Shown here piece by piece: positions 1 to 41,394 of a DNA stretch of 41,394 nucleotides. Each line of letters begins with the position of its first letter. The stretch's first letter is position 1. The translations under genes and the position numbers were made by a program. The DNA is taken from assembly GCA_016842065.1 (NCBI GenBank), contig JAEPDS010000033.1, positions 1 through 41,394 of the forward strand, read 5' to 3'. This DNA is from Candidatus Thiodiazotropha sp. 'RUGA' (GTDB lineage: Bacteria; Pseudomonadota; Gammaproteobacteria; Chromatiales; Chromatiaceae). Below the pieces are notes generated by a model that saw only the letters and a list, made by a program, of their open reading frames with translations, had not been told where the DNA came from and searched no databases.

Positions 1-33
1 CCGAGTGGCGCTTTTTCAGGCGCAACCCGGAGG

Positions 34-132
34 GCTGGGTCTGTTTTTGCGCCCAGCGGCGTTATCATTCGCTCATGTAGAATGACTACACTACGCTCAT
101 TCTGCCTTGCTGGACACAAAAACAGACCCAGC
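34..132. repeat. Long inverted repeat with nested inner dyads (cruciform or MITE-like element)
   Basis: The arm at 34-49 (GCTGGGTCTGTTTTTG) is the exact reverse complement of 117-132, separated by 67 bases. Inside the loop, AGAATGA at 79-85 pairs with TCATTCT at 97-103, and CCAGC at 52-56 pairs with GCTGG at 109-113. The nested dyads suggest a folded mobile or extragenic palindromic element and not a simple terminator, although the right arm lies only about 60 bases before the first gene. What ended upstream of the window cannot be seen. Confidence 0.75.
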
Positions 133-189
133 AGGGCGTATTGGATTAGTGTTAACAGGCCCTAGTATGGTTATAACAACAAACAAAGC

Positions 190-1866
190 GTGGCAAAACT
201 CATGAAAGCATCAGACCTTATCGTAAAATGCCTGGAGGAAGAGGGCATCGAGTATATCTTCGGTGTACCTGGAGAGGAGAACGCCGACTTCATGCTCTCT
301 CTGGAAAAATCTGAAAAGATCAAGTTTATTCTTACCCGTCATGAACAGGGCGCGGCATTCATGGCTGAAATCTATGGTCGTTTAACCGGAAATCCCGCCG
401 TCTGTCTGGGGACGCTCGGCCCTGGTGCGACCAACCTGATCACCGGTGTCGCCGATGCCAACATGGACCGTGCGCCGATGCTGGTGCTTACCGGGCAGGG
501 GTCCACTGAACGATTGCATAAAGAGTCCCATCAGATCATGGATGTGGTGGATATGTTCAATCCGGTCACCAAGTGGGCTACCAGCATCTACAATGCAGTC
601 ACCATTCCGGAAGTGATGCGCAAAGCGGTACGCATCGCACGCACCGAAAAACCCGGTGCGGTTTTGATCGAGTTGCCGGAAGATATCGCCAAACATGAAG
701 TCGATTCTGAGCCGTTGGAACCGCGCCGCTTCAGACGCTCTGTGGCAGATGACAAGATTGTCGACCGGGCATTCGAGTTACTCAAAAATGCCAAACGACC
801 AGTGATCATTGCCGGTAACGGTGCGATCCGTCGTCGTGCTGCCAAACAGTTGAGAATATTTTGTGAGAAGACGGGTATTGGTGTGCTGACAACTTTCATG
901 GCCAAAGGCGCTGTGGATTTTGATGCGGACTACTGTCTCTATACCATCGGTCTCGGTAGTAAAGACTATCCCACCTTCGCCATCGATGAAGCCGATCTGG
1001 TGCTGACACTCGGTTTTGATATGGTGGAATACCATCCCAGGCTGTGGAATCCACACAGGGACAAACCGATCATTCACGCCGATTTTCTACCAGCGGAAGT
1101 GGATGAATACTATCATCCCCAGGTTGAACTGGTGGGTGACCTGGCGCATACCCTGTGGATGATCAATGAACGATTGGAACAGCGGGGGGTACCCGATCTC
1201 GACCTCACCAGACAACAGGAACTGCGGCAGCTGATGCAGGATGAGTTGGCGATGCATGCGGATGATGAAACAGAGGGGACGTTGCGTCCGCAGAAGATGT
1301 TGTGGGATGTCCGGAAAGTGCTGGGTCCGGACGATATTGTGTTGTCCGATGTGGGTGCCCATAAGATGTGGATTGCCCGACACTACCACTGCCATCAACC
1401 CAATACCTGCCTGATACCCAATGGTTTCTGCTCCATGGGGGCTGCCTTGCCCGGCGCCATAGCTGCCAGTCTGGTGGCGCCTGAGAGACGTATCGTCGGT
1501 ATCTCCGGTGATGGCGGATTCATGATGAATATTCAGGAGATGGAGACGGCCAAGCGACTCAACTGTAACTTGGTGATGTTGATCTGGGAGGATCATGCCT
1601 ACGGCTTGATCGCCTGGAAGCAGGAGAGTCAGTTCGGTCGCCATACCGATCTGGCATTCAACAATCCGGATTGGTTGCAGTTGGCGGAATCCTTCGGCTG
1701 GCATGGATATCGGGTGAGTGAAAGTAAGCAGTTTGCCGCGACGCTGGAGCGCGCTTTTTCAAAAACCGGCCCAAGTTTGATTGTTGCACCGGTCGACTAC
1801 CGGGAGAATATGAAGCTGACACGCAGACTCGGTGAAATCACCCAGCCCTGCCCATTGTCCAGTTGA
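190..1866 (+). CDS. Thiamine-diphosphate enzyme, acetolactate synthase large-subunit (catabolic AlsS-like)
   Basis: This is a cytosolic thiamine-diphosphate decarboxylase/ligase of the acetolactate synthase family, which condenses two pyruvates to 2-acetolactate in characterised members. The protein has 558 residues, full length for the family. The N-terminal TPP-binding domain shows GVPGEEN near residue 25 and the RHEQGAAF segment near 50, whose Glu is the expected cofactor-activating residue. A central domain follows, and the C-terminal TPP domain has the GDGG motif near 440. The second half of the Mg/TPP motif reads WEDHAYGLI, as in catabolic-type enzymes, and not the biosynthetic NN form. 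No small regulatory subunit gene is adjacent. It starts at GTG 190; ATG 202 is an alternative. The aldehyde dehydrogenase gene begins 11 bases after its stop, so the true substrate may be another 2-oxoacid. Family certain, substrate not. Confidence 0.85.
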   Translation: MAKLMKASDLIVKCLEEEGIEYIFGVPGEENADFMLSLEKSEKIKFILTRHEQGAAFMAEIYGRLTGNPAVCLGTLGPGATNLITGVADANMDRAPMLVLTGQGSTERLHKESHQIMDVVDMFNPVTKWATSIYNAVTIPEVMRKAVRIARTEKPGAVLIELPEDIAKHEVDSEPLEPRRFRRSVADDKIVDRAFELLKNAKRPVIIAGNGAIRRRAAKQLRIFCEKTGIGVLTTFMAKGAVDFDADYCLYTIGLGSKDYPTFAIDEADLVLTLGFDMVEYHPRLWNPHRDKPIIHADFLPAEVDEYYHPQVELVGDLAHTLWMINERLEQRGVPDLDLTRQQELRQLMQDELAMHADDETEGTLRPQKMLWDVRKVLGPDDIVLSDVGAHKMWIARHYHCHQPNTCLIPNGFCSMGAALPGAIAASLVAPERRIVGISGDGGFMMNIQEMETAKRLNCNLVMLIWEDHAYGLIAWKQESQFGRHTDLAFNNPDWLQLAESFGWHGYRVSESKQFAATLERAFSKTGPSLIVAPVDYRENMKLTRRLGEITQPCPLSS

Positions 1867-1877
1867 GGAAACAGACT

Positions 1878-3275
1878 ATGACCACCAGCCTTAAGGTGAC
1901 TTCCCCTTACGACGGCTCTCTGCTTGAAGAGATACCTTTGAGTGACGGCAGAGCGATTGAGCAGGCATTGGAGAGAGCCTATGGCTGCTATCGCAATCGT
2001 CAGTCGTGGATACCTCTGCATGAGCGGGTTGGGATACTGGAACGCCTTGCCCAGTTGATGACTGAGCGAACTGATGCACTGGCGCTGCAAGCCGCCCGGG
2101 AAGGGGGTAAGCCACTGGTCGACTCGATTGTGGAAGCAAAACGGGCGGCTGACGGCGTCAAGCTGGCGATTGAAACCATTCGCACGGAAGCCGGCGAGGT
2201 TGTACCGATCAATAGCACCCAGGCCGGCGCCCAGAGAGTGGCGTTTACTCAGAAAGAGCCGATTGGCGTGGTGGTGGCGGTGAGTGCCTTCAACCATCCG
2301 TTGAATCTGATCGTGCATCAGGTAGCGGCGGCTGTGGCGGCGGGCTGTCCAGTGATCGTAAAACCGGCTGAGGATACACCGATCTCATGCAAGGCCTTTG
2401 TCGACATGCTGCACGAAGCAGGTTTACCCAAGGCCTGGTGTCAATTCGTAGTACCTGAAAGCCTGCAACTGGCGGAGCAGCTGGTGACCGATCAGCGGGT
2501 TGGTTTTTTCAGTTTTATCGGCAGTGCAAAGGTGGGTTGGATGTTACGTTCCAAGCTTGCGCCGGGCACCCGATGCGCCCTTGAACATGGCGGAGTGGCA
2601 CCGCTGATTCTGGCTGAGGATGCGGATATCGAGAAAGCCCTTGCATCGGTGCTGAAGGCGGGTTTCTACCATGCCGGGCAGGTGTGTGTCTCGGTGCAGC
2701 GAGTCTTTGCAGAGGCGGGTATCGCTGAGGAGTTCAGTCAGCGACTGGCACAACTGGCAGACGGTTTGAAGGTTGGTGATCCTGCCTTGATGGAGACTAA
2801 GGTAGGGCCGTTGATCAGGCCGGCCGAGATGGAGCGGGTTGCCAGTTGGGTGGATGAGGCGGTTGCAGAGGGCGCTCAGCGATTGAATGAGGCTGGACGG
2901 CTGGCTAACAACTGTTACCGTCCGACGGTCCTCTATAATCCTTCCCACACCTCAAAGGTATCGCAGCAGGAGATATTCGGACCGGTGGTGTGTGTCTATA
3001 AAAGCGACTCTCTGGAGGTTGCTCTGCAGCAGGCCAATGGACTGCCCTATGCGTTCCAGGCAGCCGTGTTCACCCGGGATATCGATAAAGCGATGATGGT
3101 CTATCGCAATATCGATGCTTCGGCGGTGATGGTCAACGATCATACGGCTTTTCGGGTGGATGGAATGCCGTTTGCCGGATTGCGGCAGTCCGGGCTGGGG
3201 GTTGGCGGTATACCACATACAATCCGTGACATGCAGATCGAGAAAATGCTGGTACTGAACTCGGCCCAGCTGTAG
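1878..3275 (+). CDS. NAD(P)-dependent aldehyde dehydrogenase family protein
   Basis: An aldehyde dehydrogenase (COG1012 superfamily) that would oxidise an aldehyde to an acid with NAD or NADP in the cytosol. The 465-residue length is typical. The catalytic Cys lies in GQVCVSVQ near residue 269 and the general-base Glu in LEHGGVAP near 236, a motif variant seen in lactaldehyde- or phosphonoacetaldehyde-type branches. The C-terminal FGPVV and PFGG-like (PFAGLRQSGLGVGG) motifs are present. I chose ATG 1878 because GAGGAA lies 7 bases upstream; a TTG at 1863 overlapping the previous stop is less likely. Its coupling to the TPP enzyme suggests that an aldehyde is made or consumed by both, but the substrate cannot be read from sequence. 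Confidence 0.88.
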   Translation: MTTSLKVTSPYDGSLLEEIPLSDGRAIEQALERAYGCYRNRQSWIPLHERVGILERLAQLMTERTDALALQAAREGGKPLVDSIVEAKRAADGVKLAIETIRTEAGEVVPINSTQAGAQRVAFTQKEPIGVVVAVSAFNHPLNLIVHQVAAAVAAGCPVIVKPAEDTPISCKAFVDMLHEAGLPKAWCQFVVPESLQLAEQLVTDQRVGFFSFIGSAKVGWMLRSKLAPGTRCALEHGGVAPLILAEDADIEKALASVLKAGFYHAGQVCVSVQRVFAEAGIAEEFSQRLAQLADGLKVGDPALMETKVGPLIRPAEMERVASWVDEAVAEGAQRLNEAGRLANNCYRPTVLYNPSHTSKVSQQEIFGPVVCVYKSDSLEVALQQANGLPYAFQAAVFTRDIDKAMMVYRNIDASAVMVNDHTAFRVDGMPFAGLRQSGLGVGGIPHTIRDMQIEKMLVLNSAQL

Positions 3276-3391
3276 CACCGATAACTGAAGATTAAACGTT
3301 AACCCTAAATCGGAGATTGTGTGAGGAGATGGAGCAGGTGGTTCAAGTGTGTGATTAACAACAAACAGAAACAAACGAGACGGAGCCGATC

Positions 3392-3718
3392 ATGACGATC
3401 CATGACTATTTTCTGAAGCGGCCGATTCTGACTTTCCTGCTGTTAATCGTCTCCGCTTTGGCCTTCGGCTTTCTGACCATCAATATCTTTCGACTGCTGG
3501 CAGCGAATTGGGAGTTCATCGTTACTTACGGCCTGGTTGCTCTACGTGAGGGTGCCTTGTGGCAGACCCTTGAGTTGATCCTCATCGGCATCTTGTCGAT
3601 GCTTTTCTTTCTAATCTTCAGGTTTTGTGAAGATATCCTGATCAGCTGGTTTGGCATGCGGAAAATCGGCGCGGAAAAGGAAGCTCAAACCGATGGAGAT
3701 CGGGGCGTGGATGGATGA
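3392..3718 (+). CDS. Small inner-membrane protein of unknown function
   Basis: I do not recognise this 108-residue protein. It has two strongly hydrophobic segments, at about residues 12-34 and 57-79, separated by a short polar stretch with aromatic residues, and a charged, hydrophilic C-terminus ending near EKEAQTDGDRG. That pattern fits a small two-pass inner-membrane protein. The start ATG 3392 is preceded by a GACGGAG-like ribosome site. It lies 116 bases after the aldehyde dehydrogenase on the same strand, so co-transcription is possible but not required. No catalytic motif is visible. Confidence 0.7.
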   Translation: MTIHDYFLKRPILTFLLLIVSALAFGFLTINIFRLLAANWEFIVTYGLVALREGALWQTLELILIGILSMLFFLIFRFCEDILISWFGMRKIGAEKEAQTDGDRGVDG

Positions 3719-3780
3719 ATTCCCCATCCACACCCTGACCGATGTGATCTCTCGATCCGTTTAGAGATTCTCTTCGATGA

Positions 3781-3912
3781 TCATCGGTTGAAACGACCGA
3801 TGAACCCGGCCTCATATTCAGATTTGTCGTCACAGTACTCACCTGCTCTCGCAGAGCAGGTGATCAATAGAGCTGTAAGGCTGGTAGCGATTTTGGTAAG
3901 TGTTGCGTTCAC
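3781..3912 (-). CDS. Possible small secreted peptide (43 aa) or gene remnant
   Basis: On the minus strand a GTG at 3912 follows a good ribosome site (GGAG eight bases upstream) and opens a 43-codon frame. Its N-terminus looks like a Sec signal peptide: KIATSLTALLIT followed by an Ala-Arg-Ala cleavage context, leaving a mature peptide of about 20 acidic and aromatic residues with one Cys. It could be a real small exported peptide or the surviving 5' end of a decayed secreted-protein gene. A perfect 10-bp dyad (3840-3862) lies within the coding stretch. Confidence 0.3.
   Translation of the reverse strand: MNATLTKIATSLTALLITCSARAGEYCDDKSEYEAGFIGRFNR
3840..3862. repeat. Perfect hairpin, 10-bp stem with 3-nt loop
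   Basis: CACCTGCTCT at 3840-3849 pairs exactly with AGAGCAGGTG at 3853-3862 around a CGC loop. There is no T-run on either side, so it does not look like an intrinsic terminator. The rest of the 600-base gap (3719-4318) holds little else: a 12-bp palindrome TTAACTAGTTAA at 4088-4099 and a lone TATAAT at 4180-4185 that could be a -10 element for the next gene. Confidence 0.6.
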
Positions 3913-4179
3913 GGGCTTATCTCCAGACAAGATTGGTTCTGTTATATCGGGATACTCGAAGATTGATGCTTGTTTGTGCCGTTCCAATAAGCCGCACAGT
4001 TCTGTTTGCCACAGGCATATCGCTGTCGATGCAGATTCAAACATCGGTTAGTGAGTGTAGAGCCGAAGCCTTGCAGGATGATTGCGGTTAACTAGTTAAA
4101 CTATGTCAGCTGAACCGTATCGGGATGGACTATCGCTTTAATCGCCGCCGGATTTATAGATGATTGACATAAAGAATCA

Positions 4180-4185
4180 TATAAT
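4180..4185 (+). promoter_or_regulatory. Candidate -10 element upstream of the PhoX-like gene
   Basis: A perfect TATAAT lies 134 bases before the PhoX-like start. The TTGACA at 4164-4169 is only 10 bases away, too close to be its -35, and no other good -35 is seen. No clear Pho box (two CTGTCAT-like direct repeats) was found here. Confidence 0.25.
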
Positions 4186-4318
4186 CATCGCAAAACCGCT
4201 CAAACTACTTACATGGTTTGATTTCACAATGCATAGCGCGTAGCGAGTCCGTTATATCAAAGAGAGGCCAAGTCAGAGGTCGGCTGTGACGAGTTACGCC
4301 TTAGAGGAACAATCTTAG

Positions 4319-5662
4319 ATGTTCAGACCCGTCTCGGCTCTGTTTATGACAGTTTTGATCACCTCTGTATGCTCTATTGTGCCCGCAGAGGGCTTAAAGA
4401 GCTATAACTTCAATCCGCTGGTCGAGTCTGCTGATTCAACCGATTGGGATCCCGCCTCACCCTGGAAGTTGCCACAGGGATACCATCAATGGGTAGTTGC
4501 TGACGAGCGCAGTCTGAATATCTATGACAGGGGGCGAAACGACTGGCATGACATGAATACGGTCAACGAGACCGGGCCCAGACCGGGGCGTTACCTGTAT
4601 CGCACACACGAACAGCAACTGCCGGGGAGTCTGCCGGAGGGTGGCTCTGTCAGCGTGGTCGACCTGGAAACCGGCGTGACAAAGCTATTGGTGCAGGATC
4701 CCAGCTATAACTCACTCGACGGTATCCGCTGGACCCCCTGGGGAACGCTGCTGATTGCTGAAGAGGTTGCTGGCGGACGACTGTTTGAAGTGTTTCTGCA
4801 GGATGACCTGGTAACTGCCCGGGATGTGATCGACAGGCCGGCGGTCGGACGACTTGCTCATGAAGGCATCGATCTCGACAGGGCAGGCAATCTCTATCTG
4901 GTCGATGAACATCGCGGTCGTACCTCAGGCTGTCGTGGGATCTTGCCCTGTGGTGGGGGTATCTATCGATTTGTACCCGATGTGGCGGGTGACCTCTCAT
5001 CCGGAAAGCTCTACAGTCTGAAGGTTATCGGTGCGGATGGTGTCGGTCAGGGAGAGTGGGTCGGTCCGATCGATCCTCTGGCGGCGCGGGTATCGGGCAG
5101 CCAGGCAGGTGCTCAAAGTTATCAACGACCGGAAGACCTGGAGGTGATTGGTGATACCCTCTATGTGGCCATTACCGAAGGACCGCGGGATACGGTGGTA
5201 GACCCAACCTCCGGCCGACTGGTTTTTACCCATGAATTATATGAAGGTCGTGTGATTGCGATCGATCTGAAAACCATGCAGGTGAGTAACTTTGTCAAAC
5301 CCGGAATCAATGTTCCGGTGGAGATTGGTTATCCCGGGGAAGCGGGGCATCAGACAGGATTCGATAGTGTGGATAATCTGGCTGAAGCGCCAAATGGTGA
5401 TCTGCTGATGATAGAAGACAACGCGCCATCGGACATCTGGATCGCCAGTCAGGTTACCAATAAGTTGGGTGCTTCACGTCAGGTATCACTGTTTGCCTCT
5501 TTGAGCGATCCGCAGGCAGAGGGTTCAGGTATCTATTTCAATCCACACGATGCCAATGTGCTCTATGTCAATATTCAACACTCTGCTGCAAAGGATGGGG
5601 ATGGCACCTGGGCAATCAGTCGTGATACCAGGCAGTCGAGAGTGAGAGCTTTGGATCAATAG
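4319..5662 (+). CDS. Secreted PhoX-like (DUF839) putative phosphatase
   Basis: A 447-residue exported protein of the PhoX/DUF839 beta-propeller family, whose characterised members are calcium/iron-dependent alkaline phosphatases. It begins with a Sec-type signal peptide (hydrophobic segment about residues 5-23, cleavage near VPAEG). There is no twin-arginine, unlike classical PhoX. Family landmarks are QRPEDLEV in the middle, a segment rich in acidic ligands (MIEDNAPSD), and the C-terminal FNPHDANVLYVNIQHS stretch followed by GTWAI. ATG 4319 has AGAGGA 10 bases upstream. It appears monocistronic, with its own terminator at 5745-5767. Phosphatase activity is inferred from the family, and the metal ligands were not aligned residue by residue. 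Confidence 0.8.
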   Translation: MFRPVSALFMTVLITSVCSIVPAEGLKSYNFNPLVESADSTDWDPASPWKLPQGYHQWVVADERSLNIYDRGRNDWHDMNTVNETGPRPGRYLYRTHEQQLPGSLPEGGSVSVVDLETGVTKLLVQDPSYNSLDGIRWTPWGTLLIAEEVAGGRLFEVFLQDDLVTARDVIDRPAVGRLAHEGIDLDRAGNLYLVDEHRGRTSGCRGILPCGGGIYRFVPDVAGDLSSGKLYSLKVIGADGVGQGEWVGPIDPLAARVSGSQAGAQSYQRPEDLEVIGDTLYVAITEGPRDTVVDPTSGRLVFTHELYEGRVIAIDLKTMQVSNFVKPGINVPVEIGYPGEAGHQTGFDSVDNLAEAPNGDLLMIEDNAPSDIWIASQVTNKLGASRQVSLFASLSDPQAEGSGIYFNPHDANVLYVNIQHSAAKDGDGTWAISRDTRQSRVRALDQ

Positions 5663-5744
5663 AGTGTTATCGGATCCGTAAAAACAACAATAGAAACCGG
5701 CAGAGATACCGCTGAAAAACAAGCAAGGGATTGAGTGCATCAGG

Positions 5745-5767
5745 GGTGGCTAATGGCCGCCTTTTTT
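5745..5767 (+). terminator. Rho-independent terminator after the PhoX-like gene
   Basis: GGTGGC (5745-5750) pairs with GCCGCC (5756-5761), with one G-T pair, around a TAATG loop, and six T follow (5762-5767). It sits 83 bases past the stop of the PhoX-like gene. The remainder of the 315-base gap up to 5977 shows nothing I can name. Confidence 0.65.
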
Positions 5768-5977
5768 CTTCATATCCAGGCTTCAGCTGGATTCAGTGCG
5801 CTAGCAACAGGAGCCAAAGTCAAAACAAACGATATAGATCGCGTTATCAAATACTCAATACCATGAAACCAGACAGGTATGGGTTTTGAGCCATGCGATA
5901 CCATTCATTGTGTCAACGTCAAAACGCCAGATATCAATAACCCGTGGTTCAACAGATTCAAGTGACCTTGCAGAACT

Positions 5978-7951
5978 TCAAAACAGATAGAAAATGGGGT
6001 CTGTATAGGGTAGCTCGATGGAACCGATATTGTTCTCCGGTGAAGCCAGGTCATTAACCAATAAACCACGGCTGCTGATCGAATAGATGTAACTGTTCAT
6101 CTGGTCGTCGGAGACAAAAAAGCTTCGGCGAATGCCTTCCGGATAGAACCAGTTGCCGTTATCCGGATCCTCATAGAAGAAATCGTGATCGATGGCAGCA
6201 TAGGGCTGAATCCCCGATTCAGCGGTGACCCTGAACAGCTCCAGCCCATTGAAGATATCACTCAATCCGAAATCTGTACTATCGGTCACACTGTTCCATT
6301 GGGTGACCGGGATGGCCAGCATCTTCTCCTGTTCGAACCAGGTGAAGGCGTGGTGGTCGTATTGTGCTTCGCTGTAACTGCCCTGACCGATCAGGTGTTC
6401 AGACAGGAGTATCGGCTGGGAGAGGGTACTGACATCAAACAGGCTCAGCTTGATCGAGAGGTTCTCCTGACCGATCGCCAGCAAACGATCCCCTTCAATC
6501 GGATGCAGGTAGGTTGAAAAGCCTGGTACCTCCAGCTCTCCGGCAACCTGTGGGTTGGCTGAATCACTGAGATCCAGGGTGATCAACGGATCGATCTGTT
6601 CAAATGTCACGACAAAACCCCGCTGCTGATCAAAGCGGACGGCAAACACACGTTCACCCGGTTTACCCAGACCGGAAAGTTCTGCGTGGGTCACCAACTG
6701 GTTATCGTTTTGCTGCAGAACGAAGAGGCGGTTCTCAGGATCATCATCCCGCCACCAGTTCAGTTCTGTGGTGACCACCCGCAGCAGGCCCTGATATTCA
6801 TCCATGGAAAATTTGTTCAGCAGATGACCCTCCACACTGCCGGAGGCAAGATACTGGGGTGAACCAGCGAGGCTGAATTTATGAATTCGGGTTGAAGGGG
6901 TGGGGTAGTCGTCGCCCTCCATGACTGGAAACCAGAGCCAGTTGTCATCCTCGATGCTGGCGATGTAGAGGTTGTCCTGACTGGCATAGACCATGCTGCT
7001 GTTGGCCAGTACGCTGGTACTGGTCAGCTCAGCCAACGGGTTATCCAGATCGAAAGCGAGTAGCGTGACGGTGCCTGTTCCTGAGACATTCTGTGGCTGA
7101 TAGATCTCGCTACAGCCAGTGATCACTGAACTGACGGCGTCGATCTGACCATCCGGGTCGGTGTTGTCCGCCATCATCGGTAACAGTTGTTCAACTTCCA
7201 CACTCTGTGGATCATCAATCACGCTTGTCAGATCGAGTTGGGTGGCAACCACCAGATAGACCTGCTGGTCGATGCGCAGTGCATCCACATAGCCGGACTC
7301 CACGACCGTCTCCCTGATTACCTCCGGGTGTTGCGGATCGCTGATCTGCAGCAGGGTGATTTTAGTCATTCGGCCGATCCGGGGTGCAAAATCGGCACTC
7401 AGGCTCTCATCGAAATCCGCATAACTCTCCGCATAGATCTCACTGACCACCCAGGCGGTATCGTCGTAGATCAACAGATCCAGCGGTGTGCCGTCTATCT
7501 CGGTTCGTGATAGCTCCTGACTCTCGGCCGCAGGCCAGGTCTGCAGCACCATGAAATAGTTGCCGGAGAGGAGATAGGTGTGGTTGCCGTCGGTTTTGAT
7601 GAAGTCCGCTTCATCGACTCCAGCGACCTGGTTGTTGGTGCCGGTGACGGCTTCGATCGTCGGTTGCTCCTCTTCGAAGGAGATCGGCTCGGGGGAGTCG
7701 GCCGCATCATCAACGGCGACCGGCAATCCCGCCACATAGCTGGCCAGCAGATTCTGCTGTTCCGCAGTACTGACCAGATAGGCCTTCAAGCCTTCACAGC
7801 TTTCGAACCGGGTCAGTTTGGCTGAGCTTTGCAGGCCTGTATTGCCACCGCTGTCACTGGACTGATTGTTCGATGAGTTACAGCCGATCAACAGCGTGAG
7901 TAGTGCGGCAAGTATGCAACGGATGAGTGTGCGGGGGCTTGAATTGGACAT
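5978..7951 (-). CDS. Beta-propeller domain lipoprotein (PF09826-type)
   Basis: A 657-residue predicted lipoprotein. The N-terminus has a hydrophobic signal ending in the lipobox LLIGC (Cys about residue 24), then a Ser/Asn/Gly-rich spacer typical of anchored exported proteins. The segment GVDEADFIKTDGNHTYLLSG is a hallmark of the bacterial beta-propeller family PF09826. The rest alternates hydrophobic strands and acidic loops to the C-terminus without catalytic motifs. Members are usually surface or envelope proteins of unknown role. I took ATG 7951 (GGAG about 6 bases upstream) over the TTG just before it. It converges with the PhoX-like gene and has no clear operon partner. Confidence 0.85.
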   Translation of the reverse strand: MSNSSPRTLIRCILAALLTLLIGCNSSNNQSSDSGGNTGLQSSAKLTRFESCEGLKAYLVSTAEQQNLLASYVAGLPVAVDDAADSPEPISFEEEQPTIEAVTGTNNQVAGVDEADFIKTDGNHTYLLSGNYFMVLQTWPAAESQELSRTEIDGTPLDLLIYDDTAWVVSEIYAESYADFDESLSADFAPRIGRMTKITLLQISDPQHPEVIRETVVESGYVDALRIDQQVYLVVATQLDLTSVIDDPQSVEVEQLLPMMADNTDPDGQIDAVSSVITGCSEIYQPQNVSGTGTVTLLAFDLDNPLAELTSTSVLANSSMVYASQDNLYIASIEDDNWLWFPVMEGDDYPTPSTRIHKFSLAGSPQYLASGSVEGHLLNKFSMDEYQGLLRVVTTELNWWRDDDPENRLFVLQQNDNQLVTHAELSGLGKPGERVFAVRFDQQRGFVVTFEQIDPLITLDLSDSANPQVAGELEVPGFSTYLHPIEGDRLLAIGQENLSIKLSLFDVSTLSQPILLSEHLIGQGSYSEAQYDHHAFTWFEQEKMLAIPVTQWNSVTDSTDFGLSDIFNGLELFRVTAESGIQPYAAIDHDFFYEDPDNGNWFYPEGIRRSFFVSDDQMNSYIYSISSRGLLVNDLASPENNIGSIELPYTDPIFYLF

Positions 7952-8531
7952 CAATGTCTCCGGCTTAGCATTGTAGGATTCAATGGTTTGCGCAGCTTGA
8001 TTTCAATCTCACTCATGTTAGCAAAATGGTCGTTCACTGACACCAATGTGAGAGAAAACTCGTCTTCATTACCACCAACCTGCGCTTTATCGTGATCCTC
8101 CACTGCACTGGTGGATCAAAGGCTGTCACTGGATCGCCAGTCAACGATCTGGGTTCTCTGGTTAAGTACGGGCTAGCGCGTTTTCAGCACTCCAGGAGAT
8201 GTGGGTGTCGAGTTCAATCAAACGATCGGGTTCCGACATTTTGTCATATGACCAATTAACCAGTACATTTCCGGCTATTTAAAAAGTCACTTAATATTAA
8301 TGCTTTACGTCAGTTATTTGATTTTGATATAAGAACTATGGTGGTTTGGTACTTGTGATCTGAGCTGAATCAACCTATAAACGTACCCCGAAACATGGCT
8401 AAAATGTCAGCCAAGATTCCTTTCAAATGGCCGAAAATAAGAAGTTTCCTGTGATCGCTGCACGGGAATAGGGGGCCTGTCCCGGTTATTTGCAAGTATC
8501 ACAGTTAATTATCTATCTACAGGAAATATTC
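7952..8531. other. Divergent intergenic region upstream of icd and the lipoprotein gene
   Basis: A 580-base gap between divergently read genes. The stretch 8270-8340 is AT-rich and holds a plausible sigma70 promoter: TTTACG at 8304-8309 and TATAAG at 8328-8333 with an 18-base spacer, about 200 bases before the icd start. The rest shows short imperfect dyads only and no convincing open frame or RNA gene. Confidence 0.4.
8304..8333 (+). promoter_or_regulatory. Candidate sigma70 promoter for icd
   Basis: TTTACG and TATAAG boxes, 18 bases apart, in the AT-rich part of the gap. This would give icd an untranslated leader of roughly 190 bases. Assigned by eye only. Confidence 0.35.
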
Positions 8532-9788
8532 ATGGCATATGACAAGATTGAGATACCTTCCGAGGGTGAAAAGATAACCGTTGATGCAAAAGGGGTGTTG
8601 AGTGTACCCAACAATCCCATCATTCCCTATATCGAAGGTGACGGCATTGGCGTGGATATCACCCCTGTGATGCGTAAAGTCATCGATGCCGCCGTGGAGA
8701 AATCCTATGGAGGTGAGAAGAAGATCTCCTGGATGGAGGTCTATGCCGGTGAGAAGTCCACCCGAGTCTACGATGGTGACACCTGGTTACCTCAGGAGAC
8801 CCTGGATGCGGTCAAAGAGTATGTGGTTTCAATCAAAGGTCCTCTGACCACACCGGTTGGTGGTGGTATCCGCTCACTCAACGTGGCATTGCGTCAGCAG
8901 CTCGACCTCTATGTCTGTCTGCGTCCGGTACGCTATTTCGATGGTACCCCAAGCCCGCTGAAAGAGCCGGAGAAGACCAACATGGTGATCTTCCGTGAGA
9001 ACTCCGAGGATATCTATGCGGGTATCGAGTGGGAGGCGGGCAGTGAGGAGGTGAAAACCCTCATCGAGTATCTGCAGAACACCATGGGGGTCAGTAAGAT
9101 CCGTTTTCCAGAGACCTCTGGCATCGGCGTCAAGCCTGTCTCCAGCGAAGGCACCAAGCGTCTGGTTCGCAAGGCGATCCAGTACGCGATCGATAACGAT
9201 CGGGACTCTGTGACGCTGGTGCACAAAGGCAACATCATGAAGTTCACCGAAGGCGCCTTCAAGAACTGGGGCTATGAGTTGGCCAAAGAGGAGTTTGGTG
9301 CGGTCGAGCTGGATGGTGGACCCTGGTGTAGCTTCAAGAACCCCAAGACCGGTAACGAGATCATCGTCAAGGATGTGATCGCCGATGCGTTTCTGCAGCA
9401 GATCCTGCTGCGTCCCGCCGAATACAGTGTGATTGCAACCCTGAACCTGAATGGTGACTATATTTCCGATGCACTGGCAGCCCAGGTGGGTGGTATCGGT
9501 ATTGCTCCTGGCGCCAATCTCTCAGATTCGGTCGCAATGTTCGAAGCGACCCACGGTACGGCTCCCAAATATGCCGGCCTGGACAAGGTGAACCCCGGAT
9601 CACTGATTCTCTCTGCCGAGATGATGTTGCGTCATCTGGGTTGGCTCGAGGCGGCGGACATGGTCATTAGCAGTCTCGGTGCCACCATCTCGGCCAAGAC
9701 AGTGACCTATGATCTTGCCAGACTGATGGATGATCCACAGGAGTTGAGCTGCTCCGCCTTTGGCGATGCCATGATTTCCAACATGTAG
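8532..9788 (+). CDS. icd: NADP-dependent isocitrate dehydrogenase
   Basis: A TCA-cycle enzyme converting isocitrate to 2-oxoglutarate and CO2 while reducing NADP, acting as a cytosolic homodimer. The 418 residues match the E. coli type closely. The substrate-binding segment [10 protein letters not shown] near residue 113 carries the phosphorylatable Ser, followed by [13 protein letters not shown] and [22 protein letters not shown] near 345 has the Lys-Tyr pair that marks NADP and not NAD preference. ATG 8532 follows AGGAAAT; an in-frame ATG 42 bases further upstream (8490) is unlikely. It is monocistronic and converges with the universal stress gene. No aceK-like kinase is nearby. Confidence 0.96.
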
Positions 9789-9856
9789 AGGAAACGGTTG
9801 TCGGGGTTTCTTCCCGGCGATCCAACGGCGACCAGGGATGGACGCCGTAGCCCGCT

Positions 9857-10294
9857 TCAATCAGAGGTTGGTACCAGCAGGATCGGGATCTCCGAGTGAC
9901 GCACCAGTTGATTGCTGGTGCTTCCATAGAGCAGTTCTTTCGCTAAGCCTTTGCCGTGACTTCCCACCACGATGACCTCAGCCTGCAGTTTTTCGGCTTC
10001 CTGCATAATCTTTTCAGCATAGGCACCCTGAACCTGAAGGGCGGTGCACTCCGTGCCCCTGGCTCTGAGACGTACGGCATACTCCTGCAGGCTCTGGTGC
10101 TGTTGATGAAAATCCATCGCCTGGCCATCACGAACCGCTTGAGGTCCTGGTTCGTAGCCAACAAAATCCGGCTCCGGGTTTGCGATATGCAGCAGCCAGA
10201 GTTGGCTGTCATCGGCTGGTTTGAGGATCTTTACTGCCTGTTCAATGACATCCCAGGACGAGGGTGATAGGTCTATGGCAACCAGTGCTTTCAT
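9857..10294 (-). CDS. Universal stress protein, ATP-binding UspA family
   Basis: A 145-residue single-domain UspA-fold protein. The first strand MKALVAIDLSP carries the early acidic residue of the ATP-binding subgroup. The C-terminal signature G-x2-G-x9-G-S is intact (GSHG near residue 111 through YGST near 123), ending in the last core strand IPILLVPT. Members bind ATP and act in stress tolerance, usually as dimers in the cytosol; no specific partner is known here. ATG 10294 is the only sensible start. It stands alone between the converging icd and the DUF3549 gene on the same strand. Confidence 0.92.
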   Translation of the reverse strand: MKALVAIDLSPSSWDVIEQAVKILKPADDSQLWLLHIANPEPDFVGYEPGPQAVRDGQAMDFHQQHQSLQEYAVRLRARGTECTALQVQGAYAEKIMQEAEKLQAEVIVVGSHGKGLAKELLYGSTSNQLVRHSEIPILLVPTSD

Positions 10295-10431
10295 CTTGCC
10301 AGGTCCTTATGGTTTTGAGTGCCTTACTGACAATTATAATGGAGAGTTGGTGTTCACAGGTCCTGGTTTGTGCAGATTGTTCTATCTGTCAGAGATGCGT
10401 TGCGCTTCCGGTTGCAACCGAGTCCAATCCA

Positions 10432-11496
10432 CTAATCCGCTTCAGGTTGGCGAAGGTTGTCGAAGAAGTGGCTGATAGCGCGGTTCAATTGTTCTGATCG
10501 CTGAGGGTTGCGCAGGCTGGATTGCAACCAGGCACGACTGCTCGGCATATAGAGCAGGTCACTGAGCACGCCATCGAAAAGCTCCTGCCCCACCTCATTC
10601 TCTGCCAGGCGCTGCAGAAACTTCTCACTGATCTGCTGCTCGGCCAGACACTCCCAGGCACGCCCGGAGATCGCCACAAGCAGTTCGCTGTGTGAGGAGT
10701 CAGGATGCTCAAGTGCTTTCAATATCAGTTCGTTACGATGTTCAACTGCAGTCGATTGTGAGATGCCGCGAATCACTGAACTGATGATTCTCAGATCCGC
10801 ATGCGGCGGTTTCATCGCCTGTCGCGCACGTTTGATCAGTGCCAGCGTGATCGGTTTCGAGGTGGACTCATTCTCCAGGCAGTGGCAGAGCGCCTCCAGG
10901 GGAGCCGCTGGCAGATCGGCTATGGCCGAGACCATCTGTTGTTCGCTGATATCCGAGCCGATTCGGGCCGCCAGGTCGGCAATGCCCTGATATCCGACAA
11001 ACGACCACTGATCCCAGCCAAGTTCACCCTGGAAATAGGCTTTGGCATGTTCGTAATGGCGGGAGACCGGTCTGTTCAGGCTGGCGGTGAAACGGGCGTG
11101 GAAAATGGCCAGCCGCTCCTCCTTGGGCTGAAACAGGTAGGGATTGTCCTGAATCGCCGTCTGCAGCTCCTGCCTTTCACCCGCAGCACTCTGCCCCAGG
11201 TTTTCCATCAGTCGATGCAGGAAGTCGTCTCTGGCCGCTTGCAGCAGTTTTGCCTGTTCATCGAGCGGAAAACGTAGAAACCAGATCATTGGATCCAGCG
11301 CCGGTTGTTGCGGGTCGGATAGAATCAGAGCAAACCAGGCTTGCTGCTGAAGCGGTGCGGGGTAGGGGGTTTCGGTCAACTCGAAATCGATAAAATCTTC
11401 CCTTGGAATCGGCGTTACCCGACGGCCCATGTCATAGTAATTGAGCTGCAGGCCGCCAGATTCGAGAAATTCGGTCAATGTTGCTATCTGGTTCAT
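10432..11496 (-). CDS. DUF3549 family protein
   Basis: A 354-residue cytosolic protein recognised as DUF3549 by its start (TLTEFLESGG, then YYDMGRRV) and the PYPAPLQQQAWFALI segment. It is mostly helical with HEAT-like leucine-rich stretches in the second half (about 180-340), has no signal or membrane segment, and its function is unknown. ATG 11496 overlaps the TGA of the upstream YcgN gene in an ATGA arrangement, so the two are translationally coupled. I therefore prefer it over the TTG two codons earlier. Confidence 0.82.
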   Translation of the reverse strand: MNQIATLTEFLESGGLQLNYYDMGRRVTPIPREDFIDFELTETPYPAPLQQQAWFALILSDPQQPALDPMIWFLRFPLDEQAKLLQAARDDFLHRLMENLGQSAAGERQELQTAIQDNPYLFQPKEERLAIFHARFTASLNRPVSRHYEHAKAYFQGELGWDQWSFVGYQGIADLAARIGSDISEQQMVSAIADLPAAPLEALCHCLENESTSKPITLALIKRARQAMKPPHADLRIISSVIRGISQSTAVEHRNELILKALEHPDSSHSELLVAISGRAWECLAEQQISEKFLQRLAENEVGQELFDGVLSDLLYMPSSRAWLQSSLRNPQRSEQLNRAISHFFDNLRQPEAD

Positions 11497-11936
11497 ATCC
11501 AATCGATCAGGTGGTGTTCCCAGTCATCTGCCTCTGACTCACTCACCACCTTGCCGTGGATGGAGTGACCACCCAGTCTCATCTGGCGACTCTCGCCGTT
11601 ACACCGCAGTGGGTGCCAGGCAGGTAGATCCTTACCCTCGGCGATCAGTCGGTAGGCGCAAGTTGGTGGCAGCCAGTAGGGGTCCTTCAGATCCTTCGGT
11701 TGCAGGGTGATACAGTTGGGTACCAGGATTGAGCGTTCCTGATAGTGTGTGCAGCGGCAGTTTTCCTGGTCCAGCAGATCGCACACCACATTGGTGAAGT
11801 AGATCTCCCGGGTCTCTTCATCTTCCAGCTTTTGCAGGCAGCACTTCGCACAACCGTCACAGAGGGATTCCCACTCCTCCCGGGAGAGCGCATCCAGGGA
11901 TTTGGTGCGCCAGAATGGTTCAGTTGTCTCGCTCAT
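11493..11936 (-). CDS. ycgN: YcgN family cysteine-cluster protein (UPF0260)
   Basis: A 147-residue cytosolic protein of the UPF0260/YcgN family. The CxxCxxCC cluster (CDGCAKCC, around residues 27-34) and the later Cys residues in the VVCDLL, CRCTHY, PNCITL, PTCAYR and RCNGES segments suggest a metal- or Fe-S-binding site. Its biochemical role is not established. I chose ATG 11936 because homologues begin MSE...PFW; a TTG four codons earlier is also in frame. It is the first gene of a coupled pair with DUF3549. The family is related to zinc/iron-chelating CxxCxxCC proteins. Confidence 0.92.
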   Translation of the reverse strand: MSETTEPFWRTKSLDALSREEWESLCDGCAKCCLQKLEDEETREIYFTNVVCDLLDQENCRCTHYQERSILVPNCITLQPKDLKDPYWLPPTCAYRLIAEGKDLPAWHPLRCNGESRQMRLGGHSIHGKVVSESEADDWEHHLIDWI

Positions 11937-11948
11937 ACCATACCGCAA

Positions 11949-12466
11949 ACAGGGCTATTTCAAGGTGGGCTATCATAGGCTAGTTGGGGCTTGAATGCTG
12001 TAACTTTCTTAGGCCTGAAGTGCCATTCTATAGATCACTTATGAAGGCTTCTGTCAATACTGTTTATACACACCTTTTCTCGGGTGAGTGAACATTTGAC
12101 CGTTTAATGAAATTATTTAATTAAAAGTATAATAAAAAGACTGTAATTGTATGAATAATAAAGAAATATATTAATTGTATAGAAATTACACAATCTAAAA
12201 AGGGTACAGCAGGATCAAGGCTTTCAGGCGATTTAGGTGACTTTACCCACAAAGTTATCCACAAGTTCTGTGGAAATAATTAAGCGTTTTTTAATCCCGA
12301 TTGGTGGCTGGATTCCACTTGACAAAGTAATTTCGACGATCCACTCAATCCATCGGCTGAAAGCGTCATGGAATTTAGCTCTCAGGTATAACCTGCCATA
12401 ATCGGAGGAAGCAGTTAATAGCGCTAACTGCGCGCCAACCTGAGGTCAGATTGCAGAAGTTCAGTC
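11949..12466. other. AT-rich intergenic region with DnaA-box-like sites
   Basis: A 518-base gap with no credible gene between the YcgN/DUF3549 pair and xerD. From about 12085 to 12215 it is much richer in A and T than its surroundings. Next to this are a perfect DnaA box TTATCCACA (12255-12263), a one-mismatch copy TTACCCACA (12243-12251), and a weaker inverted one (TTCTGTGGAAAT around 12265-12276). It is probably the xerD control region, or possibly a DnaA-binding locus. The usual oriC neighbours (dnaA, rpmH, gidA) are absent. Confidence 0.5.
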
Positions 12467-13372
12467 GTGAGTAGAGAAGAAGAGGATCAAAAGTTAATCG
12501 AGGTATTCGCGGACGCACTCTGGATGGAGCGAGGGTTGAGTCAAAATACCTTGTCAGCCTATCAATCGGATCTACGAAAAATCTCCACCGCATTGCGCCA
12601 GCAAAACGGCAAAGGTCTGTTGAGTGCCCGTCGAGCGGATCTGCAAAACTATCTGGCAAGCTTGAGTAAGCAGGGGGTAAAGCCACGCTCCAGTGCCCGA
12701 TTGCTCTCCTGTTTGCGCCAGTTCTATCAATACTGGCTACGCGAGGGGCGGATTGAGGCGGATCCCAGTGTGCGTATCTCTGCGCCAAAGTTGGGAAGAC
12801 CGCTGCCGAAGTCCCTCTCCGAGGCGGAGGTGGAAGCACTTTTGGCTGCCCCGGATCTTGAGGATCCGGAGGGTGAGCGGGATCGCACCATGCTCGAGGT
12901 GCTCTATGCAACCGGACTGAGGGTTTCGGAATTGGTTGAATTGCGTCCGGAGCAGGTCAGTTTGACCCAGGGTGTACTGCGTGTCACCGGTAAAGGAGGC
13001 AAGGAACGGCTGGTTCCACTTGGGGATGAAGCGCAAGGCTGGCTGGAGGGTTTTCTCAGCGGTGCACGAACGGTTCTGTTGGGTGCACGGGTCTGTGCCC
13101 ATCTGTTTCCCACCCGGCGTGGCAAGGGGATGACCCGGCAGGCTTTCTGGTATCGGATCAAAAAACATGCCGCAACCGCGGGAATACACCAGACCGTCTC
13201 TCCGCATACATTGAGGCATGCGTTCGCCACCCATCTGCTCAATCATGGCGCTGATCTCAGGGTGGTACAACTGCTACTGGGACATAGCGATCTATCCACA
13301 ACTCAGATCTATACCCACGTTGCCCGGGAGCGATTGAAAACCTTACATGCCCGGCACCATCCGCGGGGCTGA
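12467..13372 (+). CDS. xerD: Site-specific tyrosine recombinase XerD
   Basis: XerD works with XerC at the chromosomal dif site to resolve dimers, activated by FtsK. The 301 residues contain an N-terminal SAM-like core-binding domain (about 5-95: GLSQNTLSAYQSDL) and the catalytic domain with the R-K-H-R-H-Y set: Arg in ATGLRVSEL, Lys in GKGGKERLVPL, HTLRHAFATHLL, GHSDLSTTQ and the nucleophile Tyr in IYTHV. MTRQAFWYRIKKHA and the C-terminal HHPRG are XerD-specific rather than XerC. It starts at GTG 12467. As in E. coli, a dsbC-like gene follows, here with yajQ in between. Confidence 0.95.
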   Translation: MSREEEDQKLIEVFADALWMERGLSQNTLSAYQSDLRKISTALRQQNGKGLLSARRADLQNYLASLSKQGVKPRSSARLLSCLRQFYQYWLREGRIEADPSVRISAPKLGRPLPKSLSEAEVEALLAAPDLEDPEGERDRTMLEVLYATGLRVSELVELRPEQVSLTQGVLRVTGKGGKERLVPLGDEAQGWLEGFLSGARTVLLGARVCAHLFPTRRGKGMTRQAFWYRIKKHAATAGIHQTVSPHTLRHAFATHLLNHGADLRVVQLLLGHSDLSTTQIYTHVARERLKTLHARHHPRG

Positions 13373-13657
13373 TGAAACTGTATTGTAATTAGTACTTAAG
13401 AAGTGCATCTAACTCTATAATATTTGAGGATTTTATGGCGTAACACTTGAGGTGCTTTGTTGCGGGTGCATAGATTCTTGGCAGTGTGATGAACAGGCCT
13501 GTGAAATCCTGCTGTCTGATGCTTTTTAGACTGTACTGAGTGATCAGTCTCATAGGAGTCCCGGCACCAGAGCAAACAATTTCTCGGCAGGCTGATAACA
13601 ATTGCCAGGGATGTGGTAGAGTCGCAGCCAATTCAGCCAATACAGAGGGTTCCATTG

Positions 13658-14140
13658 ATGCCATCATTCGATATTGTTTCCGAGGTTGAGCTGCAGGAGG
13701 TTCGCAATGCAGTGGACCAGGCAAATCGAGAGATCGGTACCCGGTTTGATTTCAAAGGGGTGGATGCACAATTTGAGCAAAACGAGAGCGAGATCAACCT
13801 TAAGGCTGAACAGGAGTTCCAACTGAACCAGATGATGGATATTCTGCGCCAGAAACTGGTCAAACGGGGTGTTGATGTAGCTGCTATGGATATTCAGGAG
13901 CCCCAAACAGGCCTCAATGCGGCACGACAGGCAGTAAAGATCAAGCAGGGAATCGAAACGGATATTGCCAAGAAAATGGTCAAACAGATCAAGGCAAGCA
14001 AGCTGAAAGTCCAGGCTCAGATTCAGGGAGATCAACTCAGGGTGAGTGGCAAAAAACGGGATGATCTGCAGCAGGTGATCACACTCATGCGGGAATCGGA
14101 TTATGGTTTACCGCTTCAATATCAGAATTTTCGGGATTAA
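13658..14140 (+). CDS. yajQ: YajQ family nucleotide-binding protein
   Basis: A 160-residue cytosolic protein of the YajQ/UPF0234 family, two ferredoxin-like repeats that bind nucleic acid or nucleotides. Some members are reported to bind c-di-GMP and modulate transcription. The start PSFDIVSE and the segments [20 protein letters not shown] and [14 protein letters not shown]-like text are family hallmarks. ATG 13658 has AGAGGG 8 bases upstream; a frame extending to 13613 is spurious. Only 5 bases separate it from the DsbC-like gene, suggesting co-transcription. The 285-base stretch before it shows nothing definite. Confidence 0.95.
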
Positions 14141-14145
14141 ATTAA

Positions 14146-14943
14146 ATGAAACGACTAACCAAAGGCAATCCACTCTCTGGCATTATGAAAGCTGTGATCA
14201 TGCTGCCTGCTCTGTTGATGGTATCCACCCTTAACGCTGAAGTGACCAAGCAGGACGCGGATATGGAGAATGTCCGTAACGGCATGAACAAAGTGCTGAA
14301 AAGTGGTGAGATCACCAGTATTACACCGAGTGCTGTGGATGGCCTGTATGAAGTGATGGTTGGACCACAGCTCTATTATGTCACCGCGGATGGTAAACAT
14401 CTGCTGAATGGCAAGCTTTTCAATATAGAAAAGCGGGAGGATCTGACCACCCCCAAGATTTCCAAAGCCAAGGCAGTCTATATCGAGTCGATTGGCGAAG
14501 ATAACATGGTTATATTTGCCCCCAAAGAGTACAAACACACCATTACCGTGTTTACCGATATCGATTGCGGCTACTGCCGTAAACTCCATGAGGAGATGAA
14601 GGACTATAACGATCTCGGAATCCGGGTGCGTTATATGATGTACCCAAGGGCTGGTATTGGCAGTGAATCCTTCCAAAAGGCAGTCTCGGTACTCTGCGCC
14701 GATGACAGGAATGAAGCGATGACCCTCTCCAAGGCGGGTGAAGAGATTCCGCTCAAGAAGTGTGAAAACCCGGTTCGTGATCACTTTCAGCTGGGCCAGT
14801 TGCTGGGCGTGAATGGAACACCGGCGATTTTTCTGCAGAGTGGGGATATGCTTCCCGGTTATGTTCCAGCCAAAAAGATGAGTTCCATCCTGAATCAGAT
14901 GGATATGGAGCTGGCCAGTCGGAATGGTGCGAAAGGCCAGTAA
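14146..14943 (+). CDS. dsbC: Periplasmic thiol:disulfide interchange protein, DsbC family
   Basis: A 265-residue DsbC/DsbG-type disulfide isomerase, exported to the periplasm and kept reduced by DsbD in known systems. The N-terminal signal has its hydrophobic core around residues 17-28 (VIMLPALLMVST) with cleavage near NAEV. An N-terminal dimerisation domain (about 35-110) follows, then a thioredoxin fold with active site CGYC near residue 143, cis-Pro in NGTPAIF and a second Cys pair (VLCADD, KKCENP) matching the structural disulfide of DsbC. ATG 14146 is used; an internal Met 13 codons later would also leave a signal peptide. Its place after xerD is the conserved gammaproteobacterial order. 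Confidence 0.9.
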   Translation: MKRLTKGNPLSGIMKAVIMLPALLMVSTLNAEVTKQDADMENVRNGMNKVLKSGEITSITPSAVDGLYEVMVGPQLYYVTADGKHLLNGKLFNIEKREDLTTPKISKAKAVYIESIGEDNMVIFAPKEYKHTITVFTDIDCGYCRKLHEEMKDYNDLGIRVRYMMYPRAGIGSESFQKAVSVLCADDRNEAMTLSKAGEEIPLKKCENPVRDHFQLGQLLGVNGTPAIFLQSGDMLPGYVPAKKMSSILNQMDMELASRNGAKGQ

Positions 14944-14994
14944 AGATCAATCCGGCATACTGCTGGGGAGATAGATACAGAATACCTGTTGTTA

Positions 14995-15039
14995 ACTGAA
15001 TCGGGCTTCCGGGATAACAATTCCGACCCCAGATTCAGT
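14995..15039. repeat. Inverted repeat downstream of dsbC
   Basis: ACTGAATC at 14995-15002 pairs with GATTCAGT at 15032-15039. There is no T-run, so this is at best a weak transcription stop or message-end hairpin in the 265-base gap before the PP2C gene. Confidence 0.35.
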
Positions 15040-15208
15040 GTGGTATTGGATCCGCCACAACCCTACCTGAAAAAAATGGACTAGTCTGGTAATTTACACA
15101 GTTGAGATTACCGGGCTGGTCCTTTATGTTTGATCAGATCTTGATGTGGTCGTCTGCAGATCCGTCAATCTTTGATCTCAATCAAAAAAAGCGGAGTTGG
15201 GAGATAGC

Positions 15209-15958
15209 TTGATTATAGAAGTGGCCATGCGTACCGATAAAGGTATGGTGCGAGAGCAAAACGAAGACGCAATCGGCGGTGACCCTGATCTTGGAGTGCT
15301 GATTCTGGCCGATGGTATGGGGGGAGCCAATGCCGGTGAAGTGGCCAGCGAGCTGGCCGTTGATCTGCTGTCGAGTCATCTGATCGTTGGCAGGAGCAGT
15401 GACAGCATGCCTGATCAGTCATCCATGCGAATGTCGATTGAGACGGTCAATCAGGCTATTCTGGAGCTGGCCGAGCAAGTGCCCGAGTATCAGGGAATGG
15501 GAACAACGCTGGTATTAGGGGTGTTCGACAACAACAGTATTCGTTATGCCCATGTTGGTGACTCACGACTCTACAGGTTACGTCAAGGTCGATTGGAGCA
15601 GTTGACGATAGACCATACACTGATCCAGGAGATGATCAACCTGGGTGACTTTGCCAACCTGGAAGAGGCAATGATGGCAGGTGTTCCCACCAATGTGCTT
15701 TCGAGAGCACTGGGGTCGCAAACTGAGATTGTGTCTGATATTGCCGAATCGGAAGTGGAGCAGGGTGACCTCTATCTGTTCTGCTCGGACGGACTGACCG
15801 GTATGGTGACGGATGATGAAATGCAAAGTATCCTTGAAAACAATAATCTGGATCTTGAACAGCGGGTGAATGAACTGGTCGATTTCGCCTGTCGCTGTGG
15901 CGGTGTCGATAACATCTCAGTGATTATCGTGCGGCCACAATTAAGCACTGAACAATGA
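15209..15958 (+). CDS. PP2C-family protein Ser/Thr phosphatase
   Basis: A metal-dependent (Mn/Mg) serine/threonine phosphatase of about 249 residues, cytosolic. The motifs run in order: TDKGMVREQNEDA at the start, ILADGMGGANAGE, GMGTTLV, HVGDSRLYRL, FCSDGLTGMVTDDE and GGVDNISVIIV at the end. The acidic metal ligands in DGMGG, SDGL and DN are present. I chose TTG 15209, which has GGGAG 5 bases upstream; TTG 15197 has no spaced ribosome site and ATG 15227 would trim the first strand. The FHA gene follows 35 bases later, a common pairing with Ser/Thr kinases and type VI secretion control, but no kinase is in the window. Confidence 0.9.
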   Translation: MIIEVAMRTDKGMVREQNEDAIGGDPDLGVLILADGMGGANAGEVASELAVDLLSSHLIVGRSSDSMPDQSSMRMSIETVNQAILELAEQVPEYQGMGTTLVLGVFDNNSIRYAHVGDSRLYRLRQGRLEQLTIDHTLIQEMINLGDFANLEEAMMAGVPTNVLSRALGSQTEIVSDIAESEVEQGDLYLFCSDGLTGMVTDDEMQSILENNNLDLEQRVNELVDFACRCGGVDNISVIIVRPQLSTEQ

Positions 15959-15993
15959 AAAAGTCATAATTGAATACCTTGGGTAGATGATGT

Positions 15994-16770
15994 ATGGAAA
16001 AACTCGTAGTTCTGAGTGACGATGAGTCCCCGCAAGAGTTTCCTCTTGTAGATAAACGACTGTTAATCGGACGGGATGCGACTTGTGATGTCTGTCTCGG
16101 CGATCGCTCCGTCAGTCGCCATCACGCTACTCTGCTGCGTGTCTTTCGTGGCTTCTCAATTGAAGATGAAGGCAGCACCAATGGCACCCGGGTGAATGGG
16201 GAGTTGATTACCAAAAGGTTTCTCAAGCATGGGGACTTGATTGAAATCGGCAAGTACAACCTGCGTTATATTGCTCAGCTTCCTCATCATGAGATGGAAG
16301 AGGAAGATCCGGATCGAACCGTGGTTATCAAACCAGTTCAGTCTCCTCCGGCAGAGCCTGCATCGGCACCAGCGCAGCAGGCCAAACCAGCATTTTCCTC
16401 AACACCAGCAGCTGATCATAAAGAGCCGGCGACAGCGGCTGTATCAGCAGTCAAACCCGTAGTGAAACCGGCCACTCCCTCAGCAGCCACCAGTGGCAGT
16501 CCGGCCCAGAATGGTACCGCAAAAGTGCGTTTTCTTGAGGGTGATCATAAAGGTGAGGAGCGGGTGATCGATCGCTCCTTTTTCAGTGTTGGGAAACCGG
16601 GTGGTGACCTGGTGCTGATCAATCATCGTCATAACGGTTACTTCCTGTTGAAGGTCGGTGGCGACAACGTACCGAAGATCAATGGCAAACCGATCAAGGC
16701 AGGCGGAGTTGAGTTGAGCAATGGGGACCGTATTACCCTCGGCGAGCTCTCCCTGGAGTTTGAGGATTAG
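15994..16770 (+). CDS. FHA-domain protein with second, degenerate FHA-like domain
   Basis: A 258-residue cytosolic phosphothreonine-binding protein. The N-terminal FHA domain (about 20-90) has GRDATCDV, SVSRHHATL and STNGTRVNG, all the core binding residues. Directly after it lies DPDRTVVIKP, a likely phospho-threonine site. A Pro/Ala-rich linker (about 110-170) leads to a second FHA-like fold (about 177-258: FFSVGKPGGDLVL, then INGKPIK, then LSNGDRITLGELSLEF) that lacks the SRHH motif and may be structural. It is co-directional with the PP2C gene, 35 bases downstream, and probably its partner or substrate. Confidence 0.9.
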   Translation: MEKLVVLSDDESPQEFPLVDKRLLIGRDATCDVCLGDRSVSRHHATLLRVFRGFSIEDEGSTNGTRVNGELITKRFLKHGDLIEIGKYNLRYIAQLPHHEMEEEDPDRTVVIKPVQSPPAEPASAPAQQAKPAFSSTPAADHKEPATAAVSAVKPVVKPATPSAATSGSPAQNGTAKVRFLEGDHKGEERVIDRSFFSVGKPGGDLVLINHRHNGYFLLKVGGDNVPKINGKPIKAGGVELSNGDRITLGELSLEFED

Positions 16771-16772
16771 TC

Positions 16773-16792
16773 TTCACAGACTCTAGTGTGAA
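16773..16792. repeat. Small hairpin between convergent genes
   Basis: TTCACA pairs with TGTGAA around an 8-base loop in the 69-base gap between the FHA gene and the convergent PilZ gene. It could stop transcription weakly in both directions; there is no U-tract. Confidence 0.3.
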
Positions 16793-16839
16793 TAGACCTG
16801 GCCGCCAGAACAGATGGACGATTGCGTCCATCGGCTCGC

Positions 16840-17280
16840 TCAGTTGATACCCCCTCTGGATGTGAAGCGATAGTCGCTGCTGAGCAGTGAGGTCAAGCGC
16901 ATGCAGGCGGCGAAGCTTGTGGTGTTTTCGAGAACGCCGTGTTTGATTACCCCTTCCAGCAGATCCTTGCCATCCCAGTTGGGTTTGGTCAGCTCCGATA
17001 AAAAACGGCTCTCCTGTGGATCGAGTTGACGAAATGATAGTGCGGAACCGTGGCTATCGATGCGCGTGACCTGTGCGTTCAATTGCATCGACTCGATCTG
17101 TCCCGGTCTCCTGAATAACACCCGATAGTGATCGTTGAGCTTGGCGCCGCTCATTGCATTGGCAAACAGACCTGATAGGCTGATGTCGGAAATGATCCGG
17201 TTCTGGCTGACCCCATTGGCTTTCGATACAAAGGTGACCTGAAAGGATGTTTTTGTTCTTGGATTTTTACGTGCATCCAT
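16840..17280 (-). CDS. PilZ domain protein, predicted c-di-GMP binder
   Basis: A 146-residue cytosolic protein. The PilZ c-di-GMP motifs are intact: R-x3-R at the N-terminus (RKNPR, residues 4-8) and D-x-S-x-x-G in SDISLSGLF around residue 32. The beta-barrel runs to about residue 85, and a C-terminal tail of about 55 residues (SRFLSELTKPNWDG onward) is outside the core domain and not recognised. ATG 17280 follows AGGAG at good spacing. It stands alone, downstream of mutS and dodecin on the same strand after a 223-base gap. Which c-di-GMP process it serves is unknown. Confidence 0.87.
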   Translation of the reverse strand: MDARKNPRTKTSFQVTFVSKANGVSQNRIISDISLSGLFANAMSGAKLNDHYRVLFRRPGQIESMQLNAQVTRIDSHGSALSFRQLDPQESRFLSELTKPNWDGKDLLEGVIKHGVLENTTSFAACMRLTSLLSSDYRFTSRGGIN

Positions 17281-17503
17281 TGGTATGACTCCTTCATATA
17301 AGTGTCACATTCCAATTTAGGCCGCTGTGGAACAATTGAACATGGTGGTGAATACCCCATGATATCAGGGTTTACCTTAATGCGTGTATCCTATCAATTA
17401 TGTAATTGTCATAGGTTGTAACAGGCCCACCGGTCAGTTTTGCAAGATCAATACAGGCGCAGCCACTGCTTCCATGCAGATCAGCTCTTGAATGATTTGT
17501 AGA

Positions 17504-17713
17504 TCAATCCTTCAAACGAAAACCGATATCGATCGTCACCTGCCAGTGGGCCACCTGTCCATCTTCAATGTGACCGCGGGTCTCCACCACTTCGAACCAA
17601 CCCATGTTACTGATGGTCTCGCCCGCCCGTGCGATGGCATTGCGAATCGCATCGTCGCTACTGCTCTGGGAAGAACCGACTAACTGAATCTTTTTATAGA
17701 CATGATCGCTCAT
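17504..17713 (-). CDS. Dodecin family flavin-binding protein
   Basis: A 69-residue dodecin, a dodecameric hollow shell that stores flavins (FMN, riboflavin or lumichrome). The sequence has the family pattern: an initial strand [12 protein letters not shown], a helix with [11 protein letters not shown], then [13 protein letters not shown] with the flavin-stacking Trp near residue 37, and [12 protein letters not shown] at the end. ATG 17713 is preferred over the TTG just before it, with GAGGTG upstream. It lies 33 bases downstream of mutS on the same strand, so it may be the last gene of a cupin-mutS-dodecin transcript. Confidence 0.93.
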
Positions 17714-17746
17714 CAAACACCTCGGTGATGGTTTTGGTTGGGGAAT

Positions 17747-20332
17747 TCAGGGTTCACTGGATTCCAGTTTCTCTTTCAACAGATAGAGTTGCTCCAATGC
17801 CTGACGCGGGGTCAGATCGTCGGGATCGATCCGCTCCAGCAGGGTCTCCACGGCGGATGGCTCAGCAGGCTCAGGTGAAAGGTTGAAAAGGGGCAGTTGG
17901 CTCTGCTGCTGTTCCGCATGTCTTTGCGCACTGGCCTCAAGTTCCAGCAGCCGTTGCCTGGCTTTCTTGATGACGGTTTTCGGGACGCCTGCCAGGGTCG
18001 CCACCTGCAGTCCATAACTCTGGTTGGCCGGGCCCTCCCGGACCGCATGGAGAAACACAATGGTTTCACCGTGCTCAACCGCATCCAGGTGTAGATTGGC
18101 AATCCCCGGATACTCTTCAGGCAGGGTGGTGAGCTCAAAATAGTGGGTGGCGAAGAGGGTGAAGGCGCGCAGGTAGGTGGCCAGTTCCACAGCGCAGGCC
18201 CAGGCCAGAGAGAGTCCGTCGAAGGTGGAGGTGCCACGACCCACCTCATCCATCAGGACCAGGCTCTGCTCGGTGGCGTTGTGCAGAATATTGGCGGTCT
18301 CTTCCATCTCAACCATGAAGGTGGAGCGACCACCGGCCAGATCGTCTGAGGCCCCGATACGGGAGAAGATCCGGTCGATCGGTCCCAGCTGTGCCGAAGC
18401 GGCCGGTACAAAACTGCCCGCATAGGCGAGCAGGGTGATGATCGCGATCTGTCGCATGAAGGTCGATTTACCACCCATGTTGGGGCCGGTGATCACCAGC
18501 ATCCGCTGCTGCTGGTCGAGGTTCACGCTGTTGGCGACGAAGGGATCCTGGCTGACCTGTTCGACCACCGGGTGGCGACCGTCGACGATCTTCACTCCGG
18601 GCTCTTCCACCAGTTCCGGTCGGACCAGGTTGAGACGCTGCGCCCGTTCCGCCAGATTGCATAGCACATCCAGATGGGAGAGACCTTCCGCGCATTGTTG
18701 AAGTGCGGACAGGGACTCAGCCAGATGTTCAAGCAGCTGCTCATAGAGCAGTTTCTCCCGGCCCAGAGAGCGCTCTCTGGCACTCAATACCTGATCCTCG
18801 AACTTCTTCAGCTCCGGGGTGATGAAGCGTTCGGCACCCTTCAGGGTCTGGCGACGAACATAATCATCCGGCGCTTTGTCCGACTGGCTGCGGCTGATCT
18901 CGATGTAGTAGCCGTGCACCCGGTTGTAGCTCACCTTGAGATTGGCGATACCGGTGCGCTCCCGTTCCCGGCTCTCCAGATCGAGCAGAAACTGATCGGC
19001 ATTCTGGGAAAGGGCACGCAGCTCATCCAGCTCCGCATCATAGCCTTCCGCGATCACCCCGCCGTCACGGATCAGCATCGGTGGCTGTTCGATGATTGCC
19101 GTCGTCAGCAGTTGATGCTGTTGCGGGTGTTCACCGATCTCAAGGGCCAGGGATTGGGTCAAGGGGCTGTCGAGGCCTGCCAGCAGCGGTTGCAACTGGG
19201 GTAGGGCGGCAAGTGCGTCGCGCAAGGTGGAGAGGTCTCTCGGGCGGGCGCTCTTCAGGGCGATGCGTGCAAGAATGCGTTCGATGTCGCCGATGCCCTG
19301 CAGAATCTCCTGCAGAGCCGGATAGAGGTCCGACTCCAACAGTGCCTGGATGGTGGCGTGGCGATTGGCAACCGTCATTCGCTCCCGCTGCGGCTGACTG
19401 ATCCAGCGCTTGAGTTTGCGGCTGCCCATCGCGGTGACCGTACGGTCCATGATGCCGGCCAGAGTGTGCTGTGACTGTCCGCTGAGAGAGTGGATCAGTT
19501 CAAGGTTCCTTCGCGTGGCCCCATCGATGATCACGCTGTGGTCCCGGTGCTCAACCTGCAGGCCGCGGATATGGGGCAGCGCGCCAAACTGGGTCTCCTC
19601 CACATACTGCAGCAGGCAACCGGCTGCACCCACCGCGTAGGGGTGATCCTGACAGCCGAAGCCGCCCAGGTCGCGGGTGCCGAACTGCTTGCTCAGTAAC
19701 TGTTCCGCTGAGTCGAAGTCGAAATGCCACACCGGACGACGGGTGATGCCGCCATTCAGGCTGATGCTCTCTGGCAGGGACGAATCCTCATCAAGCAGAA
19801 CTTCCGCCGGATTGAGGCGCTCCAGCTCTCCCCCCAAAGCCTCCAGAGTGGCTACCTGCTGAATGGTGAAGCGACCACTGGCCAGGTCCAGAGCGGCCAC
19901 TCCCAGGCCATCCTTCTGTTCATTGACCGAAACCAGCAGGTTCTCCTGCCGCTCTTCCAATAGCGCCTCATCGGTGAGGGTGCCTGGGGTGACGATACGC
20001 ACCACCTTGCGCTCCACCGGCCCTTTGCTGGTGGCAGGATCGCCGATCTGCTCACAGATCGCGACCGACTCCCCAAGCTTCACCAGCCGTGCCAGATAGC
20101 CCTCGGCCGCATGGTAGGGAACCCCGGCCATGGGAATCGGCTTGCCCGCCGACTGGCCCCGTTTGGTCAGAGTGATATCGAGCAGCCTGGCAGCCTTCTC
20201 CGCATCGGCGAAAAAGAGTTCGTAAAAATCCCCCATGCGGTAGAAGACCAGCATGTTGGGGTGCTCGCCCTTGATGCGCAAATATTGTTGCATCATTGGC
20301 GTATGCTGTTGGCTTTTGGCGGCTTTTGTCAT
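17747..20332 (-). CDS. mutS: DNA mismatch repair protein MutS
   Basis: MutS recognises mismatches and small loops and recruits MutL. The 861 residues are full length. The mismatch-reading Phe36-x-Glu38 lies in MGDFYELF in domain I. The connector, lever and clamp domains follow (about 130-560), then the ABC ATPase with Walker [10 protein letters not shown] near 616, the signature region around [20 protein letters not shown] and Walker [17 protein letters not shown] near 690. The C-terminal tail carries a short dimerisation helix ([19 protein letters not shown]). Unlike many gammaproteobacteria, mutS is not next to pncC-recA here but about 11 kb away on the other strand, with a cupin gene 15 bases upstream. 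Confidence 0.98.
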
Positions 20333-20347
20333 CAGACGGGGCGACGA

Positions 20348-20629
20348 CTATTCGAAGGTGTAGTGCTTTTCCACATCCTTCAGGATATCCCAGGTGCACT
20401 TCATGCCGGCCGGGAAGGTCACCAGGTCGCCCCGTCCGAACTCCTGGGGTTCACCCCCTTCCGGGGTGACGATCACCTTGCCGCGCAGGAAGTAGCAGAT
20501 CTCGGTCTGGTCGTAGCTCCAGTCGAACTTCGATACCTCCTTGCTCCAGATCGGCCAGTCGTAGACCCCCTGGATCTCCAGCTTCATGGAGGATGGGCGG
20601 TGTTCGCAGAGTATCTTGAGTTCGGTCAT
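20348..20629 (-). CDS. Small cupin-fold protein (Cupin_3/DUF861 type)
   Basis: A 93-residue single-domain cupin. WSYDQTEICYFLRGKVIVTPEGG and FGRGDLVTFPAGMKCTWDI match the two cupin motifs of the DUF861/EutQ-like group. The usual metal-binding His residues are mostly replaced (Tyr/Glu in the first motif), so metal binding is uncertain and the function is unknown. It ends 15 bases before mutS and is probably transcribed with it. Confidence 0.8.
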   Translation of the reverse strand: MTELKILCEHRPSSMKLEIQGVYDWPIWSKEVSKFDWSYDQTEICYFLRGKVIVTPEGGEPQEFGRGDLVTFPAGMKCTWDILKDVEKHYTFE

Positions 20630-20814
20630 GGTGTCCGTTCGCAGTGGTAATAGTGTGGAGGTGGAAATCTGAGCGCTGAGTTTAACCTGAAAGAGGGGAA
20701 GAGGTTAACTCCAAATAGAGCGGTAAACGGATGGCCAATGAGGTTTTTGTCTGTATGTCGAATTCTAGCCAGCTGCTCCCTGGTTGGTTGTATGATCCAC
20801 CCTCAGCCTTTCTA

Positions 20815-21849
20815 CTAACCCGTCTTCTCAACAACCTCTGTTGCTGAATCAGGACAGTTCTTCTGGATCAACGTCAGAAACTGCTGAGTACAAGCTTCCC
20901 AGGAGTAGTGCTCGGCAAACGCCCGACAGCGCTTTCTGTCCACTTCCAGGGCTTTGATTGTCGCGCGCTTGAGGTCTTCGTCCATCCAGCCGTTAAGGCC
21001 GTTTTTGATCACGTCCAAGGGGCCTTCCACCGGGTAGGTGGCTACCGGTACACCACAGGCCATGGCCTCCAGCATCACCAACCCAAAGGTGTCGGTGCGG
21101 CTGGGGAAGACCATCACATCCGCGGCCGCCAGCAGGTTGGCCAGATCGCCGTTTTTACGATAACCGAGAAAATGGGCATCCGGATACTTTTCCTGCAGGC
21201 TGGCCATCGCCGGTCCGTCACCGATTACGACCTTGGAGCCTGGGATATCGAGATCGAGAAAATCCTGAATATTCTTTTCCACCGCAACCCGACCCAGGTA
21301 GAGGGAGATGGGGCCTTCAAGATCCAGTGCTTTCTCCGCCCTGGGTACGAAGTGGTCGATGTCGACACCCCGGGTCCAGTACTCCAGATTCTTAAATCCA
21401 TGCGCTTCCAGGGTCGCCTTCATCGAGCTGGTGGCGACCATGGTGAGTGTCGCCTTGCTGTGAAACGCCCGCATGAAAGCATAGGAGAGGCGGAGGGGGA
21501 TCGGCGCCCGCAGACGGACATACTCGGGAAAACGGGTATGGTAGGTGGTGGTGTAGGGCACCTTGTGGCGCAGACAGTAGCGCCGGCCCGCCCAACCGAT
21601 CGGTCCCTCAGTGGAGAGATGGATCGCATCGGGTTTGAACTCGTTCAACAGCTTTTTGATTTTGCCATAGGGAAACAGAGACAGGGGAATATCCGGATAG
21701 GTCGGCATTGGCAGCGTCCGAAACAGCTCCGGGTTGATACAGAGGATCTCATGGCCCCACTGCTCCAGAATGGTAATGGTTTTGTTCAGCGTACGTACGA
21801 CGCCGTTAACTTGTGGGTACCATGCGTCCGTCAGTATCGCTATCCGCAT
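20815..21849 (-). CDS. Glycosyltransferase family 4 (GT-B), mannosyltransferase-like
   Basis: A 344-residue cytosolic or membrane-associated glycosyltransferase of GT-B fold. The N-terminal domain starts AILTDAWYPQVNGVVRTL, as in MgtA-type alpha-mannosyl/glucosyltransferases. The nucleotide-sugar domain has LYLGRVAVEKN near residue 190, VIGDGPA, and PSRTDTFGLVMLEAMACG near 255-272. There the first Glu of the EX7E motif is Asp, which is usual in this subgroup. The acceptor is probably a lipid or polysaccharide and cannot be named. ATG 21849 is preferred to GTG 21855. It overlaps the upstream phosphoesterase gene by 44 bases, so the two are coupled. Confidence 0.87.
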   Translation of the reverse strand: MRIAILTDAWYPQVNGVVRTLNKTITILEQWGHEILCINPELFRTLPMPTYPDIPLSLFPYGKIKKLLNEFKPDAIHLSTEGPIGWAGRRYCLRHKVPYTTTYHTRFPEYVRLRAPIPLRLSYAFMRAFHSKATLTMVATSSMKATLEAHGFKNLEYWTRGVDIDHFVPRAEKALDLEGPISLYLGRVAVEKNIQDFLDLDIPGSKVVIGDGPAMASLQEKYPDAHFLGYRKNGDLANLLAAADVMVFPSRTDTFGLVMLEAMACGVPVATYPVEGPLDVIKNGLNGWMDEDLKRATIKALEVDRKRCRAFAEHYSWEACTQQFLTLIQKNCPDSATEVVEKTG

Positions 21850-22621
21850 ATTCACCTTCTTTCTTATCGATAAGTTGCATTGATTCGTCGACCCAGTGGA
21901 TCAGTTTCAGGCTGCCGTCCGCCTCTTCGGCCAGAGCGGTACAGCTCTCCACCCAGTCACCGCAGTTGGCGTAGGTCAGGCCATCCAGATCACTGATCAC
22001 CGCATGGTGGATGTGCCCACAGATCACCCCATCCAGATCCCGTTCACGCGCCGCCTGGATGACTGCCTGTTCGAAATTACCGATATACTTCACTGCCTCT
22101 TTTACCTGGCGCTTGAGATAGGCGGAGAGGGACCAGTAACCAAAACCCAATCGGCGCCTGGCGACGTTGAACCAGCGGTTCAGCCAGAGCAGCAGGTCGT
22201 AGGCATCGCTGCCCAGATGGGCCAGCCATTTGTTGTTCATCACTACACCATCGAACTCATCACCATGCAGTACCAGGAACTGGCGGTCATCCTCGGTCTT
22301 GTGAATGATCTCCTTGTGGATCTCGATCCCCGAAAAGTGGAAGTTGAGATAGTCCCGCAGCAGCTCGTCATGATTGCCCGGCACATAGATCACCCGGGTC
22401 CCCTGCTTGGCCTTCTTGATCACCAGGTTGATGATCTCGTTGTTGATCGAAGGCCAGAACCAGCCGGAGCGCATCTTCCAGAAATCGAGAATGTCGCCGA
22501 CCAGGTAGAGGTTTTCGCTTTCGGTGTGTTTGAGAAAATCGAGCAGATACTCGGTGCGGGCGGCTCTCAGGCCAAGATGGGTATCGGATAGAAACAGGCT
22601 TTTATATTTCAGTGATGCCAT
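21806..22621 (-). CDS. LpxH-like metallophosphoesterase (UDP-2,3-diacylglucosamine diphosphatase family)
   Basis: A 271-residue calcineurin-like phosphoesterase of the LpxH/COG2908 group, predicted to split a pyrophosphate bond in a UDP-sugar lipid or similar substrate. All metal motifs are seen: Asp13-x-His15 (SDTHLG), GDILD with Asp43, GNHDE with Asn83-His84, LHGDEFD near 119 and GHIHH near 203. The GHIHH branch is a paralogue type often found beside glycosyltransferases, so true LpxH function in lipid A synthesis is not assured. It is coupled to the downstream glycosyltransferase, suggesting a shared envelope-glycolipid role. Confidence 0.87.
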   Translation of the reverse strand: MASLKYKSLFLSDTHLGLRAARTEYLLDFLKHTESENLYLVGDILDFWKMRSGWFWPSINNEIINLVIKKAKQGTRVIYVPGNHDELLRDYLNFHFSGIEIHKEIIHKTEDDRQFLVLHGDEFDGVVMNNKWLAHLGSDAYDLLLWLNRWFNVARRRLGFGYWSLSAYLKRQVKEAVKYIGNFEQAVIQAARERDLDGVICGHIHHAVISDLDGLTYANCGDWVESCTALAEEADGSLKLIHWVDESMQLIDKKEGEYADSDTDGRMVPTS

Positions 22622-23007
22622 CGGAGTTCTCGCATAGGTCTAGTGAACACCAGTTTGTACACCTGCTCATCGCCTTGCCTGGCGAGGCCTGAGCAAGTGA
22701 CATGAAGTCTTTCTCTATTCGGGACTGATAAGGAAGTTGAGGGGGAGAGAGGCTTTGCTCTCCGGGGTGACCCGGAAAAAACGCTGGCTGTTATTGCTCC
22801 AGGTTTAATCGCTATGACCAAATATTACTCCTCGCGCCGAAAAGGGCGTTTTTTCAGTCAGTACAGGGGAATCGGATTGTTGCTCACGAGCCCTGTTTCA
22901 CTGGGTGCGAACCTTAGTGGTTCTGCGTTGCAGTTTTATGAGAGGATCATGATTTGTTTATGACAGGGTCGATTTTTTATGACTAAGCTGGTAGAAGGAG
23001 CCGCATC
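22622..23007. other. Divergent intergenic region before dgkA
   Basis: A 386-base gap between the LpxH-like gene (minus) and dgkA (plus). It holds a weak 5-bp GC hairpin followed by six T at 22834-22854, but no plus-strand gene ends before it. No credible small gene was seen. The dgkA ribosome site AAGGAG is at 22995-23000. Confidence 0.4.
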
Positions 23008-23376
23008 ATGGTGATGCAAGGCGAAAAGAATATTGGGCTGCGGCGATTGATCAACGCAATGCGCTGGTCAATGAAGGGATTTCGATCTACCTATAAGAAC
23101 GAGGAGGCCTTTCGTCAGGAGGTGCTGCTTGTGATCATCCTCGCTCCTCTGGGGCTCTGGCTGGGTGACACTGGTATTGAAAAGGCACTGCTGGTAGGGC
23201 CGTTACTGATCGTGCTGATCGTGGAGCTGGTGAACAGTGCGATCGAAAGCGTGGTGGACCGCATCAGCACCGATAAGCATAAGCTCTCCGGGCGGGCCAA
23301 GGATCAGGGTTCGGCCGCTGTGCTGGTATCGTTGATGCTGGTGGCGTTATGCTGGGTTACGGTGCTGTTTTTCTGA
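23008..23376 (+). CDS. dgkA: Diacylglycerol kinase DgkA
   Basis: A three-helix integral inner-membrane kinase that phosphorylates diacylglycerol to phosphatidic acid with ATP, recycling lipid from envelope glycan synthesis. The 122 residues align with the E. coli enzyme. The catalytic and metal residues are conserved: Glu32 in NEEAFRQE, Glu73, Asn76 and Glu80 in IVELVNSAIE, Asp84 in VVDRIS, and Asp99 in SGRAKDQGSAAV. ATG 23008 has AAGGAG at 7 bases. It is followed after 46 bases by the Nudix gene that leads the phosphoryl-transfer cluster, and could share its promoter. Confidence 0.96.
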   Translation: MVMQGEKNIGLRRLINAMRWSMKGFRSTYKNEEAFRQEVLLVIILAPLGLWLGDTGIEKALLVGPLLIVLIVELVNSAIESVVDRISTDKHKLSGRAKDQGSAAVLVSLMLVALCWVTVLFF

Positions 23377-23422
23377 GCTTAACCGAACAGATCGTGGGAG
23401 AAATGCGTTAAACTCTATTATT

Positions 23423-23911
23423 ATGAGACAGGCGAGTGAATTGACAGGCCTGGACGCCAATATCCGAAATGCTGTGCGTGCAGTGATTGTGCGTGATGAA
23501 GCGATCTTGATGCAGAAAAAATGGCAGCAGGAGAGAGGCTTCTGGTACACCTTGCCTGGCGGTGGCCAAGAGGTGCAGGAGAGCTTGACCCAAGCCCTGC
23601 AGAGAGAGTGCGAAGAGGAGATCGGTACCCGTGTGGTGGTGGATGGCCTGTTGGCGGTCGCCGACTTCTACAAACAACGCAGAACCGAGCCACCCACGAG
23701 CCGCCATCTGATTGAGTTTCTGTTCGCCTGTTCCGTTCCGGATGACTATCTACCCGGCCCTGGAGCTCATCCCGATAAACACCAGATCGAGGTGGTATGG
23801 CTGCCGTTTGCCGAGTTTTCTCAGGTCGAGCTTTTTCCGAAAAGTCTTGAGCGCGATCTGCAGCCGGTGGTGCAAGGTGCAAAACCGCTCTATCTGGGAG
23901 TGATTGACTGA
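23423..23911 (+). CDS. Nudix hydrolase
   Basis: A 162-residue cytosolic Nudix pyrophosphohydrolase. The Nudix box G-x5-E-x7-R-E-x2-E-E-x-G is complete: GGQEVQE near residue 48, then RECEEEIG near 62. The segment RHLIEFLFAC and the long loop with HPDKHQIEVVWLPF resemble ADP-sugar/nucleotide-type members, but the substrate is not predictable. Its TGA is one base before the ATG of the PhoU-kinase gene, so it is probably the first gene of the coupled cluster that follows. Confidence 0.9.
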   Translation: MRQASELTGLDANIRNAVRAVIVRDEAILMQKKWQQERGFWYTLPGGGQEVQESLTQALQRECEEEIGTRVVVDGLLAVADFYKQRRTEPPTSRHLIEFLFACSVPDDYLPGPGAHPDKHQIEVVWLPFAEFSQVELFPKSLERDLQPVVQGAKPLYLGVID

Positions 23912-23912
23912 G

Positions 23913-25547
23913 ATGTCCCTACCGAAAGCGATTAATGACAATCTACAATTCCTGCTTGCAGAAACAGCCTCGCATCTGAGTCTGCTTCGGGACTATCTTG
24001 CGGCAACCACCAACACGCCATCATCCCGACTGCTCGATCGCAAAGGCTATGTGGAAAATCTGCGTTTGAGCATTCACAACCACTGCCTGTCGGAGCACGC
24101 TGCGGCAGACAATCAGAGTGGCAGCAAGCAGCTGTTACGAGCGGTAGAAGATGTGGCCACCCACCTGGAACGGATCACCGAACTGAGTCGGGAGGCGATG
24201 CTGCAGTCCCTGCAGGTGGAACAGAAGCGCCTGTTGAAGCGGGGTAAGTATCTGCCCATGCTGAGTCGGGTATTGAAGGCTCTGGAGATAATCGAGCCGG
24301 CGCTGGCGGACAAGGACACCCGTCGAGCATTGAAAATTGGCCGGGTGGAACAGCGTCTCGATCAGGCCTATCAAAAACAGTTGTTGAGCTACTCGAAGCA
24401 TCTGAAGAAAGTTAACCATCCGGCGGATCATATCGCCCTGATCATGTTGGGCCGTAACATCGAGCAGATGGGTAATGCCTTGCTGCGCATCAGTGAAGCA
24501 ATCATCTCGGCAGCCATGGGGCAGCACTTCAGTACCGATCGCTACCACACATTGAATGCCTCACTGACGGAACTGAAGGCGGTGAATGAGATGGAGGGTC
24601 TGCACGTGCAGACCATCGCCCAGACCAAATCCGGCAGTGCCATCAATGCGGTGGCCAGTACCGGTGAGCCTGGCTATCACGGGGTATTCAAGGATGGGGG
24701 TAAACGCAAACTCAAGGAGGAGAAGCAAAGGGTTAACGACTGGCATGAGATATTTCCCGGTCTGGCGCCGAAAATCCTGGCCTATAAAAAAAGCGGTAAT
24801 TCAGCAGCGATGCTGATCGAACATCTGGCCGGACAGACCTTCGAGCAGATTCTGCTGAGTGGTTCCGATAAGCTGTTTCAGGAGTGCTTTACCCATCTCA
24901 CCGGGACTTTGAAACAGGTGTGGGATGAGACCCGAACCGGCAAACCGGTCTCAGCCAACTATATGGATCAGCTCGCCAAACGTATGGATGATGTGTATGC
25001 CATACATCCGGAATTCAAACAGAACAATATGGCTATCGGCAGCCGGAAGCTGCCTTCATTCGGCAAGCTGCTGACGCGGGTTCAGCAGCTTGAAGCTGAT
25101 ATCCAGGCACCGTTCTCAGTCTATATCCACGGCGATTTCAACGTCGATAACATTATCTACGATAAACAGCAGAAACGGATCAATTTTATCGACCTGCACC
25201 GTTCCCGTTATATGGACTATCTGCAGGACATCACGGTCTTCATGGTTTCGAACTACCGTCTGCAGGTGTTCGACCCGAGGGTGCGTCAGCGGATTGCCAT
25301 CATCAGTCATGGCATCTACCGCTTTGCCCGAGGCTATGCGAAAAAGGTCAAGGATGAGAACTTCGAGCTTAGGCTGGCACTCGGCCTGATACGCTCCTTC
25401 GTCACTTCGACCCGGTTTATTCTTGATAAATCTCTCTCCAGAGCGATGTTCTACCGGGCGCTCTATCTGATGGAGCAGCTGCTGGCGGCAAACGCCAAAT
25501 CCAAACGTCGTTTTAAAGTACCCATAGAGGAGATATTCATTGGTTAA
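23913..25547 (+). CDS. PhoU-like domain fused to aminoglycoside-phosphotransferase-like kinase
   Basis: A 544-residue cytosolic fusion. The first about 210 residues are helical, with two PhoU-type segments (LLRAVEDVATHLERITEL near 75-95 and GRNIEQMGNALLRISEAI near 180-197) that place acidic metal-binding-like residues as in PhoU. The C-terminal half is a protein-kinase-like phosphotransferase fold: AMLIEHLAGQTFEQIL near 305, the catalytic loop HGDFNVDNIIYD near 410 with the APH HGDxxxxN pattern, and INFIDLHRSRYMDY with the metal-binding Asp. The substrate is unknown. I chose ATG 23913, one base after the upstream stop. It is the second gene of the cluster and overlaps the ATP-grasp gene by 8 bases. 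Confidence 0.8.
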   Translation: MSLPKAINDNLQFLLAETASHLSLLRDYLAATTNTPSSRLLDRKGYVENLRLSIHNHCLSEHAAADNQSGSKQLLRAVEDVATHLERITELSREAMLQSLQVEQKRLLKRGKYLPMLSRVLKALEIIEPALADKDTRRALKIGRVEQRLDQAYQKQLLSYSKHLKKVNHPADHIALIMLGRNIEQMGNALLRISEAIISAAMGQHFSTDRYHTLNASLTELKAVNEMEGLHVQTIAQTKSGSAINAVASTGEPGYHGVFKDGGKRKLKEEKQRVNDWHEIFPGLAPKILAYKKSGNSAAMLIEHLAGQTFEQILLSGSDKLFQECFTHLTGTLKQVWDETRTGKPVSANYMDQLAKRMDDVYAIHPEFKQNNMAIGSRKLPSFGKLLTRVQQLEADIQAPFSVYIHGDFNVDNIIYDKQQKRINFIDLHRSRYMDYLQDITVFMVSNYRLQVFDPRVRQRIAIISHGIYRFARGYAKKVKDENFELRLALGLIRSFVTSTRFILDKSLSRAMFYRALYLMEQLLAANAKSKRRFKVPIEEIFIG

Positions 25548-26430
25548 ACCTAAGATCGGGGTTGTCGGTATACCCGGTAAATGGTCGACGGAAGTATTGG
25601 CCGATGCGGTGGCTGAGGCGACCGGTTACCGGCTGGTGATCGACATGGCCGAAGTGACCGCCGAGCTGGACAGCGGCAGACTGCTCTATCGGGGTGAGGA
25701 TCTTACCCAGCTCGATGCACTGCTGGTGAAAAAGATCAGCGCGCAGTACAGTCCTCACACACTCGACAGGCTGGAGATGCTGCGACAACTGGAGCTGGCC
25801 GGGGTGCGGGTATTCAGTCGGGTTGAGCGGATCATCCGCCTGATCGATCGGCTCAGCTGTACCATGTCCCTCTACAATGCCCGGATCCCCATGCCGGAGA
25901 CCCGTGTCACTGAGGATCCCGAGGCAGCCGCTCAGGCAGTCGAGGCGTTTCAGGCGGCTGTGTTCAAGCCTCTCTACTCCACAAAAGCTCGGGGTATGAC
26001 TCTGATCGAGCATCAGAGCGGTCCTGAGCAGGTGGCCAAACAGATTGCCGAATTCCGCGAGCAGAATCCGGTCATGTATATCCAGAAGAAGCGGGAACTG
26101 CCGGGTAAGGATCTGGGGATGGTATTTCTGGCCGGGGAATATCTGGGTGCTTATGCCCGGGTGGGCAAAAAAGGCGTCTGGAACACCACCATTCTGAGTG
26201 GCGGACACTATGAGGGTTATCAGGCGAGCGAAGAGCTGATCGAATTGGCCCGACGGGCGCAGGCGGTTTTCGGCCTTGATTTCACCACGGTGGATGTGGC
26301 TGAGACGGATCAGGGACCGGTAGTCTTCGAGGTCTCCGCCTTCGGTGGATTCCGCGGCGCCCACGAAGGGATGGGAATCGATGTGCCAACCCGTTATGTT
26401 GCCCATGTTATGGAGGCTTTATCAGCGTGA
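25540..26430 (+). CDS. ATP-grasp enzyme, GAK-system/RimK-like
   Basis: A 296-residue ATP-grasp ligase. The lysine strand FKPLYSTKARGM (near residue 145), YIQKKRELPGKDLGMVFL, GAYARVG and the last strand VVFEVSAFGGFRGAH are visible. Such enzymes form amide or thioester bonds through an acylphosphate. The Asn normally following the terminal Glu-Val (EVN) is Ser here, which may alter metal binding. The start is TTG 25540, supported by GAGGAG 7 bases upstream and an 8-base overlap with the PhoU-kinase gene. A GTGA overlap joins it to the HprK-related kinase, the pairing that I recall as defining the so-called GAK system. Confidence 0.8.
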   Translation: MVKPKIGVVGIPGKWSTEVLADAVAEATGYRLVIDMAEVTAELDSGRLLYRGEDLTQLDALLVKKISAQYSPHTLDRLEMLRQLELAGVRVFSRVERIIRLIDRLSCTMSLYNARIPMPETRVTEDPEAAAQAVEAFQAAVFKPLYSTKARGMTLIEHQSGPEQVAKQIAEFREQNPVMYIQKKRELPGKDLGMVFLAGEYLGAYARVGKKGVWNTTILSGGHYEGYQASEELIELARRAQAVFGLDFTTVDVAETDQGPVVFEVSAFGGFRGAHEGMGIDVPTRYVAHVMEALSA

Positions 26431-27551
26431 ATCAATCAGCAGATGATTACCAACAGATGCAGAGCAAAACCGCAGCGACCCTATTGATTCAGGGGCAGGC
26501 CCTGAGTGAGACCCCGCTCTATCTGAATCTGGGCGAGTTGAGCGTCGCCATCAAGTCGAACAGCTGGCAACTGCTGAGCCGCTTGGCTGACTATTTTGCT
26601 CACCTGCCGCAACAGCCAGCCGATGGTGCTGTGGAGATTGTCGCCATTGAGAGCGATGTGTTGGAGACCGATATCCAGTTTTCAGATTGGAAGCGGGAAC
26701 CGGGAAAGACCGGCCGCAAGGATGCCTATCTGGAGCTGCCCGATGGTCGTCTGATTCTTAAGGTTCGTACCGGCATGCTGTTTCTGCAGAGCAAGCATCA
26801 CTGTGTTGCGGCGGGACCCTGTCTGACCTATGACAATCAACTGGTCAATTTCATCAACTCCCAGATCATGAACTGGTTGCAGAACCGGGATTGGCTGATC
26901 TGTCACGCTGCCGCACTGATGTTGGGAGACAATGCTGTGGCAGTCGCCGGCTTTTCCGGTGGTGGCAAGTCGACTTTGATGCTGCATCTGATGGAGCATC
27001 CAGAGAGCCGTTTCCTGACCAATGATCGGCTCTTTTTGCGCGAATCGAACCAGCTTGTCGAGGCTGTCGGCATCCCCAAGCTGCCCCGCATCAATCCCGG
27101 TACGGTGGTCAATAACCCACGCCTGCAGGCACTCATCGAGGAGCCTCGCCGCAGTGAGCTGTTGGCGATGCCGAAACAGGCGTTGTGGGAGCTGGAAGAG
27201 AAGTTCGATGTGGATGTGGAACAGCTCTACGGCAAGGGGCGCATCGATACCTCGACAGCGGTGCCTTTGGCCGGGCTGATTATCCTCAACTGGCACCGGG
27301 ACTCTGACCAGCCGGTGAGCATGAGCCAGGTATCAATCAGTGGCAGAGAGGAGCTGTTGAAAGCGGTAATGAAGTCCCCGGGACCTTTCTATCAGGATCG
27401 ATCAGGCCACTTTCTGCAGGATGAAGCACCGTTGGCCACAGATCCCTACCTGGCAATATTGGATAGAATCCCTGTCTATGAGGTGTCTGGCGGATTGGAT
27501 TTTACCGCTTTGAGCGAACTCTGTTTCGCTAAATGGGGCGGCAGACCCTAG
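26427..27551 (+). CDS. HprK-related P-loop kinase (type B-like)
   Basis: A 374-residue protein with a C-terminal HPr-kinase-like domain. The P-loop GFSGGGKST lies near residue 175, preceded by ICHAAALMLGDNAVAVA. FLTNDRLFL near 198 stands where HPr kinase has its catalytic acidic pair, and GIPKLPRINPGT near 218 is characteristic of HprK-related proteins and not of true HprK. The N-terminal about 150 residues are a separate alpha/beta domain of unknown role. The window has no HPr or PTS gene, so the phosphoacceptor is unknown. It starts at GTG 26427, four bases overlapping the ATP-grasp stop. Confidence 0.82.
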   Translation: MNQSADDYQQMQSKTAATLLIQGQALSETPLYLNLGELSVAIKSNSWQLLSRLADYFAHLPQQPADGAVEIVAIESDVLETDIQFSDWKREPGKTGRKDAYLELPDGRLILKVRTGMLFLQSKHHCVAAGPCLTYDNQLVNFINSQIMNWLQNRDWLICHAAALMLGDNAVAVAGFSGGGKSTLMLHLMEHPESRFLTNDRLFLRESNQLVEAVGIPKLPRINPGTVVNNPRLQALIEEPRRSELLAMPKQALWELEEKFDVDVEQLYGKGRIDTSTAVPLAGLIILNWHRDSDQPVSMSQVSISGREELLKAVMKSPGPFYQDRSGHFLQDEAPLATDPYLAILDRIPVYEVSGGLDFTALSELCFAKWGGRP

Positions 27552-27652
27552 TGTTGAATGCTATGGGCAGGTCAGTTTTAACGGTGGTATGCAGAACATC
27601 ACCTTCAAGTGGTTTAGAGAAGAGATAACAGGCCCTAAGAGGTAGAGAGACG

Positions 27653-28633
27653 ATGGCACGTGAATTGTTGTTACTCAGGCATGGAAAGTCTGACTGGAGT
27701 GAACAGGTAGAGGACTTTAAGCGTCCTCTCAAGGATCGTGGCAAACGGGGTGCGCAACGCATCGGCGTCTGGTTGCTGCAAAATCAGCTTCAGCCCGATT
27801 ATGTAGTCAGTTCTCCTGCCGAGCGAGCCATCGTCACGGCACAGAAGTCGGTCAAGGTGATGGGGCAGGACGCCGACAAGATCACCCAGGATCGACGCAT
27901 CTATGCAGCCAGGGTCGAAGACCTGCTGAAGGTGCTTGCCGATGCGCCCAAGAGCGCCAAGCGGGTGCTGATGGTTGGCCATAATCCCGGTCTCGAAGCC
28001 CTGGCTGAGTATCTGGAGGGTAAGCGGATCCCCTTACCAAAGGATGGCAAACTGATCCCCACCGCAACCCTGGCCAGAATCAGTATGCCCAATGACTGGA
28101 AAAAACTGCGTCCGGGGGATGGTAAGTTGGATTCCATAACCCGTGCCAGCAGTCTGGATAAGAAATTCCCTTTTCCGAATCACTCCAGCAAGGAGATGCG
28201 TGATCGTCCTGCCTACTACTACAATCAATCTTCTGTGATTCCCTATCGTATCAAGGACAGTAAGCCGGAGATCCTGCTGGTCCGGTCCAGTAAACAGAAA
28301 CACTGGGTGGTGCCGAAGGGTATCAGTGAGCCTTGGCTGACCCTGCAGGCATCCGCAGCAAAAGAGGCATTTGAAGAGGCCGGTGTGGAAGGTGATGTGG
28401 GAAGTGATAGTCTCGGCAGCTATAAATATGAGAAATGGGGTTCCGAGTGTTCAGTTCAGGTCTATCCCATGCAGGTCAAAAGAGTGATTCCGGAAGATGA
28501 GTGGGAAGAGCGTCATCGGGGTCGCGAGTGGCTCCCGCCAGATAAGGCGATTGAGCGCATCAAACAGGCTGAATTGAAACCGATGATCAAACAACTGGCA
28601 AAAATGGTTGAAAAGAAGAAACCCAAAAAGTGA
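27653..28633 (+). CDS. SixA-type histidine phosphatase fused to a Nudix domain
   Basis: A 326-residue two-domain cytosolic enzyme. Residues 1-150 are a SixA-like phosphohistidine phosphatase with LLRHGKSDW (catalytic His10), VVSSPAERAIVTA and MVGHNPGLE (His110). Residues about 195-320 form a Nudix domain whose box is atypical: WVVPKGISEPWLTLQ then AAKEAFEEAGVEG, with Leu at the first Glu position and Lys for Arg, while the catalytic Glu residues of the E-x2-EE core remain. The domain order is the reverse of mycobacterial MutT1. A Lys-rich tail ends the protein. It follows the HprK-related gene after 101 bases, so it may begin a second transcript or simply continue the operon. Confidence 0.88.
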   Translation: MARELLLLRHGKSDWSEQVEDFKRPLKDRGKRGAQRIGVWLLQNQLQPDYVVSSPAERAIVTAQKSVKVMGQDADKITQDRRIYAARVEDLLKVLADAPKSAKRVLMVGHNPGLEALAEYLEGKRIPLPKDGKLIPTATLARISMPNDWKKLRPGDGKLDSITRASSLDKKFPFPNHSSKEMRDRPAYYYNQSSVIPYRIKDSKPEILLVRSSKQKHWVVPKGISEPWLTLQASAAKEAFEEAGVEGDVGSDSLGSYKYEKWGSECSVQVYPMQVKRVIPEDEWEERHRGREWLPPDKAIERIKQAELKPMIKQLAKMVEKKKPKK

Positions 28634-28678
28634 TGAAGCGCATACCGTTCCGTTTTACGCCATCTGGATTGATATCCA

Positions 28679-29383
28679 ATGCCTAGTGTCATTGCGGCTC
28701 TTTTAAGGCATGGAGACTATCATCAGCTGAAGGATACCCCCAGTGCCTGGCAACCCTTTCCTCTGAATGAAGAGGGACGCCAACAGGCGAGACGCTCTGT
28801 CACGCTGCTGAGTGGAGCATTGCAGATGTTTGACTGGGATCTCTGTCCAGTGATCGACAGTTCCAATCTGTTGCGTGGCTGGCAAACCGCAGAAGCGATC
28901 CGCCAGGGCTTCAGCGACACAACCTCATCATCATTATCGATCGAGGGCTTTGATGCGCTGGCCGAACGCAGTATGGGATCTGCGGCAAACCTGACTCGGC
29001 AGACCATCGAATCGATTCTTAAGGATGATCCGCGTTTTGAAGAACCACCGGCCGACTGGAAGTCGAACAGTCACTATCAACTCCCTTTGCAGGGTGCTGA
29101 ATCGTTGATGCAGGCGGGTGTCAGGGTGGCCCGCCATCTGGATCATCGGCTGGCCGAACTACAGCAGCAGGTCGATACCGATACCGTCAAACTTTTTGTC
29201 GGTCATGGTGCGGCATTTCGCCATGCCGCTCACCATCTGGGCGTATTGGAATTCGATCAGATTGCGGCTCTGAGCATGTACCACTGTCGACCGATTTTTC
29301 TTGAGCGCCGCTATGCAGGATCCTGGCGTCATCTAACCGGGGAATGGAAGGTCCGCTCACGAGGAGAGGCATTTGTCGATTAG
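28679..29383 (+). CDS. Histidine phosphatase superfamily protein
   Basis: A 234-residue phosphoglycerate-mutase-like phosphatase. The catalytic RHG motif is near the N-terminus (ALLRHGDY, His11), LNEEGRQQAR follows, and the second His lies in FVGHGAAFRHAAHHLG near residue 178. The Glu of the LAERSMGSA segment near 97 would be the acid. The substrate could be a phosphoprotein or small phosphoester. It begins 45 bases after the SixA-Nudix gene, and its last 11 bases overlap the metallophosphatase gene. Confidence 0.87.
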   Translation: MPSVIAALLRHGDYHQLKDTPSAWQPFPLNEEGRQQARRSVTLLSGALQMFDWDLCPVIDSSNLLRGWQTAEAIRQGFSDTTSSSLSIEGFDALAERSMGSAANLTRQTIESILKDDPRFEEPPADWKSNSHYQLPLQGAESLMQAGVRVARHLDHRLAELQQQVDTDTVKLFVGHGAAFRHAAHHLGVLEFDQIAALSMYHCRPIFLERRYAGSWRHLTGEWKVRSRGEAFVD

Positions 29384-30740
29384 CGCCGATAACAAAACCG
29401 ATAAGTATCATCATAAACGACTCCCAAAATATCGGGGGCTGAAGTGGATCAAGCCGGAACTGCCCACATCCAGTGAACTCTGGCCGCTTGGCAAGCACCG
29501 TTCCATCGTCAAGGAGCGTGGCCAACGAAGTAGCACAGAGTTTCTGCTGACCGAAGTGTTGGATAAGGATAAGTGGCAATGGCCAAAGCGGGAGCTGTTC
29601 TTCTTTTCAGATCTGCACGCGGATGCGGATGCCTTCATCTCCTCACTGGTCGCCTCCGGCGGGGTAAGGAAAACCGGCGAACAGGATAGCGACCTGAAGT
29701 TGACCCGTCGTGGCAGAGAGGCCAGCTTTGTGATCGGCGGGGACTGTTTTGACAAGGGGCCAAGCAATCTGCGGGTATTAAGGGTCATCCGTCAGTTAAA
29801 AAAGCTGGGAGCGAAGATCACCATCCTGGCAGGCAATCACGATATTCGCATCAAATTGGGCATCTCTTCGGTCGGTATGGAGCCTGATCCGAGGCACGAT
29901 CACTTCTTTATTCGTATGGGCAGTAAGGCGGTTCCGATGTTGCGTGAAATCGCCGACCAGTATCTGCAGGACAGATCCGCTTTGAAGGGGGTCCCTTCAA
30001 GCCGTGACTGTCGACGCCTGCTCTACCCGCCGAAGCGCTGGTTCAAGGAGTTTCCCAAGATGGCGAGCTGGGTCATGCCGGACAATCGCATGGCCAGAGA
30101 GCTGAAACGGCTGAGAGAGAAGATCGATTCATTCGAATCGGATTGTGAGAAGGCCGGCCTGTCACTGCGCCAGGTCTATGCAGCGGTACTCATATGGCAG
30201 AGCCTGTTTCTCAAGCCCGACGGCGAGTTCAGCTGGTTCTTCAAGGAGATGAAACTGGCGATTCATCAGGGCTCTTTCCTGTTTGTCCACGCCGGCATCG
30301 ACGATAGGATGGCAAAGCTGATCAATCGCAAAGGGGTCAAGTATCTCAACAAACAGTTCAAGGAGGATGTGGATGATGAGATTTTTGAATTCTATTATGG
30401 TCCGTTGGCCAATCTGATCAGGACCAAGTATCGGGATGTGGATATGCCGCTGACGAGTAAAGGGGTCAGACTGATGAATGAAGTGGGTATCTATGCGATC
30501 GTGCATGGGCATGCCAATCGCTATCATGGTCAACGAATCATGTTACGCAAGGGCATGCTCAACTTTGAGTGCGATACAACCATCGATCGGCACTCACGCA
30601 AAAAAGAGGGCTTGAAAGGGGAGGGTGCGGCCGTGACCATATTTCATCCTGATCGACTGGTGTTTGGGATCAGTACCGACTACCCGCAGATCAAAGTGTT
30701 CGATCCGAAATCAATCATCGTCAAGAGAAAAAGCTCATGA
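29373..30740 (+). CDS. PPP/ApaH-like metallophosphoesterase
   Basis: A 455-residue cytosolic metal-dependent phosphatase. The motifs in order are SDLHAD near residue 78, GGDCFDKG near 122, AGNHDIR near 153, LFVHAGID near 306 and VHGHANRYHG near 378. These give the full His/Asp/Asn set of the PPP-like calcineurin fold (as in ApaH and PrpE). It is larger than ApaH because of a basic N-terminal extension (1-75) and a helical insertion (about 190-300). The start is TTG 29373 with GAGGAG 6 bases upstream, overlapping the previous gene by 11 bases; the end overlaps the next gene by ATGA. The substrate is unknown. Confidence 0.87.
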   Translation: MSISADNKTDKYHHKRLPKYRGLKWIKPELPTSSELWPLGKHRSIVKERGQRSSTEFLLTEVLDKDKWQWPKRELFFFSDLHADADAFISSLVASGGVRKTGEQDSDLKLTRRGREASFVIGGDCFDKGPSNLRVLRVIRQLKKLGAKITILAGNHDIRIKLGISSVGMEPDPRHDHFFIRMGSKAVPMLREIADQYLQDRSALKGVPSSRDCRRLLYPPKRWFKEFPKMASWVMPDNRMARELKRLREKIDSFESDCEKAGLSLRQVYAAVLIWQSLFLKPDGEFSWFFKEMKLAIHQGSFLFVHAGIDDRMAKLINRKGVKYLNKQFKEDVDDEIFEFYYGPLANLIRTKYRDVDMPLTSKGVRLMNEVGIYAIVHGHANRYHGQRIMLRKGMLNFECDTTIDRHSRKKEGLKGEGAAVTIFHPDRLVFGISTDYPQIKVFDPKSIIVKRKSS

Positions 30741-31012
30741 GGCAAGGCAAAAAGAGTTTTCGACATGAATCCCTGCAGGATTGTGCCTCTATAGAGCGCC
30801 TGTTGAAATCGATCACCCAGGGTATCGGTAAAGGCAGTCTGGTACTCAGTGATGATGAGGATGAGATGGAGTTGAAGCCCGACGGCTTGCTGCAGCTCAA
30901 AGTGACTGCATCGCAGGATTCGGAAAAGCACCGGCTGAGTCTGAGAATCACCTGGACCGCAGCCGACAGTAAAGGGATCAAACAGAAAAAGCTCAAGGTC
31001 AAATCGGATTGA
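30737..31012 (+). CDS. Amphi-Trp domain-like small protein
   Basis: A 91-residue, charged cytosolic protein with the layout of the amphi-Trp family: an N-terminal helix (SLQDCASIERLLKSITQGIGKG), a strand SLVLSDDEDEMEL, then LLQLKVTAS and a terminal strand LSLRITWTAAD with the single Trp, followed by a Lys-rich tail. The family function is unknown, and I recall it being defined near HprK-related/ATP-grasp genes. It is the last gene of the cluster, coupled by an ATGA overlap. Its many Ser/Thr residues and small size make it a possible target of the kinases, which is inference only. Confidence 0.6.
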   Translation: MRQGKKSFRHESLQDCASIERLLKSITQGIGKGSLVLSDDEDEMELKPDGLLQLKVTASQDSEKHRLSLRITWTAADSKGIKQKKLKVKSD

Positions 31013-31042
31013 TCAGATTGTCCTGTTAGCCAGAGTTTTTTA

Positions 31043-31477
31043 GCCGCGAATGGACGCCAAGCACCGCTGAAAGGCCGCAAACGGTAATTAGCGCTAATAA
31101 ACGCAAATGTGTTTCTTACCATTGTTCCGTTAACTTCGTCGTTATGATGTTGATGGATTAATTGCAGTTCGGAATAAATATGTTTCATCGAGCTGAAAGC
31201 GATGCAGCACTTGATCTTGAATGGTGCATACTCAAACCCTGGTTTGGTGGGGCATGGCCCCACCAAATACGCTTTGATCAAATACAGACGCACCGGTTTA
31301 TTCCAGACAACAGTGCCCTTGCGAGAGAGGGGCTTTCTTGCTTACCACTTGGGAAACTGGGAGTTAACGGTATCACCCTGCTGTTTTTTTAATGGAATTC
31401 AGAATGTGGTTATATAAAGTACAATGAATAGGAATTGTATTTGCGATTTTTAGCGGTGATTGGCGTCCATTTGCGGC
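31043..31477. mobile_element. MITE-like element 1 with 26-bp terminal inverted repeats
   Basis: The left end 31043-31068 and the reverse complement of the right end 31452-31477 match at 24 of 26 positions (core GCCGC-AATGGACGCCAA-CACCGCT). The 435-base element has no transposase. A second internal copy of the related motif CTAATAAACGCAAATGTG lies at about 31094-31111. The ends resemble those of the element at 32569-32709, so the two belong to one repeat family. It fills most of the 500-base gap between the amphi-Trp gene and pncC. Confidence 0.7.
31243..31267. repeat. Perfect hairpin inside element 1 (11-bp stem, ATG loop)
   Basis: TTTGGTGGGGC (31243-31253) is exactly complementary to GCCCCACCAAA (31257-31267) around a 3-base loop. 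There is no T-run after it on either strand, so it is probably part of the element's structure and not a terminator. Confidence 0.7.
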
Positions 31478-31511
31478 ATCAAATCCACGATTCAATTAAA
31501 GCTCCGATGTG

Positions 31512-32018
31512 ATGGTCATGATCGATTCAACAGAACAGATTCACTCTTTGTGTCTACAGCTGGCAGAGCTGTTGCGAGCCCGGGGTGAGCGCCTGGTGGT
31601 TGCCGAGTCATGCACCGGTGGCTGGGTGGCCAAGGTTTTGACCGATCTGCCCGGTAGCAGTGACTGGTTCGATCGGGGTTATGTCAGTTACAGCAATCAG
31701 GCCAAGCAGTCGATGTTGGGGGTCAGCGCTGAGACCCTGGCACAGTTTGGAGCAGTCAGTCTGCAGACGGTGGCAGAGATGACCCGGGGTGCACTACAGC
31801 AGAGTGGAGCGGATCTGGCTTTGGCGGTCAGTGGCATTGCGGGTCCCGGCGGAGGCAGTCAGGAGAAACCGGTGGGCACGGTCTGTTTCAGTTGGCAGAT
31901 GGCCAATCGGGATCCTCTGCTGGAACAGTGCTGCTTTGCCGGTGATCGGGATCAGGTCAGGCTGCAGACCGTGGAGCACGCCCTGCGCCATGTGATCAGG
32001 TTGATTGAAAATGTCTGA
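31512..32018 (+). CDS. pncC: Nicotinamide-nucleotide amidase PncC (CinA C-terminal domain)
   Basis: A stand-alone CinA C-terminal domain of about 168 residues that deamidates nicotinamide mononucleotide to nicotinate mononucleotide for NAD salvage. The diagnostic segments are VVAESCTGGWVAKVLTDLPGSS near residue 30, FDRGYVSYSNQAK, SGIAGPGGGSQEKPVGTV near 108-125 and a C-terminal helix. The start is uncertain: ATG 31512 or 31518, neither with a good ribosome site, and element 1 ends only 34 bases upstream. The thpR start lies inside its last codons. It heads the conserved pncC-recA block. Confidence 0.94.
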   Translation: MVMIDSTEQIHSLCLQLAELLRARGERLVVAESCTGGWVAKVLTDLPGSSDWFDRGYVSYSNQAKQSMLGVSAETLAQFGAVSLQTVAEMTRGALQQSGADLALAVSGIAGPGGGSQEKPVGTVCFSWQMANRDPLLEQCCFAGDRDQVRLQTVEHALRHVIRLIENV

Positions 32019-32532
32019 CCAGCGCCTGTTTTTCGCTCTCTGGCCAGAGGCAGAGGTCAGAGAAGCTCTGCTGCAACAGCTCTCCTCAGGCCCTCAGGTG
32101 AAAGGGCGCCGACACCACCCGGACGATCTGCACATGACCCTGGTCTTTCTCGGACAGCTGCAGGGAAGGAAGCCTGCCTGTATCGAGCAGGCGGCCGAGT
32201 CGCTCTCAGGCCAGAGGTTCGAACTGAGCCTCGACCAGACAGGCTATTGGCCCAGGCCGAAGATTGTCTGGATTGCACCTCAATCGACTCCAGCACCGTT
32301 GATCCAACTGGTTGACGGCTTGAAACAACGGCTCACGGAATGCGGATTCGAACCGGAACAGCGGGCCTACAAACCCCATGTCACACTCTTCCGCAAGGCC
32401 CAGCGCATCTCCCCCTGGCAGTTGACGCAACCCATCCAATGGCCGGTCAAAGAGTTCGTGCTGGCTTCATCGAACAATCCTCAGCCGAAGCAGAGCCGCT
32501 ACAAAATTCTGCAACGTTGGCCATTGGCATAG
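32011..32532 (+). CDS. thpR: RNA 2',3'-cyclic phosphodiesterase ThpR (LigT family)
   Basis: A 173-residue 2H phosphoesterase that opens 2',3'-cyclic phosphate RNA ends; E. coli LigT also has 2'-5' ligase activity. The two catalytic H-x-T motifs are DLHMTLVFLG near residue 41 and KPHVTLFRKA near 122, with the family opening RLFFALWP. ATG 32011 overlaps the pncC end by 8 bases, with weak Shine-Dalgarno, implying translational coupling. Confidence 0.94.
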   Translation: MSDQRLFFALWPEAEVREALLQQLSSGPQVKGRRHHPDDLHMTLVFLGQLQGRKPACIEQAAESLSGQRFELSLDQTGYWPRPKIVWIAPQSTPAPLIQLVDGLKQRLTECGFEPEQRAYKPHVTLFRKAQRISPWQLTQPIQWPVKEFVLASSNNPQPKQSRYKILQRWPLA

Positions 32533-32568
32533 GCTTGTTTTGGTGGAATGGGATTTGTTGTTTTTTCA

Positions 32569-32709
32569 GTCCGCAAATGAACGCTAATCAACGCGAATGT
32601 ATTTATGCCTGATTAAGGGCTTGCCAGTTGTTTCTCAGGTGAGTCCTACTCACAGACTATTATTAAATTAGCGAATCCTACTTGCGTTTATTAGCGTTCA
32701 TTTGCGGAC
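32569..32709. repeat. MITE-like element 2 with 26-bp terminal inverted repeats
   Basis: Left end 32569-32594 (GTCCGCAAATGAACGCTAAT and on) and the reverse complement of 32684-32709 match at 25 of 26 positions. The 141-base element fills much of the gap between thpR and the convergent LysR gene. It shares the motif CCGCRAATGRACGCYAA with element 1. Confidence 0.72.
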
Positions 32710-32756
32710 TTGATTTTCTTAATCTAACTCAGCGACCCGTTTTCAAAATCCACAAC

Positions 32757-33641
32757 TCATTCGCGGCTGACATGCTCCAGTATGTAGTCGACGAACGCCC
32801 GGTCTGCGCGGGAGAGGTATCCATCCTTTTTCCAGGCAAGGGAGAGCTCCAGATGGACAGGATCTGAAAATGGCACGGCTACCAGATCCTGTTGTGCATC
32901 CTGTTCGACAACCATGCGCAGAAAGGTGGTGATACCGAATCCCTGGCGGACGATCGCTTTGGTCAGGGGAATCAGATTGGTCTCGAAGGCGATGGTCGGT
33001 GCCTCACCCCGCTGCTTGCTGAAACCATCGATGAATTCCCGCAGAAAGTAGCCTGTCTTGAAGACCACCAGCTCTTGACTGAAAAACTCATCCATGGTGA
33101 TCGAGGTCTTGTTGGCAAAAGGGTGCTCTTTGGGGACACAGGCAACCATCTCTTCACGGGTCAGAAATCGAGTCTCGAGATCGGCGGGCGGGGCATCCGC
33201 CACCACCACACCCAGGTCGAGTTCACCGCTGCGGATCATCTCCTGCAGACGTCGGGTGCCCTGTTCGAATACGGAGAGCCGCAATTCCGGATAACGGTGT
33301 TTGAAACCCATCAGAAAGGGTGGGAAGTAGTATGAACCCAGCATGCTCGGAATACCGATTCGCACCTCGCCTTTGGTCAGTCCTTTGAGTTCGTTCATCT
33401 CCAGATTGGCGATACTGGCCTGTTCCAGCAGTCGCTTCGCATGTTGCAGCAAGACTTCACCTTCGGTGGTGGCGGTGATCTGGCGTTCACTGCGTTGCAA
33501 CAGAGTCAGCTCCAATTCACTCTCCAGTTTGCGAATCGCGATGCTGATAGCGGGCTGGGCAATGTGCAGATGGCGGGCTGCGGCGCTGAAACCACCTTGC
33601 TCGACCACGGCTTTGAAATAACTCAGCTGTTTCAAATTCAT
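32757..33641 (-). CDS. LysR-family transcriptional regulator (YnfL-like)
   Basis: A 294-residue LTTR. The N-terminal winged helix is standard: LSYFKAVVEQGGFSAAARHLHIAQPAISIAIRKLE (about residues 5-40). The linker helix and the periplasmic-binding-like effector domain follow from about 90 (GEVRIGIPSMLGSYYFPPFL). ATG 33641 is preferred to TTG 33647. It is divergently paired with an MFS efflux gene across a 94-base AT-rich gap holding a strong dyad, just as E. coli ynfL is paired with ynfM. It therefore probably controls that transporter in response to an unknown inducer. Confidence 0.92.
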   Translation of the reverse strand: MNLKQLSYFKAVVEQGGFSAAARHLHIAQPAISIAIRKLESELELTLLQRSERQITATTEGEVLLQHAKRLLEQASIANLEMNELKGLTKGEVRIGIPSMLGSYYFPPFLMGFKHRYPELRLSVFEQGTRRLQEMIRSGELDLGVVVADAPPADLETRFLTREEMVACVPKEHPFANKTSITMDEFFSQELVVFKTGYFLREFIDGFSKQRGEAPTIAFETNLIPLTKAIVRQGFGITTFLRMVVEQDAQQDLVAVPFSDPVHLELSLAWKKDGYLSRADRAFVDYILEHVSRE

Positions 33642-33656
33642 ATTCAAAAAATATCA

Positions 33657-33679
33657 AAAATATATAAATAATATATTTT
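33657..33679. promoter_or_regulatory. Candidate LysR operator: perfect 9-bp dyad with 5-nt spacer
   Basis: AAAATATAT (33657-33665) and its exact complement ATATATTTT (33671-33679) flank AAATA. LTTR sites typically are AT-rich dyads containing T-N11-A, which this meets. It lies 15 bases from the LysR start and 56 from the MFS start, fitting a shared autoregulatory/activator site. Confidence 0.5.
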
Positions 33680-33735
33680 CATTATAGATGTTGCTTGGCT
33701 AATCTCAATACAGAGACAACCACACATTCAACAAC

Positions 33736-34965
33736 ATGATTCAAACCCACAGCAAAGCGTTCTGGCGCGCCACACTGGCCCTCTGCATCGGCTCTGTGAT
33801 GGTGTTCAGCAATCTCTATATCACGCAACCGCTGCTCCCCCAGTTGGCTGAGGTGTTTGATATCGACTCCTTACAGGCCACCCTGAGCGTCTCGGTTGCC
33901 ACACTCTGCCTGGGTGGAGCGCTGCTGCTTTTAGGTCCCCTGTCGGATGCTTACGGCCGCAGGGTGGTGATCCATACCACTCTGCTGCTATTGTGCCTGA
34001 CGACTTTTGCCACAGCGTTTGTCAGTGATTACCACACCCTGCTGGTACTGCGTGGTCTGCAGGGGGTCTTTATTGCCGGACTGCCTGCCGCCGCCATGGC
34101 CTATATGGGGGAGGAGTTTGAGCCCCAGGGGCTGTTGCTGGCGGTGGGGCTCTATATCGGTGCCAACTCAGTCGGAGGCGTCTCCGGACGTCTGATCAGC
34201 GGTCTGGTTGCCGCTGAGTGGGGCTGGTCCAGCAGCTTTCTGGTATTGGCGGGGTTCGATCTACTGTGTGTGGTTGTGGTGATCTGGCTGCTGCCGGCCT
34301 CCAGCCGATTTCAGCCCAAGCCGTTTCGGCCATCCCCGGTCCTTCACGGCCTGGCCACGCATCTGCGCAATCCATTGATTCTGGCTGCCTGTTTTGTCGG
34401 TGGCCTCAACTTCATGATTTTCGTCAATCAGTACAGCTACATCACCTTTGTGCTGGCCGCGGAACCGTTCGGTCTCTCTACCTCCTGGCTGGGTATGCTG
34501 TTTCTCACCTATCTTTCCGGCACTCTGGCAGCAGCGTTTTCGGGGCGGCTGGTGAGAAACCGTTCGCAACCGATCGCCATGGGGTTGGGAATCGTGCTGT
34601 TCATGTGCGGTACCCTGATGACCCTCAACCAGCAGCTGTTCTGGATCATTACCGGTCTGTTCATCAATGCACTCGGCTTTTTCTTCAGCCACTCCCTGGC
34701 TGCGGGCTGGGTGGCCGGTCATGCCAAGCGGCACCGGGGCAGCGCGACCTCTCTCTACCTGATGTTCTACTATGCCGGGGCCACTCTGGGGAGCTTCTAT
34801 CTTGAACCCTTCTGGCGTTGGCTGGGGTGGACCGGTGTGGTTGCCGCATCCCTGTTGATACTGGGCTTTACCCTGGGATTGTCCCTATGGTTGGCCAGGT
34901 TTGAGAAGAGACGTGCTGCCGTATGGGTGTCTGAGACACAGCGTGCGGATTCGGTTGCCTCATAG
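33736..34965 (+). CDS. MFS transporter (YnfM-like drug/metabolite efflux family)
   Basis: A 409-residue 12-helix major-facilitator permease of the inner membrane. The opening ALCIGSVMVFSNLYITQPLLPQL is typical of the YnfM/arabinose-efflux-like branch. The loop 2-3 motif A is GPLSDAYGRRVV near residue 67, with a weaker copy in the second half (GRLVRNRSQ). The likely activity is proton-coupled efflux of a small molecule; the substrate is unknown. ATG 33736 is the only start near the family N-terminus. Its partner is the divergent LysR gene. Together they interrupt the usual pncC-recA adjacency. Confidence 0.9.
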   Translation: MIQTHSKAFWRATLALCIGSVMVFSNLYITQPLLPQLAEVFDIDSLQATLSVSVATLCLGGALLLLGPLSDAYGRRVVIHTTLLLLCLTTFATAFVSDYHTLLVLRGLQGVFIAGLPAAAMAYMGEEFEPQGLLLAVGLYIGANSVGGVSGRLISGLVAAEWGWSSSFLVLAGFDLLCVVVVIWLLPASSRFQPKPFRPSPVLHGLATHLRNPLILAACFVGGLNFMIFVNQYSYITFVLAAEPFGLSTSWLGMLFLTYLSGTLAAAFSGRLVRNRSQPIAMGLGIVLFMCGTLMTLNQQLFWIITGLFINALGFFFSHSLAAGWVAGHAKRHRGSATSLYLMFYYAGATLGSFYLEPFWRWLGWTGVVAASLLILGFTLGLSLWLARFEKRRAAVWVSETQRADSVAS

Positions 34966-35061
34966 GTCGCTTTTGCGCTAACCTTAGGTACTCAAAATGT
35001 TCTATTATGGGTAGTGGGAAGTCACTGGTTATTTAATCTATTGGGAAACCAACATCTTAGG

Positions 35062-35117
35062 TTGAACATAGCAAAATAGTTTTAAGTATCGGTTTTTGAG
35101 GCTCATGACTTGAGCCT
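35062..35117 (+). promoter_or_regulatory. Candidate recA promoter and leader hairpin
   Basis: TTGAAC at 35062-35067 and AAGTAT at 35084-35089 make a modest sigma70 promoter (16-base spacer). Just downstream, AGGCTC (35099-35104) pairs with GAGCCT (35112-35117). No CTGT-N8-ACAG LexA box was found between 34966 and 35181. Confidence 0.3.
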
Positions 35118-35181
35118 GTGGCCATGTGATAATCCCGTCAACAATTTCGACGATCAAAGTTTACAGATGAGGGTCCACCGA

Positions 35182-36210
35182 ATGGATGATAACCGTGCAA
35201 AGGCTTTAAGTGCCGCTCTGGGTCAGATTGAGAAGCAGTTCGGCAAAGGTTCTGTGATGCGTATGGGCGACAGCAGTGCCGTGAGAAACATTGAAGCCAT
35301 CTCCACCGGCTCGCTCACACTGGATATCGCCTTGGGTATCGGCGGTCTGCCAAAGGGCCGGGTGGTCGAGATCTACGGTCCTGAATCCTCCGGTAAGACA
35401 ACCCTCACACTGCAGGTGGTGGCCGAGGCGCAAAAGATGGGTGGCACAGCGGCATTTATCGATGCTGAGCACGCCCTGGATCCTCAGTATGCGGAAAAAC
35501 TGGGGGTCAATGTGGATGAACTGCTGGTCTCTCAACCGGATACCGGCGAGCAGGCGCTGGAGATCACCGATATGCTGGTGCGCTCCGGTGCGGTGGACGT
35601 GGTGGTTGTCGACTCGGTGGCCGCGCTGACGCCCAAAGCGGAGATCGAAGGGGACATGGGTGACTCCCATGTGGGACTGCAGGCCCGCCTGATGTCCCAG
35701 GCACTGCGTAAACTGACTGCCAATATCAAGCGGACCAACTGCCTGGTGATCTTTATCAACCAGATCCGTATGAAAATCGGCGTGATGTTCGGCAGCCCGG
35801 AGACCACCACCGGTGGTAACGCCCTCAAGTTCTACTCATCCGTTCGTCTCGACATCCGTCGTATCGGCGCCATCAAGAAGGGTGACGAGGTGGTGGGTAA
35901 CGACACCCGGGTCAAGGTGGTTAAAAACAAAGTGGCACCGCCCTTCAAGCAGGTGCAGTTTGAGATTCTCTATGGCGAAGGCATCTCCCATCAGGGTGAG
36001 ATCATCGAGCTGGGTGTAAAACAGGGTATCGTCGATAAATCCGGTGCCTGGTACAGCTATAACGGTGATCGTATCGGCCAGGGTAAGGAGAACGTACGCA
36101 ACTTTCTCAAAGAGAATCCCGATATCGCCGATCAGATCGAAACCCGGATCCGGGCTGAACTGCTGCCTTCACCCGAGGCGGAAGAGGTATTGGAAGAGGC
36201 GGAAAGCTGA
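35182..36210 (+). CDS. recA: Recombinase RecA
   Basis: The strand-exchange ATPase and SOS coprotease. The protein has 342 residues from ATG 35182, which has GAGGG 8 bases upstream; the frame extending back to 35110 is not RecA-like. [29 protein letters not shown] is the standard N-terminus. Walker A is GPESSGKTT near residue 67 and the DNA-binding loop regions [19 protein letters not shown] and [18 protein letters not shown] are intact, with an acidic C-terminal tail. recX follows with a four-base overlap, as expected for its RecA-inhibiting partner. Confidence 0.98.
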
Positions 36211-36653
36211 ATCTGCCCGATTATTCGGAAATCGAAGCCGTTGCGGTCAGGCTACTGGCCGCACGGGAACACTCCCAGCAAGAGCTGCGGCGTAAGCTGT
36301 TGAGCCGGCACTACGATGAGGCGCTGATCGAGCAGGTGCTGGATGACCTGACAAGCGCTTCCCTGCAGAGTGATGGGCGGTTTGCAGAATCCTTCGTTGA
36401 GAGCCGGGTGAGAAAAGGCCAGGGACCTCTGCGCATCGGTATGGAGCTACGTGAGCGAGGCATCAGTCAGGTGCTGATCGATGAAGTGCTTGTACCCTAT
36501 GAGGATGAGTGGCAGCAGCGGCTGGGAGAGGTCCATGATGCCAAATATGGTGCCATCAGGGCAGAGTCGAACAAAGAGTTGGCGAAACGGGCCCGCTTTC
36601 TCGAATCCCGCGGTTTTCCCAGTGAAATGATTCGTCGTCTGTTGCTGGATTAG
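36207..36653 (+). CDS. recX: Regulatory protein RecX, apparent CTG start
   Basis: RecX binds RecA filaments and limits their activity. RecX homology continues upstream of the first ordinary start (TTG 36300): [19 protein letters not shown] matches the E. coli RecX N-terminus, and no ATG, GTG or TTG occurs in frame before it. CTG 36207 gives a 148-residue protein, overlaps the recA TGA as CTGA and has AGAGG 7 bases upstream, the same overlap style used elsewhere in the window. Three-helix RecX repeats fill the protein ([47 protein letters not shown]). The gene is certain; the CTG start is inference. Confidence 0.9.
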
Positions 36654-36870
36654 CCTGTTGACCACTCCCCTTTAGGTATTGCTCGCCAATTCAGCAAACG
36701 ACTTCCTGCCACTCTTATCCTGATGAATGCAATCACTATGGTTTTAGTGGGGTGATTAGAAACCTTTTCTCCGGCCGATTGCAATTCGAGGCATAAAGCA
36801 CATCCCCCAGCAGCGACTGAAGGTTGGAACAAGTACAAATTTGCAGACTATCAAACCTGATGGGAGAGTA

Positions 36871-37049
36871 GCTCCCCTCTCCCCTTGTGGGAGAGGGGCT
36901 GGGGGAGAGGGGGAGTATTTATCAGCGCAATCATCAGTATTAAGTAACTGCAATAGAGGGCTTGATGGGGGAGTAGAGTGAACACTTCAGCGACCCCAAA
37001 GCCTGTCATCACCCTCTCCCCAATCCCTCTGCCATCAAGGGAGAAGGGC
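36871..37049. repeat. MITE-like CCCTCTCCC repeat element with long inverted ends
   Basis: The left arm 36871-36915 contains a perfect 10-bp hairpin (CCCCTCTCCC 36874-36883 with GGGAGAGGGG 36889-36898). The reverse complement of the right arm 37007-37049 resembles the whole left arm, roughly three-quarters identical by eye. Purine/pyrimidine-rich CCCTCTCCC dyads of this sort are widespread intergenic repeats in proteobacteria. It occupies the middle of the 546-base recX-alaS gap; the rest holds a T-rich stretch before alaS (37130-37190) and no gene. Confidence 0.65.
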
Positions 37050-37196
37050 TTACGATCCTGATTCCAGGGGAGAGAGCAAATAGTGGCATTCGGTGTGATC
37101 AGTTACAGGAGAAATTTTAGTTCAACAAAACGGGCTTTTTTTCTCCTTTCCTGCTATCTTTTGTCGTTTGTTTTTTATCAGTAATTTTACGCCTAA

Positions 37197-39827
<2,631 letters not shown>

Positions 39828-40000
39828 GCATCCGTTAACAGCCCTAAATCTACGGATTCAAGACACTTTCAGAGCTATTGGTCAGGGCCCGTCACAGGCC
39901 CCGGGTGAGTTGCAATACACGCTGTGTTTCAACTCATCTGCCGATGGTGTTAAATGAACAACTTTTTATTGACACATTTTTTATAGGACTTTGAACAGAC

Positions 40001-41224
40001 ATGGCACTCATAGTGCAGAAGTATGGCGGTACCTCCGTCGGCAGCGTTGAGCGCATCTCAGCCGTCGCCGAAAAGGTCAAAGCATATCGCGACAGGGGGG
40101 ACCAGGTTGTTGTGGTCGTCTCAGCGATGTCAGGTGAGACCAACCGACTGATCGGTCTGGCCAGTGAGATCGATGATCGTCCCTCTCCGCGGGAGATGGA
40201 CGTACTGGTCTCAACCGGTGAGCAGGTGACCATCGCGCTGCTCTCCATGGCGCTGCAGAAGATCGGTTGCGATGCCCGTTCCTATACTGGTGGACAGGTA
40301 CACATTCTGACCGACAGCGCCCATAGCAAGGCGCGTATCCGGGATATTGATGCCGCCCGGGTGAAATCGGACCTGGATAAAGGGCGTGTGGTCGTCGTGG
40401 CCGGATTCCAGGGTGTCGATGAGCACGGCAGCATCACCACCCTGGGACGTGGCGGATCCGATACCACCGCGGTTGCCATGGCGGCAGCGCTGAAAGCGGA
40501 TGAGTGTCAGATCTATACCGATGTGGACGGTGTCTATACCACTGATCCCAGGGTTGTCCCGAATGCCAGACGGCTCGAGCGCATCACCTTCGAGGAGATG
40601 CTGGAGATGGCCAGTCTCGGTTCAAAAGTACTTCAGATTCGGGCGGTTGAGTTCGCCGGAAAATACAATGTTCCCCTGCGTGTCCTGTCCAGCTTTGAAG
40701 CGGGCGAAGGCACACTGATCACCTTTGAGGAAGAGAACATGGAACAGGCAAAGATTTCAGGTATCGCGTTCAATCGCGATGAGGCCAAACTGACGATCCT
40801 GGGTGTTCCGGATCAGCCCGGGGTGGCGCACAAGATTATCGGGCCGATTTCGAGTCAGAACATCGAAGTCGATATGATCATTCAGAACATCTCCCACGAC
40901 ACTGGGCGTACCGACTTCACCTTTACCGTCAACCGGGTGGATTTCAAGCGGGCCAAAGAGATCCTGGAACAGACAGCGAATGAGATGGGTGCCCGGGAGG
41001 TGCTGGCAGATGATCGCATCGTAAAGATTTCCCTGGTCGGTGTGGGGATGCGCTCACATGCTGGAATTGCCAGTAAAATGTTCGAAGCTCTGGCAAAAGA
41101 CGGTATCAACATTCGTATGATATCAACGTCTGAAATAAAAATTTCCGTGGTGGTTGACGAAAAGTACCTCGAGTTGGGTGTGCGTGCACTGCATGACGCA
41201 TTTGAGCTGGAAAAAGAAGTATGA
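40001..41224 (+). CDS. lysC: Aspartate kinase, alpha subunit
   Basis: The first enzyme of lysine, threonine and methionine synthesis, making aspartyl phosphate. The 407-residue monofunctional enzyme starts with VQKYGGTSVGS. The kinase domain has VSTGEQVTIALLS near 70 and GRGGSDTTAVAMA near 150, with YTDVDGVYTTDPR near 175. Two C-terminal ACT domains (about 265-335 and 345-405: ILGVPDQPGVAH, SLVGVGMRSHAGIA) bind the inhibitory amino acids. It is the Lys/Thr-regulated class common in Pseudomonas-like bacteria and not the fused E. coli types. No lysine riboswitch was recognised in the 173-base gap after alaS. Confidence 0.97.
   Translation: MALIVQKYGGTSVGSVERISAVAEKVKAYRDRGDQVVVVVSAMSGETNRLIGLASEIDDRPSPREMDVLVSTGEQVTIALLSMALQKIGCDARSYTGGQVHILTDSAHSKARIRDIDAARVKSDLDKGRVVVVAGFQGVDEHGSITTLGRGGSDTTAVAMAAALKADECQIYTDVDGVYTTDPRVVPNARRLERITFEEMLEMASLGSKVLQIRAVEFAGKYNVPLRVLSSFEAGEGTLITFEEENMEQAKISGIAFNRDEAKLTILGVPDQPGVAHKIIGPISSQNIEVDMIIQNISHDTGRTDFTFTVNRVDFKRAKEILEQTANEMGAREVLADDRIVKISLVGVGMRSHAGIASKMFEALAKDGINIRMISTSEIKISVVVDEKYLELGVRALHDAFELEKEV
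40739..41224 (+). other. lysC: Possible internal start: aspartate kinase beta subunit
   Basis: Within lysC an in-frame ATG at 40739 is preceded by GAGG 8 bases upstream (40727-40730). It falls exactly between kinase and ACT domains and would give a 161-residue regulatory subunit (MEQAKISG onward). Alpha2-beta2 aspartate kinases made by such internal starts are known in Bacillus and Corynebacterium. Confidence 0.55.
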
Positions 41225-41244
41225 TCCTAAAATTGTTTTAAACC

Positions 41245-41268
41245 AGCTAAAACAGGGATGTTTCAGCT
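41245..41268 (+). promoter_or_regulatory. Candidate CsrA/RsmA-binding hairpin
   Basis: The RNA would fold as AGCT-A-AAAC / GTTT-C-AGCT with hexaloop AGGGAT. The stretch AAACAGGGATGT (41250-41261) matches the SELEX CsrA consensus RUACARGGAUGU at 11 of 12 positions, with GGA in the loop. It lies 21 bases after the lysC stop, in the leader of the expected csrA. Confidence 0.5.
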
Positions 41269-41383
41269 CATTTCAGTACTTTTTTCCCTTTTTAACGCCT
41301 CTAGCTATTGCTAAAATAGTCTTACCAGTCCCGTATCTGCGGCGGCTTGGTTGGCAATGGTATAAGTCTGTGGGAATTTCTAC

Positions 41384-41388
41384 AGGAG
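41384..41388 (+). promoter_or_regulatory. Ribosome-binding site of the gene starting just past the window (probably csrA)
   Basis: AGGAG ends 6 bases before the window edge, ideal for an ATG at the next base. By synteny (lysC then csrA in many gammaproteobacteria) the missing gene is probably csrA. The ACAGGAG context also resembles a CsrA site over a Shine-Dalgarno. Confidence 0.5.
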
Positions 41389-41394
41389 AATACC

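Follow-up and report, generated by a model that had tools for sequence, protein, structure and literature searches.

A conserved eight-gene extension of the GAK system and its links to phosphate genes and PhoB boxes

Introduction

What is written and erased by an operon that sets a PhoU-kinase fusion, an ATP-grasp enzyme and an HprK-related kinase beside several hydrolases, and is it connected with phosphate? The question is raised by a window of 41,394 nt (the whole stretch of DNA analysed here) from Candidatus Thiodiazotropha sp. 'RUGA' (JAEPDS010000033.1), in which eight ORFs, all on the + strand, occupy positions 23423-31012. The computations described here identify the protein families, a conserved unit, catalytic motifs in most of its members, and phosphate or polyphosphate neighbours and PhoB boxes in several lineages. 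The phosphate link of the GAK unit is new here.

Organization of the locus

The initial annotation described eight same-strand ORFs and their junctions, and recomputed coordinates and domain calls bear this out. The junctions are +1, -8, -4, +101, +45, -11 and -4, the first of which is obtained with the second gene (P) started at the ATG at 23913. The features are as follows.

23423..23911, + strand: Nudix hydrolase (N), an accessory member; PF00293, 61.9 bits
23913..25547, + strand: PhoU-domain/APH-kinase fusion (P); PDB profile match and PF01895
25540..26430, + strand: GAK-system ATP-grasp enzyme (G); TIGR04356, 428.5 bits
26427..27551, + strand: HprK-related kinase B (K), predicted PEPCK/HprK fold; TIGR04355, 333.8 bits
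27653..28633, + strand: SixA-like phosphatase/DIPP-like Nudix fusion (S), an accessory member; PDB relatives of both halves
28679..29383, + strand: histidine phosphatase, PGAM-like (H); His_Phos_1, 60.6 bits
29373..30740, + strand: PPP/ApaH-like metallophosphatase (M), a calcineurin-like phosphoesterase; PF00149, 31.3 bits
30737..31012, + strand: amphi-Trp domain protein (a); TIGR04354, 65.2 bits
31315..31333, + strand: terminator-like hairpin 3' of the last gene; consensus match only

The hairpin is weak evidence, because the region holds 11 such terminator-like sites where shuffled sequences average 7.6. A dagK-like gene (23008-23376, + strand) ends 46 bp 5' of the cluster; it has no match in the 15 relative loci compared, a set that includes three short contig ends.

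Conservation and distribution

The unit is found in Gamma- and Alphaproteobacteria and in two Planctomycetota, mostly in marine bacteria. Relatives numbered 498, of which 80 were kept. The 95 loci compared reduce to 91 distinct ones on removal of four duplicate pairs (L032/L103, L033/L034, L051/L055 and L082/L097), and 53 of these (56 before de-duplication) are full loci, with at least 3.5 kb upstream and at least 6.5 kb downstream of the ATP-grasp gene. All eight genes are present in 29 of the 53 and the gene order is kept in 49. P occurs in every full locus, the amphi-Trp gene in 50, M in 49, H in 48, S in 41 and N in 34. Pseudomonadota loci with 29-61% protein identity to the window show the same set in the same order, and such recurrence across diverged loci is more than chance. 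Among 398 Pseudomonadota genomes, K was found in 14 of the 14 that bear G (Fisher 5e-24), and the ATP-grasp and kinase genes always occur together save at two contig ends. A comparison of neighbourhoods, which had been proposed as a check on the cluster, thus finds the genes travelling together far beyond close relatives.

The distribution is patchy, and plasmid-borne copies occur in Rhodobacterales, a pattern that would suit an anti-phage defence or other conflict system. That reading is nevertheless very improbable: the sole PADLOC match is the Nudix protein (PDC-S07, 38.2 bits), 21 of 22 listed genomes from its own genus carry the operon, and the unit has the phosphate links described below.

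Membership of the GAK families

Three of the eight proteins exceed the cut-offs of NCBIfam families, namely G (TIGR04356; cut-off 300), K (TIGR04355; cut-off 200) and, at the same locus, the amphi-Trp protein (TIGR04354; cut-off 31). These are the families that the initial annotation had named without database searches, and the CofD relative that it suggested looking for elsewhere is also present in this genome: a protein encoded at G000:C8:171142-172245, unlinked to the cluster, passes TIGR04357 with 529.2 bits (cut-off 340). TIGR04355, TIGR04356 and TIGR04357 are 'hypothetical equivalog' families in NCBIfam, and the literature searched yielded no paper naming the GAK system or giving any of the three a function.

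The CofD relative raises the possibility of a cofactor-like biosynthesis, in which it would act with an MptN/CofF-like ligase to give a phosphodiester- or glutamyl-tailed compound. A TIGR04357-type gene lies near the GAK operon in 31 of the 91 distinct loci, and among NCBIfam models MptN ranks second for G (149.9 bits, cut-off 350). The CofD relative is, however, present in only five of the 14 G-bearing genomes in the sample of 398 and occurs once without G and K (G006), and four hydrolases fit poorly in a one-way pathway, so that a biosynthetic role of this kind seems unlikely.

The PhoU-kinase, ATP-grasp enzyme and HprK-like kinase

P joins two domains. Residues 9-225 match the solved PhoU protein 4q25 over most of the PhoU domain length (E 3.3e-8, profile against PDB), and the protein also matches PF01895 (27.4 bits, cut-off 23.5); residues 269-446 match APH(3') in the same kind of comparison. 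Residues H409, D411, N416 and D430 are kept in 90 of 92 rows, the other two having gaps.

Of the ten PDB profile matches of G, nine carry labels of RimK/LysX-type ligases and the tenth that of an acetylornithine deacetylase, and G lies below the curated cut-off of the RimK family TIGR00768 (102.3 of 143.4 bits). Residues K143-P144, S147-A150 and G152-M153 are kept in 93 of 93 GAK rows.

K has a predicted HprK-type C-terminal kinase fold, with the P-loop residues K181-S182 in 87 of 88 rows (one gap), and the basic residues R90, K98, R108 and K112 are invariant in 58 kinases. For the chain as a whole the prediction is a PEPCK-like architecture around this HprK-like core, so that K need not be a protein kinase. 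Another reading is a reversible protein modification, in which a protein, perhaps the amphi-Trp protein, would receive an amino acid from the ATP-grasp enzyme and a phosphate from HprK-B, and the phosphatases would reverse this. We give this reading about one chance in four.

The hydrolases

The Nudix-box residues E53, R61, E62, E65 and E66 of N are found in 58 of 58 relatives. In H, R10-H11 is present in 79 of 80 rows (one gap) and H176 in all 80. M has ApaH as a weak PDB relative (E 0.0016), and its residues D80, H82, D124, D127, N155, H156, H306 and H380 are present in 73-76 of 77 rows, the rest being gaps. The best PDB relatives of the two halves of S are the SixA-labelled 4hbz and DIPP entries. 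The catalytic histidine of the SixA domain is intact in the window and is present in 62 of 73 rows, with glutamine in eight. Tested against GX5EX7REUXEEXGU, the Nudix box of S keeps E238, E241 and E242, and its arginine is often lysine; the GX5E glutamate is absent, the window having leucine there and no glutamate being among the residues listed at that position. A serine pair (S212 in 63 and S213 in 67 of 71 rows) and an RxR-W motif (R289 and R291 in 68 of 69) are conserved in the same domain. The initial annotation counted three writers and four erasers, which is fair as a description by fold; as a count of activities it is weakened by the loss of the SixA histidine in some relatives, by the S Nudix box and by the possibility that K is no protein kinase.

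A further possible reading is a small-molecule signal: the operon would form and break down a small molecule that is pyrophosphorylated or bears many phosphate groups, comparable in bacteria to the inositol-pyrophosphate messenger of phosphate status, with DIPP-type and histidine-phosphatase erasers. The DIPP-like domain of S with its serine pair and RxR-W motif is consistent with this, as are the predicted PEPCK-like architecture and invariant basic residues of K, and the phosphate-gene neighbourhood and PhoB boxes. On the other hand, domain scans of the eight proteins (E 0.1) recovered no inositol-phosphate kinase family, and neither these scans nor the PDB matches of the ATP-grasp profile include a kinase of the PPIP5K/IP6K type, although such an absence is no proof; the labels of those matches, save one, point to ligases, and the S Nudix box departs from the standard motif. 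We regard such a signal as a minority possibility, at about a quarter.

Phosphate genes near the operon

A gene for a CHAD protein, a Na/Pi symporter, PPK1, PhoU or PstS flanks 21 of the 91 distinct loci (22 of 95 before de-duplication), compared with one of 60 control stretches for any of the five families (Fisher 1e-4), with the reservation that GAK flanks were the source of the flank HMMs and the loci are not independent. CHAD domains are described as binding polyphosphate (PMC6537752). By family, the 91 loci give 12 for the Na/Pi symporter, 11 for CHAD, seven for PstS, five for PhoU and four for PPK1; chance would give about 0.2 each for CHAD and Na/Pi, judging from four CHAD and five Na/Pi genes in about 31.6 Mb of seven GAK genomes. 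The control zero for Na/Pi is uninformative because Na/Pi genes are absent from all three control genomes; a CHAD gene is present in just one of the three. No phosphate-family gene flanks the other 70 distinct loci, many of which are short contigs, nor is any of the five families found among the ten flanking proteins scanned in the window. Nine further loci were fetched, four of them duplicates, and none of the five new ones has a flanking phosphate-family gene.

PhoB boxes

Upstream regions were compared with the PhoB box consensus CTGTCAT-N4-CTGTCAT at a threshold of at least 11/14. The initial scan covered both strands with simple shuffles; later scans were run on the forward strand, with dinucleotide shuffles. 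The motif is present upstream of eight of 60 operons, reduced by similarity from 83 regions, versus six of 460 control ORFs, which were left unreduced (Fisher 3e-5). In the culturable Marinobacter xestospongiae (L118) the operon is preceded by a 12/14 match. It is present in one of 21 CofD upstream regions, reduced from 32. In one genus, picked for footprinting since it gave the best box match, the motif is found upstream in 24 of 35 species, versus one of 166 ORFs from a single genome of that genus and 1.8% of shuffled sequences; the other 11 species have no box at this threshold. The genus scan covered 35 of 36 positive genomes, G142 (=L042) being left out and G158 (=L043) kept. Among the 24 box-anchored rows, box identity is 0.73, a figure that the anchoring itself inflates, and in an unanchored alignment of all 35 species the box is, by eye, the most conserved intergenic stretch. 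The operon of the window has no box, the best matches being 8/14 before the Nudix gene and 10/14 before dagK. The phosphate connection guessed at in the initial annotation gains support from the PhoU domain, the flanking genes and the boxes in relatives.

A possible phosphate-linked phosphorylation module

Our preferred reading, to which we give roughly even odds, is that the cluster is a phosphorylation module of the write/erase type linked to phosphate status, that is, an extended 'GAK system' carried on a mobile operon. The PhoU domain of P would sense phosphate status, either directly or via the Pst/PhoR apparatus, and would control the fused APH-type kinase. This kinase, the RimK-like ATP-grasp enzyme and the PEPCK/HprK-like kinase may jointly make a single phosphorylated, anionic product, which the DIPP-type Nudix domain, the PGAM-type and PPP-type phosphatases and the free Nudix protein would degrade; the amphi-Trp protein could be a carrier or binding protein. 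A more specific and more speculative proposal, which we rank somewhat below the general idea of a small-molecule signal, is a new type of bacterial phosphate signalling: the PhoU-gated kinase, ATP-grasp enzyme and PEPCK/HprK-like kinase would make a pyrophosphorylated messenger under PhoB control in some lineages, and DIPP-, PGAM- and PPP-type hydrolases would clear it, in parallel with the eukaryotic control of phosphate and polyphosphate by inositol pyrophosphates.

Families that have names but, in the literature searched, no published function are here joined into an eight-gene unit that is tied to phosphate and polyphosphate genes as well as to PhoB boxes. An unexplained annotation becomes a question testable in culturable marine bacteria: does the operon respond to phosphate, and what is the phosphorylation target? 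An answer of either kind, a novel phosphate messenger or a novel reversible protein modification, would be unexpected.

Comparison with known systems

The unit has its closest known counterpart in the GAK system of NCBIfam, all four models of which (TIGR04354, TIGR04355, TIGR04356 and TIGR04357) exceed their cut-offs in this genome, but it is larger, since the PhoU-APH fusion, SixA-Nudix fusion, histidine phosphatase, PPP phosphatase and free Nudix protein match no GAK-named model. G resembles RimK/MptN/LysX ligases in that its profile matches are near full-length, although all 93 GAK rows show FEVSAFGG (263-270) at the place of EVNASPG in the aligned RimK. K differs from HPr kinase/phosphorylase and PEPCK in that no HprK is among its 29 PDB sequence matches (E 1), and no HPr gene is among the eight. 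The DIPP/DDP1 Nudix hydrolases are the nearest solved relatives of the S Nudix domain, which differs from them in being joined to a SixA-like domain and in its missing GX5E glutamate; the yeast relative DDP1 is described as cleaving the pyrophosphates of inositides, dinucleotides and polyphosphate (PMC8064635). The Streptomyces ppk-pptA(CHAD)-nudix operon is described as PhoR/PhoP-controlled and as encoding a polyphosphate kinase, a CHAD protein and a Nudix hydrolase (PMC8003754). The passages describing it name no ATP-grasp, HprK-like or PhoU-kinase gene. Some GAK loci share with the Streptomyces operon the placing of CHAD and PPK1 genes beside Nudix genes.

Family assignment and genomic setting

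The operon lies on the plus strand of the window and comprises, in order, the following genes.

23423-31012, + strand: eight-gene operon N-P-G-K-S-H-M-a
N: Nudix protein
P: PhoU/APH-kinase fusion
G (25540-26430): ATP-grasp protein
K: HprK-related kinase B
S: fusion of SixA-like and DIPP-like Nudix domains
H: histidine phosphatase
M: PPP-like metallophosphatase
a: amphi-Trp protein

The eight ORFs and their junctions had been read from the sequence in the initial annotation and are confirmed by ORF coordinates in the window. Three families named there proved correct, each scoring over its NCBIfam cut-off: TIGR04356 (ATP-grasp), TIGR04355 (HprK-related kinase B) and TIGR04354 (amphi-Trp). These matches place the locus in the GAK system. 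The proposed check for a CofD-related gene elsewhere turned up a TIGR04357 CofD-like protein, the fourth GAK-named NCBIfam family, which is encoded on another contig of the same 4.77 Mb assembly (G000, of which the window is contig C33); the other genes are not beside it. The window ATP-grasp protein finds its nearest named-record matches in Ca. T. endoloripes (98%), the gamma symbiont from Stewartia floridana (98%), Ca. Thiodiazotropha taylori (97%) and one Chromatiales MAG (95%). The RimK motif EVNASPG is replaced in aligned GAK ATP-grasp proteins by EVSAFGG, which alters a metal-binding position.

Together with a dagK-like gene, the operon sits between a minus-strand mutS-glycosyltransferase-metallophosphatase run and downstream genes for CinA, LigT, LysR, MFS, RecA, AlaS and an aspartokinase-like protein (17747-41224). 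Its position between these two runs is possibly an insertion point.

Conservation and distribution of the gene set

Among 398 Pseudomonadota genomes, the ATP-grasp model matched 14 at E 1e-60 and the kinase model exceeded its cut-off in 14, with two more fragments below cut-off (genomes G033 and G184); the many weaker kinase matches are short P-loop stretches. The kinase or its fragment accompanies the ATP-grasp gene in 14 of 14 genomes, and the only genomes in which the kinase occurs without it are G140 and G184, whose contigs begin just before or inside the kinase gene. CofD was detected at E 1e-60 in six of the 398 genomes, five of which have the ATP-grasp gene.

Neighbourhoods were compared at 95 loci, 80 named (the best 80 of 498 relatives) and 15 unnamed; removal of duplicates (four pairs) left 91 distinct loci, 53 of them with enough flank. 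The order N-P-G-K-S-H-M-a recurs among these loci, and the neighbourhood tabulation proposed in the initial annotation indicates that the set travels together, since all eight genes are present in 29 of the 53 loci and the order is kept in 49 (the exceptions being L108, L111, L115 and L116). Ten of the 29 complete loci are Thiodiazotropha-type and three are from Thalassospira. Individual genes are present in the 53 loci as follows: P 53, K 52, a 50, M 49, H 48, S 41 and N 34. Median gaps, with ORF starts taken as the longest possible, are -8 (P-G), -4 (G-K), -11 (H-M) and -1 (M-a). Seven of the eight genes are also present on two contigs from Planctomycetota: L105 (Stieleria) is without N, and L126 (Rhodopirellula), whose contig stops ~4 kb beyond G, is without a. 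Locus L123, from a Methylomonas MAG, has the PhoU-APH and ATP-grasp genes only, a pair that is a possible minimal form of the GAK system. Three other loci (L120, L121 and L124) have N-P-G-K-S-a, without nearby histidine phosphatase and PPP genes.

Distribution of the ATP-grasp gene is patchy, as expected of mobile genes. Among the genomes listed it is present in 21 of 22 from the same genus, and it occurs in 43 of 195 from the same order, 36 of 48 from another family and 1 of 48 from the order of genome G014. The cluster is also found on plasmids of Qingshengfaniella, Pseudooceanicola and Tritonibacter. Locus L079, labelled as a Halobacteria archaeon, is a GAK island with PstS, PhoU, CHAD and CofD that resembles gammaproteobacterial L078, and is probably a mislabelled or contaminated MAG.

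Phosphate and polyphosphate genes near GAK loci

Flanking ORFs were clustered, and domain searches on ten representatives identified GAK-type CofD, CHAD, Na/Pi symporter, PPK1, PhoU and PstS, as well as, among others, a ParA-like protein, CNNM and a further histidine phosphatase. HMMs built from the GAK flanks themselves were run on the 95 loci, 1.53 Mb in all, with 60 control stretches of 20 kb (1.2 Mb), taken at even spacing from three GAK genomes, for comparison.

Occurrence of flank families (95 GAK loci; 60 controls; 91 distinct loci)
CofD: 32; 0; 31
CHAD: 11; 0; 11
Na/Pi symporter: 13; 0; 12
PstS: 7; 0; 7
PhoU: 5; 0; 5
PPK1: 4; 1; 4

At least one of CHAD, Na/Pi symporter, PstS, PhoU and PPK1 is present at 21 of the 91 distinct loci versus 1 of 60 controls (Fisher 1e-4), the loci not being independent: the CHAD genes come from roughly five lineages and the Na/Pi genes from roughly six, as grouped by organism label. 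The comparison calls for caution, as the HMMs derive from GAK flanks and the three control genomes have, genome-wide, zero Na/Pi genes and one CHAD gene. At the densities of seven GAK genomes (~31.6 Mb summed, with four CHAD and five Na/Pi genes), ~0.2 CHAD and ~0.2 Na/Pi genes would be expected by chance. In L067, L068 and L078, the GAK operon shares a single island with PhoU and/or PstS, CHAD, CofD, PPK1 and a further histidine phosphatase; in L067 and L068 a Na/Pi symporter belongs to it as well.

The outcome of a later flank check was mixed. Nine more GAK loci comprised four duplicates and five new ones without any of the five phosphate families, and genome G006 (locus L249), with neither an ATP-grasp match at E 1e-60 nor a kinase over cut-off, has a CofD-like GAK gene with a Na/Pi symporter ~0.6 kb off. 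A ParA-like ATPase gene (e.g., L078:2557-3495) occurs at 10 of the 95 GAK loci versus 0 of 60 controls, and nine of those 10 loci also have a CHAD gene.

PhoB boxes upstream of the operon

Because phosphate and polyphosphate genes were found in GAK flanks, upstream regions were searched for the Pho (PhoB) box, the consensus of which is CTGTCAT-N4-CTGTCAT (scored out of 14). Among 60 deduplicated regions, a box of at least 11/14 is present in 8, versus 6 of 460 control ORFs (Fisher 3e-5), and one of at least 12/14 in 4, versus 2 of 460 (Fisher 2e-3). In the footprinted genus, which was chosen for its best box match and of whose 35 species one (G158) was already in the first scan, 24 species have a box of at least 11/14 and 19 of at least 12/14; a score of at least 11 is reached by 1 of 166 control ORFs from G158 and by 1.8% of dinucleotide-shuffled sequences. 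Between-species identity in the 24 box-anchored rows is 73% in the box, a value raised by anchoring on the box itself, versus 32% in the 40 bp before and 52% in the 40 bp after; in an unanchored alignment of all 35 species the box likewise stands out, by eye, as the best-conserved part of the intergenic region. The consensus 3' of the box includes TATAGT. The upstream scan found no such box at the window's own operon.

Proposed role and comparison with known systems

A role for the GAK operon in phosphate or polyphosphate homeostasis would fit the PhoU-fused kinase, the PhoB boxes in some lineages and the nearby Na/Pi, Pst and polyphosphate genes in others, and is the firmest part of the proposed reading. 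The constant gene set suggests that three ATP-using enzymes would write on one product and that four hydrolases would erase that same product. A small molecule is a tentative candidate for this product, and a modified protein is an equally tentative one.

A search of mostly open-access literature found neither the GAK system by name nor a description of this gene set. Four features are new as far as checked: the extended GAK membership, a predicted PEPCK-like architecture of kinase K, the phosphate- and polyphosphate-related genes nearby, and a PhoB box conserved among relatives.

DDP1, a yeast relative of DIPPs, has inositides, dinucleotides and polyphosphate as its substrates, and its Arg152 is described as essential and absent from MutT1 (PMC8064635). 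In alignment with DIPP, S keeps Arg at both positions of the RxR-W motif, either of which may be the counterpart of DDP1 Arg152. Polyphosphate binding is a property of CHAD proteins (PMC6537752), and Streptomyces has ppk, a CHAD protein gene and a Nudix hydrolase gene in one operon controlled by PhoR/PhoP (PMC8003754).
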